From: Caldilineaceae bacterium SB0661_bin_34
Lineage (GTDB): Bacteria; Chloroflexota; Anaerolineae; Caldilineales; Caldilineaceae
Reading direction: 5' to 3'
NCBI GenBank assembly: GCA_009841145.1
Contig: VXMJ01000028.1
Coordinates: forward strand, 24,540 to 84,848
Length of the DNA: 60,309 nt
The notes under the pieces: model-generated
Seen by the model: only the letters and a program-made list of their open reading frames with translations
Databases searched by the model: none
Told to the model about the DNA's origin: nothing
Shown: positions 1 through 60,309 of the stretch, one piece after another
How the letters are laid out: each line of letters opens with the position of its first letter
How positions within the stretch are numbered: position 1 is the stretch's first letter
Made by a program: the position numbers and the translations under genes

Positions 1-195
1 GCCGCCGAACCGGCGATGATGATGGACATGGACATGGACATGGCTATGGACAAGGATATGGGCATGAGCATGGACATGGGCATGGCCTCGGACACGCCCA
101 TGAGTTCCTCGCAATGCAACGAATGGGCCGGCTACCATTGGCACTCCTTCGGATGCCACGCCCATCCCGGCACTCCCCACGCGTCTGCGGAATAA
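1..195 (+). CDS. C-terminal end of a Met/Asp-rich protein (5' end outside window)
   Basis: Frame 1 is open from the first base to TAA at 193-195 and gives 64 residues. The first half is a Met-Asp/Met-Gly alternation with about 14 methionines in 30 residues. It is followed by a short Cys/His/Trp-containing tail ending in HASAE. Met-rich, Asp-spaced stretches with nearby His and Cys occur in copper-handling proteins such as Met-rich inserts of multicopper oxidases and periplasmic copper carriers, so a Cu(I)-binding tail is possible. That is inference from composition only. The true start lies upstream of the window. Low-complexity repeats of ATGGAC could also expand and contract. Confidence 0.55.
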   Translation, partial: AAEPAMMMDMDMDMAMDKDMGMSMDMGMASDTPMSSSQCNEWAGYHWHSFGCHAHPGTPHASAE

Positions 196-281
196 TGCGC
201 AATTGGTAGTTGGGGGCTTGGTTCCGCCTCAATGCACGGGAACCCCGACGTGGGATCGAGGCCCCCACTCGCCACGCGCAC

Positions 282-313
282 CTAAGCCGGACTTTGTACA
301 AAGTCCGGCTTAG
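282..313. repeat. Perfect 32-bp palindrome, likely left end of an IS200/IS605-type element
   Basis: The two 16-base arms are exact reverse complements centred on TTTGTACAAA. A related hairpin with arms AGCTGGAC/GTCCAGCT and the shared string TGTACAAAGTCC is at 23092-23128, also just upstream of TnpB-type debris on the same strand. Subterminal hairpins are the recognition sites of Y1-transposase elements, so both are read as left ends. Confidence 0.5.
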
Positions 314-622
314 GGCCTGCGACATGGCTGACACACTCCATTCCACATCATCGGCCGGGCCGGAGGTTGTGGATGGAGCGGGTTCGGTATCGTCCGTCCC
401 CTGACATTACCGAGGCTGGCCGACTGCCAGCGCCGGTACGCCCGGTGGTGTGCGTACCGGATCAGGGCCCCAGCTTTCGGTGCCCTTCTTCACACTGGGC
501 AAGCGGGGGAAGTAACTACTCGCTGAAATCCGTGGGTATCGCTTGGAAATTGGTACAATTGAACCATCTTCCGCGCGGTCCCATGCGCTCCCTGAACCAG
601 TGGACCCGGTGCAACGGACCCC
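314..622. other. Non-coding stretch upstream of the tnpB remnant
   Basis: No supported gene. It lies between the palindrome at 282-313 and the tnpB remnant start at 623 and is probably the 5' non-coding part of the mobile element. Open frames here on both strands show no recognisable protein. Confidence 0.4.
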
Positions 623-1945
623 ATGTCCCGCGCCTCCCCTCCTCCAACGTCCCCGGCCGACGGCACCCGCGGCCTGGTCAAGGCACACCGGATCGCCCTA
701 ATCCCCAACGACCGGCAGGCCTCCCTGATGGCCGAGCACGCGGGCTGGGCGCGGGTGGCCTCCAACTGGTCCCGCGACCGCTTTGCCGACGCCTGGTTCA
801 CCGGTGAGGACGAGGACAACGAGTGGCTTTCGGACATGGATCTGCGGAAGCAGTTCAACGCCGTCAAGCGGGACCTGTTTGCGTGGTCCGTGGACCTGTC
901 CCAGAACGTGGCCAAGAACGCCATCATCCACACGAGCAGGGGACTGGATGCCTGGGGTGCCTACAAGAAGGCATTGAAGAAGGGCAAGCGTCCGCGCGCC
1001 GGGTGGGTTTCCCCCGCTACCGCAAGCGCGGCAAGCACATGGCCTTCACGCCGACCAACGGCCGCAACACAATCCGGGTGGGGGGCAACCGGGTCCGCAT
1101 CCCGGCCATCGGTTGGGTGCGCATGACGGAGCCGCTGTGTTTCGCCGGGGACATCCTGTCGGCCACCGTCAGCCTGGAGGCGGACCGCTGGTTCATTGCC
1201 TTACAGGTGGACACCGGCGAGCCGGAACCGCCCCGGCGTCCCGGTCCGACCGTCGGCATCGACATGGGCATCCAGGTGCTGGCCACGCTGTGGGACGGGG
1301 ACGAACGGACGAAAATCCTCAACCCGCGTCCCCTGCAGGAGGCCCTGGCCGAGCTGCGACGCATCGACCAGGCCATCAGCCGGTCCCTCAAGGTCCCCGG
1401 CAAGCACCGGACCTCCCACCGCCGGGAAGCCCTGTACGCCCGGCGGAGACGGCAGCATGCCCGTGTCTCCCATCTGCGTAACGACCATCACCACCGGACC
1501 ACCACGGCGATCGCCAAGCGTGGGGACACGGTGAAGGTGGAGAGCCTGCACATCGCGGGGATGCAGCGCAACCGGAGATTGGGGCGCGCCTTCGGCGACG
1601 CCGGTCTGGGGGAGTTCGTGCGCCAGCTGGGAGTACAAGTGCGCCTGGTACGGCACAGAGTACCAGCGCATTGACCGCTGGTACCCGTCCTCGAAGACGT
1701 GCAGTGCGTGCGGGGCCGTGAAGCAGTCGTTGCTGTTGTCGGAGCGCACGTACCGCTGTCTGCAGTGTGGGTTCGAGTGCGACCGGGACGCGAATGCTGC
1801 CCGGAACCTTCAGGCGTTCGACCCGGCGGCCAGGTCGGCCGTCGCCGACGTGGAGACCCGCAAGTCGGGCCCGTCCATGGGCCTGCCAGGTCGCCGAAGC
1901 GTCCACCGGACAGGCAGTCCGCGTCCGCTTCATGCAGGCAGTTGA
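623..1945 (+). pseudogene. tnpB: TnpB-family RNA-guided nuclease, double-frameshifted
   Basis: Three consecutive frames together make one TnpB (IS1341/OrfB type). Residues from 623 to about 1000 are in one frame, about 1000-1630 in the next, and about 1625-1945 back in the first. The catalytic RuvC-like residues are all still present: Asp in GIDMGI (near 1258), Glu in VKVESL (near 1533) and Asp in the DRDANAA motif (near 1783). The C4 zinc finger is intact as CSAC and CLQC. No transposase TnpA gene adjoins it. Two frameshifts make it inactive, unless assembly errors explain both. Upstream lies a palindromic end-like repeat, and downstream a fragment of a different TnpB. Confidence 0.85.
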
Positions 1946-2039
1946 GATTGCCATGGGTTCTGGAGACCGGGTACGGTGTTGCGCAACGACCCGGACCATG
2001 CGTAGCTGCGCGCGCGTACCCGTGGATAGGCTGGGTGCA

Positions 2040-2270
2040 GATGGTGGCGAGACGACACAGGCCTACCCCAAGTGGTACACATACCTGCACCGCGGCCCAC
2101 CAGAGGGAGCCTTGGGCCTGAATCGCAACGTGGTCCAGGCAACCGACAGCGAAGGCGCCGGCCGCTGCATGACAGATACGTCGGTTGCGGAAGTCGGAAT
2201 CAAGCGTTGCCAACGCAAGATCACCGACACTGCCAAAGCAACCGTCCTCTTGCGGGCTACGGGAGCCCTT
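2040..2270 (+). pseudogene. Fragment of a second TnpB, like the intact copy at 52016
   Basis: One frame reads YPKWYTYLHR..EGALGLNRNVVQATDSEG and then a QRKI-like string. This parallels the intact TnpB at 52016-53416 (HPKWYAY, GALGLDRNVGQATDSDG, ARKQREL), including the RuvC-I block, but with its catalytic Asp changed to Asn. The rest of the gene is absent. It is the residue of a different element from the one immediately upstream, so elements were stacked here. The palindrome at 282 could belong to this older element. Confidence 0.65.
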
Positions 2271-2526
2271 CCTCTGAACCGATGACAGGGTGCCTCGTCC
2301 GTTCCGCGGATCCGGACCCATATCAACGCGACAGAAACAGTGCCCCACTGTGCCACCGGGCTCCCCCATTGGCCCGTGGGTAGGTTAGAATGGGGTACTT
2401 CCAGAGTGTCCAGGCCAAGTCGGCAGTCCCTGCGCGGACCATGGCCGACCGGAACCCCCGCCGACCCGAACGGGTCGCGGTTGTCGCGGGCTCCTCTGGA
2501 GAATCCCTTGCAATTGGAGGAACTCC

Positions 2527-4215
2527 ATGCTGAGATTGAACCGTCGCAGATTCCTGCAATTGGCCGGTGCCAGTGCCGGCCTGGCCGTCCTGGCCGCCTG
2601 TGCCGAGGCCGCGCCGGACGCGCCGGCCGTGGTGGACGAGCCCACCCCTGTACCCATGTCGGAGGCGGACGTGGCCGCCTCGGCCGACGATCCCGGCCTG
2701 ATGCGGCCTTCCGGCACGCCCAAGCGCGGCGGTCACCTGAAGACCGCGTTCGGCGTAACCATGGCCAGTTTCGACGCCCACCAGGGCGGCGGCACGCACG
2801 TGCTCAGCCACATGTACAACAATCTGGTGCGCAACAACCTGGTCGATGGCCTGCGCACCGTCGTACCGGACCTGGCCCGCAGCGTCGACGTATCGGACGA
2901 TGGCAAGACCTACACCTTCAACCTGCGTTCGGGGGTCAAGTACCACAATGGGGCCGACTTCACCTCGGCCGACGTACTGGCCACCTTCAACCGCATCATG
3001 GACCCACCCCAGGGCATGATCTCGCCCCTGAAGGCCGAGTTCTCGTTCGTGGAGGAGATCACGGCGCCGGATGCCGGCACCGCCGTCTTCCACCTGAGCG
3101 CGCCGCGCTCCTACTTCCTGAACGTCCTGTCGGCCACCAATGCCTACATCTATTCCGAGGCCTCGCTGCAGGAGAACGACTTTGACCTGCGCGACGTGAT
3201 CGCCCCCGGCACCGGCGCCTTCCGCTTCGTCGATCACCAGCCGGCCGAGCGCTGGCTGCTGGAACGCAACCCGGACTACTGGGATGCGGAACTGCCCTAC
3301 ATCGACCAGCTGGAACTGCTACACGTGCCCGCCTGGTCCGATCGCGGCACGGCGGTCCTGACCGGCCAGGCCGACATGTCCTGGAACGTGGCCTTCGAGA
3401 CCTGGCAGGAAGGTTCGGGCCGCGACGACATCGAGAACAAACTGCTGCCGAACTTCGGTGCCTACTGGCTGTTCATGAACAACGCGTCCGGCCCCTTGGC
3501 CGATTCCCGCGTGCGCAAGGCCATCCACCTGGGCGTGTCCAAGCAGAACCTCAAGGCGGCCTTCGGCACCCAGGAGGTGATTAACATCACGCGCTGGGTT
3601 CCGCAGGGCGATCCCTATGCCACCTCCCCGGCCGACCTGGCCTCCATGCCGGGCTACCGCGAGGACAAGACCGAGGACATCGCCGAGGCCAAGCGCCTCC
3701 TGGCGGAAGCCGGCTACGGCGACGGCTTCCCCGAACTGGAAATCCTGGCGGCCAGCGGTCCCCAGGCCGAACTGCTGGCCCCCGCCGTGCAGGACATGCT
3801 CAACCGCGATCTGGGCATTCCCACCAAGATCCGCATCATCGAGCGCGCCAGCCTGGGCACGGAACAGCAACAGGGTACCTACCAGCTGATGGTGCACACC
3901 CGCGGCCACGGCGTCTCCGACATCTCGCCGCGCGGCAACCTGTGGTGGCGGACCGGCGGTTCCCAGAACTTCGGCGGCTACTCCGAACCCCGGTTCGATG
4001 CGCTGCTGGACCAGATCGACGACGAAACCGACGTCCCGACCCGGCAGGGCCAGATCAACGACGCCCAGGATGTCCTGGACGACAACCCGCCGGAATACCT
4101 GATCGGCTACACCTACCACCTGCCCATGTGGAACTCCAAGGTCAAGGGCATTGAGCTCCACGACCGCATCTTTGCCGAATGGGGCCGCATGGAAACCGTT
4201 TGGATCGACAGCTAA
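2527..4215 (+). CDS. Peptide ABC transporter substrate-binding lipoprotein (SBP family 5)
   Basis: A 562-residue solute-binding protein of the DppA/OppA family, expected to capture peptides or related solutes outside the membrane and pass them to the two permeases that follow. The N-terminus has a twin-arginine motif (NRRRFLQLAG) and a lipobox ending LAAC near residue 21, so it is probably a Tat-exported lipoprotein. The family block SGVKYHNGADFTSADV (around residue 138) and a C-terminal lobe with RNLWWRTGG are typical. The start is set by the GGAGGAACTCC ribosome site just before the ATG. It is first in an operon with 4326 and 5308. A strong hairpin follows the stop codon. The ligand is unknown. 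Confidence 0.93.
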   Translation: MLRLNRRRFLQLAGASAGLAVLAACAEAAPDAPAVVDEPTPVPMSEADVAASADDPGLMRPSGTPKRGGHLKTAFGVTMASFDAHQGGGTHVLSHMYNNLVRNNLVDGLRTVVPDLARSVDVSDDGKTYTFNLRSGVKYHNGADFTSADVLATFNRIMDPPQGMISPLKAEFSFVEEITAPDAGTAVFHLSAPRSYFLNVLSATNAYIYSEASLQENDFDLRDVIAPGTGAFRFVDHQPAERWLLERNPDYWDAELPYIDQLELLHVPAWSDRGTAVLTGQADMSWNVAFETWQEGSGRDDIENKLLPNFGAYWLFMNNASGPLADSRVRKAIHLGVSKQNLKAAFGTQEVINITRWVPQGDPYATSPADLASMPGYREDKTEDIAEAKRLLAEAGYGDGFPELEILAASGPQAELLAPAVQDMLNRDLGIPTKIRIIERASLGTEQQQGTYQLMVHTRGHGVSDISPRGNLWWRTGGSQNFGGYSEPRFDALLDQIDDETDVPTRQGQINDAQDVLDDNPPEYLIGYTYHLPMWNSKVKGIELHDRIFAEWGRMETVWIDS

Positions 4216-4249
4216 CGCTTGAACCGGCCTCACGGGCCATTGTTGGAGA

Positions 4250-4279
4250 CCGGAGAGTCGGGACAACCCGGCTCTCCGG
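4250..4279 (+). promoter_or_regulatory. Intergenic hairpin between binding protein and permease
   Basis: Thirteen-base arms (CCGGAGAGTCGGG / CCCGGCTCTCCGG, one G-U pair in RNA) enclose an ACAA tetraloop. There is no T-run, so it is not a classical terminator. Hairpins at this place in binding-protein transporter operons commonly protect the 3' end of the binding-protein message and keep its level above that of the permeases. A similar hairpin occupies the same place in the znu operon (31722-31754). Confidence 0.6.
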
Positions 4280-4325
4280 CCGCATGTTCAACTGATCGGC
4301 CCGGCCAAACAGGGCCGGGCATACC

Positions 4326-5285
4326 ATGCGCCAGTACATCCTGCAGCGCCTTCTGATCGCGATCCCAACGGTGTTCGGGGTCACGGTCCTGATCTTCCTC
4401 GCCATGCGGGTGATCCCGGGCGATCCGCTGCAGACCATCTACACGGAAGCGACCGGAGCCTACATCCTGTCCGAGGAGGAGTTGGCCGAGGTCCGGGCCA
4501 GTCTGGGGCTGGACAAGCCCCTGTGGCAGCAGTATCTGTCCTGGATGGGCCAGGTGTTCCGGGGCGAAATGGGATATTCGTTCTGGACCAAGGATCCCAT
4601 CAGCCAGATGATCCTGCGCCGGGGTCCCATCTCCGCCCAGATCGCCATCTTCGCCGTGGTGCTGTCGTGGCTGTTCGGCGTGCCCATCGGCCTGCTCAGC
4701 GCCTGGTTCCGCAACAGTTGGGCCGACCAGATATCGCGCGCCGGCATCACCATCTTCCTGGCCGTGCCCAGCTTCTGGCTGGGCCTGCTGATCATTCTTT
4801 TTACCGTCCTGGTACTGACCTGGCGTCCGCCCCTGACCATCATCCAGTTCTGGGAGGATCCCGGAGCCAACTTCGCGATCGTGGCCCTGCCTTCCATAAC
4901 CCTAGGCCTGGGATTGGGCGCGGCCACTGCCCGCATGGCGCGTTCGGCGGCCCTCGAGGCCCTGTTCGACGACTACGTGCGCACAGCCCGGGCCAAGGGC
5001 CTGGGCAACAGCCTGATCATCTGGCGGCACGTGTTCAAGAACGCCATGCTGCCGGTGATTACTTCGACCGGCCTTGCCCTCGGCGGCCTGCTGGGCGGCA
5101 CCGTCTCGGTGGAGAAGGCCTTTGCAGTGCCCGGTCTGGGCAGCCTAATGGTCCAGGGCATGCAGGAGCGCGACTGGATGATGATCCAGAACCTGGTCCT
5201 GGTGTACGGCCTGATCTACGTCTTTGTAAACCTTCTGGTCGACTTGAGCTACGGCATACTGGATCCCCGCATCCGCTACAGCTGA
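4326..5285 (+). CDS. Peptide ABC transporter permease, DppB type
   Basis: A 319-residue inner-membrane permease. The N-terminus has the DppB/OppB signature (MRQYILQRLL, then GVTVLIFLAMRVIPGDP). About six hydrophobic segments follow, and the EAA coupling loop is visible as DYVRTARAKGLGNS near residue 220, which docks onto the ATPase. It pairs with the DppC-type permease 22 bases downstream. No ATPase gene follows in this window, so the energy subunits must be supplied from elsewhere. Confidence 0.93.
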   Translation: MRQYILQRLLIAIPTVFGVTVLIFLAMRVIPGDPLQTIYTEATGAYILSEEELAEVRASLGLDKPLWQQYLSWMGQVFRGEMGYSFWTKDPISQMILRRGPISAQIAIFAVVLSWLFGVPIGLLSAWFRNSWADQISRAGITIFLAVPSFWLGLLIILFTVLVLTWRPPLTIIQFWEDPGANFAIVALPSITLGLGLGAATARMARSAALEALFDDYVRTARAKGLGNSLIIWRHVFKNAMLPVITSTGLALGGLLGGTVSVEKAFAVPGLGSLMVQGMQERDWMMIQNLVLVYGLIYVFVNLLVDLSYGILDPRIRYS

Positions 5286-5307
5286 CGCCACCACGGGACC
5301 TTCCAAC

Positions 5308-6213
5308 GTGCAGGCCGCACCCAATCCCGCCTTTCGGCCCTTGACGGAGGTCAGCACCTGGCAGCGCCTGCGCGCCGCCATGCGCCGATTTCGGACCGTG
5401 TCGCCGCTCGGCACCGTGGCGTTGATCGCTTGGATTCTGCTGTTTGTGATCGCGATCGGGGCACCGATACTGGCACCCTATCCGCCCAACGAAGCCGACT
5501 ACGGCGCCGTGCGCCAGGGACCGTCGGCAGCGCACCTGCTGGGCACCGACAACCTCGGCCGGGACATTCTCAGCCGAATCATCCACGGTGCGCGGATCAC
5601 GCTACTGGTGAGCGTGACCTCCGTATTCCTGGGTGATGCCATCGGTTTCGTCTGGGGCGTGATCTCGGGTTTCCTGGGCCGCCGCTTCGACCTGTTCAGC
5701 CAGCGCGTGATCGACATCCTGATGTCGTTTCCCTCGCTCATCCTGGCCCTCATGCTGCTGGTGGTGCTGGGTGCCGGCATCGAAACCGTGATTGTAGCCA
5801 TCGCGTCGACCCAAATCCCGGCCGCCACGCGCATCACGCGGTCGGTGGTGCTCTCCGTGCGCGAAGCCATGTACGTGGAGGCGGCCCGATCCATCGGGGT
5901 CAACAACCTGCGCCTGATGGTGCGGCATGTGGCGCCCCAGGTCGCCGCACCAATCCTGGTGGTGGCAACCCTTCATCTGGGCGGAGCCATCTTTGCCGAA
6001 TCGGCTCTCAGTTTCCTGGGCCTGGGCATCCCTCCGCCGGCTCCTAGTTGGGGCAACATGCTGGGCGGGGTAACTGCGGCCGCCTTCAAGCCGCCCTGGT
6101 GGCTGGTGGTCTTTCCGGGCTTGGCCATCACCTTGACCATCATGGCCGCCAACCTGTTTGGCGATGCCCTGAGGGACTTCCTGGATCCCAAGCTGCGCCA
6201 GCGTATTGACTGA
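5308..6213 (+). CDS. Peptide ABC transporter permease, DppC type
   Basis: A 301-residue permease with the DppC/OppC features: a cytoplasmic N-terminal extension, the HLLGTDNLGRDILSRI block around residue 76, and the EAA loop YVEAARSIGVNN near residue 190. GTG at 5308 is taken as start because it closely follows the previous stop. ATG at 5380 is an alternative that would remove 24 residues. It forms a heterodimeric channel with the product of 4326. It ends the recognisable operon; the usual dppD/dppF ATPase genes are missing. Confidence 0.92.
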   Translation: MQAAPNPAFRPLTEVSTWQRLRAAMRRFRTVSPLGTVALIAWILLFVIAIGAPILAPYPPNEADYGAVRQGPSAAHLLGTDNLGRDILSRIIHGARITLLVSVTSVFLGDAIGFVWGVISGFLGRRFDLFSQRVIDILMSFPSLILALMLLVVLGAGIETVIVAIASTQIPAATRITRSVVLSVREAMYVEAARSIGVNNLRLMVRHVAPQVAAPILVVATLHLGGAIFAESALSFLGLGIPPPAPSWGNMLGGVTAAAFKPPWWLVVFPGLAITLTIMAANLFGDALRDFLDPKLRQRID

Positions 6214-6214
6214 T

Positions 6215-6230
6215 CGGACATCGTCCGTTT
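6215..6230 (+). terminator. Short hairpin after the peptide transporter operon
   Basis: CGGAC-ATC-GTCCG followed by TTT begins two bases after the last stop codon. The 5-bp stem is small, so this is a weak terminator candidate. Confidence 0.3.
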
Positions 6231-6972
6231 CCGCTGGCAGGGGTTCGGCAAGGGATGTTGCGGCGGGCATTGCCACGTACATCCGGAATTTGGGCCACTG
6301 GACACAAAACCCATGTTGGCAACAATGGATCACACCCCGAGCGGGGACATGGACGATCCCGGCTTTGAAGAACGTGTCGAGCCTTGGGGTTGAGAGAATT
6401 GGCCAGCCAGCTTGGCTGCACTTGCGGTGCCCTAAAGTCCAGGGCGCGTCACGGTTTCTGCGAGCGGAAGCGGGACATCGCCTGCGTCGGCCTGGGATTG
6501 GAGAAGGAGCCCAGACGGTATGCCTTTGGGCGCGGCCGGACCGAAGACCTTCTGCGGAACCTGGATACGCAGCAAAGAACGCAAACGTTTACTGTGCGAA
6601 TCACTTTCGCTCCCAAGACTGACCGACCTGAAGGTCACTGATCTGGGAAAGAAAGAATCCGTCTCGTGGAGGGCAACAACCTCTTCTGACAGCCAGTAGG
6701 GATTCCGGGAATCCCTACCGATCTGTCCCGGACACACCAAGGTGCCGGCGTGCCCAATCCCGACAATCCTCGGGGGAAAACCGCCATCCAGCCATGCCAG
6801 ACGTGGACTATCGACCCCCGTTTTTGTTGGGCTACTCATGCGAATTCCACCATCAAGCTCCCGCAGTCCTCACCCAAGGTACGGGGGCACAGACCAACAT
6901 TCACCCAACTAACAGCAGTGCCCCGGGGCGCTACACATTCACTGATGGCAATCCAATCGTTGGTATAGTGTT
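6231..6972. other. Long stretch without a recognisable gene
   Basis: Open frames at 6206-6622 and 6384-6641 on the + strand match no family I recognise and lack a convincing ribosome site. The stretch separates the transporter operon from the decayed defence patch and may be worn-down mobile DNA. A TATAGT hexamer at 6964 lies too close to the next ATG to be its promoter. Confidence 0.35.
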
Positions 6973-7278
6973 ATGTCACATAGCAGATGGAGCAGCTTTC
7001 TGGTCAGTATCACTGTGCGCAAACTGGAGGATGAACTGAAACGCCGACTGCGAATCCGAGCAGCCGAGAATGGCCGTTCCATGGAGGAAGAAGCTCGGCA
7101 CATCCTAAGAATGGAACTCTGCCCGCAACCGCAACAGAAGAACCTGGCAAGCGCCATCCGCGCCCGATTCGCGCCCCTCGGTGGGGTCGAACTGGAAATC
7201 CCTCCCCGTCCTCCCATGCGCCAACCACCCCGGTTCGGCTGGGACAACGATGATGATTGTCCTTATGGAGCGCGGTAA
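6973..7278 (+). CDS. FitA/VapB-like ribbon-helix-helix antitoxin, orphan
   Basis: A 101-residue protein whose residues 12-46 match the FitA/VapB antitoxin fold: a short strand SITVRKL, then LKRRLRIRAAENGRSMEEEARHILR, the two helices that bind operator DNA as a dimer. The C-terminal segment IPPRPPMRQPPRFG resembles the toxin-binding tail of FitA, and the following dozen residues look like read-through past the original stop. The partner PIN toxin FitB would start at the ATG pair 7250/7253 with MIVL, but that frame runs straight into hsdM sequence after four codons. The antitoxin is therefore intact while the toxin is gone. Confidence 0.75.
   Translation: MSHSRWSSFLVSITVRKLEDELKRRLRIRAAENGRSMEEEARHILRMELCPQPQQKNLASAIRARFAPLGGVELEIPPRPPMRQPPRFGWDNDDDCPYGAR
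7253..7267 (+). pseudogene. First codons of a FitB-type PIN toxin
   Basis: ATG ATT GTC CTT encodes MIVL, the normal opening of FitB/VapC toxins (MIVLDTNV), at the expected place overlapping the antitoxin end. The sequence then switches to hsdM-like code. The match is only four codons long, so it rests mainly on position. Confidence 0.35.
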
Positions 7279-7283
7279 CACAA

Positions 7284-8036
7284 TGATCAACCCTGAGTTC
7301 AAGGACACGGCGAACCGCATCACCGGTCAAGACATCGTGGTCGCCAATCCATGTGAAATCAGGACTTCAATGCGGCCATCTTTGAGAACGATCCGTCCGA
7401 CCGCTTTCAGCCCACTCCCACTGGTGGCGTCACCACTGGCAAGGGAGACTGAGCCTGGTCCAGCACCACCCTTGCCTACATAAACAAGCGCGGACGGGCG
7501 GCAGTGGTATTGGACACCGGTGCAATGACGCGCGGCGCGGGTGCCAGGCACACGGATCGAGAGTGCAATATCCGCAAGTGTTCGTCGAGCAAGACCTCAT
7601 CAACGGCGTGATCCTGCTGCCGGGCAACCTGTTCTACAACACCAGTGCCACCGGAATCATCATCGGCCCGCCGAAGCGCAAGCCAGGCAGGTGCCAAGGC
7701 AATATTGTGTTTGTGAACGCCAGCCAACGCGTGGACAAGGGACGCCTCAAGATCTACATGCCGGAAGAGGAATTCCGCCCGCCAGCAGAGATGTTTCTGA
7801 AAGGTGAACCAGTGGAGGGCGAAGTCGTTGTCATTACCCGGGAGCAGACGGTGAAGGCCGGCTACAATCTAAGTCCAAGTCGATGGGTGAGGCAGGTGGA
7901 CGAGACAGCTCAGCGTTCCATCTCGGAAATCATCGCCGACTTGCAACGTCTCGATGAAGAATCCCGCCAGGGTGACGGGCACTTGGCAAAGATGCTGGCA
8001 AAACTGAAGCGATCGTGCGATGCAAAGGAGGGAGGC
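7284..8036 (+). pseudogene. hsdM: HsdM-type N6-adenine methyltransferase remnant
   Basis: Broken C-terminal half of a type I restriction-modification methylase. The stretch NPEFKDTANRITGQDIVVANP leads to motif IV, normally NPPF, here damaged to NPCE. Frames then shift. Further on come KGD-stop-AW (a Trp codon turned TGA near 7450), [17 protein letters not shown] (near 7496), [21 protein letters not shown] (from about 7590) and INASQ-like and EEESR-like helices up to LAKMLAKLKR. The SAM-binding motif I half is missing. The last part is in frame with the protease gene that follows, but that gene has its own strong start. Confidence 0.8.
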
Positions 8037-8417
8037 ATGGGAGCCACACACGTCACCGTAACCATACGCAATCCAGCGGACACTGACAGAACTTGGGAAG
8101 ATCTGTTCCTGGTCGATACCGGTGCCACCGATTCCTTGGTACCAAGACCACACCTGGAAGCCATCGGCCTTGAACCCAGAGGCCAGCGAGTGTACGAACT
8201 GGCTGATGGGAGCGAGCTTGTTCTGGATGTCACCGTTGCCGAGATTGAGTTCATGGGCGAAATTGTCGGGGGAACGATCATCATGGGGGAGGCGGGCGCG
8301 GAGCCACTGTTGGGGGTAACAGCACTCGAGTCCGTCGGCATAGAGGTGGACCCGTTGAATCAGCGGTTGAAGAGGCTGCCAGCTGTGCGGCTAAAAGGGG
8401 TGGTTCGTGCTCAATGA
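8037..8417 (+). CDS. Retropepsin-like (clan AA) aspartic protease
   Basis: A 126-residue protein with the clan AA signature [13 protein letters not shown] (catalytic Asp near residue 27), a flap-like region, and the second hydrophobic strand [17 protein letters not shown]. Such one-domain proteases act as homodimers, each copy giving one Asp. The start at 8037 is chosen because AAGGAGGGAGG lies directly before it, although the frame is open upstream through the hsdM remnant. Its TGA overlaps the ATG of the hsdS remnant (ATGA). The gene thus sits between hsdM and hsdS as if part of that operon. Its target is unknown. Confidence 0.82.
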
Positions 8418-8515
8418 ATGAAGCATGGGCATGGCGCCCCCTTGGCGAGTTGTTTGAGATCGGCACTGGCAAAACGATATCCGCCGCTGCACGCCAAGGA
8501 ACCGGCAAGCATGGC
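8414..8515 (+). pseudogene. hsdS: HsdS specificity-subunit N-terminal remnant
   Basis: ATG at 8414 overlaps the protease stop. The frame reads [21 protein letters not shown] and then [14 protein letters not shown], the typical opening of a type I specificity subunit target-recognition domain. The match stops after about 34 residues, the frame ends at 8548, and the DNA continues as a PIN gene on the opposite strand. The remainder of hsdS and any hsdR are absent. Confidence 0.6.
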
Positions 8516-8539
8516 CCGACGGTCTCCCATGGCCGCTGT

Positions 8540-8805
8540 GTCGGTTGAGCTGTCGCCACAGCTCCGCATTCTCGACCTCCCAGCACACCCAACCGATCAA
8601 CCCACTTGCACACCACCACCACGGCCGGATGACCGGCCAGCACGGGGTCGATAGGCCCAAGGGCAAGGCGGTCTCCGAGCGCGTGTCCCTCGCCGACCGC
8701 AACCGGATGATGCCAAGTTGCAACGATCTCTTCGAACGCTCCGGAGCCAAACAGATTCAACACGACACGCGTGTCTAATATGCTCGGCTTGCTGCTGGGC
8801 ACCAT
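8540..8805 (-). pseudogene. PIN-domain toxin, frameshifted and 3'-truncated
   Basis: ATG at 8805 follows GAGGAGAAACCACCC and lies 14 bases after the XRE-ImmA antitoxin stop. It reads KPSILDTRVVLNLFGSGAFEEI, a PIN start with the first acidic residue. A frameshift is needed to reach the VENAELWRQL helix near 8550. Beyond about 8540 the sequence belongs to the hsdS remnant on the other strand, so the catalytic C-terminal half is missing. It is very probably inactive. Confidence 0.65.
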
Positions 8806-8818
8806 GGGTGGTTTCTCC

Positions 8819-10066
8819 TCAACTTGGTGGCGCAACGGTCTCGACACTTGGGCGCAATTCCTGCGAGAACAAACCGCCGTCAAGTTCGTCGTTCGCGACC
8901 ATGCCTTCCAGGAATCTCAACCTGACTGCCCTTGCATCCAACCGGTCCAGGAGCAATAAGCGTGCAAAGTGGCTTTCGGTGATTTCCCCGTCTTCGAAGG
9001 CACGGCAAGCCAGCAATTGATACCGCATGGAGAGGCCCAAGCCGGTCTTCTCGTTGCTCTGCAGACCAGTCGGCATCTGCGCTTCGCTGACCTTGAACCC
9101 TTTGCCCAGCAGGCGTCCCCAAGTTCCCTTGGGAAGGTGGCGCAACTTCTCCAACCTGATGGTCATCGCCTGGAAGGTCACTTGGTAGGCAACGGCCAGC
9201 CGCATGATCTCCATGGGGGTAACCAGGCCATCTGCTTCGCGGGCCACCTGGTTGAACCGACGCTGAAGTCCGGTGGCAGGCATCAGAAACGCGCCAGCGA
9301 ACGCGTTGGCACACCGCTCGAACACGTTTGGACGGAGCGATGGTTGCACCGGTGCAATATCCGCCCTATGTCTGGCAGTGAGAAAGTGGCCGTATTCGAG
9401 GCTCAAGGACCACTGGCGATGTTCGGCCGAGTGTGATTCATTGACGGCAATACATCCCCCCAGTGCTTCGTTGTAGGCGAAGATGCCCGCCACCTTGGAT
9501 GGAAGGAGGATTGTAAAGACGCGCAGGCCAACTTCGTCTTCGAGGACTTGCCGGAGGTTGGAGATTGGACCGTCGCCAAGGCCCAGACGATTCCGTTCCG
9601 CCATTGCTGCATCCTGGCCGGACTGTTCGGCCCGGTAGCGCATGATCAGATACTCCGGCGGGTAGTCGCGCCGCAAGGACACTCCGTTGGTTGTCTCCAA
9701 AAAAAGGTAGTCCTCACAGAGACGTTGAAAGCGATGCACGGCCGCGAACAGCTCGGCCTCCGCATCGCCAGCAGTTCCGGCAAGATGGGATGCTTGAAAC
9801 TGCGAGGGAAAGTCTGAGATGATCTCTCGCTCCCCGAGCAACTCATTGAGGTTCCTGCCATACATCCCGGACAGGTGTAGGAGTTCATCCGGTCGGACCC
9901 GCCGATTACCGGTCTCAATGGCCGACAGCGTAGTACGGGCGACTCCGAGCAACTCGGCTGCTTCGCCTTGGGTCAAACCGCGCGCTTTCCGTGCTTGACG
10001 AAGCATGGCTCCGATGGTCTTGGGCGATGCCCTCACGAATTGCCGTCCGGTTAAGGGTCTGTTCAT
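8819..10066 (-). CDS. XRE-family regulator with ImmA/IrrE-like domain (antitoxin)
   Basis: A 415-residue protein. Residues about 17-70 are a helix-turn-helix of the XRE type (IGAMLRQARKARGLTQGEAAELLGV, then ARTTLSAIETG). The C-terminal two thirds resemble the ImmA/IrrE (COG2856) metallopeptidase fold. The zinc motif, normally HEYGH, reads LEYGH near residue 223: the first His codon has become CTC, so metal-dependent proteolysis is probably lost. It precedes a PIN toxin gene, the usual order for this antitoxin type. Autoregulation through an upstream operator is likely. The PIN partner is broken, so this antitoxin is an orphan. Confidence 0.85.
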   Translation of the reverse strand: MNRPLTGRQFVRASPKTIGAMLRQARKARGLTQGEAAELLGVARTTLSAIETGNRRVRPDELLHLSGMYGRNLNELLGEREIISDFPSQFQASHLAGTAGDAEAELFAAVHRFQRLCEDYLFLETTNGVSLRRDYPPEYLIMRYRAEQSGQDAAMAERNRLGLGDGPISNLRQVLEDEVGLRVFTILLPSKVAGIFAYNEALGGCIAVNESHSAEHRQWSLSLEYGHFLTARHRADIAPVQPSLRPNVFERCANAFAGAFLMPATGLQRRFNQVAREADGLVTPMEIMRLAVAYQVTFQAMTIRLEKLRHLPKGTWGRLLGKGFKVSEAQMPTGLQSNEKTGLGLSMRYQLLACRAFEDGEITESHFARLLLLDRLDARAVRLRFLEGMVANDELDGGLFSQELRPSVETVAPPS

Positions 10067-10139
10067 GGATCTGCCTTCTGAGGGGTATATGTTTTCGATG
10101 GTCGAAGGATTGACGGTACTCCCGCATTCGACGACATCT

Positions 10140-10155
10140 GTTGATACAGATCAAC
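10140..10155 (-). promoter_or_regulatory. Candidate operator of the XRE-ImmA antitoxin
   Basis: GTTGAT-ACAG-ATCAAC is a perfect 6-bp inverted repeat 74 bases upstream of the antitoxin start, in the 225-base gap before cobC. Its size and spacing fit an XRE dimer site. No binding data can be inferred. Confidence 0.35.
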
Positions 10156-10291
10156 AAGGGGTTCGGTATTGTCCGATGGTGATTCTTCAAGTCTGGCAGT
10201 CAGTTCGATTAGGGTCTTGGCAACACGGCTCCCATCGACCGAGAACGAATTGCCAAGGGCAGGGTTCAGCGAACAGGCGTGAACCGGAACG

Positions 10292-10807
10292 TCAGATTCT
10301 CAGTACGCCGCCATATTCAACCGAGGTCCGAAAAGCGGAGAAATCCGCTCCTTTTGCCACTGTGGATGCCTTGATGACGCCTCCATGGGTGACCACCAGA
10401 CGGGAAACACCGTCCTTGCGCAGTTCGGCCAGGACCTCATGGACGCGTGCCACGAAAGCATGGACACTCTCCCCGCCATGCGGCCGGGCATGAAGAAAGT
10501 CGGCAGCCCACGCATCAAGTTCCGTGCGCGGAATGTCATTCCAATTCTGTCCTTCCCATGTACCGAAATCGAGTTCCTGCAGGCGACAGTCGTAGACAGG
10601 CTGAAGATGAAAGGCGGACCCAATCCGTTCGGCCAGGACGCGACAACGGCTCAGGGGACTTGACACCAGTGCCTCCGCCGGTTCCAGCTTGGCCAAGACG
10701 GCATCGGCTTCTTCCGCGAATGTATGGGCCAGAGCCAAATCGGTGCGTCCATAGCAAATGCCGGGTTTGACTGCGGGCCGCGTATGACGAATCAGCGTGA
10801 GTGCCAC
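10292..10807 (-). CDS. cobC: Histidine phosphatase, probable alpha-ribazole phosphatase
   Basis: About 171 residues of the phosphoglycerate-mutase-like branch. The catalytic RHT motif is in LTLIRHTRP at the very N-terminus. CYGRTDLAL follows, a feature of CobC, and the second His is in VVTHGGVIK. CobC removes phosphate from alpha-ribazole 5'-phosphate or adenosylcobalamin 5'-phosphate late in cobalamin assembly. GTG at 10807 is chosen because it puts the RHT motif at the usual place, has GGGAG upstream, and overlaps the cobS stop by 16 bases. ATG at 10843 would add 12 residues. Position after cobS supports the assignment. Confidence 0.8.
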   Translation of the reverse strand: MALTLIRHTRPAVKPGICYGRTDLALAHTFAEEADAVLAKLEPAEALVSSPLSRCRVLAERIGSAFHLQPVYDCRLQELDFGTWEGQNWNDIPRTELDAWAADFLHARPHGGESVHAFVARVHEVLAELRKDGVSRLVVTHGGVIKASTVAKGADFSAFRTSVEYGGVLRI

Positions 10808-11574
10808 GTCAAGACTCCCAGATAGAAACCCAGTTCGCTCCATTGCTGAACTGCGCCCTGCGTATCGCCGGTATGTCCCCCCAGACGTTTTTCATATAGG
10901 CCGCGCATGGCCAAGTGTCCCAGTGCCAGTCCGGCAATCCCGGACAGAGCATCGGACACAGAGAGCATCATCACCATGGCCAGACAACCCAGGCCTGTAG
11001 CTGCCGCCAGACTTGTGCCACCCCGGCCCAGCCGTCCGGCAAGCAGACTGCCGGCTCCTGAGTTCCGAACATAGGGCGAGGTGGCGGCAACGACGACATT
11101 GGAGAGACGGGAAAGGCCGTGGCTGGCCACCAGGCAAGCCATGGCCAAGGCCACAGGCAGGGAAGCCAAGGCGGCCGTCTTCAGGGCCAGAGTCACGCCA
11201 AGCCCCACGGCCCCAAAGACGCCAATCCGACTGTCCTGCATGATCGCCAACATCCTCTCGCGACTGAATGCCCCAAGCCCGTCGAAAGTGTCGGCCAGTC
11301 CGTCTTCATGGAAAGCACCCGTGACCAGGATGGTTGCGGCTGTGGCCAGCAGCGCGGCCATCACCTGTGGCAACCGCAAGATGACAGCAGCTCCGTAAAC
11401 CAGCGCCCCCAGGCTTCCCACCACGATACCCACGAGGGGGAAGTAACGCCGTGCAGCCCCCAGCCTTGTCGGGGAATAGTCGAGGTGCTGCGGCAGGGGC
11501 AGCCGTGTCAGAAACTGGACGGCCAACAGGAACAGCAACGCTTCGCGTCTCAAGGCAGCCCCAAGCAGAACCAT
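10792..11574 (-). CDS. cobS: Adenosylcobinamide-GDP ribazoletransferase
   Basis: A 260-residue, multi-helix membrane protein that joins alpha-ribazole (phosphate) to adenosylcobinamide-GDP to make adenosylcobalamin. The N-terminus carries the family hallmark LLAVQFLTRLPLP. The metal-binding block TGAFHEDGLADTFDG with its acidic residues lies near residue 85. A C-terminal GGHTGDTQGA block, typical of CobS, is also present. The frame is open far upstream, but that part is antisense to the Uma2 gene, so ATG at 11574 is used. Together with cobC it gives the nucleotide-loop end of B12 synthesis. cobU and cobT are not in the window. Confidence 0.92.
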   Translation of the reverse strand: MVLLGAALRREALLFLLAVQFLTRLPLPQHLDYSPTRLGAARRYFPLVGIVVGSLGALVYGAAVILRLPQVMAALLATAATILVTGAFHEDGLADTFDGLGAFSRERMLAIMQDSRIGVFGAVGLGVTLALKTAALASLPVALAMACLVASHGLSRLSNVVVAATSPYVRNSGAGSLLAGRLGRGGTSLAAATGLGCLAMVMMLSVSDALSGIAGLALGHLAMRGLYEKRLGGHTGDTQGAVQQWSELGFYLGVLTWHSR

Positions 11575-11675
11575 GGTCGCATCGGCTTTGTGGAACCAAG
11601 GGGGCAGCAAACGACAAGCTGGACTGCCAACAGAGTCCCACATGGTTGCCGGGTTTGTGGGCGGTTCCCGGCCCC

Positions 11676-12632
11676 CTACCGCTCCGACGCGGACAATCCG
11701 AAGTATTGGCGCGCCAAGTCCAGGAATTCCTCGGATGAAGAAGCGGCCATCCATGCCTGCACCAAACGCAAGTTCGGTACGGGAGCCAGGGACAACGGCA
11801 TCATCCGCTGTAGCTCGTCCCCAGTGGCTTCGCCATAACGGACCGTCGCCAATGTGGCGACCATGCCTGCAATTTCGGCATCCTTCTCGGCCATCCGGCC
11901 ATACATCTCCCTGGCATGAGGGATTGGCTTCCCCGTTTCCGGGTCGACAATGCGAATCCCACCGTCGAGTTCCCGCCCGTGCAGCGCCTGGACAAAGAGA
12001 AGTTCGCAGTCCAGAACCGCAGAATGCGCGGCCCAAGTGTGCGCGGCCGCATCCCAGACTGATGCAAGCGGCTCGTACCGGCCCCGCTCCAGTCGCCACC
12101 CCATCAGGGGTCCGTCCGGCAACAGAATCCCGGACGCAAACCGGGCAGGATCCTCGGAATCCACCGGATCCAGCACCCAGTACTCCCGAACGCCCATCCA
12201 CGCATACCATTCCTTCTTGATCCCCAAATCCCTGTGTACCGTGGACGGAGAGGCCACCTCGAACACACAGTCGGGTGGGCAGGGCATGTCCTGGCGGCGC
12301 AGGGAACCGTGCCCTTCGTTGGGAAACGGCATCACGATCAGATCCGGGTCGCACCGCTGACCATGTCCTTCGGAATCGACAAAGTGCAGGCCGATGTCCT
12401 GTTCAATGCCGAACGGCCGGCCGCGCTGTTTCAACAGGTGGTACAAGGCTGTCAGAAGATAGTTGAGGATATGGACGTGTCGTGGAACCGTCGGCATTTC
12501 GTCACTTCCGGGCCATTCCGCGGGATATTCCGGTGTGTTCCAGGAAGGAATGGGTATGGACAAGTCCACCGAAGGAGCCTGTGCCGCGCTTTGCGGTTCT
12601 GCCTGTACCGTCCAAACTTCGGAGATTCCCAT
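11676..12632 (-). CDS. Uma2-family (DUF820) PD-(D/E)XK nuclease-like protein
   Basis: A 318-residue protein with the Uma2 core. CDPDLIVMP near residue 93 supplies the Asp, and CVFEVASPST followed by KKEWYAWMGVREYWVLDP is the strongly conserved E-x-x-S and K-x-x-x-Y pattern. Uma2 proteins form very large families in cyanobacteria and Chloroflexota. They have a restriction-endonuclease fold, but their role is unproven. The C-terminal 120 residues, with an alanine-rich helix and the PHAREMYGRMAEKDAEIAGM segment, look like an added coiled-coil region. It is divergent in function from the adjacent cobS and probably a separate unit. Confidence 0.82.
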   Translation of the reverse strand: MGISEVWTVQAEPQSAAQAPSVDLSIPIPSWNTPEYPAEWPGSDEMPTVPRHVHILNYLLTALYHLLKQRGRPFGIEQDIGLHFVDSEGHGQRCDPDLIVMPFPNEGHGSLRRQDMPCPPDCVFEVASPSTVHRDLGIKKEWYAWMGVREYWVLDPVDSEDPARFASGILLPDGPLMGWRLERGRYEPLASVWDAAAHTWAAHSAVLDCELLFVQALHGRELDGGIRIVDPETGKPIPHAREMYGRMAEKDAEIAGMVATLATVRYGEATGDELQRMMPLSLAPVPNLRLVQAWMAASSSEEFLDLARQYFGLSASER

Positions 12633-12833
12633 CAGTCACCCTCAGTGTCAGCAGGGGCATTTTAACCGGAGGCACTCAGGTTCTGCCGTTGATATGCCGA
12701 GCCCACAGGTACCTGCCAGCATACCCGTCTCGCCACGAAAGCAACCGGCCGGCCTGTGCAGGAGACGCGGCGATGTTCGCCGCAAAGTCAATCTGTAAAC
12801 GGGCAGGTATTGGCGGATCCAACCGCGGTGGGG

Positions 12834-13736
12834 CTACAGGAGCGCCCTTGCCAAGGTGCGGATGTGTTCGGGCCCCAAACCGCAGCAGCCACCGACAGCC
12901 TGCACGCCGTCGGCCACCCAGGTGACAGCGACTTTGGCATAGTCGTCCGGTGCGATGATGTCATCGAACTGCCAATGCGGCATCGACCACCCGCCGGAGT
13001 GGGCATAGGCAAAACGCGGACCGGGCCAGACAACGGCCACTTCCTCCAGGGCAGGACCGGTCGGTTCCACCAGGGAGTGCATCACCCCCACGGCCTGCAC
13101 CGACGCAAAGTCGAGACTCTCCAACATCTCCCGCAGGGGAACACCCCGTTCCTGGGAGACCAGCCGCCCTTCAGTATCCTGTTCGACGCTGTAACCGACC
13201 CAGCAGGGCAAACCGACAGCCCTGATCGCATCCGCCGCGGCAGCGGTCAGTTCCACGTCCCGCATCATTTCCAGAATGATGAAATCCGCACCGGCCGCGG
13301 CCATGATCTCGGCCTGATCCCGATAGTCCTGCCGGGCCTTCTGCAGCGAAGCCGGCAGTACGCCGAAGTTCACGGTCGAAATGGAACCCGCCACCCAAGC
13401 GGACGGCCGCACCGCGTCCCGGGCCTCCACAGCCAGCCGGACTGCGTCGCGGTTGAGGCTTTCAAACTGGTCCGCGTAGCCCGCCTCCGCGAGCACGTAG
13501 CGAGAGGTCGCAAAGGTGTTGGCAATCACTACCTGCGATCCGGATCGCAGGTAGTCCGCGTGAATCTCCCGCAGCACGTCCGGCCGCGAACCCGTGGCCA
13601 GTGCATCCCACAGGCCGTCGACCATCTCCACACCCCGACGTTCCAGTTCGGTACCGGTGGCCCCGTCCAGCAGCAGCGGAGGGCTGCCGTCCGCTGCCCG
13701 TTCGAGGGCCGTGCCAATGTCTGTCCGTCCGTTCAC
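12834..13736 (-). CDS. Homocysteine S-methyltransferase family protein
   Basis: About 300 residues of the zinc-dependent homocysteine methyltransferase fold (MmuM/BHMT/MetH N-terminal type). The N-terminus has LLLDGATGTELERRG. The paired zinc cysteines are in VGGCCGLGPEHI near the C-terminus. A third zinc-ligand-like position upstream reads CWVGYS. It should transfer a methyl group from a donor such as S-methylmethionine or a betaine to homocysteine; the donor cannot be told. GTG at 13736 overlaps the previous gene's stop (GTGA) and has GGAG upstream. ATG at 13766 is an alternative. It is last in a three-gene unit with 13733-14920 and 14933-15805. Confidence 0.85.
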   Translation of the reverse strand: MNGRTDIGTALERAADGSPPLLLDGATGTELERRGVEMVDGLWDALATGSRPDVLREIHADYLRSGSQVVIANTFATSRYVLAEAGYADQFESLNRDAVRLAVEARDAVRPSAWVAGSISTVNFGVLPASLQKARQDYRDQAEIMAAAGADFIILEMMRDVELTAAAADAIRAVGLPCWVGYSVEQDTEGRLVSQERGVPLREMLESLDFASVQAVGVMHSLVEPTGPALEEVAVVWPGPRFAYAHSGGWSMPHWQFDDIIAPDDYAKVAVTWVADGVQAVGGCCGLGPEHIRTLARALL

Positions 13737-14920
13737 TTGTCTGTCTCCGTCTTGTCGGCCGTCCATTGTGCGACATCCACTTCGTACACCTGCCGCGTCC
13801 CCTCGTGCACCGAGTCGAAGCTTACAGCCGTTTGGCTGCGATTGAAGCGGGGATGCAGGTCGCAGCGGATTTCACCGCGGAAGCGGTCCGGTGCCGTGTA
13901 CCGGCCGAGTTCCACGCGCCGCTGGTTCCGCATGTCGAAAAGCACCAGCCCTTTTTGCCAGTGTTCGGACCAGCGCTCGTCAGTCAGCAGCCAGCGGCCA
14001 TCGGCACTGAAACTGCAGTGCCCGTTCCGGGTCAGCAAGTCCGGACAGAAGGGCGCGGACACCTCACCGGTACCCGCATCCAGCCGGTAGTACCACTCGC
14101 CGGCTTCAAATGTCAGCCAGCCGAACACCTCCCGGTTGGACCGCCAGGTGAAGTGCGAGGCCCCAAGGTCCGCCAGCATCCGGACATCGCGCCCATCGAC
14201 GCCCACCGAAAACAGCATGGTGTGCTTGATTTCAATCCCCGGCTCGTTCCAGCGCACCACCGCCAGAACGCGGCGATCGTCCGGACTGAACTCGGTGTGG
14301 TTGAACCAGAGACTATGCGTCGACATGGCGGAATACTGCGGAAACAGATCTCGGATTTGGGCATAGGACAGGATTAGGTCCGCCTCGCCAGTCAGCATGT
14401 TGAGGATGAACAGGCCGTCGTCCTCGGGCTGCCCCTGCCCCCGAAACAAATCCGGCAGTCCCCTGTACCCGACCACCGGGCGCATCTCGGCGAGGCGCGC
14501 AAAGTTGAGACTGGCCGCCAGGATGCCACTGTGGCTCAACCCGCTCACCGGACGCGGCAGCACCTGCGTGTGGCCGCTGTGGATGTCCATGCGCACGGCC
14601 ACATGGCGATCCCCCTGCCGCGCGTTGTAGCAGATTTCGCGCGCCGGGTTGGTGGGGAGCCAGTGCAGCATGGCTCCCTGCTGCAGGTTGAAGGCCTGCG
14701 TGCGGGCGAGCGGCTGGAAGGTCGTCGAGCCCTTCTCCACCAGCCCAACCGCCGCCTCGTCCTGCACCGTCGGCGGCCGGTCGTGGAAGTCTGTCTCCAG
14801 ACACAGATGGTACTGCCCGGTGGCGTTCCAGGGACAGATCTCGTAGTAGCCGAAGAAGTGGTGGCGAGGTCCCCGTGTCAGGGGCACGGCAACCGGGCCG
14901 TCCCGCTGGCCTCCGGTCAT
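13733..14920 (-). CDS. PD40/TolB-like beta-propeller protein
   Basis: A 395-residue protein built of repeated strands such as FSPDDRRVLAVVRW and FSADGRWLLTDERW, which are TolB/PD40-type propeller blades. The N-terminus HHFFGYYEICPWN and the NHTEFSPDDRR block recall oligogalacturonate-lyase-like propellers seen in planctomycetes and Chloroflexota. No signal peptide is seen, so it is probably cytoplasmic. It lies between an amidohydrolase and a methyltransferase gene and is coupled to the latter by a GTGA overlap. A sugar-related or regulatory role is possible, but none can be assigned. Confidence 0.7.
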   Translation of the reverse strand: MTGGQRDGPVAVPLTRGPRHHFFGYYEICPWNATGQYHLCLETDFHDRPPTVQDEAAVGLVEKGSTTFQPLARTQAFNLQQGAMLHWLPTNPAREICYNARQGDRHVAVRMDIHSGHTQVLPRPVSGLSHSGILAASLNFARLAEMRPVVGYRGLPDLFRGQGQPEDDGLFILNMLTGEADLILSYAQIRDLFPQYSAMSTHSLWFNHTEFSPDDRRVLAVVRWNEPGIEIKHTMLFSVGVDGRDVRMLADLGASHFTWRSNREVFGWLTFEAGEWYYRLDAGTGEVSAPFCPDLLTRNGHCSFSADGRWLLTDERWSEHWQKGLVLFDMRNQRRVELGRYTAPDRFRGEIRCDLHPRFNRSQTAVSFDSVHEGTRQVYEVDVAQWTADKTETDK

Positions 14921-14932
14921 TGCACCGCCAAA

Positions 14933-15805
14933 TCAGGCCGGAAGGCGGTAGAAGCGGACGGCGTTGTCGAAGTACAACTTTTGCTGCACCGCGGGACCCA
15001 AATGGCCGGTAAGGTCGTCGAGCACATCCACCCAGTGACCCCAGTGTTTCACTGCCAGCAGGCTAACCGGCCAGTCGCCGCCATAGACAATGCGGTCCTC
15101 GCCGAAGCACTCAACGACATGGTCCACGTACGGCTTGAGATCGTCCGGCTGCCAGTTTGCATGGTCCGCCTCCGTGGCCATGCCGGAAATCTTGCACACC
15201 ACATTCGGCAACTCCGATAGGACCTTCAGGTCACTGCGCCAGGGATCGAGGGTGCCGGCCGCGATGTCCGGCTTGCCGATGTGGTCCAGGATGAAGGCAA
15301 CATCCGGACACCTGTGCACCAGATCGGTCACCTCGCCCAACTGGTGATGGTGAATGCAAAGGTCGAAGGAAAACCCGTACCCCGGCAGCATCCGTACGCC
15401 CTCGGCAAAAGCCGGGGTGGCCGCATAGCCGGCCGGCTGGTCCTGTATCAGGCGGCGCACTCCCTTGACCCTGGGCATGGACGCCAGCTCTTCCAGCACG
15501 GATCGAACGGCTTCGCCCTGCTCCACGGGCGCACAGGCGACGATGCCCGTGATGCGAGGCTCCACCGTGTCCGCCAGCGAATCCACCCAACGGGCCTCAA
15601 GAACCGCCTCCGCGTCCTCGGCCCCAGCCTGCATGAAGACGATCTGCGCGAGCCGGAACCGATCCGTTTCCGCCTCCTGGGCCTGCAGTTCGGCGGGCCC
15701 GTGCGGACCCGCAATGGCCGGCACGGTTTCCAGCCACGGGTAGGTCAGGTAACCGGGATCCCAAAGGTGGACGTGGGTGTCTGCCACCGGGCGCTTAGTA
15801 TCCAT
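14933..15805 (-). CDS. Amidohydrolase-family TIM-barrel hydrolase (COG3618 type)
   Basis: About 290 residues. The metal-binding DTHVHLWDP motif is at residues 8-16. A His in LCIHHHQLGE, FILDHIGKPD and a final Asp in VYGGDWPVSL complete the COG3618 pattern, the family that holds L-fuconolactonase and 2-pyrone-4,6-dicarboxylate hydrolase. It probably opens a lactone ring. ATG at 15805 is preferred to 15841 because it puts the metal motif at the usual distance from the start. Twelve bases separate it from the propeller gene, which points to one transcript. Confidence 0.85.
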   Translation of the reverse strand: MDTKRPVADTHVHLWDPGYLTYPWLETVPAIAGPHGPAELQAQEAETDRFRLAQIVFMQAGAEDAEAVLEARWVDSLADTVEPRITGIVACAPVEQGEAVRSVLEELASMPRVKGVRRLIQDQPAGYAATPAFAEGVRMLPGYGFSFDLCIHHHQLGEVTDLVHRCPDVAFILDHIGKPDIAAGTLDPWRSDLKVLSELPNVVCKISGMATEADHANWQPDDLKPYVDHVVECFGEDRIVYGGDWPVSLLAVKHWGHWVDVLDDLTGHLGPAVQQKLYFDNAVRFYRLPA

Positions 15806-15950
15806 GGATGATTTGGGGTGTGGGAACAGGGCTGCCAACACCGCGATCCTATCATCGGGTTACGCCTGCCGCCCGCGGTCCGGCGGAGTACTCCCGCTCG
15901 ACAGGTAGAATGGGTATTGCCCGAAACCTTGCCCGGCGAGACGGACCCCC

Positions 15951-16721
15951 ATGACACGCACACTCACGGAAGCGGAACTCGACCACTACCACCGGACCGG
16001 CTTCCTGCTCGTGCGGGACCTGGTGCCGCCGGCGGAGGTGTGCGCCTTGGGGGAACGACTCAGGGAGTACACGCACGGCGGGCGGCCGACGGGGGCGCTG
16101 CGGATTCAGGTGGAGCCGCGCGTAACGCGCGGCGAACTGTCGGTGGAACACCCGGGGGACGGCATCCGCAAAATCGACGGCTTGGTCGAGAACGACGACC
16201 TGTTCGAACACCTGGGCAAGCATCCGAAACTCCTGGGCGTGCTGACCTCGATTCTGGGGCCCGACATCAAGATGTTTCGCAACGCCCTGCTGCTCAAGCC
16301 ACCGGAAGTAGGCTCGGCCAAGGGCATGCACCAGGACTCTCCCTATTGGCCCATCGAACCCATGGAGCTGTGTTCCTGTTGGTTCCCCCTGGACAACGCA
16401 ACGCTGGAAAACGGCTGCATGGCCGTGATTTCCGGTGCCCACCGACGCGGTGCCCTGCCGCACATCGAGGTCAGGGACGACTACGTCGTGGATCCGGACC
16501 ACTTCGACCCCGACGACATGAAAACGCTGCCGATGCAGGCGGGCGACGGCCTGTTCTTCCACTCCCTGCTGCCGCACTACACGGCACCGAACCGCTCCGA
16601 CACCTGGCGCCGAGCCATAGCCCTTTCCTACATGTCGGCCAAATCCCGCTACATCGGGGAGGGGGAGGGCCCGGTGTACTATCCCATCCAGGGCCGCTCC
16701 TTCGAAGGCTGCGTGCACTGA
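15951..16721 (+). CDS. Phytanoyl-CoA dioxygenase (PhyH) family protein
   Basis: A 256-residue Fe(II)/2-oxoglutarate oxygenase. The iron site is H-x-D in GMHQDSPYW near residue 126 and the distal His in FFHSLLPHYTAPN near residue 202. An arginine for 2-oxoglutarate follows in TWRRAIALSYMS. Bacterial members hydroxylate varied small molecules, so the substrate is open. It is transcribed away from the amidohydrolase gene. A TAGAAT hexamer 40 bases upstream of the start sits in GGTAGAATGGG, a string nearly repeated before the peptide transporter (2383-2394). Confidence 0.85.
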   Translation: MTRTLTEAELDHYHRTGFLLVRDLVPPAEVCALGERLREYTHGGRPTGALRIQVEPRVTRGELSVEHPGDGIRKIDGLVENDDLFEHLGKHPKLLGVLTSILGPDIKMFRNALLLKPPEVGSAKGMHQDSPYWPIEPMELCSCWFPLDNATLENGCMAVISGAHRRGALPHIEVRDDYVVDPDHFDPDDMKTLPMQAGDGLFFHSLLPHYTAPNRSDTWRRAIALSYMSAKSRYIGEGEGPVYYPIQGRSFEGCVH

Positions 16722-16900
16722 CTTTCGCCCGACTTCACCCGCGATTGCGATTTACGCGTTAAAATATTGATCCAGGGCCCTTCGTCGATTCGGGTTGTCC
16801 CCGCTGTGTGGGTTGGCTGGTCCATCCCACCGCCACACGGCCGGGTACGAACGAACCGCAAAGGCTTGGTTGGTACCTTTTTCTTTGAACGGGCAGGTCT

Positions 16901-17239
16901 ATGAACGTCAATACCGAAACCTCCGGCAACAGTCTTGTCATCGCGCTCGATGGGCGCGTGGACAGCAGCAACGCTGCCGAATTCAACACCGCGCTCGAAA
17001 ACGCCACGGCCGACAGCGATCTCGGCGTGGTCCTGGATTGCGAAAACCTGCAGTACATCAGCAGTGCCGGCCTGCGGGTCATTCTCACCACGGCCAAAAG
17101 CCTGCAGTCCAGCCAGCGCAAGTTCGTGATCTGCACGCTTTCCAACCCCATCCAGGACATTTTCGTAATCAGCGGCTTCGACCAGATCATCAACATCCAG
17201 GGGTCGCGGGCGGAGGCGCTGGCGACCATGGAAGCTTGA
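16901..17239 (+). CDS. STAS-domain anti-sigma-factor antagonist (RsbV/SpoIIAA-like)
   Basis: A 112-residue single STAS domain. The phosphorylatable serine lies in NLQYISSAGLRVIL near residue 56, the exact SpoIIAA/RsbV motif. In partner switching, the unphosphorylated form binds the RsbW-like kinase and frees that kinase's target. It precedes the phosphatase (17510) and kinase (18679) that would act on it, though a 270-base gap separates it from them. A TTAAAATAT stretch near 16759 could be its -10 region. Confidence 0.9.
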   Translation: MNVNTETSGNSLVIALDGRVDSSNAAEFNTALENATADSDLGVVLDCENLQYISSAGLRVILTTAKSLQSSQRKFVICTLSNPIQDIFVISGFDQIINIQGSRAEALATMEA

Positions 17240-17509
17240 GCGGCACTGTCGGGCAATCCGGCCGCCATCCGACCGACCCCGCACTGCGCCACCGCCCCAC
17301 AACGGCGGCGGCCTTCGCTCAACCATCGGACATTCCCGGCGGATGCCGCCGTGAGTGTCTCTGAGGTGGTGAGGACACCAAGCCGCTGACGCCGGCCACA
17401 TCCTCCGGGACGGTCGGCGGCATGGTACCGACAGTGCTGCGCCGGTTGTCGGGCCCGGCGCGCGCCCATCGCCATCGCAATCTATACGCAGGCACAGGAG
17501 CAGGAACGG

Positions 17510-18682
17510 GTGGAAGAGGAACAGCGACCCAACAAGATACTGGTGGTCGACGACGAACCCGACCTCCAGCCCCTGGTCCTGCAGCGCATGCGCAGGGGCA
17601 TCCGGCGCGGACGGTACCAGTTTCTCTTCGCCGGCAACGGGGTGGAGGCACTCGAGCTCCTGCGGGCAGTCGGGGACATCGACATGGTGGTCTCCGACAT
17701 CAACATGCCCCAGATGGACGGCCTCACCCTCCTGGAGCAGATTCCCTCGGTGGATCCGAACATTCGGGCCATCATCGTCTCCGCCTACGGCGACATGGCC
17801 AACATCCGCACAGCCATGAACCGCGGCGCCTTCGACTTCATCACCAAGCCGATCGACTTCACCGATCTGCAGGTCACCATCGACCGGACCCTGGAACACC
17901 TGGCCGAATGGCGCAGCGTGCTGAAGGCCCGCGACCAGCTGGTCAGCGTGCAGAACGAACTGTCGATCGCCACCCAAATCCAGCAGTCCGTCCTGCCCAC
18001 ACAACTGCCCCAGGGCGCCGGCTTCCACCTCCATGCCAGCATGGAGGCCGCCCGCAGCGTCGGCGGCGACTTTTACGACACGATACCGCTGGAAGACGGG
18101 CGTGTGGGCTTGGCCATCGCCGACGTCTCTGACAAGGGCGTGCCGGCTGCCCTCTTCATGATGGCCAGCTACACCTTGCTCAGGGCTGCGGCCGGAATCC
18201 CCGATGCCGGCCGCACCATGCAGGAGGTCAACGACGTGCTGACCGAAACCAACGTCGCGGGCATGTTTGTCACCATGTTCTATGCCGTGTTTGACCCGGT
18301 GTCTGGCTCCCTGACTTATGCCAACGGCGGCCACAATCCCCCTGTCCTGCTGCACGAGGACGGCACGACCGAGCAGCTGCCCCTGACTGGCGGTGTGGCC
18401 CTGGGGGTGATGTCAGGCCTCGACTACAACGTCAAGTCCATCGACTTGGCGCCCGGCGACACGGTATTCCTGTACACCGACGGCATCCCGGAGGCAATCA
18501 ACGGCGATGATGAGGAATTCGGCATGGAACGGCTGTGCACAACCCTGACGGCAGCCAGGGACCGGAATGCGCACGACCTTACCGACTGTGTGTTGACGGA
18601 CCTGCAGGCCTTTGTCGGCGACACCCCGCAATTCGACGACATCACCTGCCTGACCCTGCGTTTTACGGGCACGGTGCCATGA
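17510..18682 (+). CDS. Response regulator fused to PP2C-type SpoIIE/RsbU phosphatase
   Basis: A 390-residue protein. Residues 8-125 are a CheY-like receiver with acidic pair VDDEP, phospho-acceptor Asp in VVSDINMPQMDG near residue 62 and the conserved Lys in ITKPID. A coiled linker ending IQQSVLP leads to the PP2C domain. That domain has metal-binding Asp residues in GGDFYD, AIADVSDKGVPAALFM, LYTDGIPEA and FDDITCL. Phosphorylation by a histidine kinase, probably the one encoded at 20390, should switch on dephosphorylation of the STAS protein. Start is GTG at 17510 after a GGAG-containing region. It ends ATGA-coupled to the next gene. Confidence 0.92.
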   Translation: MEEEQRPNKILVVDDEPDLQPLVLQRMRRGIRRGRYQFLFAGNGVEALELLRAVGDIDMVVSDINMPQMDGLTLLEQIPSVDPNIRAIIVSAYGDMANIRTAMNRGAFDFITKPIDFTDLQVTIDRTLEHLAEWRSVLKARDQLVSVQNELSIATQIQQSVLPTQLPQGAGFHLHASMEAARSVGGDFYDTIPLEDGRVGLAIADVSDKGVPAALFMMASYTLLRAAAGIPDAGRTMQEVNDVLTETNVAGMFVTMFYAVFDPVSGSLTYANGGHNPPVLLHEDGTTEQLPLTGGVALGVMSGLDYNVKSIDLAPGDTVFLYTDGIPEAINGDDEEFGMERLCTTLTAARDRNAHDLTDCVLTDLQAFVGDTPQFDDITCLTLRFTGTVP

Positions 18683-19098
18683 GCGCCACCCGTTCCATCC
18701 ACATCGATCTCGGCGCCCCTGAATTGCCGCGCCTCGCGGCCGCAGTGGAGGAGATGGCCGAAATCGAAGGGTGGATGCCCGACCTGGCCTTCCAAATCCA
18801 GTTGGCGCTGGACGAAATTGGCGACAATCTCGTCGAACACCGTGCGCAGGCCCAAAGCACCTACATGAAGGTCACCCTGGACTCCCAGGACCAAGCCGTT
18901 ACCGTCGAAGTCGTCGATGACGGGATCGCGTTCGACCCCACCGCGGATGCCCCGGCGGCCGATGTCACCTCCGCCCTCGAAGACCGGCCGATCGGCGGAT
19001 TGGGACTGCACCTGATCCGAACCCTGATGAACAAAGTCGACTACCGGCGGGAGGACGGCAGGAACATATTGACCTTGGTCAAGCACCGGACGCCATGA
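18679..19098 (+). CDS. RsbW-like serine kinase / anti-sigma regulatory factor
   Basis: A 139-residue GHKL ATPase. The N-box is LALDEIGDNLVEH near residue 50, the G1 box EVVDDGIAFDP and the G2 box GGLGLHLIRTLMNKV. These match RsbW/SpoIIAB kinases, which phosphorylate a STAS antagonist and hold a sigma factor or other partner. No sigma factor gene is nearby, so the target is unknown. ATG at 18679 overlaps the phosphatase stop. The frame is open further upstream, but that part only mirrors the previous gene. Its own stop overlaps the next start in the same way. Confidence 0.88.
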   Translation: MSATRSIHIDLGAPELPRLAAAVEEMAEIEGWMPDLAFQIQLALDEIGDNLVEHRAQAQSTYMKVTLDSQDQAVTVEVVDDGIAFDPTADAPAADVTSALEDRPIGGLGLHLIRTLMNKVDYRREDGRNILTLVKHRTP

Positions 19099-20393
19099 AA
19101 ACACACGGTCCCGTAGCCCTGTCGCGGCCCGTCCCGTGGCTGACGGCCGCCCTGTGGCTGGCCGCGGTCCTCATCCTTCAGGGGTGTTCCCAGCCCGGCG
19201 CGCAGGTCGGACCAACCCCAACCCCGAACCCGCAACCTGCACCGACCCCGACGGCCGTCCCAGCCGCCCAATCCGACGCGCCCTCGGACGTCGATCCCGG
19301 AGTTTTCCCTGACCGCATCCTGTTCGGCCAGTCGGCCGCCTTCAGCGGTCCCGCCCAGGAACTGGGCAAGAACATGAAGATTGGGATCGAGGCGGCATTC
19401 CAGGAAATCAACCAGGATGGCGGCGTATTCGGCCGCCGCCTGGAACTCCTTTCCCTCGACGACGCCTACGAACCGGAAGCCGCCATCTCGAATACCAAGC
19501 AGCTGATCGAGGACGAGGCGGTATTCGCCTTAATCGGAGCGGTAGGCACACCCACGTCGCGATCCGCCCTGCCGGTGGCCCGGGACGCCGAGGTTCCCTA
19601 TATCGCACCGTTTACCGGTGCGGGTTTCCTGCGCTTGCAAGAGTGGGACAACGTACTCAATCTGCGCGCCTCCTACAACCAGGAAACCGAGGAGATGGTA
19701 AAGCAGTTGGTGGATGTTCTCGGTTTGTCGCGCATCGGCATTGTCTACCAGGACGATTCGTACGGTCAGGCGGGTTATCACGGCACCGTCACAGCCCTCG
19801 CCAAACGCAACAAGAAGCCGGCGGTAATCGGTGTGTATCCGCGCAACACCACTGCGGTCAAAACCGGGTTGGTCGACTTGCAACGGGGCAATCCCGAAGC
19901 CGTCATCATCATTGGAGCCTATGAACCGGTAGCGAACCTCATTGCCTGGGCGCGGCGCATCGGGATGGAGGCGGTCTTCGTCAACATTTCCTTTGTCGGC
20001 AGCAACGCCTTGGCCCGAGAGTTGGGCCGGGACGGTGAAGGCGTGTTCGTGACACAGGTAGTGCCCTTCCCGACCGACGCTTCGTTGCCGATCACGGCTG
20101 CCTACCATCAGGCTCTGGCCGACTTTGCCCCGGAGGTGGAACCCGGTTTCGTTTCCTTTGAAGGCTATCTGGCTGGACGCATGACGGTTGAGGCTTTGCG
20201 GCGCTGCGGTGTCGATGTCACCAGGGAATGTTTCCTCTGGGCGTTCAAATTCGGCACCACGATGGACTTGGGCGGATTCAGCCTGGTCTTCGGGCCTTGG
20301 GACAACCAAGGTTCCGATGCGGTCTTTCTGACCATGATCGGACCCGACGGGCAATACCTTCCGGTCAACTCGTTCCAAGTAGCAGATCCATGA
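19095..20393 (+). CDS. Branched-chain amino-acid-type periplasmic binding lipoprotein (LivJ/K-like)
   Basis: A 432-residue protein with a signal peptide and lipobox LILQGC near residue 31, then a Pro/Thr-rich linker and a type 1 periplasmic-binding fold. The family blocks FSGPAQELGKNMKIGIEAAFQEIN and GVYPRN, plus QDDSYGQAGY for the second lobe, are plain. Such proteins bind amino acids, amides or urea. No LivHMGF transporter genes follow. Instead the gene is ATGA-coupled to an RsbW-like kinase upstream and a histidine kinase downstream. A role as the ligand sensor of the kinase is therefore more likely than transport, by analogy with LuxP-LuxQ or TorT-TorS. Confidence 0.9.
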   Translation: MKTHGPVALSRPVPWLTAALWLAAVLILQGCSQPGAQVGPTPTPNPQPAPTPTAVPAAQSDAPSDVDPGVFPDRILFGQSAAFSGPAQELGKNMKIGIEAAFQEINQDGGVFGRRLELLSLDDAYEPEAAISNTKQLIEDEAVFALIGAVGTPTSRSALPVARDAEVPYIAPFTGAGFLRLQEWDNVLNLRASYNQETEEMVKQLVDVLGLSRIGIVYQDDSYGQAGYHGTVTALAKRNKKPAVIGVYPRNTTAVKTGLVDLQRGNPEAVIIIGAYEPVANLIAWARRIGMEAVFVNISFVGSNALARELGRDGEGVFVTQVVPFPTDASLPITAAYHQALADFAPEVEPGFVSFEGYLAGRMTVEALRRCGVDVTRECFLWAFKFGTTMDLGGFSLVFGPWDNQGSDAVFLTMIGPDGQYLPVNSFQVADP

Positions 20394-22546
20394 ACGCCCT
20401 GTTCCGCAGCCTGCGACGGCTCGGTACCCGGCTCTATCTGGGCCTCGGGGGCGCTGTCCTGCTCACGGTTGTGGCCAGCCTTGTCGGTTGGTTTTCCTTC
20501 CACCGGGTTGGCCTGCTTCAGGATGTCGTCAACAACGAAAGCATCCCGGACATGGGCGCGGCAGTGCGCGCGGCCCAACAGAGTGGTTCACTTGTAGCCC
20601 AAGCGCCGCTCTTGACTGCGGCCACCGTCGACAATCTCCCGCAAATCAAGGCTGACATCGCCCGGGAACGGGACGCTTTTGAGCAGCAACTTTCAGCCAT
20701 CCGCGCTTCCAGCGACATTGGAGAGGAAGACTACTTTGCCGCCATTCAGGCCAATGCCCAGACACTGATAGCCAATATTGGCATCATCGAGCAGGAAGTG
20801 GACGACCGGTTTCTGCTTCTGGAACGGGCCGATGTGGTCAAGGCCGACTTGGCCAGCCTCCAGGTCGGCCTCGAATCCGCCCTGGTGGAAGCCCTCGATG
20901 ATCAACTGTTCTTTCTCCTAACCGGCTACCGCGCCCTGAACGCTCCGCCCGCGTCGCGCGATTTGCATCTGAACGAAACTCAGATCACCCGGTACCGGCA
21001 CCTGACCAACCTGCAGTCCAACGCGAGCCTGGCCATCCAGGACCTGGCCAACGCCTTCGCCGTCACCGAGGCGGCCAGGCTGGAGCCGCTGCGGGAGCGC
21101 TCGGAAGCCACCCGGAGGCGCATTGACCGCAGCCTACAGGCCCTCGGCCAGAGCGATCCGATCAGCCTGCAGGTGTCGCCCATGTTCGACAGGCTGTTCG
21201 AGCTTGCTCTGGGCGAGGACACCGGCTTTGCCCTCGTGGCCGAGATCATTGGGAGCGACAGCCGCCAGGCGGCACTGCTGGAAACGAACCAGGAATTGGG
21301 TGTGGCCCTCCTGTCGGCGGTGGAGAACCTGGTACTGGACAGGGGCAGCCAGGCCCGTACGGCCAGCGCCATGTCAACTCTGGCCATTGCCACCGGTCGC
21401 ACACTCCTGCTGGTGTTGATCGTCGTCAGCATCGTGGGTGCCCTGCTGATCGCGTGGCTGTTCGTGGGTCGGCTCCTGCTGCGGCGGCTGGCAACCCTGT
21501 CCCGGCGCATGCAGCGCATGGCCGATGGCGACTTGGAGGGCCGAGTGGAGATCGGCGGCGCCGACGAGATTGCCGACATGGCCGCCGCCCTCGAAGTCTT
21601 TCGCCGCCACGCCCTGGAGGTTCAGCGGCTGAACCTGGTGGAGAAGCTGGCTGAGGAACTGCAGGGCAAGAACGACCAGCTGGAACAGGTGTTGGCCGAA
21701 CTGGAAAAGGCACAGGACCAGGTGATCACGCAGGAAAAGCTGGCTGCGCTGGGTGAACTGACTGCCGGAGTGGCCCACGAAATCCGCAACCCCCTGAACT
21801 TCGTCAAGAACTTCTCCGAGGTGTCCGAGGAGCTGCTGGACGAGATGCAGGAGGAACTCCAGGACCTCCTCGGGGACGCGGAGATCGCCGAAGAGGACGA
21901 TCGCCCCGGCTACCTGGAAGAGCTCAACGGCGACCTGAGCGACAACCTGCAGCGCATTCGGCAGCACGCGGACCGGGCCAACGGCATCGTGGAGAGCATG
22001 CTGCGCATGGGCCGCGACACTGGCGAATGGGTCAAGACAAACATCAACAGCATCGTGGACGAGCACACGCGCCTGGCCTTCCACAGCGCGCGGGCCAAGG
22101 ACCCCGACTTCCAACTCCACATGGAGATGGATCTGTACCCGGACCTGCCGGAAGTGGAAATCGTCCCTCAGAATCTGGGACGTGTATTCCTGAACATGGT
22201 CAGCAATGCCTGCTACGCGACCAACCTGCGCCGCGAGGAGTTACAGTCGACAGACGCGGCCTACATGCCGACGCTCAAGGTGACCACCCGGCTGGACGGG
22301 GACCACGTTGAGATTCGGATGTATGACAACGGCACCGGCATGCCCGCGGAGGTCAGGGAGAAGATTTTCAATCCCTTCTTTACCACGAAGCCAACCAACG
22401 AGGGGACCGGCCTGGGGCTGGCCCTCTCCAGCGACATCGTGAGGGGCCACGGGGGCACCATTGCAGTCGAGTCGGCGCCGAACGAGTTCACGGAAATGAC
22501 CGTGCGACTGCCCCTGGTCCAACCCGCCGGAACCGTGGCCGGCTGA
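20390..22546 (+). CDS. Membrane sensor histidine kinase with large extracytoplasmic domain
   Basis: A 718-residue kinase. A first membrane helix spans residues 15-38, followed by a roughly 300-residue helical periplasmic domain, a second membrane helix (about 337-362) and a HAMP domain ending near 415. A coiled coil then leads to the H-box AHEIRNPLNFVKNFSE (His near 462) and a HATPase domain with NMVSNACYA, DNGTGMP, FFTTK and GTGLGLAL. ATG at 20390 overlaps the preceding stop (ATGA). Context suggests that it reads the state of the binding protein encoded just upstream and phosphorylates the receiver-PP2C protein (17510), which controls the STAS switch. It is the last gene of the operon. Confidence 0.92.
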   Translation: MNALFRSLRRLGTRLYLGLGGAVLLTVVASLVGWFSFHRVGLLQDVVNNESIPDMGAAVRAAQQSGSLVAQAPLLTAATVDNLPQIKADIARERDAFEQQLSAIRASSDIGEEDYFAAIQANAQTLIANIGIIEQEVDDRFLLLERADVVKADLASLQVGLESALVEALDDQLFFLLTGYRALNAPPASRDLHLNETQITRYRHLTNLQSNASLAIQDLANAFAVTEAARLEPLRERSEATRRRIDRSLQALGQSDPISLQVSPMFDRLFELALGEDTGFALVAEIIGSDSRQAALLETNQELGVALLSAVENLVLDRGSQARTASAMSTLAIATGRTLLLVLIVVSIVGALLIAWLFVGRLLLRRLATLSRRMQRMADGDLEGRVEIGGADEIADMAAALEVFRRHALEVQRLNLVEKLAEELQGKNDQLEQVLAELEKAQDQVITQEKLAALGELTAGVAHEIRNPLNFVKNFSEVSEELLDEMQEELQDLLGDAEIAEEDDRPGYLEELNGDLSDNLQRIRQHADRANGIVESMLRMGRDTGEWVKTNINSIVDEHTRLAFHSARAKDPDFQLHMEMDLYPDLPEVEIVPQNLGRVFLNMVSNACYATNLRREELQSTDAAYMPTLKVTTRLDGDHVEIRMYDNGTGMPAEVREKIFNPFFTTKPTNEGTGLGLALSSDIVRGHGGTIAVESAPNEFTEMTVRLPLVQPAGTVAG

Positions 22547-22564
22547 GACCTGCAGTACACCAAC

Positions 22565-22587
22565 GGAACCGCCGCGCGGGTGGTTCC
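22565..22587. terminator. Hairpin between the signalling operon and the znuB remnant
   Basis: GGAACCGCC and GGTGGTTCC (one G-U pair) flank a GCGCG loop. There is no T-run on either side. It sits between two convergent reading frames and could stop transcription in both directions. Confidence 0.4.
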
Positions 22588-23093
22588 TATCGCCGTGCGC
22601 CCGCCACCGCGTAGGCCACCGCAAAGATGGCCGTGGCCACCAGGGCCATGGCCGGGCCGGAAACCACATTCAGGTGGTGGGAGACGTACAGGCCCACCAC
22701 CGCCGCCGATACGCCAAACCCCGCACTCAGGATCATGGCGTGCAAACGTACGGGCCACCAGCAGTGCGGCTGCAGCAGGGATAATCAGCAACGAGATGAC
22801 CAGAATGATGCCCACGGCCTGCAATATCAGAAACAGGTAGTCCAACCCGCCACCTTGGCGCCCAGCGGATCAAAGCTGATGAACAGCAACCGGCTGTGCA
22901 GCCCATACAGAACCACTGCCACCACCGTGGTCAGAATCGCGGTCACCACCACATCCACCTGCGAAGCACCCAGCACCTGGCCCAGCAGGAGATCCTCCAA
23001 ATTGAGGCGGACGTGGCGCACCACGGGCAGGAGCGCCACGCCCAAGGCAAACAGGCCGACAAAAAGGATGCTGATGGTGGTGTCGGCACTGAG
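22587..23093 (-). pseudogene. znuB: Truncated copy of the zinc ABC permease znuB
   Basis: In pieces, the minus strand reads the same protein as the C-terminal two thirds of the intact permease at 32542-33366. LSADTTISILFVGLFALGVALLPVVRHV matches at the start, DPLGAKVAG runs directly into LDYLFLI, then comes QAVGIILVISLLIIPAAAALLVARTF. At least two internal deletions and frame changes are visible. Homology begins abruptly at 23093, where an element-end-like hairpin starts, so the 5' part was cut off by a mobile element. The last codons and stop match those of the intact gene. Confidence 0.9.
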
Positions 23094-23128
23094 CTGGACA
23101 CTGACATCAAGCTGTACAAAGTCCAGCT
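23092..23128. repeat. Hairpin resembling a TnpB-element left end
   Basis: Arms AGCTGGAC and GTCCAGCT stand 21 bases apart, with TGTACAAAGTCC on the right side, closely like the palindrome at 282-313. It begins exactly where znuB homology stops and precedes the TnpB-like remnant at 23187, as expected for an element boundary. Confidence 0.5.
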
Positions 23129-23186
23129 TAGCCGAAGAAAGCTTAGGCTGTCCCAAGTCCTGCGATCGCGTCGGATAGCTCCCGGC

Positions 23187-23450
23187 TGCAGGATGGACAA
23201 AGGAAGCAGCACATCCCCAAGGTGGGCTGGGTGCGGCTGAACGGCAACTAATGCCGGAACCTGGCTTGTCCGGCGCAGCAGGTGCGTCTCCTCAGGGTAT
23301 GGCGTGCAGACACACGGCGAACGATGACTACAACGCCATTGTCAGCATTTTGGCCAAGGATGTACTGCCTGGTCCGACCAGTCTGCGGGAAAGGGGCCTC
23401 TGCACGGCGAGAGGCGATCCCGTTGGAGACCTCGACGATCCGTGAACCAG
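23187..23450 (+). pseudogene. TnpB remnant with conserved 3' end
   Basis: Two islands match the intact TnpB at 52016. QHIPKVGWVRLNGN (near 23195-23245) parallels HVPKVGWLRLAGSN. NDDYNAIVSILAKDVLPG (near 23320) parallels the RuvC-III segment NADHNAAINILVRAGLPC. The DNA after the protein match is also conserved: GCACGGCGAGAGGCGATCCC here and GCACGGCGAGGGGCGATCCC at 53341. This argues that the 3' end works as RNA or as an element end. Most of the gene is deleted. Confidence 0.65.
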
Positions 23451-23534
23451 ACAAGCAGGGGGGCCCCTGCAGGGGCAGAGCCACCTGGACTGGCTCCCGT
23501 ACCGAATGTCAATTCCTTGGTATAAGCTGTTCCA

Positions 23535-24962
23535 TTAATCGGTACACTTCGGTACCGACGCTGGTAATTCGCTCTCGGTTGATGGGGGCTCCGTTGCACA
23601 CCCCCGCAACTCGAGTCCGGGTGGAGCAGTCCCCACCGCAGTCCTGGTTCGTTCCGCGAGCAGGGCGCGCACGTCCCTGTAGGGCATGTACAACGTGATC
23701 TCCTCGTCGTACAGCCTCGCCAGAATGTTGCAGGCGGCATTGGTATCCGCGTCCAGCACAACCCCGTCGAGACAGTAAAACCGGTCCCAGCGACGACGGC
23801 CCTGCAACAGGCCGGTCCGGGAGTCGATTTGCGATGTGTAGGCCGGATTGACCAATGCCAGCGCAGAACCTCTGCGCCGAGATATCGAGGTTAGGGTGTC
23901 CGCCATCACGCCCTTGACCCAGCCGCTCAGACGGCGGTTGGTGTCCCTGTGGCGGTACGGGGCGGACTTCATGTGTGCGGACAGGTCCTCGCAGGCGATC
24001 GTGCCGGCCTTGTCCACGACGGTGTGGGCGGCCTGGCAGAGGTGGTCGCGCACCTGCTTGTGGTGCCGGGTCCGCCGCCGGTTCCACTTCTGGTTGCCGA
24101 GGTTGTTCTTCCGGATGGTGTCGGCCTTGCGATGGTTGCCCTTGGCCCGGTGCTTCTGCTCGGTGTCCCGGAGGTGATTGCGCCGTGTTCCCTTGACCTT
24201 GCGCTGGTCGCTCTCGGCGGACAGCAGGTCGCCCAAGCCCTCGCCGTGCCGGTCTCCGTCGCTGTCGGTGTAGGCCTCGGTGTAGCCCTTGTCCACGCCC
24301 ACGGTGTCAGCCCCGCAGGGACGCGTGCTGCACACCTGTGTCTCGTCTATGGCGTAGTGGACTTCCACCTGTCCGTTGTCCCGCAGGAGGATGCGGAGGG
24401 TGCCCGAAGGCAGGTATGTGCCCTTGAGCGGAATGGCAATGCGTTGGCCGCGTTCCAAACCCTGGAGGTACACCCAGGCCCGGTCGTGCCAGACCTTGGT
24501 GGTGTAGGAGCCCGCGTCGGCCACGATCTGATTCGTCACATGGGACCGGCCGCCCCGCCACTGCTTCCGCATCTGCCGGTGCAGGAACGGATCCTCGATC
24601 CAGCGGTTCTGCTTGAGCAGGCTGTACAGACGCTCGCGTTCGGCACTGTTTCCGCGCGTGCGGTGCCGGATGGCCTTCTTGACCGGCACCTTGGCCGCCT
24701 CCCGCGCCGCATCGATGTCCCCCAAGGCGTCGGCCAGCGTAGCCTTGCCCAGACGCGCGGGCAGCCCGTGCCAGTCACAGCCCTCCGCCATCCAGGCATC
24801 GCGGATCTCGTAGGGGGATTGCAGGACCGTGGACACCCCGCTGCACCGTCGCCAGGCATCCGACCGCACCTGTCCACACAGGACCGCGATCCGCGCCAAC
24901 CGGTCGTACTTGGCCGCGTTCAGCCCCTGGCTGTGAAGTACGCGCGTGACCTTCTCAGCCAT
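23535..24962 (-). CDS. tnpB: IS607-associated TnpB, zinc finger lost
   Basis: A 475-residue TnpB, the RNA-guided nuclease carried by IS607-type elements. RuvC-I Asp is in VGVDKGYTEAYTDSDG (near residue 230), RuvC-II Glu in TIACEDLSAHM and RuvC-III Asp in VLDADTNAACNIL. Between the last two, the usual C-x-x-C pairs are absent: the region reads SQIDSRTGLLQGRRRWDRFYC with a single Cys. All three catalytic residues remain. It overlaps tnpA by 8 bases. The C-terminal tail after about residue 440 is low in structure and likely overlaps the guide-RNA region. Confidence 0.9.
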   Translation of the reverse strand: MAEKVTRVLHSQGLNAAKYDRLARIAVLCGQVRSDAWRRCSGVSTVLQSPYEIRDAWMAEGCDWHGLPARLGKATLADALGDIDAAREAAKVPVKKAIRHRTRGNSAERERLYSLLKQNRWIEDPFLHRQMRKQWRGGRSHVTNQIVADAGSYTTKVWHDRAWVYLQGLERGQRIAIPLKGTYLPSGTLRILLRDNGQVEVHYAIDETQVCSTRPCGADTVGVDKGYTEAYTDSDGDRHGEGLGDLLSAESDQRKVKGTRRNHLRDTEQKHRAKGNHRKADTIRKNNLGNQKWNRRRTRHHKQVRDHLCQAAHTVVDKAGTIACEDLSAHMKSAPYRHRDTNRRLSGWVKGVMADTLTSISRRRGSALALVNPAYTSQIDSRTGLLQGRRRWDRFYCLDGVVLDADTNAACNILARLYDEEITLYMPYRDVRALLAERTRTAVGTAPPGLELRGCATEPPSTESELPASVPKCTD

Positions 24963-25563
24963 CGACGGCGGCTTCCCTGATTTGCTTCCGGTACCGGCGC
25001 AACCAAGGCAGGCGACCGGAAAAAATGTGGACCACGGCCATCAGGTCCTCGACCCACTCCGCCTGCGGGGACAGACTGGGCTGGTTGACCACCCGGATCT
25101 CGCAGCCGTGGCTCTCGGCAAAGTACGCGAACCAGTCAAACCCGAACCGGCAGAGACGGTCCTCGTGGGCCACCAGCAGGAGGCCCGGTTCGCGCTTCCC
25201 GATCCGTTCCATCAACGCACGGAACACGGGCCGCCGGAAGTCCAGGCCGTCCCCGATTTCGGTCCGCCACGCGTCCACCGCCAGGCCCGCCCCCAGGCAG
25301 AACGTCTCCATCGCCTGCTGTTGCGACCGCAGCTCGTCCCCTTGCGCCCGGTTGGACACGCGGCAGTAGACCACGGTGCGCCCGGCTTCGGAGGCACGCT
25401 CCACGCCGAAGTACCGCTCCACGTCCGCCTCCGTGTAGTAGCGGTGGCCGGCCGGCGTGCGGCGGTCCGGCAGCTTGCCCTTCAGGCTCCAGGCCTTGAC
25501 CGTGTTCTTGTGGACCCCAATCTTGGCCGCGCACACGGCGGCCCGATGAATTTTCATGTCCAC
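24955..25563 (-). CDS. tnpA: IS607-type serine recombinase TnpA
   Basis: A 202-residue transposase. The N-terminal MerR-like helix-turn-helix reads AAKIGVHKNTVKAWSLKGKLPD and GHRYYTEADV, and binds element ends. The serine-resolvase domain starts at VVYCRVSNRAQGDE, with the nucleophile Ser near residue 70, and continues to LLLVAHEDRLCRFGF. IS607 enzymes move DNA through a circular intermediate with little target specificity. Translation is probably coupled to tnpB through the overlap. The element lies right where nikD/nikE-like ATPase genes would be expected. Confidence 0.92.
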   Translation of the reverse strand: MDMKIHRAAVCAAKIGVHKNTVKAWSLKGKLPDRRTPAGHRYYTEADVERYFGVERASEAGRTVVYCRVSNRAQGDELRSQQQAMETFCLGAGLAVDAWRTEIGDGLDFRRPVFRALMERIGKREPGLLLVAHEDRLCRFGFDWFAYFAESHGCEIRVVNQPSLSPQAEWVEDLMAVVHIFSGRLPWLRRYRKQIREAAVDG

Positions 25564-25648
25564 AGAATACCACGGAATGTCCTTCAGTACCGATATTTCG
25601 TGCTAGCAAGATGCTCCAAAAAATAGCAATTTCGGTATTGCGTCCCCG

Positions 25649-26557
25649 TCAGTCAGGCACTTGGACGTTAGGTAAGGGGGCCAGAAGGTCGCGCAGGCCG
25701 TCACCGAGCAGGTTGAACCCCAGCACCGCGATGAAGATGGCCGCCCCAGGCAATAGCAACAGGCGCGGCGCGGTCTGCAAAAAGGGACGGGCGTCGTTGA
25801 GCATGGCACCCCACTCCGGTGTGGGCGGCTGCGCCCCAAGCCCCAAGAAGCTGAGACCGGCGATGCCCAGGATAATCCAGCCGACATCCAGGGAGGCTAT
25901 GACGATGATCGGGCCGAGGATATTCGGCGTGATGTACCGGAGGAAGATGCGCCGGTTGCTGGCGCCGATAGCCCGTGCCGCCGTCACATACTCCATGTTC
26001 CGCGCCCCCAGGGTAATCCCGCGAATGATACGGGCGTGGCCCACCCACCACACGGCGCCGGCTGCCAGCAGCACGTTGAACAGACCGGGACCCAAAGCCC
26101 CCGCCACGGCCAGCGCCAGGATCAGCGAAGGAAAAGCCAGCAGCAGGTCCACCACACCCATCAACGCCGTGTCGGTCCAACCGCCGTTGTAACCGGAAAC
26201 TATGCCCACCGCCAGCGCGATGGTCATGCTTAGAACCAGCGTGGCAGCGGAGGCCAGCAGGGTCATGCGGGCACCGTGGACGATGCGGCTGAAGGTGTCC
26301 CGGCCCAGATGGTCGGTGCCCAGAAGGTTTTCCATGGACGGCGGGTGCAATCTATGAGACAGGCTGATTTGCGTTGGGTCATCCAGGGGAAGCCAGGGCG
26401 CCACCAGTCCCACCAGCAGCAGGGACACCACCAAGAGCAGTCCCAAGGCGGTCCCCGGCTCCCGCAACAGCCCAGCCCGCTGCCAGCGCCGCCGGGAGCC
26501 GCCGTGGATGAATGTACGGGGGAGGCGTTCCATGGCCTTTTCGGTATCGCCCGTCAT
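25649..26557 (-). CDS. Nickel/peptide-type ABC permease, NikC/DppC-like
   Basis: A 302-residue permease with LLGTDHLGRDTFSRIVHGARM near residue 80 and the EAA loop YVTAARAIGASNRRIF near residue 195. It forms a channel with the permease encoded 6 bases upstream. The ATPase genes that normally follow nikC are missing. Eighty-five bases downstream begins an IS607 element, so the operon was probably cut there. The shared operator with znuA (see 29187) suggests import of a metal or metal-chelate complex. Confidence 0.9.
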   Translation of the reverse strand: MTGDTEKAMERLPRTFIHGGSRRRWQRAGLLREPGTALGLLLVVSLLLVGLVAPWLPLDDPTQISLSHRLHPPSMENLLGTDHLGRDTFSRIVHGARMTLLASAATLVLSMTIALAVGIVSGYNGGWTDTALMGVVDLLLAFPSLILALAVAGALGPGLFNVLLAAGAVWWVGHARIIRGITLGARNMEYVTAARAIGASNRRIFLRYITPNILGPIIVIASLDVGWIILGIAGLSFLGLGAQPPTPEWGAMLNDARPFLQTAPRLLLLPGAAIFIAVLGFNLLGDGLRDLLAPLPNVQVPD

Positions 26558-26563
26558 TGGCTG

Positions 26564-27511
26564 CTACATCGCTCCTTGACCGAAGCGCAAGCGCGGGTCG
26601 GCGATGCGCAGGGCAATATCAGCCGCCAGGTTGGCCAGAAGCACCACCACGGCAATGTAAGTTACGAACCCCTGTACCACGGGGTAGTCCCGGGTTAGTG
26701 CCGCGCCCACAATCAACTGACCCAAACCCGGCCAAGAGAAGATGGTCTCCACTATGACGGCACCGCTCAGCAGGTAGCCCAGGTTTACTCCAGTGGCTCC
26801 AATGACCGGCAGCAGTGCGTTGCGCAGGGTGTGCCCGATGACGACGGTCTTGTCGGACAGTCCCTTGGCCCGCGCCGTGCGGATGTAGTCCTGCCCCAGT
26901 GTCTCCAACATGCTGGCGCGTATCAGCCGCATCAGCTGAGCCATGGGTGCCAGGGAGACGGCAATGGCCGGAAGTACGACCTGGACAGCCGAACCGTAGC
27001 CCAAGGCCGGCAGCCAGGACAATCTCACCGCAAACAGGATGATCAGCCCGAAGGCCAAGGCGTAGGATGGCGCCGCGGCGCCCACCAGTGCCGCCAAGCG
27101 CGCGATGGCATCCACGGCGCTGCCCCGTCGCTGTGCGGACAGGATGCCCATGGGCACGGCTACCAGCAATGCCAGGCCCAAAGCAGCCGCAGTGAGCAGA
27201 ACCGTCGGGATGGTGCGGCGGGCCAACTGGGCAGCCACGGGCCGCTCGGTCACGTAGGAGCGGCCCATGTCGCCCGCCAACGCCCGGAACATCCAGCGAG
27301 CATATTGCTTCGGCAGGGGAGCATCCAACCCCAGCTCGGCGCGCATCGCTGCCACTGCGGCCGAGCTGGGTGTCTCGGCAGGGTTGCGCTGGCGCAGGAC
27401 CATCTCGGCGGGATCGCCCGGCGCCAGATTCAGCAAAGCGAAGCTGACAGCCGAGATTCCCAGGAGCATCAGCGGCAGCGTGACCAACCTTCGGAACAGG
27501 TATGCTCCCAT
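26564..27511 (-). CDS. Nickel/peptide-type ABC permease, NikB/DppB-like
   Basis: A 315-residue permease starting MGAYLFRRLVTLPLMLLGISAVSF-like, the NikB/DppB opening, followed by LAPGDPAEMVLR. The EAA loop YIRTARAKGLSDKTVV is near residue 212. It lies 23 bases after the binding-protein gene and 6 bases before the second permease gene, so the three form one operon. Family members carry nickel, opine-type metallophores or peptides. Confidence 0.9.
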   Translation of the reverse strand: MGAYLFRRLVTLPLMLLGISAVSFALLNLAPGDPAEMVLRQRNPAETPSSAAVAAMRAELGLDAPLPKQYARWMFRALAGDMGRSYVTERPVAAQLARRTIPTVLLTAAALGLALLVAVPMGILSAQRRGSAVDAIARLAALVGAAAPSYALAFGLIILFAVRLSWLPALGYGSAVQVVLPAIAVSLAPMAQLMRLIRASMLETLGQDYIRTARAKGLSDKTVVIGHTLRNALLPVIGATGVNLGYLLSGAVIVETIFSWPGLGQLIVGAALTRDYPVVQGFVTYIAVVVLLANLAADIALRIADPRLRFGQGAM

Positions 27512-27534
27512 GCCGGAGAGCCTTTATCCGTACC

Positions 27535-29154
27535 TTACTCGCTCAGTCCGATGCGGTGGTTGAAGAAATAGTGGGAGGTGGGGTGGGCCTCGAAATCGGT
27601 GACCTGGTCACTGGTGCCGTACACATGATTTACATGTGCCACCGGCAAAAATGCGGCTTCTTCGGTGATCACCGCCAAGGCCTCACAGGCTATCGCCTTT
27701 CGACCCTCCAGGTCGGCCACCGAGACGGAGGGGGCAATGATGTCCACCAGGCGGGAGGCGTCGTATTGCCCATAGTTGTTGGTCCCGCTGCCGCTGGCAT
27801 CGCCCTTCAACCCAGCAAACTTGCTGATGTTGTACACCGGGTCTCCCCCGCCTTGCACGATAGTGTTGTACCAGCCGAAGAGGTCCCATGCGGCGGGTTC
27901 CTTGACCACCGACCATTCTGTAATGAGCACCTCGGCATTGATACCCACCTCAGCCAGCATCGCCTGGGCGGCCTCGGCCATGATAGGCAACTGGAACCGC
28001 TCGGGATAACCGCCGATAATGATTTCCAGCGGCTGACCTGCCTTGTCCACGATACCGTCGCCGTTGCTGTCGGTGTAGCCGGCCTGGGCCAGCAAATTAC
28101 GGGCTTCGTCAGGATCATAGGCCGGCGCGCTCACGCCGGGGCAGGACGTCAGAACTTCCGGGAGCAGCAGCTCAGCGAAGGACCCGGATCCGGGAGGAGC
28201 GACCAGACCGGCGATGCTCTCCCTGTCAATGGCGTGGGCCACCGCCCGACGCACCAGCGGGTCGGCCAGTGTACCGCGCTCAAAATTGACCCACCACAGG
28301 ACCAGGGAGGTGCCGACGCCGGAGGTCTGGGTATGTGTGCCCGGGTGGGCGTTGATCGCCTGGGCACCAGCCGGTGATACGTTGACAGCAACATCGATGT
28401 CCCCGGCCTGCAGGGCCAACTCCCGGGCGTTGGTATCCGGAATGGCGACGTGATCGATGCCGGCCAGCGGAGGTGTTCCACCCCAATAGTCGTCGTTGGC
28501 CACACTGTAAAGATATTCCTTCTGGACATACGAGGTGGGGATGTACGGACCCGTCAGGGCGCGGGCAGCAATGAAATTGCCCTCGCCGGCTGCGTCCGCC
28601 GCCGCCGCATCGGTGATGGCGAGGGCAGGCAAGATCAACAGGCCCGGCAGGGTGGGTTGGGGCACCGTCGTTTTGATAGTGAGGGTTTGCCCATCCTCAA
28701 CCGTTATGGTGTCTACGGACAATGTATCGGCCGCTGCCGGCGACAATCGGATAGCCCTCTCCAGGGACGCCTTCACCGCTTGCGCATCCATCATGTTCCC
28801 GTTGTGGAACTTGACGCCCTGCCGGATTCCGATCCTCCAGGTCAAGGAGTCAACTTGCGTGGCTTCCGTCGCCAACCACGGTTCGGGACTCAGGGTGGTT
28901 CCTGAGAGGCGGAACAAGGTCTCCGACATTCCCGACTGGGTGGCGACATAGCCACCTTCCACCGGGTCCAGGGGGCTGTCGAGCCAGATGACGCCCGACT
29001 TCAAGATGGAGCGTTCCTGATCATCAGGCACTGCCGCCGATGCCGACTCGCGCTCGGCAGTCGGGACTCCTGGCATGGCACAGGCTGTCAGGGCACTGCC
29101 GATCACAATCAGGAGAACGGGCACAAGCCGGAAGATCGAACGCGGTACAGTCAT
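27535..29154 (-). CDS. Nickel/peptide-type substrate-binding lipoprotein (SBP family 5)
   Basis: A 539-residue family 5 binding protein with lipobox LTAC at the end of a signal peptide that opens MTVPRSIFRLVPVLLIV. The block GIRQGVKFHNGNMMDAQAV is the NikA/DppA signature. ATG at 29154 is used. Upstream, GGAGCATCGCC and the palindrome are shared base for base with the znuA leader, including the first ~17 codons. This implies that one gene obtained the other's promoter and signal peptide by duplication. Cargo is likely a metal complex by this shared control, but sequence alone cannot say which. Confidence 0.88.
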   Translation of the reverse strand: MTVPRSIFRLVPVLLIVIGSALTACAMPGVPTAERESASAAVPDDQERSILKSGVIWLDSPLDPVEGGYVATQSGMSETLFRLSGTTLSPEPWLATEATQVDSLTWRIGIRQGVKFHNGNMMDAQAVKASLERAIRLSPAAADTLSVDTITVEDGQTLTIKTTVPQPTLPGLLILPALAITDAAAADAAGEGNFIAARALTGPYIPTSYVQKEYLYSVANDDYWGGTPPLAGIDHVAIPDTNARELALQAGDIDVAVNVSPAGAQAINAHPGTHTQTSGVGTSLVLWWVNFERGTLADPLVRRAVAHAIDRESIAGLVAPPGSGSFAELLLPEVLTSCPGVSAPAYDPDEARNLLAQAGYTDSNGDGIVDKAGQPLEIIIGGYPERFQLPIMAEAAQAMLAEVGINAEVLITEWSVVKEPAAWDLFGWYNTIVQGGGDPVYNISKFAGLKGDASGSGTNNYGQYDASRLVDIIAPSVSVADLEGRKAIACEALAVITEEAAFLPVAHVNHVYGTSDQVTDFEAHPTSHYFFNHRIGLSE

Positions 29155-29186
29155 GGCGATGCTCCTAAGGCAATACTTCATTCGGT

Positions 29187-29198
29187 TATATTAATATA
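29187..29198 (-). promoter_or_regulatory. Palindromic operator TATATTAATATA before the nik-like operon
   Basis: A perfect 12-bp palindrome 32 bases before the start codon. The identical 12-mer stands at the identical distance before znuA (30476-30487). A shared operator of a zinc transporter points to a Fur-family metal repressor such as Zur. The repressor gene is not in the window. Confidence 0.6.
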
Positions 29199-29239
29199 CC
29201 ATCTTACTGGTTGGATTCCTGCCAAGAACCGATGTGGGA

Positions 29240-30435
29240 TAGGGCAATCGCACTCTGATTTGACAGGCCCTTGAGCAGGCACCCATCGTTCCAGCCGGCC
29301 TGCTGCGCTGGGAGACCACCATCAAGGGCGGCATCGCTGCCAGGCGCAGGAGGTTGAGGGCCAGCCGGCACCGGATCGACAGGTTGTGGGCGTCGTGACC
29401 GGTACGGATGTACCTTTCGTCCTCCTGAAAGGCCATGTCCAGGACCCAGTGGCTGCGGGCCTACAGCAGGGCCGCACATCCGCCGGCAGGCTGGAGATGT
29501 AGTAGCGGGTTTCCGAGACGACCTGTTTGCCCTGTCGCGGTTGGGCCTCAAGCATGACCAGACTGTGCAAGTCGGGCCAGGCCCTGTCGGGATCCACGTA
29601 CCGGGTGTATTCCGGTGTCCCCACGCCCAGCAGTGGCACGTCTCAATGCGGCCGTGGTTCTTAGTTCACGGTCTTGTGGCAGTCGTGGTCGCAACTCTGG
29701 ACACCTTCAGCCTGCTCGGCGGCGAAGGTCTCGGCCAGGGCCTCGTGCAACTGCAACTGGTTGCTCTGGAGCGACAGCACATTGTCGGCCCCCCGGTAGC
29801 GGATCGTCTGCGCAATCCGCTTCTGGCAGCCCATGGCATCGATGTTCACAATGCAACCGTCCAGCGCCAACATCTCGAGCAGTTCCGGGATGGCTGTAAT
29901 CTCGTTGGACCAGTTGTCCACTTGGCGTTGCCTTAGGACCAGACGTGCCGCGTCCGCCTAAGCGCCGACCAAGTGTAGGAGCGGCCGCCCCGACCGGCGT
30001 CGTGGGCACGGCGGGCCTCCTTGCCGTCCACCGTTACGACTTGAACCCTGGGGGCCGCGGCCAACGACGGCACCCAGAGTGTGAAACAGCCTTCCAACGG
30101 TTGGGGCTCCAGCCGAAGACACGCCCAAAAGCATCCGTGCGCAGGAATCCCATACGGCAGTTCCAGAAAAGTGGTCAGCCAGGTCTGCTTCTGGCGTCCG
30201 AACAGCTCAACCTCGGTCCAGCTGTCAGCACCGCAGATGGCGGCCAGGTCGCCATCAGGAGAATGTCCTCCAGGCCATGCAGTCGAGCCTGGGGCCGACG
30301 GGGATCGTCGACTTCGGTGAACAGGGAAACCAGGATACGGGAGCGACGGCCATAGGGGAGTCGCCGGAATGGGATGCAGCATCCCATCCTACCCAGAGCC
30401 GGCACCACCCACTTTGGTAATGTGAGTGCCCCCAC
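29240..30435 (-). pseudogene. ISAs1-family transposase, multiply frameshifted
   Basis: Pieces in all three minus frames rebuild an ISAs1 (IS4-like DDE, 'H-repeat') transposase. LFTEVDDPRRPQARLHGLEDILL (near 30300), AICGADSWTEVELFGRQKQTWL, VVTVDGKEARRAHDAG (first Asp, near 30020), NEITAIPELLEMLALDGCIV and IDAMGCQK (second Asp, near 29835), and CDHDCHKTVN before the C-terminal EARYYISSLPADV-like block can all be recognised. It lies between the two divergent metal-uptake operons and is dead. Confidence 0.85.
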
Positions 30436-30475
30436 ATCGATTCTTGGCAGGAAGCCAACCAGCCGTATGCTGTGC

Positions 30476-30487
30476 TATATTAATATA
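30476..30487 (+). promoter_or_regulatory. Palindromic operator TATATTAATATA before znuA
   Basis: Identical to the palindrome at 29187-29198 and again 32 bases from the start codon. The spacing places it at or just downstream of a promoter, fitting repression. A decayed third copy (TATATTGGAGCG) precedes the small gene at 38217. Confidence 0.6.
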
Positions 30488-30519
30488 CCCTAGACGAGTG
30501 TTGCCCTAGGAGCATCGCC

Positions 30520-31698
30520 ATGACTGTACCGCGTTCGATCTTTCGGCTTATTCCCATTCTTCTGATTGTGATCAGCAGTGCCCTGGCGGCCTGTGTCGTC
30601 GCGCCAGTAGAGGCTCCTGTCACCGGTGACGGTCCAGCGGCGGAGAGTCAACCCTTGCGGATTGTGACCAGCGGCAGCATCGTTGCCGACTGGGTCCACC
30701 AGATTGGTGGGGACCACGTGGAAGTGTCGGCACTTGTGCCCCCCGGGGGCGATATGCACATGTTCCAGCCCGGGCCCCAGGATGTCGCGCGTGTGGCCGA
30801 CGCCGATATGGTGGTCATGATTGGCATGGGACTGGAGGCCGGTTGGCTTGATCAATTGTTCGAGCAGGCGCGGGCCGACGAAGCGGTCGTGATTAGCTTG
30901 GAAGAGTTCATCGATCCCCTGCCCTACCTGCCGATGGGGGGTGCCGGGGATGCCCACGGTGATGAGGAAGAGCACGAGGACGACGAAGACGGCCACGGGC
31001 ACGACGAGGATGCGGACGAGCACCATGAGGACGCACATGGCCACGATGACGATGCCGACGAGGACCACGGGCACGGGCACGACGAGGAGACGGATGACGA
31101 CCACGGGGACCATGAAGATGCGGATGGGGACCATGAGGATGCCCATGACCACCACGAACATGGCTCGGAGGATCCGCACTTCTGGTTCGATCCGCCGCGG
31201 GTTCGCGCAGCTGTGACCGGTCTGGCGCAGGCCATGGGCGCTGCGGATCCCGAGCATGCAGCGATCTACGCCGAGCGAGCGGCCAGCTACGGTCTCGAAC
31301 TCGAAGAGTTGCACAGCTGGATTATCGAGCAGGTATCTGTGCTGTCAGCGGAACAGCGGGTGCTGGTGACTTCACACGACAGCTTCCAGTACTTTGCCCA
31401 CCTCTATGACTTTGAGGTGGTGGGAACGATCATTCCGAGTCTGGGTACCAGTGCGGAAATCGAGGCGCAGGCTCTCGCCCGCCTGGTGGATACCATCAAG
31501 GACCATGGCGTCAACGCCATCTTTACCGAAGCCTTGACCGACAAGCTGGCGGCCAGCTTGGCACAGGAGACCGGGGTCGACATCGTGGTACGGTTGTACA
31601 CGGGTTCACTGGGAGTACCGGGCAGCGGAGCCGAGACCTATATCGACATGATGCGGCACAATGTCGAAACGATGGTTCAGGCCTTGTCAACCCAGTGA
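30520..31698 (+). CDS. znuA: Zinc ABC transporter substrate-binding lipoprotein
   Basis: A 392-residue cluster 9 (ZnuA/TroA type) binding protein with lipobox LAAC near residue 24. Metal-ligand His residues are seen in GDMHMFQPGPQD, EDPHFWFDP and VTSHDSFQYFA, with an acidic ligand position expected near the C-terminus. Between residues about 144 and 216 it has a loop made almost only of His, Asp and Glu, far longer than in most ZnuA proteins. Such loops gather zinc and pass it to the binding site. It is first in the znuA-znuC-znuB operon and is preceded by the TATATTAATATA operator. Confidence 0.93.
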   Translation: MTVPRSIFRLIPILLIVISSALAACVVAPVEAPVTGDGPAAESQPLRIVTSGSIVADWVHQIGGDHVEVSALVPPGGDMHMFQPGPQDVARVADADMVVMIGMGLEAGWLDQLFEQARADEAVVISLEEFIDPLPYLPMGGAGDAHGDEEEHEDDEDGHGHDEDADEHHEDAHGHDDDADEDHGHGHDEETDDDHGDHEDADGDHEDAHDHHEHGSEDPHFWFDPPRVRAAVTGLAQAMGAADPEHAAIYAERAASYGLELEELHSWIIEQVSVLSAEQRVLVTSHDSFQYFAHLYDFEVVGTIIPSLGTSAEIEAQALARLVDTIKDHGVNAIFTEALTDKLAASLAQETGVDIVVRLYTGSLGVPGSGAETYIDMMRHNVETMVQALSTQ

Positions 31699-31721
31699 CG
31701 GAGTAGTTGCGAACACTAGGC

Positions 31722-31754
31722 CCTCGGCCATCCGCGCTGCTTGGATGGCCGAGG
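31722..31754 (+). promoter_or_regulatory. Intergenic hairpin between znuA and znuC
   Basis: A perfect 12-bp stem (CCTCGGCCATCC / GGATGGCCGAGG) with a 9-base loop and no T-run. It lies 24 bases past the znuA stop, like the hairpin behind the other binding-protein gene (4250-4279). It probably stabilises the znuA message. Confidence 0.6.
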
Positions 31755-31788
31755 CCTTGCCAACCTGTGACAAAGTAGATCGAACACC

Positions 31789-32502
31789 ATGGCTTCCGTA
31801 TCCATTGCAGTTCGCGACCTGACTGTGGCCTATGGGGACACAACAGCCCTCGAGCGCGTATCGTTCCAGATCGACTCCGGTCAGATGGTGGGGGTTCTGG
31901 GTCCCAACGGGGCTGGCAAGAGCACACTGTTTGAAGTCTTGGCCGGCTTGCAGCCGTTCGCCTGCGGCGAAGTGCTGATTCACGGCCAGCCGGCCTCCGG
32001 GAACCCGGGAGCCTTGGCCTATGTGCCCCAAAAGGAACGAATCAACTGGCGTGTGCCCCTGAGCGTCATCCAGGTGGTCATGCAGGGTCGCATCCGCGGG
32101 CATCGATGGTTACGACGGCTCCGTCCCGCGGACATCGAAATCGCGGAACAGGCCCTGCGGCAGGCGGGACTGTGGTCACACAGAGGGGAACCGATGGCAT
32201 CACTGTCTCGGGGCCAGCAGCAACGGGTGTTCCTGGCGCGGTCGTTGGCGCAAGGAGCCGACATTCTGCTGCTGGACGAAACCTTCAGCGGAGTGGATAT
32301 CCGATCCAAGGAGTCCCTGATGGAAATCCTGCATACACTGTGCGATCAGGGACGCACCATTCTGCTGGCCTCGCATGCCGTGGACCAAGTGGAGAAAAAT
32401 TGCGACTGCTGCCTGTGCCTGAATCGAGGAGTAGTCGGATTTGGCCGCACCCGGGACCTCGTGGAAGCCGGAGTTATCCGGAATCTGGTGGGCACCGTCT
32501 GA
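31789..32502 (+). CDS. znuC: Zinc ABC transporter ATP-binding protein
   Basis: A 237-residue ABC ATPase. Walker A GPNGAGKST is near residue 39, the signature motif reads SLSRGQQQRV, Walker B ILLLDETFSGVD, and the switch His lies in LLASHAVDQ. The Q-loop is VPQKERINW. It powers zinc import with the permease 40 bases downstream. It is a standard-length cluster 9 ATPase. Confidence 0.93.
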   Translation: MASVSIAVRDLTVAYGDTTALERVSFQIDSGQMVGVLGPNGAGKSTLFEVLAGLQPFACGEVLIHGQPASGNPGALAYVPQKERINWRVPLSVIQVVMQGRIRGHRWLRRLRPADIEIAEQALRQAGLWSHRGEPMASLSRGQQQRVFLARSLAQGADILLLDETFSGVDIRSKESLMEILHTLCDQGRTILLASHAVDQVEKNCDCCLCLNRGVVGFGRTRDLVEAGVIRNLVGTV

Positions 32503-32541
32503 CGGGCAACGCGTTTTTCCCACGGACCAACAACCGAGCCG

Positions 32542-33366
32542 ATGGAGATTCTGCAAAGCTGGCTGGTCGCGCCCTTTACCTACGCGTTCATGGTGCGGGC
32601 ATTGGCGGTTTCGGTCCTGGTGGGAGTCATGTGTCCTCTTCTGGGCACCTATGTGGTCACCCGGGATCTCGGATTCATGAGCGATGCCTTGGCCCACTCT
32701 GTCATGCCTGGTGTGGTAGCGGCGGTGTTGGTCGGCTTGCACCCCCTGTGGGGTGCTGTGCCCTCGGCCATCGTCATCGCACTGTTGCTGGGCTGGTTGG
32801 TGCACAGCACAGGCCTCAGTGCTGACACCACCATCGGCATCCTTTTCGCCGGCCTGTTTGCCTTGGGCGTGGCACTCCTGCCCTTGGTGCGCCACGTCTC
32901 TCTCAATTTGGAGGATCTCCTGCTGGGCCAGGTGCTGGGCGCTTCGCAGGTGGACGTGATGGTGACTGCGATCCTGACCGCGGTGGTGACGGCGGTGCTT
33001 TACGGGCTGCACAGCCGGTTGTTGTTCGTCAGCTTTGATCCGCTGGGCGCCAAGGTGGCGGGACTGTCCGCCACCCGGCTGGACTACCTGTTTCTGATGC
33101 TACTGGCTGTGGCCACGGTCACGGCCCTGCAGGCCGTGGGCATCATTCTGGTCATCTCGTTGCTCATCACTCCCGCTGCGGCTGCACTGCTGGTGACCCG
33201 CACATTTGAGCATGCCATGTTCCTGAGTGCGGGGTTTGGCGTATCTGCGACAGTAGTGGGCCTATACGCCTCCTACCACCTGAATGTGGCCTCCGGCCCG
33301 GTCATGGCCCTAGTGGCGACGGCCATCTTTGCAGTGGCCTACGCGGTGGCGGCCGCACGGCGATAG
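32542..33366 (+). CDS. znuB: Zinc ABC transporter permease
   Basis: A 274-residue membrane protein of the ABC-3 (ZnuB/MntB) family with about eight hydrophobic segments. Typical blocks are LLGTYVVTRDLGFMSDALAHS near the N-terminus, LLLGQVLGAS in the middle and VGIILVISLLITPAAAALL toward the end. It completes znuACB. A decayed partial copy of the same gene lies at 22587-23093 in the opposite orientation, so the zinc operon was once duplicated. Confidence 0.93.
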   Translation: MEILQSWLVAPFTYAFMVRALAVSVLVGVMCPLLGTYVVTRDLGFMSDALAHSVMPGVVAAVLVGLHPLWGAVPSAIVIALLLGWLVHSTGLSADTTIGILFAGLFALGVALLPLVRHVSLNLEDLLLGQVLGASQVDVMVTAILTAVVTAVLYGLHSRLLFVSFDPLGAKVAGLSATRLDYLFLMLLAVATVTALQAVGIILVISLLITPAAAALLVTRTFEHAMFLSAGFGVSATVVGLYASYHLNVASGPVMALVATAIFAVAYAVAAARR

Positions 33367-33416
33367 ACACCAACCGCTAGAAAGATTGTCCTGGTATGTG
33401 ACAACCTCAGCTGCAA

Positions 33417-33433
33417 CATATCAGATTAATATG
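33417..33433 (+). promoter_or_regulatory. AT-rich imperfect palindrome before the COG0523 cluster
   Basis: CATAT-CAGATTA-ATATG is an inverted repeat 17 bases before the start at 33451. It resembles, but is not identical to, the TATATTAATATA operators of the znu and nik-like operons. A metal-repressor site is possible. Confidence 0.35.
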
Positions 33434-33450
33434 ATAAAAAGGACAAAGAT

Positions 33451-34614
33451 ATGTTGAATTTACCGGTTGATTGGGCAGCGTTATGGTTAGGGGGCTTCTG
33501 TCCGGTGGAGGCGCTCGGTGGTTTGCCGGTGCGTGGCGCAGATTATGCCGCGCATCCACAGCTGGATGATCTCCTGACCCTACCTGCCAACGCAGCATTA
33601 CATACCGAAGTGACGCTTGAAACGGCAGAAGCGGCATGGTCGGAACGCTTGGGCGGCGCGTGGGTTGTGCTGGTGCGCGATGCCTACCGCGCTCGCCGCT
33701 TACTGCATCAGGCGGCGGGAATTCAGCCAGGCGAATGGGTCGGTGTCCCAGCGAATACCAGCCACGACCTAGCAGAGTCGGTCAAGCATCACAAGGCGTT
33801 GCTGCGCTTTCTGGACTTTGACGCTCATCTACAGCTCGCACCATCCAGTACGCGCTTCACTTGGACACAGGTGGTGCGCGGGTTGTGGCAACCACAGAAC
33901 GCTACATGGCTCGACTGCGCTGACACCCTGCCTACGCCCGACGCGGCAGAGCGTCCGGCGGTGACGCTGTACGGCCTACATCTGCCTGATGCTGATGACC
34001 GTCCCGGTGCGCTGTTGGCATTCAGTGATGAGGCCCTCTTTGCAGAGGTGAAAGCATTGCGCCAACCGGCTGACTGCCCGAACGCAGCACAGGCCTTGGC
34101 ACAGTGTGAACGTCTGCCAGAACTGGCAGAGTACCAAAGCGCGAATCTGGCGGAGGTGCGGCGAGGTCTGCGTGAGGCCGCCGGGCTGGAGACACACGAG
34201 CCGAGCAAGTTGGCGTTGGCGACCGCGGTCGCGGTGCAGATTCCGCTCGAGAGCGATGTCGCCACGTTTTACGCCTACGTTGAGCAGGAAAACACGCCCG
34301 TGCGCTGGCTGCCACAGATTCAGCCTTTGCATTATGCCGCGCTGGGTTCTGACGGCGCGCCGGATCACCGGGAAACGGCGGCAAACCTCGCCCGCTGGCT
34401 GTGCGTCCCGGTGGGACCGGGTTACACCTTTGAGGAGATCAAACACGGTGTGCTGGGCATCGTCAAATCGGCGGAATATCTCGGTGTGCGCTGGCGTATC
34501 AATCCAGCCTATGCCACCGAGTACGCTGCCTTGATGGATCGAACTTACGGCACCGGACATGATGCCTACCGCCCGTTGTTTGCGCTGGATGAACCCATCG
34601 CAGCGGGAGGTTAG
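33451..34614 (+). CDS. DegT/aminotransferase-like protein of a metal-homeostasis cluster
   Basis: A 387-residue protein. Residues about 75-130 (DAYRARRLLHQAAGIQPG, VGVPANTSHDL, ALLRFLDFDAHLQL) recall the N-terminal part of DegT/EryC1-type PLP aminotransferases. I do not see the usual PLP lysine motif, so activity is doubtful. It has a good ribosome site (AAAAAGGACAAAG) and leads a run with a 22-codon frame, a COG0523 GTPase and a WD40 protein. G+C is visibly lower and codon use different from the rest of the window, which suggests that 33451-37135 was acquired as a block. The function is unknown; a link with metal stress is inferred from neighbours. Confidence 0.5.
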   Translation: MLNLPVDWAALWLGGFCPVEALGGLPVRGADYAAHPQLDDLLTLPANAALHTEVTLETAEAAWSERLGGAWVVLVRDAYRARRLLHQAAGIQPGEWVGVPANTSHDLAESVKHHKALLRFLDFDAHLQLAPSSTRFTWTQVVRGLWQPQNATWLDCADTLPTPDAAERPAVTLYGLHLPDADDRPGALLAFSDEALFAEVKALRQPADCPNAAQALAQCERLPELAEYQSANLAEVRRGLREAAGLETHEPSKLALATAVAVQIPLESDVATFYAYVEQENTPVRWLPQIQPLHYAALGSDGAPDHRETAANLARWLCVPVGPGYTFEEIKHGVLGIVKSAEYLGVRWRINPAYATEYAALMDRTYGTGHDAYRPLFALDEPIAAGG

Positions 34615-34616
34615 CC

Positions 34617-34685
34617 ATGCCGTTGCTCGGCTATCACTGGAATGCTGCATCAACCAAAGACCGCGCTGACGCGGGCGCACATTGA
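34617..34685 (+). CDS. Possible 22-residue small protein
   Basis: GGGAGG stands 7 bases before an ATG that opens 22 codons rich in His, Ala and Asp, ending before the COG0523 gene. The strong ribosome site argues for translation. It may be a small protein, a leader controlling the next gene, or the stub of a lost gene. Confidence 0.35.
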   Translation: MPLLGYHWNAASTKDRADAGAH

Positions 34686-34730
34686 AGCTTTGACCGTCAC
34701 AATCAAAAGTTGAACAGAGGTAACAGGAAC

Positions 34731-36089
34731 ATGATGAACACACTTGAATCACGAGTGGCAGTGACCGTTCTGACCGGCTTTCTGGGGGCTGGCAAAACCA
34801 CGCTACTCAACCGCATCCTGACCGAAAATCACGGTAAGAGAATCGCGGTGATCGAAAATGAGTTCGGCGAGATCGGCATCGACAACGATCTGGTCATCGA
34901 CGCGGAAGAAGAAATCTTCGAGATGAACAACGGATGCATCTGCTGCACCGTTCGGGGCGATTTGATTCGCATTCTCGGTCATCTGATGAAGCGTCGCGAC
35001 AAGTTCGATTACATCGTGATCGAAACCACCGGCATGGCGGATCCCGGTCCCGTTGCGCAAACCTTCTACGTGGATGATGACATGCAGCAAAAAATGATGC
35101 TGGATGCGATTGTCACGGTGGTGGATGCCAAACATATCTGGGAACACATCGACGACAGCGATGAAGCAAAAGAACAGGTTGCCTTTGCCGATGTGATCCT
35201 GCTCAATAAGGTTGATCTGGTTTCCCCGGAAGACCTCGACAGACTCGAAGCACGCATCAAAAGCATGAACAGCATGGCGAAAATCTGCCGTACCCGCGAC
35301 GCGGTGGTCGAGATGGACCAGATTCTCAATGTGGGCGGCTTCAACCTCGACCGGGCGCTGGAGATCGACCCCAAGTTCATGGAGCCGGAATATCCATTTG
35401 AATGGTCGGGCATCTATGAACTGAACACCGGGACTTACGAATGGGTGATGAGCGAAGGTCCTGATCCGGTAATGGGGGCCGCACTGCTCCCGCTGGCAAA
35501 TACTGGATTGCCGGCGAAGGAAGAGACGTTGATGGACGCCGTGCTAACTTTCTCCGAAGATGAGCAGGCAGCACAGGAAGGCGAAACGCTGCACCTCGGC
35601 AAAGGACAGCACAACCAGCTCGTGCTGAACAAAAACGGCGAGACCGTCTTCAATTTTGCGATCCAACAGCCGGGCAATTACATGCTGTTCACCGAACATC
35701 ACCCTGATGAATTCGACGCGCACTTGTGCGGCACGGATGCCGTGCTTGCGCCACTCGAAACCCGCGAGTACAAGCCTGATCATGAACACGACGAAGAAGT
35801 GACTTCTGTCGGCATCGCCCTTCCCGGTGATTTTGACTTGGAGAAGCTCAATGGTTGGTTGAGTCGACTGTTGCGCGTACATGGACAGGACATCTTCCGT
35901 ATGAAAGGTGTGTTGAGCGTGCGCGGCTGGGATGAGCGCTTCGTATTCCAGGGGGTGCACATGCTCTTTGATGGCCGCCCGGATCGTCTGTGGGGGACTG
36001 AACTGCGTCAGAACAAGATGATTTTTATCGGCCGCAACTTGGATCGGGCGGCATTGGAAGAAGGCTTCCGCGCATGTCTCGTGTCATGA
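34731..36089 (+). CDS. COG0523-family metallochaperone GTPase (CobW-like)
   Basis: A 452-residue G3E GTPase. The Walker A motif GFLGAGKTT lies near residue 18. The family hallmark CxCC metal site is in [11 protein letters not shown] near residue 70. [10 protein letters not shown] and LNKVDL (guanine recognition) follow. A roughly 100-residue insert with [12 protein letters not shown] and a DHEHDEE run separates the GTPase from the CobW C-terminal domain. COG0523 proteins deliver zinc or cobalt to client enzymes, and the ZigA/ZagA branch acts under zinc shortage. Closeness to znuACB supports zinc. ATG at 34731 is taken as start. It overlaps the WD40 gene by an ATGA. Confidence 0.9.
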
Positions 36090-37135
36090 AGCGGCGCAAA
36101 GACAAGCCCAAACCGCCACAGTCATCGCTCAAGGCGATATGGCGTACCCACATTGACGATCATCCGATTGGGCTGGCATGGTCGCCGGATGGCAAAAGGT
36201 TGGCTGTGGCGGGGGTGTCTGGACCAATCACGTTGTTCAATGGTGCAGACGGCGCGGTACAGCACCACCTATCTGGTCATCCCCTCGGCACGATGGCCAT
36301 TTCGTGGCACAAAGACAGTCGTCTCCTCGCCAGCGTCGGACAGGACGGCAAAGTACGGCTGTGGGATGCCGAGACAGGAGCGCAGACCTCTGAAATGGCT
36401 GGCGGCGCAAGCTGGGTGGAGCGTATCGCTTTCAGCCCTGCGGGCGATTGGCTGGTGTCAGCCGCCGGGCGCAAACTGCGGCTGTGGAACGCCGCCGGGG
36501 AATCGATCTCCGAATTTCCCGATGCAAACAGCACCATTACCGACATCAAGTGGCGCCATGATGGCAAACGGTTCGCCATCTCTGCCTACAATGGCGTCGT
36601 CCTGTATAGCCCCACAAAAGCGGAGCCACGCCGCCGTTTCGAATGGCAGGGCTCGACACTCACACTGGAATGGAGTCCCGATGGTAAGTACATTGCCACC
36701 GGCGACCAGGACTCGACGGTGCATTTCTGGATCACCGGTACCGGGAAGGATTTGCAGATGTGGGGCTACCAAACGAAGGTGCTGGAACTGGCATGGAGCT
36801 TCAATAGTCGCTATCTGGCGACCGGCGGCGGATCTCAGGCGGTGATCTGGGACTGTTCCGGCAAGGGTCCAGCAAACACGCAACCGATCACGCTGGAAGG
36901 GCATCGGCATCTCATCAAGCACCTGAAGTTTCAACGACGGGGTATGCAGCTGGCTTCCGGTGGCAACGATGGTCTGCTAGCCATCTGGAAAGTCGAGAAG
37001 AAGAAACCCGTTTTGCTGGCGGAAGTTGTATTCGAATCCCCCATTGCCGGCTTGGCCTGGTCACCGGATGATCGCTGTATCGCGGCGTCAGACGAGAGTG
37101 GTGCCCTGTCGATAGCGGCAGCGCAGCAATTGTGA
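36086..37135 (+). CDS. WD40-repeat beta-propeller protein
   Basis: A 349-residue protein made of seven WD40 blades with repeats such as [37 protein letters not shown] and [23 protein letters not shown]. The N-terminus is a short basic stretch ([11 protein letters not shown]). No signal peptide is seen, so it is likely cytoplasmic. The start overlaps the stop of the COG0523 GTPase (ATGA), which suggests a functional pair, perhaps a scaffold for metal delivery to clients. That role is inference from coupling alone. Confidence 0.88.
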
Positions 37136-37198
37136 GAAACGTATTTCACATAAGATTTTCCCTCTGTTGGTGAGACGTTTTGTTTCGATGATGATGGC

Positions 37199-37223
37199 GG
37201 ACGCGGTCCCTATTGCCGCGTCC
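37199..37223 (+). terminator. Hairpin after the COG0523-WD40 operon
   Basis: GGACGCGG and CCGCGTCC pair around a 9-base loop, 64 bases past the WD40 stop. No T-run follows, so terminator strength is uncertain. Confidence 0.4.
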
Positions 37224-37424
37224 GTCGTGACCGTCCCTTTACATCTCCTACCACTCCAATTTGCCTGCCAGTCCTGCCATGCCCCTGGTAGCAAGCAGGA
37301 TGTTCGCACTGGCAGTCTCATTCAGGTAAAGATCCTCCTCCTGAGAATCCTCTTCTCGAAAGCAGCTCGTCGTCAGAGGCCCGTACGTCGGCAAAGACCA
37401 GGGCAAACGCAAAGTCGTTCAGGG

Positions 37425-37800
37425 TAGGGCGGAGACTGGGAACCACGGTGGGCGTCCGATGCGATCGTGCAGCAGGCCGATAGATCCATCCGTTTCAAGA
37501 TGCCGTTGCATCGTCCGTACCTTGTTCAGGGCAGCTCGGTGCAGGATGTCCATGACGGCGGGGCGTTCCCCTTGCGCATACGGCCGTTGTCCTCCTGGAA
37601 CGGCACGTCCAGGGTACAGTGCCGACCGTTCTTCCACCCAGAGAGTCCCCGCCAGTGGCCACGCAGAGGTCCTGCAGGACCTCTGCATCGACCGGATGGC
37701 CGGGATGTAGTAGCGCACGGAGTGCTGCCGACGATCGCGGGAACCGGTGCGCTCGGCCTGCACCCGGATCTGGCTGTGCAGGCGAGCCCAGCCTCTTGAC
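37425..37800 (-). pseudogene. C-terminal remnant of an ISAs1-family transposase
   Basis: Frames on the minus strand show RLHSQIRVQAERTGS near 37780, RYYIPAI, a GHWRGLSGWKNGRHCTLDVPFQED block (normally SHWGIENSLHW..DVAFRED) and HIALNKVRTMQ-like code. These are the last third of an ISAs1 transposase, with frameshifts. It belongs to a different subtype from the remnant at 29240-30435. The remaining DNA from 37801 to 38165 shows nothing I can name. Confidence 0.65.
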
Positions 37801-38216
37801 AGGGGTATTCGCACAAATTGATGCTACGGTTGACGAGGGATACGAAGGCATGGCCGAGCCAGTACACTGGAGATCTGCTCACCAATCAGGCCCCGGCGTG
37901 CGGCCATGCTTCACGCTTCCTCGCGGCGGGGCCTGTACCTGTGGGTGAAGGGCACTCTCCTGACCTACAGTAGCTGCCAGGATTCGGCGGTCGTGGGCCT
38001 GAGGCTCATGGGCGCTTCGAGACGGCGCACCGGGAGCTGTGGGCGGACCTGCGACGATGCCGACCGGATGTGGTCCTGGAGGCCGCCGCGTCCGGCTCCG
38101 GCCTGCTTCCCGGAACGGATGCGCAGGGGGTCCCGGTGTTGTGGCCTCCGGGACAGAGGTCGACCAGTTTGTATGCTATATTGGAGCGAGCCGAATGTTG
38201 CTCTGAAAGCATCACT

Positions 38217-38483
38217 ATGACTATACCGTGTCCGATCTTCCGGCTTCGTCCCGCCTACTGGTTGATTTTGGCACTGATTGTCTTATTTTTTGCAACTATT
38301 GCTGTTCACGCCGAACAGGTATTCAGTTCTGATTCTGCATCCATACCCACCATGTGGCTCGGATTAATGGCACTGGTGCTTGGCATCCGCGGCTGGCGCC
38401 TCTTCCACATCTGGATGGCTGGCTGGATGTTTGCAGGACTTTGGCTGGTTCTGCAAGTGGCTCACCTGGTGTGGCTCCTGTAG
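38217..38483 (+). CDS. Small membrane protein with a znuA-type leader
   Basis: An 88-residue protein: a signal-like helix (RLRPAYWLILALIVLFFATIAVHA) and a second hydrophobic stretch (MWLGLMALVLG, then FHIWMAGWMFAGLWLVL). The region from about 50 bases upstream through codon 12 is a diverged copy of the znuA and nik-like leaders: ATGACTATACCGTG against ATGACTGTACCGCG, with GTATGCTATATT upstream. The palindrome itself is broken (TATATTGGAGCG). Either it is a small membrane protein once under the same metal control, or open code created when a duplicated leader landed here. Confidence 0.5.
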   Translation: MTIPCPIFRLRPAYWLILALIVLFFATIAVHAEQVFSSDSASIPTMWLGLMALVLGIRGWRLFHIWMAGWMFAGLWLVLQVAHLVWLL

Positions 38484-38496
38484 ATGGGGTGATCCT

Positions 38497-38778
38497 GTGG
38501 CCAACCATCCCTCTTGCTCAGGTCCAGACTGTAACCGCGGGGGGCGGTTGCGGGACCCACGCAACCGTGATCCAGTCTGTATGGGCCACTATCAGCAGGC
38601 CCTCCGCCATCCCGACCGACCACTGCGTGCGCTACGCCGCAAGCGGCCGCGCAGCGCTGCATTTGTCTGTCCCAATTGCGATCGGAAAAAGAACCATTAC
38701 GCCAAAGACCTGTGCAAGGCCTGCTACGAATGGATTCGGGAACATGGCAAAGGCCAGCTCCGACGTTTGCGTTCATGA
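38497..38778 (+). CDS. Small double zinc-finger protein
   Basis: A 93-residue protein with two Cys/His clusters: C-x4-C..VCMGHYQQALRHPDRP and CPNC..KDLCKACYEWIREHGKG. This C-x-C / CxxH pattern followed by a basic helix resembles the zinc modules attached to HNH endonucleases and phage proteins. The GTG start at 38497 is preceded by GATGGGGTG. No nuclease motif is present, so it may be the detached zinc domain of such an enzyme or a small DNA-binding protein. Confidence 0.5.
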   Translation: MANHPSCSGPDCNRGGRLRDPRNRDPVCMGHYQQALRHPDRPLRALRRKRPRSAAFVCPNCDRKKNHYAKDLCKACYEWIREHGKGQLRRLRS

Positions 38779-38847
38779 TCGGATTGAGACTGCACCCGAA
38801 AGGGTCCTTGAACCTTGGTAGGCTGCTGAAAAACGGAGTCGATTGGG

Positions 38848-39345
38848 TTGGGTCCCTTTGGCAACGGGGAAATCCCTGATGCGCGGCGTCCCAATCCTCA
38901 ACGCAGCCTGCGGGCTATCGCGGACCTAGAGGAGCAGGTGCCCCGGGACCATCCGTTACGGCGGATCAAGGCCATGGCCGAGGCAGCCCTGGAACGGTTG
39001 TCGCCGGAGTTCGACCGCGTGTACGCCTAGGTGAGACGAGCCTCGGTACCGCCCGAGCGGCTGTTGAAGGCCTCACTGCTGATCGCCTTGTACTCGGTGC
39101 GCAGCGAGCGCGCCTTCTGCGAGAAGCTCGAATACAACCTGCCCTACCGCTGGTTCCTGGACAGGGACCAGCTGGAACGCAGCTTCGACACGACGGTCTT
39201 CACCAAGAACCGGGCGCGGTTGCTGGCGCACGACGCGGACTGGTCCTGTTCGACGAGGTCGTGTGGGCGGCCGACAAGGAGGTACTGCTGTCAGACGAGC
39301 ACTCGGCATGGACGAGCCTCTGATCGAGGCCACCGCTAGTCTCAA
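38848..39345 (+). pseudogene. IS5/IS1182-type transposase N-terminal remnant
   Basis: The code reads PRDHPLRRIKAMAEAALERLSPEFDRVYA, stop, then RRASVPPERLLKASLLIALYSVRSERAFCEKLEYNLPYRWFLD, and after a frameshift near 39240 DEVVWAADKEVLLSDEH. This is the first half of a DDE transposase of the IS5 superfamily, with one stop codon (39028) and at least one frameshift. It breaks off at the D-aminoacylase gene, so the catalytic core is missing. Confidence 0.8.
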
Positions 39346-39386
39346 GAGCTTCCGGCCCAAGGAGGGACCGCCTCCTTTCGAGCCAA

Positions 39387-40997
39387 TCAGGATTGGCCTG
39401 CTGCCAGCACCTGGCCGGTGCGTGAACCAACATATGCGCCGTTGTCCACAGCCAAGGCGCCATTCACAAACACATGGGAAACCCCCGCGGCAAACTGGTG
39501 CGGGTCCTCGAAAGTGGCACGATCGGCGACAGTCTCCGGATCGAAAACCGCAATGTCCGCCTTGTATCCGGGTTGAAGCCGTCCCCGGTCCCGGAGAAGC
39601 AGACGATCGGCCACCTGTCCGCTCATTTTGTAAACAGCCTCCTCCAGCGTGAGGATCGATTGTTCGCGCACGTACCGTCCCAATACCCTGGCATGGGCTC
39701 CGTAGGATCGGGGATGTGGACGACCGGCGCCAACACGGGTTCCAGGTGTCAGGGCCAAGCCATCGGAACCCATCATGCCCAAGGGGTGGGTAAGGAAGGC
39801 GCACATGTCTTCTTCCGTGCGATAGAAGAAGATGATGGTCAGACGGGCATCATCAAGATCCATCAGGGTCAGGGCGGCATCCACCGGTTCCAGATTCATC
39901 TCATGGGCGGCCTCCTGAATGGTCAAGCCTTCGTAGGGTTTGGCCGCCTCCGTGTGGGTTGTACTGACCAGCAACCGATCCCAGAGCCAAGGCCAACCGC
40001 GAAACAGGCCTTCCTCCAGCATGTCGTCCCGGATTTGCCGACGCGTGGCCGGCGTACGAATACGGGACAGTAGGGCCGCAGGACCGCCCGACTGAGCCCA
40101 TGTGGGCATGCACTGGCTGAAACCGCTGCTGCTGGCGTCATAGGGATAAACATCGAAAGTTACGTCATGGCCGGACTTGACGGCATCCTCGCATACCTCA
40201 ATCACGGTATCCGCCTCGCCCCAATGCCGGGGATCATTGACGGCCATATGGGCCACCTGGACCGGTACCCCCGTCGCCAACCCAATATCCACAGCTTCCT
40301 GGACACCTGTAATGTGGTAGCCGGACCAACAGCGAATGTGGCTGGTGTAGATGCGTCCGGGCCACCGGGCCATGGCCTCGGTCAGGGCGACAATCTCGGC
40401 CGTGTCGCCATAAGCACTGGGAGGCAGGGTCAGGCCTGTTGAGAAACCGAAGGCTCCTTGGGCCATGGCCTGATCCACCTGGTAGTTCATCGCCCGGATC
40501 TCGTCTGCCGTGGCCGGACGATCCTCGAATCCCACGACCATGCCCCGTACGGCACTATGGCCCACCAGAGGAGCGATGTTGATAGCCAGCCCAATCTCCG
40601 TAGCCGCCTGCCGGTACCCTTCCAGGTCCTGCCATGTCCACGGAACGGTATCGCCGAAGACGCTGCTGAGTGTCTCACGCAGGGTTTCCGTTCTTTCGGG
40701 CGAGATGGGGAAAGGGCTATAGCCACAGTTTCCGGTCACTTCCGTGGTGACTCCCTGCAGAATCTTGCTGAGGCCATGGGGCTCCGCCAACAGGGTCAGA
40801 TCCGAATGGGTATGGATGTCAATGAAACCAGGGGCCACCACTTGGCCGGTTGCATCGACCGTTCGGCCAGCTGTCGCATCACCCAGGTTCCCGATGTCGG
40901 TAATGACCTCATTCCTGATGCCCAGGTCGGCCTGGCGTGCCCCGGCACCGGTACCGTCCACGAGCGTTCCATTACAGATCAGTGTGTCGAACATCAT
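39387..40997 (-). CDS. N-acyl-D-amino-acid deacylase (D-aminoacylase family)
   Basis: A 536-residue amidohydrolase. The metal-binding motif PGFIDIHTHSD is near residue 58. A Cys in EVTGNCGYSPFP, YTSHIRCWSGY, VQVAHMAVND and the late acidic residue in GMMGSDGLAL complete the D-aminoacylase pattern. It should cut N-acyl groups from D-amino acids, as in turnover of bacterial wall or peptide material. The start at 40997 has GAGGAGACTTGA upstream. It is transcribed away from the large ATPase/helicase gene and runs tail to tail with a transposase remnant. Confidence 0.88.
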   Translation of the reverse strand: MMFDTLICNGTLVDGTGAGARQADLGIRNEVITDIGNLGDATAGRTVDATGQVVAPGFIDIHTHSDLTLLAEPHGLSKILQGVTTEVTGNCGYSPFPISPERTETLRETLSSVFGDTVPWTWQDLEGYRQAATEIGLAINIAPLVGHSAVRGMVVGFEDRPATADEIRAMNYQVDQAMAQGAFGFSTGLTLPPSAYGDTAEIVALTEAMARWPGRIYTSHIRCWSGYHITGVQEAVDIGLATGVPVQVAHMAVNDPRHWGEADTVIEVCEDAVKSGHDVTFDVYPYDASSSGFSQCMPTWAQSGGPAALLSRIRTPATRRQIRDDMLEEGLFRGWPWLWDRLLVSTTHTEAAKPYEGLTIQEAAHEMNLEPVDAALTLMDLDDARLTIIFFYRTEEDMCAFLTHPLGMMGSDGLALTPGTRVGAGRPHPRSYGAHARVLGRYVREQSILTLEEAVYKMSGQVADRLLLRDRGRLQPGYKADIAVFDPETVADRATFEDPHQFAAGVSHVFVNGALAVDNGAYVGSRTGQVLAAGQS

Positions 40998-41335
40998 TCA
41001 AGTCTCCTCTGCCCGGTTCCCGACAGGAGTGTACGGAACCGGTCCTTAGGATAGGCGCGTGGCAATACCCATACGCCGCGTTCAGTCGGCCGACCCTCTG
41101 CCATCGGGACCGCCTGCCCAGACTTTGCCAACGTCCGGGGGTTGGAGTCTGAAGTGAGAACGGTGTCCAACCGGTGTCCGTGTTCAAGCCAAACAGGGCT
41201 CCAGACCTCGAGTGAGAGACCTTGGATTCCAGGCCCCAACACTACAATCCCTTCAACGATTGTCGGGCATCCGTTACGAGGCTCTGTGCGACAAGTAACG
41301 ATGCGCCATATTTCATCAGTTCACCAGTCAGCAGC
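40998..41335. other. Divergent promoter region of D-aminoacylase and the ATPase/helicase gene
   Basis: No gene seen. TTGGAT (41222) and TACAAT (41243), 15 bases apart, are a weak promoter pair directed toward the large gene. Apart from that nothing stands out. Confidence 0.3.
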
Positions 41336-44300
41336 ATGTCCCAAGTAAGTAGACGCAAGCACAAGCAGCGGGAACAGTCGAACCAACATGACAGTCAGGC
41401 TGCGCCACCTTTGCTGGACAAGATTCCCGCCAAGGTGGAAGTGGACAAATCCGTCTGGACAGGGCCGGCCGGCGATCTGGGAAGCTACATCCAGGACCGA
41501 ACGCGGCGCACGCTGGATGCCTACCACAAACAACCCGATCTGGTTGAGGAACACGCCAACCTCGAACACGACACTGCACGTGGCGGATATGCCCACAGGC
41601 AATTGTTCGAGTTGATCCAGAACAGTGCCGACGCTCTGGCCGATTCGATTGGCGGCCGCATCAACCTGAAGTTGACCGACACTCACTTGTACTGTGCCGA
41701 TGATGGCCAAGCAATGAGCCAAGACGGTGTGAGAGCGTTGATGTTCTCGCACCTGTCTCCCAAGCGCGGCACCGCGGAAATTGGACGCTTCGGAATGGGT
41801 TTCAAGGCTGTGCTGGGTGTGACGGATTCACCGGAGTTCTTCAGTCATTCAGGTTCGTTCAGGTTTGACCGGACCGAAGCGTCAAATCTGATTCGGTCAT
41901 TTGTCCCCAATGCCGAACGGTGTCCGGTACTGCGGTTGCCTTACCCCATGGACCCTTGGCCCGAAATGGAGTGGGACCCCAACCTACATGAGTTTATGGG
42001 GTGGGCGACCAACATTGTGCGGTTGCCCTTGAATCCGGGTGCCCATAACGATTTAGAGACCCAGTTCAAAGCCTTTCGTGCAGAGTTTCTGCTATTCGTC
42101 AACCATGTATCGATGCTCTTCCTCCAGCAATCAGATACAGACGAACGATTGATTCGAGTCCGAAGCGAAGACGGAATTCACACCCTATTCGACAGAGATG
42201 AGACATCCCAATGGATGTTGTACAGCACGGTCCACAAACTGTCCGAACAGGCTAGGAATGACAGTCGAAGTCTGGACGATGCTACGGAGGTGCCAATCGT
42301 TTGGGCGGCACCCCTTGAGCAGCTCCACCAGCCAGGTGAATTCTGGGCATTCTTCCCGACGCTGACCAACAGTCTGCTGGCCGGAATCCTAAATGCTCCG
42401 TGGAAAACCAACGAAGACCGCCAGAATCTACTGACAGGTGAATACAACGAGGAACTGATTGGGGCTGCTGCCGAACTGATCGCCGCGTCCATCACCGACC
42501 TGCCATCCCGCGAAGATCCCAGTCGTCACTTAGATGCCCTGCCTCGCAGACAGGAGGCTTGGGACAACAAACACAGCATCCTCCTACGCTACCAGCTCAA
42601 TGTTGCACTTAGGAGCCGACCGATTGTTCCCGACCAACAATGCAAACTTCGCAGACTGTACGAGTTGAACTACCAACCGGAGTTCCTAACTCTGGAGAGA
42701 CCACACGCCTCGGAGGCTTTGGAGATCTGGGGAACGTTTGACCAACGACCCACGCACTGGCTTCACCATAGTGCGCTGACACGTATCCGCCTAGCCCGTT
42801 TGACCGCCATTGAGCGGTTGGACGAACATGGCAAGTCGAAACCCATGCCGAGAGCCGAAGTCAGTAAGTGGCTGGAACAGTTGGTACAAGCTGCTCAAGG
42901 CCAATCTCAGAAAATCAAAGCATCTAAAACAGCAATCCGGGCCGCGTCCAAAGTTCAGGACTACCAGGCTGCAAACGGCAGACAGCCAATTGAACGATTG
43001 GGCAGCATTGTGCTCACGGCCGCCGGATCCTGGGCAGAACCGAACCCGGAGCGGTTGTTTTTGAGTGGAGACAAGGACAATCGGGCACCGAATTCGGTCC
43101 ATCCAGAGGTTGAAAAGTGTTCTTCAACGCGGGCGGCATTGGAATGTCTGGGTATCAAGCCACGTTCGAAGAGTTTGACATTCAAGACAATTGTAGCCAC
43201 TGTATTGGACTCCTTTGAACGGTTTAAAAGGCAGTTGAACCTCGAACGTTGGCAACAAGATGCGGACTGGGAGAAGCATGTCAGCACTGTCGGCGCAAAA
43301 TGCAGCACACTTTGGTTCACGTCCAGACTCTTGGCACCCAAAGAGGCTGCCGACATCATCAGGAACGATCGTGCAAACTGGCGCGATGCTCTGCCAGTGC
43401 GTGTCAAGAGCGGATTCTGGTGTCCCCTCCCCAATGTCCTGTTGCCCGGTGAAATCGTACCGAGCAACAGCAGTCGAGATGCAGACGTCGCGGTCGATAC
43501 TGATTACCACAGTAACGACGTCGAGTTGCTGAAGATACTGGGTGTGGTTTCAGCACCGGTTGCCGAACAGGAATTGTCTGCCCATCACTTTGACCAGTAT
43601 TTGGCGTCCTGCCGTTCCGAATTCCAGACCTTCGCGCAGTCGAAAGTTGGGCGCAAACCCCGCTGGGACCGTCTCCAGTTTAGTGCCACCGTCTGCTCTG
43701 GGCCATTGGATCCGATGGCATCCTTGTCCGAGGAGAGTCGCATCCGCTACACCTGGCGTCTGCTTGACTTTGATGCGACCTACACGGAATGGGCTATGTC
43801 CCATGAGACGCAGGATCAGTACGGGAATGTTTCCTTCCCGTCGCCAGCAATAGACATACTGCGCGAATATGGATTGGTGCGGACGGCAAAGGAAGTAGCC
43901 AAGCTCAGCGACGGCGTTGGCAAGTCACCTGCCAATATGGAAGTTGTCGAGACCCTCCTATCCCACCGCAAGGCCAGCCAGATCAGACAGGCATTCGACC
44001 TTCAGGTTGACCTGTCCGCGGAAATCGAACCGATAGGCGAGGAGGCAGGGGTGCCGATCGTTGATGTGTGGCCTGCATTGAAAAATTACTTGACACTGGA
44101 GGAGATGACACTCCAGCTTGTGCGCTGCGAAGGGTTTCGTCATAGGTACGGGACGATGGCACAGGTTGAACTGGCCTGTATCCGCATAGACAAATCACTG
44201 TACGTGACCCAGCAGGCCGAGGAGACGGAAGAACTTGCCGCTGTCCTCAACGAATTGGGCAAGTCATTCACCAAATCCCTCCTGAGCGACATCGTGAATG

Positions 44301-45907
44301 GTTCGGACCCGCTTGAAGTTCAAGAGGAGATAGAAGCTATCAGGCAGTGTGGAACCGATGAAGAACGGTTGCTGGCTGCAGTGGGTATCGAAGGTCTCAA
44401 GCGACATCTGCCAGCCTCCCTGCCGCGGATGTTGGCTGGCCAGCTAGGCAACACGGCAGGAATCGAACTCGCCCGGGCGGCGATGGCCAAGTTCCACACC
44501 GGTGCTCTGGAGGCATACAAGGACGACTTCCAACGCTTGCATCCTCCGCGCATGTGGGCAGGCTCCGAAAGAGCTGTCCGATTTGTGCAGTCCCTTGGAT
44601 TTGATGAGGAATGGGCTGGACATAGAAACACCAAGCGTGATCCGTTTCTCGAAGTGACCGGTCCCAGAACGCTGCCCCCATTGCACGAATACCAGCGAAC
44701 GGCTGTACAGAGAGTGCGCAACCTTGTGGCATCCAACGGCGCAGGACCCCATCGTGGGATGTTGAGCATGCCAACAGGTTCCGGCAAGACACGGGTCGCA
44801 GTGCAGGCCATCGTCGAATCGATGCGGGATGGCGAGCTACATGGCGGGATCCTTTGGGTGGCGGATCGGGACGAATTGTGCGAACAGGCAGTGGAAGCAT
44901 GGCAGGCAGTCTGGGCCTCCGAAGGAGAACAAGCCAGCACCCTCAGGATTTCGAGATTGTGGCATGGAAACAAGCGGCCACTGCCTACAGGCAAGAGACA
45001 TGTCATTGTGGCCTCGATCCAAACCCTACACAGCCGGTTCTCGAGGCGATCAGAAGAATACCGCTTCCTCTCGGATTTCAACCTTGTGGTAGTTGACGAG
45101 GCACACCGGTCGATTGCTCCTTCCTATACCTCACTTCTGCAGGAATTGGGTTTGACCCGGTGGTTCGGAGACCATGAACCAATCCTGATCGGCCTGACGG
45201 CAACTCCCTACCGGGGAATCAACGAGGAGGAGACACGGCGTCTCCGAATCCGTTACGGAAGGCGACGATTGGACCACGGGGTCTTTCCGACGGACGATCC
45301 AAACGAGGTCATACAATTCCTTCAGTCGGACCGCATTCTGGCCATGGCAGACCACGCCACTATCGCCGGAGGGGAATTCGAACTGTCTGACGACGAACGT
45401 GCGTTGGCCGAGCAGAATCCTTGGCTCCCTGATAGCGTCCAAGAGCGGATCGCGCGGGACGAAGTGCGCACACGACGTATCGTGAACGAATACCTGCACA
45501 AGGTAAATCCGAACTGGCCCACCCTGATCTTCGCGACCTCCGTCGAGCATTCTGAAATCGTGGCGGCCCTGCTCAACGCGGAAGGGATCGTGGCGAGGGC
45601 GGTGAGCGGAAAAACTGAAACCTCCATCCGACGCCAGGTGGTTCAGGAGTTTAGGTCAGGCGAGATCAAGGTCCTGGTCAACTACGGAGTCTTTCGCGAG
45701 GGATTCGATGCGCCGAAGACCCGGGCCATAGTTGTGGCCCGGCCTGTGTACAGTCCGAATCTGTACTTCCAAATGATTGGCAGGGGTCTGCGAGGCGTGA
45801 GGAATGGAGGCAATGAGCGGTGTCTCGTGCTCAACGTCAAAGACAACATTCGCAACTTTGGCCAGGATCTCGCGTTCACGGAGTTGGACTGGCTGTGGGC
45901 AGATTGA
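41336..45907 (+). CDS. Hsp90/sacsin-like ATPase fused to a superfamily-2 helicase
   Basis: A 1523-residue protein. Residues about 76-200 are a GHKL ATPase of the sacsin/Hsp90 type: N-box LFELIQNSADAL, then YCADDGQAMS near 120 and GRFGMGFKAVLG near 150. About 900 residues of helical, unfamiliar sequence follow. From about residue 1110 there is a complete SF2 helicase: HEYQRTAVQ, Walker A PTGSGKT (near 1145), DEAH in VVVDEAHRS (near 1252), LTATP, and the second lobe with VREGFDAP-like and IGRGLRG (near 1482). ATG at 41336 is the first credible start. The paired ATPase and helicase resemble known anti-phage architectures, and broken defence genes surround it. The function is not established. Confidence 0.85.
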   Translation: MSQVSRRKHKQREQSNQHDSQAAPPLLDKIPAKVEVDKSVWTGPAGDLGSYIQDRTRRTLDAYHKQPDLVEEHANLEHDTARGGYAHRQLFELIQNSADALADSIGGRINLKLTDTHLYCADDGQAMSQDGVRALMFSHLSPKRGTAEIGRFGMGFKAVLGVTDSPEFFSHSGSFRFDRTEASNLIRSFVPNAERCPVLRLPYPMDPWPEMEWDPNLHEFMGWATNIVRLPLNPGAHNDLETQFKAFRAEFLLFVNHVSMLFLQQSDTDERLIRVRSEDGIHTLFDRDETSQWMLYSTVHKLSEQARNDSRSLDDATEVPIVWAAPLEQLHQPGEFWAFFPTLTNSLLAGILNAPWKTNEDRQNLLTGEYNEELIGAAAELIAASITDLPSREDPSRHLDALPRRQEAWDNKHSILLRYQLNVALRSRPIVPDQQCKLRRLYELNYQPEFLTLERPHASEALEIWGTFDQRPTHWLHHSALTRIRLARLTAIERLDEHGKSKPMPRAEVSKWLEQLVQAAQGQSQKIKASKTAIRAASKVQDYQAANGRQPIERLGSIVLTAAGSWAEPNPERLFLSGDKDNRAPNSVHPEVEKCSSTRAALECLGIKPRSKSLTFKTIVATVLDSFERFKRQLNLERWQQDADWEKHVSTVGAKCSTLWFTSRLLAPKEAADIIRNDRANWRDALPVRVKSGFWCPLPNVLLPGEIVPSNSSRDADVAVDTDYHSNDVELLKILGVVSAPVAEQELSAHHFDQYLASCRSEFQTFAQSKVGRKPRWDRLQFSATVCSGPLDPMASLSEESRIRYTWRLLDFDATYTEWAMSHETQDQYGNVSFPSPAIDILREYGLVRTAKEVAKLSDGVGKSPANMEVVETLLSHRKASQIRQAFDLQVDLSAEIEPIGEEAGVPIVDVWPALKNYLTLEEMTLQLVRCEGFRHRYGTMAQVELACIRIDKSLYVTQQAEETEELAAVLNELGKSFTKSLLSDIVNGSDPLEVQEEIEAIRQCGTDEERLLAAVGIEGLKRHLPASLPRMLAGQLGNTAGIELARAAMAKFHTGALEAYKDDFQRLHPPRMWAGSERAVRFVQSLGFDEEWAGHRNTKRDPFLEVTGPRTLPPLHEYQRTAVQRVRNLVASNGAGPHRGMLSMPTGSGKTRVAVQAIVESMRDGELHGGILWVADRDELCEQAVEAWQAVWASEGEQASTLRISRLWHGNKRPLPTGKRHVIVASIQTLHSRFSRRSEEYRFLSDFNLVVVDEAHRSIAPSYTSLLQELGLTRWFGDHEPILIGLTATPYRGINEEETRRLRIRYGRRRLDHGVFPTDDPNEVIQFLQSDRILAMADHATIAGGEFELSDDERALAEQNPWLPDSVQERIARDEVRTRRIVNEYLHKVNPNWPTLIFATSVEHSEIVAALLNAEGIVARAVSGKTETSIRRQVVQEFRSGEIKVLVNYGVFREGFDAPKTRAIVVARPVYSPNLYFQMIGRGLRGVRNGGNERCLVLNVKDNIRNFGQDLAFTELDWLWAD

Positions 45908-46317
45908 TCCCGGGCTCTTGGCACAGAGCTTGTTGGTCAGTCTCCGGAAGACGTCCACACCAAACGGGCGACTGACCTGCGCCGGAACGCGTGATTGAGA
46001 CGCGGTACAGGCATGATCTTGGTCTTGTCGGTCTTTTTGCCACAAGCAGCTGTCGGTCCGCGCCCCTCGCCACATGTCTGTCCATCCAAGTTCAACACCA
46101 AGTCACGGTGCACCTCATGTCTTCTATGCATCGCCGAGGTTCCAAGCTGGTGCCACCCATATGGCCGGCACAGTTGGAGTCATGGTCAGCCACCACAACC
46201 AACGATGCCTGACTGCGTCGAGAACCCTTCGTGAAGCCGTCCTGTATACAACGCTGGCCTACTTGACATTGAGTGGCCTTGTAAGCCAGTCTTGAACCAG
46301 CCAGAACCAATCAACCG
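45908..46317. other. Stretch without a recognisable gene
   Basis: Short open frames on both strands match nothing I know. It separates the helicase gene from the Phd antitoxin gene and may be worn mobile DNA. Confidence 0.35.
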
Positions 46318-46587
46318 ATGAGTACCATGATCAAGAAATGGTCTGTCCAGGATGCAAAGTCAAGGTTCAGCGAGCTTCTCGACACCGCCCTTGCCGAAGG
46401 TCCGCAGATTGTGACAAGACGAGGCGTGGAAGCCGCGGTGCTCCTTCCGATTGAGCAATGGCGGAGACTGGAGCGGATGACCAGGCCCAACCTCAAGGAA
46501 TCGCTCCTCACTCTCGAAGCGCGGACCGACGACCTCGTGCCGCCACGACAGCGGCATCGCCGTAGAGTGCCGATGGCTGTGGAGTAA
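46318..46587 (+). CDS. Phd/YefM-type antitoxin
   Basis: An 89-residue protein with the Phd/YefM N-terminal DNA-binding fold: KKWSVQDAKSRFSELLDTALAEGPQIVTRRGVEAAVLLPIEQWRRL. The C-terminal tail, which would wrap the toxin, ends in a basic run. Four bases later a PIN toxin gene starts, in the normal order for such modules, but that gene is cut after about 23 codons. Start is ATG 46318 or ATG 46327. The antitoxin is intact and now without its toxin. Confidence 0.88.
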   Translation: MSTMIKKWSVQDAKSRFSELLDTALAEGPQIVTRRGVEAAVLLPIEQWRRLERMTRPNLKESLLTLEARTDDLVPPRQRHRRRVPMAVE

Positions 46588-46591
46588 TCCC

Positions 46592-46661
46592 GTGTATCTA
46601 CTCGACTCCAACGTAGTCTCGGAACTTCGTCGTCCCCATCCCCACGATGCCATCCAGGAAC
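46592..46661 (+). pseudogene. VapC/FitB-type PIN toxin, cut after about 23 codons
   Basis: GTG at 46592 opens YLLDSNVVSELRRPHPHDAI, the N-terminus of a PIN ribonuclease with its first catalytic Asp. After about 46661 the code is that of an AbiEii gene on the other strand, so the toxin has lost three of its four acidic residues and is dead. Confidence 0.75.
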
Positions 46662-46771
46662 CGCTCCAACACATAGCGAATCCGCACATCGGCTATCGGG
46701 CGACTGTTTTCCTGGGCCAGATTCCGCAGTTGATGGTCCACGGATGCCGCCAGGCTCCTGGCCCTGCTCAC
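46662..46771 (-). pseudogene. AbiEii-type nucleotidyltransferase toxin, N-terminal stub
   Basis: GTG at 46771 overlaps the AbiEi stop (GTGA), the normal coupling. The frame reads SLAASVDHQLRNLAQENSRP and then IRYVLERFL, the opening helices of AbiEii toxins. It stops matching at about 46662, where the PIN stub from the opposite strand begins. The catalytic GS-x10-D-x-D core is gone. Confidence 0.65.
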
Positions 46772-47355
46772 AGCACAGCCTCCAGGTAGGGGCGCATCAC
46801 CTGTTCCATGCGACAGGCGCGGGCTTGGCGGAGCAGTTCATCCACACGCCGCGGCCCGCTGCAGTAGTCGTGCAGGGCCTCCAACACGATGTCCATGCCG
46901 ACACGGTTGCGGAACTTGAAGCAGTCCGCCAGTGTTTTCTCGCGGGAGTAGATCTTCACGCACACCCCGTCAAGCATGTGCGTCTCGACGCCGGAAGCGT
47001 AACTCCTGGACGAAAAACTGTAGGCCGTCACGGGCGGCGAAGTACCCCGTGGTCTGTGGTCGCCGCGTTGGACCGCCACCGACACGGAACTCGGAATGTG
47101 GGTGGCCATGTCGTGGAAGAACAGGGCCGACTCCAGACACACCACGGCCCGCGGAGCGCGCAGCGCGGCCACGGCCAAGTCGGGATGCTTGAGAGGATGC
47201 AGGTCGGTCGCCACAAACACGCCGCGCTCAAGGCGTTCGGCTTTCCCTTGTGCTTCCAGGGCGTACAGTGCGGCCGGCGGGATTCCGAGACGAACCGCTT
47301 CGGACACGCGCAGTGGGCGGTTGAGTTTGCGCAGTGCGATTTCAGACTTGGACAT
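46768..47355 (-). CDS. AbiEi-type antitoxin of a type IV toxin-antitoxin system
   Basis: A 195-residue protein. The N-terminal winged helix reads NRPLRVSEAVRLGIPPAALYALEAQGKAERL and GVFVATD. The C-terminal antitoxin domain has VCLESALFFHDMATHIPSSV and SREKTLADCFKFRNRVGMDIVLEAL, hallmark blocks of AbiEi. AbiEi represses its own operon and neutralises the AbiEii nucleotidyltransferase, giving phage abortive infection. The toxin gene that follows is only a stub, so the system cannot act. The antitoxin frame itself shows no damage. Confidence 0.88.
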   Translation of the reverse strand: MSKSEIALRKLNRPLRVSEAVRLGIPPAALYALEAQGKAERLERGVFVATDLHPLKHPDLAVAALRAPRAVVCLESALFFHDMATHIPSSVSVAVQRGDHRPRGTSPPVTAYSFSSRSYASGVETHMLDGVCVKIYSREKTLADCFKFRNRVGMDIVLEALHDYCSGPRRVDELLRQARACRMEQVMRPYLEAVL

Positions 47356-47955
47356 GAGACACTTACAAATAAACCTCTACACTTATCAACATTGTGTCAT
47401 ACTTTTGTGCAGTAGCTTGTGGAAGATGGCTCATTCCCTGTTGCGGCATTTAGCTGGCGAGGGAGCTCTGGGACAGATTCCGGAGGGCTACTTCCACATC
47501 TCCTCCAATACGGCGAGTCCGTCAGCTTGGCGAAGGTCCGGACGGGTTCTCGTCCAGGCCCCCGTGTCCAGCCACTTTCAAACTCCGGGTTGCACTGCCC
47601 AATCCCAATCGGCGTTGCTGCGGACAAGGGAACTTTCCCTCACGGAGAGGCACCATCCTCCGAAGGATCTCGTTGAATGATTCTCGGCAAGGACCCCCTA
47701 TGTCCGATGGGCGACGTGGCCCCAGAGTGGGTACTGGGGAGCCTGATGGGCGTGGAATGGGTGGGTGAAGCCTCCGGGTTTGACCCCAGTTTGCGGTTCC
47801 GCCTGGATTCCGGCGGACACGGGGGGCTGACGTTGTAGGACGGGAAGTCTGTCGGCGGAACCTCGGCGGACGAGAGAGTCCGGTGGTACCCGGGCTCTCT
47901 AATTCACAGACGTGGTGCACGCTTCACAGAGATTTCAGCGAACTGTTACGAACCC
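47356..47955. other. 600-base stretch without a recognisable gene
   Basis: Several open frames on both strands, none with a family match or ribosome site that I would trust. Probably decayed sequence between the toxin-antitoxin debris and the next metabolic gene. The first part, near 47380, must hold the AbiEi promoter; AT-rich DNA at 47365-47400 would fit. Confidence 0.35.
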
Positions 47956-49269
47956 TCACCGAAGCCTTCGCAAGCTCGAATCCGACGGGATGTCCACGTC
48001 CCGCCACTGCAAATGCCGGCCTGCCGGCACATCCCGAAGCATGCTGTGACCGGCAGCCACGTAGTACGGCACACAGGTGTCCGGGCCATCGCTCTGCGGA
48101 GCAGCCAGTTCCGCCTTCAGGTCCTGCACACAGTGAGCCTTGTCCATGGACAAAATCTGCCCGGCATGGAACGGTACTTCAGTTCGGGCCACAACGTCTA
48201 CCCGGTGTTCAACGCTACGGCCACTCGTTGGCACGCCCAGTCGTACCGCCGCCAGCACGGACAGCGGAGTTTCCAGGCCGAGCAGGTGATAGGGCCGCCA
48301 CAGGAGGATGTGCCGCCCATCCGGGCTCATGAGATGACGCTTGGGGGACAGCTGGCTCCAGTCATCCCCCTCCCGGGCCCGGATCACGATGAAAACCCCT
48401 CCTGCCATGCTGGGCGCCCGAGGATGGGTGATCAAGTTGGCAATCTCCACGGTCGGGGTGGAATTGAGCAGGCCGCCATCGTCCACGTGCCTCAGTATGG
48501 ACGCCATTTCCGCATAGTGCATGGCCGGTCCGAACAATCCCGGACTGTTCCACCCGAAGCCCGTTTCGTTGATCACGATGGCCATTTCCGCGATGTCCGG
48601 AACCCTGACCCTCTGCTGCAGCGGAATGCGTTCCGAACGGCTCCGCACTGTTGCCGCCAGCGAGTCGCCTGCGGAGGACACCGAACTGCTCCCGCCTGCA
48701 GCAACCTCTGCCGCGGGTACATTCGCCTCGCCCGCCTTGCCGGCACATACTACGTCCAGTCCCAGCACCCGGGCCCATTGCACCATTTCCAGTACCATGG
48801 CCGGCTGATCACCGTCTGCCATTGAGTACACCAGCCCGTTGGCGCGGGCCATGGCCGCAAGTGCCGGTCCTGCCGTGCAGGCGGTTTCCTTGTTGACCAG
48901 GACCAGGTGACAGCCATTCCGCAAGGCTGCCTCCCCGTGGCGCGCGCCGGCCTCGGGGGCGCCGCTGGCCTCGACAACCGCATCCAGCATCGCAAACGGC
49001 AGCTCGGTACCGTCCACCAGCAGGGGCAGCTTCTCTTGTTCAAGGCTCCGTTGGGCGGCTGTGGCCGTTTCGCAGATCGTCGGGCGGGGAAGTCCCGCCG
49101 CCTCGGCCGCCGCCAGACCGCCCTCTCCGTCCGCGTCGCACAAGGCAACCACCGACATGCCCGGAACATGCAGACTTTGTCTCAAAAACGAAAGCCCGAA
49201 GCTGCCGAGGCCGATCAGGCCGACCGCCACCGGTTTCTCTCGGGGTAACAGCAAGGCGCGCCAGTCCAT
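47956..49269 (-). CDS. Homoserine-dehydrogenase-like NAD(P) oxidoreductase (COG4091 type)
   Basis: A 437-residue protein. Rossmann motif AVGLIGLGSFGLSFL lies near residue 17. VNKETACTAGPAL and VYSMADGDQPA are typical of COG4091, a homoserine-dehydrogenase-like family with a C-terminal SAF domain. The C-terminal part (VVARTEVPFHAGQIL, then a VPYYVAAG block) fits SAF. Substrate unknown; members often stand by sugar- or sugar-acid-related genes. It is divergent from the CocE-type hydrolase gene, with 134 bases between the two starts. Confidence 0.8.
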   Translation of the reverse strand: MDWRALLLPREKPVAVGLIGLGSFGLSFLRQSLHVPGMSVVALCDADGEGGLAAAEAAGLPRPTICETATAAQRSLEQEKLPLLVDGTELPFAMLDAVVEASGAPEAGARHGEAALRNGCHLVLVNKETACTAGPALAAMARANGLVYSMADGDQPAMVLEMVQWARVLGLDVVCAGKAGEANVPAAEVAAGGSSSVSSAGDSLAATVRSRSERIPLQQRVRVPDIAEMAIVINETGFGWNSPGLFGPAMHYAEMASILRHVDDGGLLNSTPTVEIANLITHPRAPSMAGGVFIVIRAREGDDWSQLSPKRHLMSPDGRHILLWRPYHLLGLETPLSVLAAVRLGVPTSGRSVEHRVDVVARTEVPFHAGQILSMDKAHCVQDLKAELAAPQSDGPDTCVPYYVAAGHSMLRDVPAGRHLQWRDVDIPSDSSLRRLR

Positions 49270-49403
49270 GGCTAAAATCCTTCCGGCGTGCGGGATTGCA
49301 CAATGGCAGCGAACGAACTTCCGGTGCCGGGAAGCCGTCCGGCCACGTCCACACTGTAACCGACTCCGCCGCGGGCCGGTCCATCCATCAGGAATCCTTC
49401 AAC

Positions 49404-51224
49404 ATGAACCACCCCTACCGCGGCTCCGCACAGACCTGGCAGGTCTCGGTGGAGGCCAACACCATGGTCCCGATGCGGGACGGCACCCGCCTGGCCACGG
49501 ACATCTATCGGCCGACAGAGGCCGGGCAGCCAGCCCCGGGACCATTTCCCGTTCTTCTGGAACGGACCCCGTACGACAAGGCGGCGCCGGGCAACGCGGA
49601 CATGGGACGCTACTACGCGCGCCGGGGCTACGTCTGCGTACTCCAGGACGTGCGCGGCCGTTTCATGAGCGAGGGGGAGTGGTATCCGTTCGCCAAGGAA
49701 GCCCCGGACGGCTTCGACACGGTCGAGTGGCTGGCAGCCCAGCCCTGGTGCGACGGCCAGGTGGGCACGATGGGCGGCTCCTACTGCGGCAGCGACCAGT
49801 CGGCCCTGGCAACCCTCAATCCCCCGCACCTGCGAACCATGGTGGTGGCGGTCGGGGCGGCCAGCTACTACCACGCCTCCATGCGCCAGAACGGAGCCCT
49901 TGAGCAACGGTTCATCATCTATGCATTTCGCATGGCAACCACCAGCCGGGAGGCCCTGGCCGACGCGGGCTTGCGCGCCCTGCTGGAAGAGGCCTACGCC
50001 AACGTCGGCGAATGGTTTGGCAGGGTTCCGTTCAAGAAAGGCGCGTCGGCCCTGCGGCACCTCCCATCCTATGAACAGTGGGTCCTGGATATCCTGACCC
50101 ATGGCGAATACGGCCCGTACTGGCAACAGCGAGGCTACGACATTGCCGGCCATTACGCCGAACATGCCGATGTGCCCACCCTCTACCTGGGCGGCTGGTA
50201 CGACTCGTATGCCCGTGCCACATGCGAGAACTTCGTGGCTCTGGCCAAGCTGAAACAGTCGCGCCAGATGCTGCTGATGGGACCCTGGACCCACGGTGGC
50301 TGGGAGGAAACCTTTGCCGGCGATGTGGACTTCGGCATCGATTCACACATTCACTACCACGATCTGCGCTTGGCCTGGTTCGACCACTTCCTGAAGGGCC
50401 TGTCCACGGAATTTGCCGACTGCCAACCGGTTCGGATTTTCACGATGGGGACCGGCAGCGACCGGCGCCAATACACCGGACACATAGCCCACGGCGGCTT
50501 CTGGCGCGAGGAGCCGGACTTCCCCCTGCCGGACACCACGTTCACACCCTGGTACCTGCATCCGGACGGATGTCTGTCCCGCGCAGAACCGGACCCCGAA
50601 CCCTCCGCCAGCCGGTACACCTTCGATCCGCGCGATCCGGTACCCACCATCGGCGGCGGCATCTCCGCCGCAAACCCGATCATGGAGCCGGGCGGCTTCG
50701 ACCAGAAAGGCAGTCCGCGCTTCTTCGGCTGCACAGATTCCCTTCCCCTGAACGCCCGCAGCGACGTGCTCAGCTTCCAGTCGGAGCCGCTGGCAAACGA
50801 CCTGGAAGTCACAGGGCCCATCCGGGTCGTGCTGCATGTCTCAACCTCCGCCCCGGACACCGACTTCACGGCCAAGCTCATCGAGGTTGTCCCGCCCACG
50901 CCGGATGACCCGGATGGCCTGGCGTTCAATCTCACCGACTCCATCCTGCGCCTTCGCTACCGCCGCGGATGGACCCGGCCTGACCCAATTGGAGAAGGCG
51001 AGATCTGCCACATCGAGTTCGACCTGTACCCAACCTCCAACGTCTTCAAGGCCGGCCACGCCATCCGGCTTGACATCAGCAGCAGCAACTTCCCGCGGTT
51101 CGACGTCAACCCCAACACCGGGGGACCTTTAGGCCGCGACCGGACCTTCAGGCTGGCGGACCAGACGGTGCACCACGACCGCGAACATCCGTCCCACGTC
51201 CTGCTGCCCGAAATTCGACGATGA
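49404..51224 (+). CDS. CocE/NonD-family hydrolase (X-Pro dipeptidyl-peptidase-like)
   Basis: A 606-residue serine hydrolase. The catalytic Ser is in GTMGGSYCGSDQ near residue 128. The family opening VSVEANTMVPMRDGTRLATDIYRP is at residues 14-37. ERTPYDK and DVRGRFMSEGEW follow, and the acid/His pair is expected around LYLGGWYDSYAR and GPWTHGGWEE. The C-terminal jelly-roll is present (GPIRVVLHVSTSAPDTDF). It cleaves ester or amide bonds as in cocaine esterase or X-Pro peptidases. ATG at 49404 is chosen since the family motif starts right after it. No signal peptide is visible. Confidence 0.9.
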   Translation: MNHPYRGSAQTWQVSVEANTMVPMRDGTRLATDIYRPTEAGQPAPGPFPVLLERTPYDKAAPGNADMGRYYARRGYVCVLQDVRGRFMSEGEWYPFAKEAPDGFDTVEWLAAQPWCDGQVGTMGGSYCGSDQSALATLNPPHLRTMVVAVGAASYYHASMRQNGALEQRFIIYAFRMATTSREALADAGLRALLEEAYANVGEWFGRVPFKKGASALRHLPSYEQWVLDILTHGEYGPYWQQRGYDIAGHYAEHADVPTLYLGGWYDSYARATCENFVALAKLKQSRQMLLMGPWTHGGWEETFAGDVDFGIDSHIHYHDLRLAWFDHFLKGLSTEFADCQPVRIFTMGTGSDRRQYTGHIAHGGFWREEPDFPLPDTTFTPWYLHPDGCLSRAEPDPEPSASRYTFDPRDPVPTIGGGISAANPIMEPGGFDQKGSPRFFGCTDSLPLNARSDVLSFQSEPLANDLEVTGPIRVVLHVSTSAPDTDFTAKLIEVVPPTPDDPDGLAFNLTDSILRLRYRRGWTRPDPIGEGEICHIEFDLYPTSNVFKAGHAIRLDISSSNFPRFDVNPNTGGPLGRDRTFRLADQTVHHDREHPSHVLLPEIRR

Positions 51225-51390
51225 CGGCAGGTGCCGGCGTGCCAGACCGTAACCGGAAGCCGACTCCGTAGACACCGCTGCCAAGCTTCATAAACCTTCC
51301 CCGTGAACTTCTCATTGTGTTCACAATCGCCGCGGAGACTTTCGTTCGGGTTCGCCAACGCGCGGACCAAAGCAACGAGAAGAATCACTC

Positions 51391-51948
51391 ATGAAGCTCA
51401 ATCACAAGACACGGTGGCTTATCATCCTGGCCTTGGTGGCACTCCTGGCCGTTGGGAGTGCGGGCACGGTGGCGGCTGTTGGCAGCCGGCACCTCCCCCG
51501 ATTCAGCCACATCATCCCCGGCCATTCGGTTTCGGGGCTGCGGCACACATGGCGCGGCCATGACAACTTCGGCCTGCAAGCCGATCTCATCGATAGGGCG
51601 GCCATCGAGGCGGCCGCGGCGAATGCCCTGGGGGTCAACCCAGATGAGTTGCAATCTGCCGTGCAGGCCGGCAAGGACAGTGTTCAGGCACTGCTGGAGG
51701 CGTCCGGACTGGAATTCGCTGACGTCAGAACCGCAGTGAACACTGAAATCGAGCCCCAGTTGGCCGCGGCAGTGGAGGCGGGAACGCTGACCCAAGACGA
51801 GATGGATGCCATCCTCAGTCGCGACCTCAACCGGATGGGCTTGGGACGAGGACGTCACGGCCGCTTTGGTGAATGGATGTGGTCGACCAGTCCAATCGAT
51901 ACTCAGGGAAATTATATTCCTGACTTGACGATGGGTTTCGTGGCATAA
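51391..51948 (+). CDS. Secreted protein of unknown function, C-terminus probably altered by an insertion
   Basis: A 185-residue protein with a clear signal peptide (LIILALVALLAVGSAGTVAAV) and a helical body with repeated ALGVNPDELQSAVQAG and EAGTLTQDEMDAIL segments. That pattern is seen in small secreted Chloroflexota and actinobacterial proteins of unknown role. After the GRGRHGRFGE stretch the composition changes and the last 20 or so residues look like code from the start of the TnpB element that follows. The natural C-terminus was therefore probably replaced. No enzymatic motif. Confidence 0.7.
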   Translation: MKLNHKTRWLIILALVALLAVGSAGTVAAVGSRHLPRFSHIIPGHSVSGLRHTWRGHDNFGLQADLIDRAAIEAAAANALGVNPDELQSAVQAGKDSVQALLEASGLEFADVRTAVNTEIEPQLAAAVEAGTLTQDEMDAILSRDLNRMGLGRGRHGRFGEWMWSTSPIDTQGNYIPDLTMGFVA

Positions 51949-51964
51949 TAGCGTCCATAAATGC

Positions 51965-51990
51965 GAGAGTCCGGCAGCCACCGGACTCTC
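51965..51990. repeat. Perfect 10-bp hairpin, likely left end of the TnpB element
   Basis: GAGAGTCCGG and CCGGACTCTC pair around CAGCCA, 26 bases before the tnpB start. It shares the GTCCGG core with the hairpin at 282 and probably serves as an end structure. It could also end transcription from the gene upstream. Confidence 0.45.
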
Positions 51991-52015
51991 CACCGGACAC
52001 GAAACTTGCACTTTC

Positions 52016-53416
52016 ATGCCCAACAGCCCCGATTCTACAACGCAGGCCCCGGACACCGTCCACCGCACGGTGCGCCTGCGCCTGTATCCCGGCGATGCCG
52101 CTACGGGTATCCTGCTGACGGCCATCGCCGGGGCCTGCCGTTACGTCTGGAACCATATGCTGGCCGACTGCGAGTGGCGGTACGCGCGCTGGAAGGAAAT
52201 GCACGTGCCCGCTCTCAACTGGCCGGAGGTCAGGGAAGGCAAGACGGCATGGGCCAAGTCCATCCGCAGGAAGATGGGACCCGGTCCGTCCACGAGCTTC
52301 TTCACCCTGGGCCAGCGGTTCACGGAACTGCGCAACGACCCGGACCACGCCTGGCTGAAGGAATACCCCTACGCGGTGGTCCGCTACAGCCTGAAGTACC
52401 TGGCCGACGCCTACGCGCGGTACAAGGCAGACCCGAAGAACGAGGGAAGGCCCCGGTTCAAGGCCCGGCACTTCACCGTGCCGGCGTTCACCATTCCCGA
52501 GGCCGTCCGGATAGACGGGGACCGGCTGCACGTGCCCAAGGTCGGTTGGCTGCGGCTGGCGGGATCGAACCTGTACGCCGGATGCAAACCGCTGACCGTG
52601 CGCGTGCGCATGGAAGGCACGGAACAGCACCCCAAGTGGTATGCGTACGTCTGCTACGACGTGCCTGCGGAGCAGGTGAAGCAGCCTGCCGCGGACGGCG
52701 CGTTGGGCCTGGACCGCAACGTGGGGCAGGCCACGGACAGCGACGGCACCGTGTACGCGATGCCCGACACGGACAAGCTGGACGCGCAGATCGCCCGCAA
52801 GCAGCGGGAGCTGAGCCGCAAGCAAGGCTGGGGTCCCAAGGACCGTCGGCCCAAGTCGAACCGGGGCAGGCGCGTGAACGGGCAGTTGAACAAGCTGCAG
52901 CGCAAGGGGGCGCGCAAGCGCGACGATGCCACGCACCAGGCCAGTCGCAAGCTGGCGGACACGGCGCACACCGTGGTGGTGGAGGATCTGAACACGAAGG
53001 GCATGACCCGGTCGGCCAAGGGCACGGTAGCGAAACCCGGCAGGCAGGTCAAGCAGAAGTCGGGGCTCAACCGCAGCATCCTGGCCAGCGGCTGGGGCTC
53101 CTGGGAGCGCAAGCTGGCGTACAAGGCGGGCGAACTGCGGAAGGTGAATCCGGCCTACACGTCGCAGACGTGCAGCCGGTGCGGCCATGTTGACAAGTCA
53201 AACCGGCCGTCGCAGGCGGTGTTTGCGTGCGGGGCCTGCGGGTTCCGTGCGAACGCCGACCACAATGCGGCAATCAACATTTTGGTGCGGGCGGGACTTC
53301 CGTGCGTGCCCGTTTCGGCCCGTGGGACAGGGGCGGCTGCACGGCGAGGGGCGATCCCGTGGGGGTCCCCGACGACCCGTGAACGAGATGGGCCGGCTGT
53401 CCAGTCCGACCTATAA
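52016..53416 (+). CDS. tnpB: TnpB RNA-guided nuclease, intact (IS1341-type element)
   Basis: A 466-residue TnpB with every key part present. RuvC-I Asp is in GALGLDRNVG (near residue 228), RuvC-II Glu in VVVEDLNTKGM (near 323), the zinc finger is CSRC and CGAC, and RuvC-III Asp is in NADHNAAINIL (near 418). The N-terminal helix-rich and WED-like parts are full length. TnpB cuts DNA matched by a guide RNA made from the 3' end of the element. No TnpA is adjacent, so the element depends on a transposase elsewhere. Broken relatives lie at 2040, 23187 and 53620. Confidence 0.93.
   Translation: MPNSPDSTTQAPDTVHRTVRLRLYPGDAATGILLTAIAGACRYVWNHMLADCEWRYARWKEMHVPALNWPEVREGKTAWAKSIRRKMGPGPSTSFFTLGQRFTELRNDPDHAWLKEYPYAVVRYSLKYLADAYARYKADPKNEGRPRFKARHFTVPAFTIPEAVRIDGDRLHVPKVGWLRLAGSNLYAGCKPLTVRVRMEGTEQHPKWYAYVCYDVPAEQVKQPAADGALGLDRNVGQATDSDGTVYAMPDTDKLDAQIARKQRELSRKQGWGPKDRRPKSNRGRRVNGQLNKLQRKGARKRDDATHQASRKLADTAHTVVVEDLNTKGMTRSAKGTVAKPGRQVKQKSGLNRSILASGWGSWERKLAYKAGELRKVNPAYTSQTCSRCGHVDKSNRPSQAVFACGACGFRANADHNAAINILVRAGLPCVPVSARGTGAAARRGAIPWGSPTTRERDGPAVQSDL
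53290..53415 (+). ncRNA. Candidate omega (guide) RNA region at the tnpB 3' end
   Basis: TnpB guide RNAs overlap the end of tnpB and run past it. Here the last 35 codons give a protein tail rich in Arg, Gly and Pro without domain character. The DNA, however, is conserved in the remnant at 23395-23450 (GCACGGCGAG, GGCGATCCCG, GACGA, CCGTGAAC). The right end of the element lies near 53415, so the guide would come from sequence just beyond it. Confidence 0.4.
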
Positions 53417-53420
53417 GTCC

Positions 53421-53576
53421 CACACAGTTGAAGTCAGTGTCGTACCTATCCTGCTGGGCGAGGGTGTCCCACTCGTATCCGACCCATTCACGCGCATCGC
53501 GTTGACGTTGACCGGACACCGGGTGTATGCAAAGACAGGCATGGTCAGTTTGGTGTACGCCGTGAACAACAGATAG
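53421..53576 (+). pseudogene. RibD C-terminal (dihydrofolate reductase-like) remnant
   Basis: The frame VEVSVVPILLGEGVPL, then RIALTLTGHRVYAKTGMVSLVYAV, is the end of a RibD-C/DHFR-type reductase. The N-terminal two thirds are absent. The match begins right where the TnpB element ends, so the insertion, or a deletion next to it, removed the rest. Confidence 0.75.
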
Positions 53577-53619
53577 CCGGGGTCCATGCGATCCCGACAG
53601 TCCAAGTGATCGCGTACCA

Positions 53620-53990
53620 TCCGGCCGGTATCCTGGGACTGGATTGCAATGTGGGCTGGTTCACAAACAATGAGGGCCTGGAGTATCGTCGGATTGACCA
53701 GGCTGGAAGGTCAAGGTGCCGGCCCGTTCACACCGTTGGGCCATACGGGTTCCAAGAACTGCCTCTTGCAGACCGCTTTCCGTTGTCAGTCCTGCGGGCC
53801 ATGAAAGGAACGCGGCCCTGGATGGTCAGAGATGGCACGTCGACGAGATCATCCCTGTGGCCCAACCGGGATCTTTGTGTGGTCCGAAGGTGGCAGTGGC
53901 CACTGGTCGGCACGGACACGACCGCTTGGGGGAGTTGCCGACGGCAACAATGGTTCCACAGAGAGACAAACATAGCCCCGTCCAACCGTT
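53620..53990 (+). pseudogene. TnpB remnant
   Basis: GILGLDCNVGWFTNNEGLEYRRID parallels the RuvC-I block GALGLDRNVGQATDSDG of the neighbour TnpB. A frameshifted CQSCG / HERNAALDG stretch near 53790 is the zinc-finger/RuvC-III end. The middle is deleted. It is a separate, older insertion beside the intact element. Confidence 0.5.
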
Positions 53991-54122
53991 ATTGACATCT
54001 CGTCTGTTGGGTAGAGGGATGCTTGCGGTACGCCATGGGTATAGCCGGGGTTTTCCACCGCCCCCTGAAAGCCCCATCCCCTACAATCCGCGCGCAGTAC
54101 ATCCGCCCGGACAAGCCGGTTG

Positions 54123-54285
54123 ATGAACCAAGAGCCCCACGACATCTTCCAGGTCGAAGCCGCCGAACACCGTCGACAGGGGATGTTCCGGGGTCAGGTG
54201 GCCCGGCATCACCCGTCAGGATCGCCCCGGATTGGACAAGCGGTGCATTGACGCACCGTTCCTGCGCGGTCGACTTCGAGGAGCA
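54123..54285 (+). pseudogene. Relic of the rarA 5' end
   Basis: ATG at 54123 opens MNQEPHDIFQVEAAEHRRQ, nearly the same as [19 protein letters not shown] at the start of rarA (56082), with matching DNA (ATGAACCAAGAGCCCCACGA against ATGAACCAAGATCCCCAGGA). Weaker similarity continues to about 54285. The frame then decays. The SDR gene at 54288 lies between relic and intact gene, so it was placed inside a former tandem copy. Confidence 0.75.
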
Positions 54286-54287
54286 AG

Positions 54288-55778
54288 ATGGCCCGTTCCG
54301 AACGAATCCTGGTTACTGGAGCCACCGGGTACATAGGCGGCAGGCTGGTTCCCCGACTGCTGCAGGAGGAGTACCGCGTCCGCGTTCTCGTACGCAGTCG
54401 GGTCCGGGTGCTCTCACGTCCCTGGTCCGACCAGGTCGAGATATTGACCGGCGACATCTTCGATCCCCAGACGCTGGCGAAAGTGTTGGCCGGGGTGGAC
54501 TCGGCGTACTACCTGATTCACAGTATGTCGCGGGGATCGAACTTCCACAATTTGGACCTGGAAGCCGCCCGGGCCTTTGGGCAGGAGGCCCAAAAAGCAG
54601 GAGTCAACCGCATCATTTACCTGGGCGGTCTGGGAGACCCGGAGGGCAATCTCTCCCAGCATCTGCGATCGCGGCAAGAGACAGGGCAGGCGCTGCGGGA
54701 AGGTGGTGTCCCGGTCACGGAATTCCGGGCTGCGGTCATCGTGGGCTCGGGCAGCATTTCTTTCGAGATGATTCGCTATCTTGTGGAGCGTCTCCCCGTC
54801 ATGATCTGCCCCAGGTGGATTTATTCCCGCATCCAGCCCATCGCCGTCCAAGATGTCTTGGAATACCTGGTTGGCGCCCTTGACACACCGGCAAGCCGGG
54901 GTCTCACCATTGAGATTGGCGGGAAGAATACAACCACCTACAAGGGACTGATGCTTGGCTATGCCGAAAAAAGGGGCCTCCGGCGCCTGCTGCTGGCCGT
55001 TCCCGTCTTGACGCCCCGACTCTCTTCCTATTGGGTGCACTGGCTAACTCCAATCCCATCCGACATTACCGTTGCTCTTGTTGAGGGGCTCCGCAACGAT
55101 GTCATCGTGACCGATGATCTCGCTCGCACGATCTTCCCTCATATCGAACCGCAGGACTATGCCTCGGCCATCGACATCGTGATCAACGACCTTGACGAGG
55201 GACGGATCGACACATCGTGGAGTGATGCCGTAGGCACGACCCCAGAGCAAGATAATCCCGTCCGGCTGGAAACCCGCCAAGGAATGATCATTGAGCGTCG
55301 CCGTCGCCGGGTGGCAGCTTCGGCCCAAGCCGTCTACAGGGTTTGCACCGGCATCGGGGCAGCGCGAGGCTGGTACTTTGCCAACTGGACATGGCGTTTA
55401 AGGGGGATGGTGGACCGTCTGCTGGGAGGTGCAGGCCTACGCAGAGGACGACGCCATCCCGACAACTTGCGCATCGGCGATGCCCTGGATTTCTGGCGGG
55501 TGGAGGATTTGAAAGCCGACCGCCTGGTCCGCCTCAGGGCCGAGATGAAGCTTCCCGGCCGGGCCTGGCTCCAGTTTGAGATGCGGGAAGCCCAAGACGG
55601 AACAACCCATTTGGAGCAAACGGCGGCATTCATTCCCAAGGGATTGACCGGTCTAGCCTATTGGTACGGACTGTATCCTGTGCACGCCTGGATATTCGGC
55701 GGATTGGCAAGGGCGATCGCGAGCCGCGCTGAACACAGGATGACTTCGCGCGAACCAGATGCCGCGAACCATCGATAA
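54288..55778 (+). CDS. NAD(P)-binding SDR protein with DUF2867 C-terminal domain
   Basis: A 496-residue protein. Residues 6-300 are an atypical/extended SDR: the nucleotide motif GATGYIGGRL is near residue 11, then GDIFDPQTLAKVLAGVDSAYYLIHSM and IIYLGGLGD. Residues about 330-480 form a DUF2867-type domain (GWYFANWTWRLRGMVDRLLGG, LDFWRVEDLKADRLVRLRAEM), a fusion known in many bacteria and of unknown substrate. It starts at ATG 54288 right after a relic of rarA. No partner genes are evident, apart from rarA 300 bases downstream. Confidence 0.88.
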   Translation: MARSERILVTGATGYIGGRLVPRLLQEEYRVRVLVRSRVRVLSRPWSDQVEILTGDIFDPQTLAKVLAGVDSAYYLIHSMSRGSNFHNLDLEAARAFGQEAQKAGVNRIIYLGGLGDPEGNLSQHLRSRQETGQALREGGVPVTEFRAAVIVGSGSISFEMIRYLVERLPVMICPRWIYSRIQPIAVQDVLEYLVGALDTPASRGLTIEIGGKNTTTYKGLMLGYAEKRGLRRLLLAVPVLTPRLSSYWVHWLTPIPSDITVALVEGLRNDVIVTDDLARTIFPHIEPQDYASAIDIVINDLDEGRIDTSWSDAVGTTPEQDNPVRLETRQGMIIERRRRRVAASAQAVYRVCTGIGAARGWYFANWTWRLRGMVDRLLGGAGLRRGRRHPDNLRIGDALDFWRVEDLKADRLVRLRAEMKLPGRAWLQFEMREAQDGTTHLEQTAAFIPKGLTGLAYWYGLYPVHAWIFGGLARAIASRAEHRMTSREPDAANHR

Positions 55779-56081
55779 TCCAAGCTGCGCCCCTCCAAGC
55801 ACAGCCTGCGCATGTTTCCGGTCTGAGCCAGAGTCAACATGGGTTTGAGCCGAAGTTGAAGCTCTTCCTAAGCGGTGGCATGGGATCCTGCCGGCGGAAC
55901 TGATCACTGCCTCCGACACGGTCACGTGCAGTGTCTTCTGGCCTGATCATATTCACGATGGGCAGACCCCGAGGCGGGATGTCCGGTTCCCTGGCCATCC
56001 TCAAAATCGCCGTTGTCGTACCATGCATGAACAGTGGCGTCATACCGTGACGGACGATACTCCGGATGTAGTTCCAGGCCG
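55779..56081. other. Intergenic stretch before rarA
   Basis: About 300 bases with no gene I can support. It should hold the rarA promoter. A clear -35/-10 pair was not found. Confidence 0.3.
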
Positions 56082-58283
56082 ATGAACCAAGATCCCCAGG
56101 ACCTCTTTCAGGCCGAAGCCGCCGAACGCCGCCAGCAGCAGTCGCCGCTGGCCAACCGGATGCGTCCGTTGACGCTGGACGACTATGTGGGACAGGAACA
56201 CATCATTGGCCCCGGCCGGTTGCTGCGACGGTCCATAGAGGCCGACCAGTTGTCGTCACTGATCCTCTACGGCCCTCCCGGTACCGGCAAGACCACACTT
56301 GCCAGTGTCATTGCCAACACCTCCAGCAGTGCCTTCGTCACGCTCAATGCCGTCCTGGCGGGAGTCAAGGTGCTGCGCGAGGAAATCGATGCCGCCGGAC
56401 ACCGGTTTGCCTATCGACAGCAGCGGACCACCCTGTTCGTGGACGAGGTCCACCGATGGAACAAGGCCCAGCAGGATGCCCTGTTGCCCCACGTGGAAAA
56501 CGGCGCCATCATCTTCATCGGCGCCACCACGGAAAATCCGTTCTTCGAGGTCATCAAGCCTCTGGTCAGCCGCAGCCGGGTCTTTCAGTTGCGGCCACTG
56601 GACGACGATGCGGTCTCGACGCTCCTGACCCGCTCCCTCGAGGATCCGGTGAACGGATTCGGCGGTCAGCCGGTCGCGTTGGAGGACGAGGCGCGACAAC
56701 ATCTGGTACACATGGCCAACGGTGACGCGCGCAGCGCCTTGAACGCCCTGGAACTGGCCGTAAACACCACAGCCGAAGGCCAGGACGGCGTGATCCGGAT
56801 TGACCTAGCCACGGCCGAGGAATCGATTCAGCGGCGGGCCGTCCTCTATGACAAGCAGGGCGATGTTCACTACGACGCTGTCTCCGCATTCATCAAGTCC
56901 CTGCGCGGCTCCGATCCGGACGCAGCCCTCTACTGGGGTGCCAAGATGATCTATGCCGGCGAGGATCCCTCCTTCCTGTTCCGGCGCATGGCCATTTTGG
57001 CGAGCGAGGATGTCGGCCTGGCCGATCCGCAGGCGGTCGCCGTGGTGGAAAGCTGCTGGAGCCTGTTCAACCGCATTGGCCTGCCCGAAGGCCTGTATCC
57101 GCTCTCACAGGCCATTCTCTACCTGGCCACGGCACCCAAGTCCAACTCCGCGATGGCGCTGTTCGCCGCCCTGGAGGCAGTGGAGCAAGAGAAGGACCAG
57201 GAGGTACCAACCCCGCTCAAGGACGGCAACCGCGATGCCACGGCATTTGGACACGGTGCCGGCTATCTCTACCCTCACGCCTATCGCGACCACTGGGTAG
57301 CCCAGCAATACCTGCCGGTCGGACTGGAAGGCCGAGTCTTCTTCGAACCGGGAGCCCTTGGCTACGAATCCGCCATTCGGGACCAGGTCTTGCGCCGTAG
57401 GGAGGAACTGCTGGCCGCGGCACCGGAACAAGCCGATGTACCCGCCGAAGGCATCACCTACTCACCCGACGATCCGGGCCGCGAGGACTGGCTACGACGC
57501 GCCGGCAACGCCGGCAGCCGTCATTTGGGAACGGTGCGGGATGCGATCTGCACGCGCGCCGGCATGCAGCGCCACGACCGGGTGCTTGTTGTGCGCGCAG
57601 ACAACGGCCTGCTTCTAGCCGAAGCCTGCCGCGCCGTGCCGGAGGGCGGAGTGTGGGGCCAGGTTTCGTCACCCAAGGCCGCCGCCGGACTGAATCTCCG
57701 CTACAGCGAACTCCCCGAGTTGGATCGACCCGTGCTGGCCACAAGCCTGGGGGAATTGGATCCCAGCCTTCGGTTCGAGCGCGTGTTGGGGATGGACATG
57801 CTAGGTGGACCGCAGGAAGCCGAAGATCTCCTGTCTGTCCTGGCCAAGATTCTGGCCGACGGCGGCCGCATGGCCTTCAGCCAGTCCCTCCCGCTGATGG
57901 GCCAACGGGTTCACAGTCTCCTCGACTTCCGGGCAGAGGACAAACTGGGCACGCACCTGCGGGAGGTTGAGGAGAACCTATGGGCCAACCATCCCAACCC
58001 CTCCCTGCGCTGGACCGAAGTAGACCTCCGTGATCTACTGGCGCACCTTCCTTTGTCAGCCGAGATCGAACTTCTGGAGACGGTCGACCAGCGTTTTGTC
58101 TCGGTCAAGGAAATCAGGTCCTGGCTCAACCCGCAGAGTGCGCTGGGAGCCGCACTGAGTAGCAGCGGTTTTTCGTCCAACGACCTAGCAGGTTTGTCCC
58201 TGCGCATGGAGCAGGAACTGGGCAACCAAACCGTTCCCTGGCAACGCGTAACAGCCTTGGTTGTAACCAAGCACCACCCCTGA
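56082..58283 (+). CDS. rarA: Recombination factor RarA fused to a methyltransferase-like domain
   Basis: A 733-residue fusion. Residues 1-420 are the AAA+ RarA/MgsA/WRNIP1 protein: [19 protein letters not shown], Walker [10 protein letters not shown] near 65, Walker [11 protein letters not shown] near 120, [10 protein letters not shown] as sensor 1, then the lid and tetramer domains. From about residue 460 an extra domain follows with [16 protein letters not shown] and a Rossmann-like [17 protein letters not shown]. It resembles the SAM-binding fold of the RarA/unknown-domain fusions known from cyanobacteria (PRK13341). RarA acts at stalled replication forks. ATG at 56082 starts at the conserved MNQDPQDLF; a decayed copy of the same start is at 54123. 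Confidence 0.9.
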
Positions 58284-59068
58284 AGCCACATGGGGTGTCT
58301 GTGGCAATTTCAGGGGCGTACGTGCGTGGTGTCCAGGTGCACCTGGTACAGACGGCCAGCAGGCGCGCCCAGACCCTGGTTTGACACCCGCGCCGATGGC
58401 GACGAAAGACGCTGTTCCAGCGTCAGAAGCGAAGTGGCAGGTTGTGCCACGGGATCTTCGTACGCAGGAGGTCATGGACCTCGTGCGGGAATCAGCACAG
58501 GTCAGCGGGGAATCCTGTCCGGATCCTGGTGCAGCGGACGGGGATAGAACTTGAATTCGACGGTGCGCAGCGCGTGACGGGCCATGGGCAGGGACGGCGA
58601 AGGGAAAAGCAAGGCGGTCACGATGATATAACCCAAGGCAAACAGCCCTTTCATTGATGGGTATATGAGCCTCAAATAGGTTTATGGAGTGTAGGAACCG
58701 GAGCGTAGCAGGTGGGGCAGCGCCAGTGAACAACTATTGCGCTTGCAACCAAAGTACACGCTCGTCGCCAAGCGTTGGCGAACTCCTGCGTCTCATCGCA
58801 TAAATTCCGCCCGCAGCGTGACGGAGCCTCCCTGGATGCCGCCGTCGTCGAGAGCCAGGATGTTGAACACATTGTCGCTTCCCATGGCGAGCTAATGCTC
58901 CCCGGGCTCTGCGGCTACCGAGTGGGTCTTCACTGCTGTACGACTTGGGCAAGCCTCTCCTGAGAGTGCGAGAAGCTCCATAGCCTCATCCAGACAGACA
59001 CATGTACACGGTTTACATATCGAGTAGTTGCATCATAATTTGTAAACCACACGGAAGGAATGTGCCCA
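58284..59068. other. Long stretch without a recognisable gene
   Basis: About 780 bases between rarA and the XRE-ImmA gene. Frames of 60-85 codons occur on both strands, but none shows a known family. AT-rich DNA at 58985-59045 probably carries the promoter and operator of the antitoxin gene. Confidence 0.35.
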
Positions 59069-60133
59069 ATGTTTAGCGAGTGTCTCAAACTCGCCCGAAA
59101 ACGCAGGGGCCTTTCTCTGCGGGCGTTGTCCTCAGCCATGGGCGGCATCGTCTCGGCCCAGGCGATCGGCAAATACGAACGGGCAGAGATGATGCCGAGC
59201 TCAACCGTGGCCATCGCCCTGGCCAAGGCTCTGGAGGTGCCCCTGAGCTACCTATTGAGCCCTTCCCGCGTGTCCTTGGGGCATGTTGAGTTTCGGAAGT
59301 TGGCCTCGACCAAGGCCAAGGATCGTGCGGCGGTTGAGAGCGAGGTCCTCGATCGCGTGGACCGCTATCTGCAAGTTGAGGAGATCCTGGGGCTCGCCAT
59401 CACGGAACAGGATGGACCAGATGGAGTTCCCTACAGGATCAACGCAGTGGAAGATGCGGAGGATGTGGCCACGTCGGTTCGCACCGCGTGGAACCTTGGA
59501 GGCGGACCGATCCCGGACATAACCGAACTGCTGGAAGAGCGTGGCATCAAGGTGTTCAAATGGCGTTTGCCCGGATCAGTGGATGGGCTCAGTTGTCGGG
59601 TGCACCGGATCCAAGGGGACGACGTTCCCGTGGTCGTCTGCTCCACCGGGAAGTCGTTCGAAAGGCAGCGGTTCACGATTGCTCACGAACTGGGCCACCT
59701 AGTCCTGGACATCCCGCCCACGGTGCCGGCAGAAAAAGCCTGTCAGCGCTTTGCCGGTGCGTTCCTGGCACCCGGGGATGAGCTTGTCCGTGAAGTAGGG
59801 TGCCGCCGACTCAACTTCGGCTTCGAGGAACTCATTGAAATCAAGCATATCTTCGGCATCAGCGCGGCGGCTTTGGTCATGCACATGCGCAACCTGGGAA
59901 TCATCACGGAGGCCACGGTCCGGAACATAGTCAGCGGCATCGGACGCGGCTGGAGAACCGAGGAGCCACGTCCTCTCGAACGAACCGAGTGCCCAACCCG
60001 TTTTCGGTGCCTCTGCTTGAGAGCGCTGGTGGAGCATGCAATTTCGGTGTCCAAGGCTGCGGAGTTGCTCAGACTGAAAGTCAGCGAGATCGAAGGCATC
60101 ATGGCTGGCACTGATGCATTGGAGTGTCGATGA
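59069..60133 (+). CDS. XRE-family regulator with intact ImmA/IrrE zinc-peptidase domain (antitoxin)
   Basis: A 354-residue protein. An XRE helix-turn-helix fills residues 1-65 (KLARKRRGLSLRALSSAMGG, AQAIGKYERAEMMPS). The ImmA/IrrE domain has the full zinc motif in RFTIAHELGHLVLD near residue 210 and continues CQRFAGAFLAPGDELV. A C-terminal helix bundle with SKAAELLRLKVSEIEGIM is typical of antitoxins paired with PIN toxins. ATG at 59069 is chosen because AAGGAA lies 9 bases before it; ATG 59060 would have none. Its stop overlaps the PIN start (ATGA), but that toxin is cut after 14 codons. Confidence 0.9.
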   Translation: MFSECLKLARKRRGLSLRALSSAMGGIVSAQAIGKYERAEMMPSSTVAIALAKALEVPLSYLLSPSRVSLGHVEFRKLASTKAKDRAAVESEVLDRVDRYLQVEEILGLAITEQDGPDGVPYRINAVEDAEDVATSVRTAWNLGGGPIPDITELLEERGIKVFKWRLPGSVDGLSCRVHRIQGDDVPVVVCSTGKSFERQRFTIAHELGHLVLDIPPTVPAEKACQRFAGAFLAPGDELVREVGCRRLNFGFEELIEIKHIFGISAAALVMHMRNLGIITEATVRNIVSGIGRGWRTEEPRPLERTECPTRFRCLCLRALVEHAISVSKAAELLRLKVSEIEGIMAGTDALECR

Positions 60134-60171
60134 AGATTCTCGTCAGCGATAGCTCCGTCCTAATCGAGTTG
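60130..60171 (+). pseudogene. PIN toxin, cut after 14 codons
   Basis: ATG at 60130 overlaps the antitoxin stop and reads MKILVSDSSVLIEL, a PIN N-terminus with the first acidic residue. The PIN code ends here and a tRNA-like 3' end follows within a dozen bases, so most of the toxin has been lost. Confidence 0.65.
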
Positions 60172-60182
60172 ATAATGGGGCA

Positions 60183-60207
60183 CAGGGTTCGAATCCCTCT
60201 CAGCGCA
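60183..60207 (+). other. tRNA-like 3' end (T-arm and acceptor strand)
   Basis: AGGG-TTCGAAT-CCCT forms a T-arm with the canonical seven-base loop. It is followed by a seven-base strand TCAGCGC and A, like the 3' acceptor strand plus discriminator. The 5' part of a tRNA is not present upstream. A 3' tRNA fragment is what a tRNA-targeting integrase leaves at one end of its element. The fit is short; the last T-stem pair is a mismatch. Confidence 0.35.
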
Positions 60208-60309
60208 TCCGGTCTCCAGAACCTATGCCAACCTGCCACAGTCCGGTGCAATCGCCGAACAGGGAGGCTGGCTGTCTGGTAGACGCTTCACGGACCGTGC
60301 GCAAGCCTC

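Follow-up and report, generated by a model that had tools for sequence, protein, structure and literature searches.

In proteins of the GHKL family ATP drives closure and dimerisation, SF2 enzymes of the helicase type considered here move on nucleic acid, and Tiamat (TmtA) is a single-gene anti-phage system that consists of one large protein. In 2008 Iyer and colleagues described restriction operons in which a GHKL ATPase is paired with an SF2 helicase, each encoded by its own gene (PMC2292703). These MORC/paraMORC systems comprise nucleases and methyltransferases, often with a methyltransferase or Vsr beside the ATPase-helicase pair. In PbeABCD (CxC-DndE) the PbeA helicase carries a PLD (HKD) nuclease and is accompanied by DndE-type partners (PMC10853773, PMC6459918). 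According to one report, PbeABCD halts the replication of viral DNA without cutting it (PMC6459918), a claim that is disputed (PMC10853773). The NOV_C domain has been read as a nuclease domain (PMC3710099).

Here we analysed a stretch of 60,309 nucleotides from Caldilineaceae bacterium SB0661_bin_34 (the window), in which the initial annotation had described a sacsin/Hsp90-like ATPase and an SF2 helicase within a single 1523-residue chain. The open frame and the Pfam and NCBIfam profiles bear out this description, with the ATPase at the N-terminus and a complete ResIII/RadD-like helicase at the C-terminus (Table 1). We favour the ATG at 41336 as the start because it includes a basic N-terminal extension that is present in two homologues (L011 and L032) as well; no clear ribosome-binding site was seen upstream of it. 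The GC content of the gene is 55.9%, compared with 61.8% for the window. Both ATPase sites in the chain are intact by motif, and all of the catalytic motifs originally quoted are invariant or nearly so in an alignment of five full-length sequences (the window protein and four homologues).

Table 1. Features of the fused gene and its surroundings (window coordinates)
Feature	Coordinates	Strand	Details
Complete gene for fused protein	41336..45907	+	open frame, 1523 codons/aa
Sacsin/Hsp90-type (GHKL) ATPase and following domain, TmtA-like	41480..42631	+	residues 49-432; PADLOC TmtA E 1.7e-56
ATPase-domain stretch matching 165-bp relics	41619..41783	+	80% (G206) and 76% (G117) DNA identity; E 2e-39 and 4e-30; same chromosomal site
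Middle region, mostly without assignment	42632..44410	+	residues 433-1025; second TmtA model extends to 545
Helicase-associated segment common to some stand-alone helicases	44411..44680	+	residues 1026-1115; L023-L026 match from 1026-1072 onward (including by blastp)
SF2 helicase (PTGSGKT, DEAH, LTATP, GRGLRG), RadD/PbeA/HsdR-like	44681..45847	+	residues 1116-1504; Pfam ResIII and Helicase_C
Variable segment, which three genomes of the same genus lack or keep only as a relic	41162..46247	.	flank comparison
D-aminoacylase-like flanking gene, backbone, outside the system	39387..40997	-	orthologue in G038 (98% aa identity) where the fused gene is lacking
Phd/YefM antitoxin flanking gene, backbone in two sister genomes	46318..46587	+	Pfam PhdYeFM_antitox; conserved in G206 and G117

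Assignment of the N-terminal module draws on several searches. Pfam HATPase_c_3 matches residues 90-164 (E 2.6e-6), SACS matches residues 143-175 at a score under its curated cut-off, and the NCBIfam model of the sacsin N-terminal domain (NF047352; cut-off 50 bits) matches residues 88-168 with a score of 65 bits. An alignment-profile search of the PDB returned the N domains of TRAP1, Hsp90 and sacsin (E about 1e-4), and human sacsin SR1 was the best Foldseek match (E 1.2e-5) of a low-confidence model of residues 37-545, which was built from an alignment of 2-3 rows and has a mean pLDDT of 43. The closest likeness among described one-gene systems is to Tiamat, also one large protein with an N-terminal sacsin-type ATPase module. 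The likeness is confined to that module: the match covers only positions 10-400 of the 1538 in the TmtA profile, whereas our positive control, the TmtA-type protein L109, aligns over positions 6-1142 and carries a C-terminal NOV_C/DUF3883. No Pfam match to NOV_C/DUF3883 was obtained in the fused protein, which has its helicase in that place.

The helicase module begins ahead of its core, at about residues 1026-1066, and the core matches Pfam ResIII (residues 1116-1293, E 2.3e-27) and Helicase_C (residues 1383-1486, E 1.7e-14). Although this module belongs to one broad group with that of PbeA, we recognised neither a PLD match in the fused protein nor PbeB, PbeC or PbeD partner genes in the window. 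The region between the two modules had been called unassignable, which holds for residues of about 545-1000 but not for its N-terminal part, where the TmtA match ends at residue 432 with the best model and at 545 with the second, nor for the helicase-side part. A Pfam search of the middle region, nuclease profiles included, gave no match, and no repair or transcription factor, which would have argued against a defence role, was matched there in the Pfam and NCBIfam profile searches. Nor did profile searches recognise a nuclease domain anywhere else in the protein. The predicted model of residues 541-1110 (again from 2-3 aligned rows) has a mean pLDDT of 35, too low for interpretation. With a distant relative (L040, below) included, only two acidic positions of the middle region are invariant, window residues 715 and 910, in a part of the alignment that is unsure; two such lone residues argue weakly against a conserved nuclease here. 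Internal repeats of the sacsin kind were considered and dropped, as hhalign between segments gave only trivial matches from overlapping ends.

We found four further full-length fused copies with 48-54% identity, one in a Dehalococcoidia record (L001), one in the family of the window genome (L011) and two in other families of the phylum (L031 and L032), as well as a partial fifth at the start of a contig (L033). Since full-length homologues of about 50% identity have the identical domain order, chance is excluded as the source of the fusion. A more distant fused relative (L040; 1568 aa, 31-32% identity) lies on an IMG/VR contig and was the only one returned by our scans of viral contigs. It adjoins a type I restriction operon, with HsdS, a protein kinase, HsdR and YgjP as neighbours, and from their nature the contig may be bacterial. 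Counting every kind, strong matches are thinly scattered: the class sample has them in 7 of its 396 genomes and the phylum sample in 10 of its 400, and the fusion occurs in fewer. The intact fused copies have no orthologous neighbour genes in common, which agrees with the earlier view that the gene stands alone, without a shared partner. The neighbours of L011, L031 and L032 are metabolic or without assignment, and most fused copies lie outside defence islands. A D-aminoacylase adjoins both the window gene and L032, and we rejected it as a common neighbour: genome G653 has five paralogues, and among them the neighbouring one shows the lowest similarity, indicating that the two are not orthologous.

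Comparison with genomes of the same genus indicates that the fused gene is accessory, not housekeeping. Two sister genomes (G206:C52 and G117:C7) keep both flanks at 85-95% DNA identity with about 220 bp between them, compared with 5.1 kb in the window, and retain in that space only the 165-bp relic; it derives from the ATPase domain, with no helicase sequence in either genome. In a third (G038:C107) the flanks are kept within that range of identity and the fused gene is missing, with no relic seen. We had considered recent insertion into an empty site, and rejected it after the relic turned up; most simply, the gene was present in the ancestry of G206 and G117 and was then lost. Homologues mainly in conserved housekeeping positions would have counted against the initial annotation, and this is not the pattern observed, since neighbours are not shared and the gene is absent in sister genomes. 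None of the genes adjoining it in the window was recognised as encoding a methyltransferase or nuclease. Just downstream is an AbiEi-like antitoxin gene (46768-47355, minus strand) for which the sister genomes have no counterpart here; sequences related to the stretch occur elsewhere in G038. An insertion-sequence fragment at 38900-39375 has many copies (about 83-87% identity) in the sister genomes, one of which adjoins the L013 gene described below, and a frame at 52016-53416 (plus strand) resembles a putative IS605 OrfB/TnpB-type protein.

Each half of the fused protein also occurs alone. Relatives of the N-terminal half were found after Vsr and two cytosine methyltransferases (L014, which matches TmtA) and, on the Arthrobacter plasmid p2MP (L010), with a cytosine methyltransferase on one side and MzaB-, MzaD- and MzaC-like genes on the other; in the latter protein part of the middle region is conserved, to about residue 862. 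Relatives of the helicase accompany DrmA and DrmB in DISARM-like loci (L034 and L035), the second of which comprises DrmMII, DrmB, DrmA, a nicking-endonuclease/glycosylase-like gene and the helicase (L035:1678-10710). In other operons (L017, L037 and L038) the helicase is followed by a GHKL ATPase and then by a PLD-type protein, an order read by eye for L017 and L038 and profile-confirmed for L037, where the matches are an MzaB-like GHKL ATPase and a DrmC-like PLD protein, with SspB nearby. The same three genes, again profile-confirmed, stand beside a PAPS-reductase-family gene on a Mesorhizobium plasmid (L112), and some operons of this kind adjoin phosphorothioation genes. In L018 a GHKL gene alone is clearly seen (by eye) next to the helicase, and L036 also has one. 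These loci are not all independent, L034 and L035 being from one genus and L017 and L018 from one family. The neighbourhood survey suggested in the initial annotation favours defence islands for L040 and the relatives of each half but not for most fused copies. The plasmid operon at L010:6773-16977 looks like an MZA variant; MZA itself is a multi-gene system whose Z1 helicase is of another kind than that of the fused protein.

Other partners were seen for both modules. L109 has the same N-terminal module ahead of NOV_C/DUF3883, and the same-genus genome G038 has the helicase, 65% identical from residue 1101 on, behind about a dozen ankyrin repeats in a protein of 1094 aa (L013:1195-4479, minus strand). 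In these architectures a single sensor-like module is joined to various C-terminal modules, and a single helicase to various N-terminal ones. Compared with the MORC/paraMORC restriction systems, in whose type of operon relatives of the halves occur, the fused protein has the intact GHKL ATPase and the linked SF2 helicase but no recognised nuclease or methyltransferase alongside, and it is a single partnerless chain with a GHKL module of the sacsin type. That such modules otherwise occur in separate genes is true of the operons of Iyer and colleagues, but as a general statement is too strong, since Tiamat is already one gene with the same N-terminal module. We found no description of a sacsin-helicase fusion in the literature searched, which covered the minority of subscription papers. 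Judged from sequence, this is probably a variant of GHKL-helicase restriction and Tiamat-like systems, with known modules in an arrangement that we did not find described.

We propose that this accessory gene by itself encodes a defence system, a single protein whose ATPase gates a DNA translocase, and give this reading a probability of roughly two in three from the sequence comparisons. A defence role is probable because close relatives of each half lie in virus-defence gene clusters; the accessory nature of the gene and its intact motifs also speak for the one-gene defence system first suggested, whereas the position of most fused copies speaks against it. Sensing of an infection cue would fall to the sacsin/Hsp90-type ATPase together with its long extension, and ATP-driven clamp closure or dimerisation, as expected of the GHKL family, would turn on the SF2 motor at the C-terminus. 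This motor would then translocate along its presumed target, foreign or replicating DNA, and block or remodel it. Since no nuclease domain was detected and no partner gene travels along, we favour a protein that presumably lacks a nuclease of its own and either blocks the DNA uncut or recruits a nuclease of the host. Because the PbeABCD helicase is related and its mode of action is disputed, the question of block versus cleavage applies here too. More tentatively, and with rather less than even odds, the Hsp90/sacsin-type switch might gate the translocase directly and stop phage DNA uncut, as part of a modular family in which the sensor ahead of one helicase is exchanged (sacsin, ankyrin). Besides the genomic positions, it counts against defence that RadD-like helicases also act in DNA repair and that the middle region may hide a nuclease or other function.

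Among other explanations, we consider it unlikely that a RadD-like helicase and a chaperone or mismatch-type clamp ATPase together serve host DNA in repair or stress, spreading horizontally without being directed at phage. RadD (YejH), a repair helicase, gives both the best NCBIfam helicase match, over the full domain (residues 1116-1504), and the best PDB match (6jde, E 8.5e-18 by phmmer), and MutL-type GHKL proteins act in repair. The RadD score of 116 bits is nevertheless far under the equivalog cut-off of 720, the helicase is joined to a sacsin-type ATPase, and a repair function sits poorly with the patchy presence, with the relic and loss in sister genomes, and with relatives of both halves in restriction-type operons. 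Somewhat less likely still is a fused restriction enzyme that cuts DNA like HsdR, Res and PbeA by means of a nuclease hidden in the middle region. Its helicase class is common to those three proteins and the separate versions are accompanied by nucleases (PLD, PD-(D/E)XK, Vsr), but the lack of any nuclease profile match, the two lone acidic positions and the want of an adjoining methyltransferase in the window all tell against it.

It is very improbable that the gene is domestic or selfish without a defence role, for instance as insertion-sequence cargo. The window does contain insertion-sequence fragments close to the gene, and there is one beside L013, but no intact mobilising enzyme adjoins the gene in the window, and copies identical at about half of their positions have retained the catalytic motifs of two separate ATPases. 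If the defence reading is true, the GHKL-helicase pairing of restriction operons is here condensed into a single polypeptide, open to immediate cloning and testing, Tiamat's sacsin-type module is able to work with another effector than DUF3883, and a direct test of the role of the ATPase, namely gating of the motor, is on offer.

Further genes were noted in records with individual fused copies. Upstream of the one in the Dehalococcoidia record are three tandem genes for putative nucleases of the Uma2 family (L001:5871-7646), the first of them confirmed by Pfam. Genome G653 has, in addition to its full fused gene, the C-terminal part of the helicase once more in truncated form (L039:7023-7661, plus strand; 65% identity).
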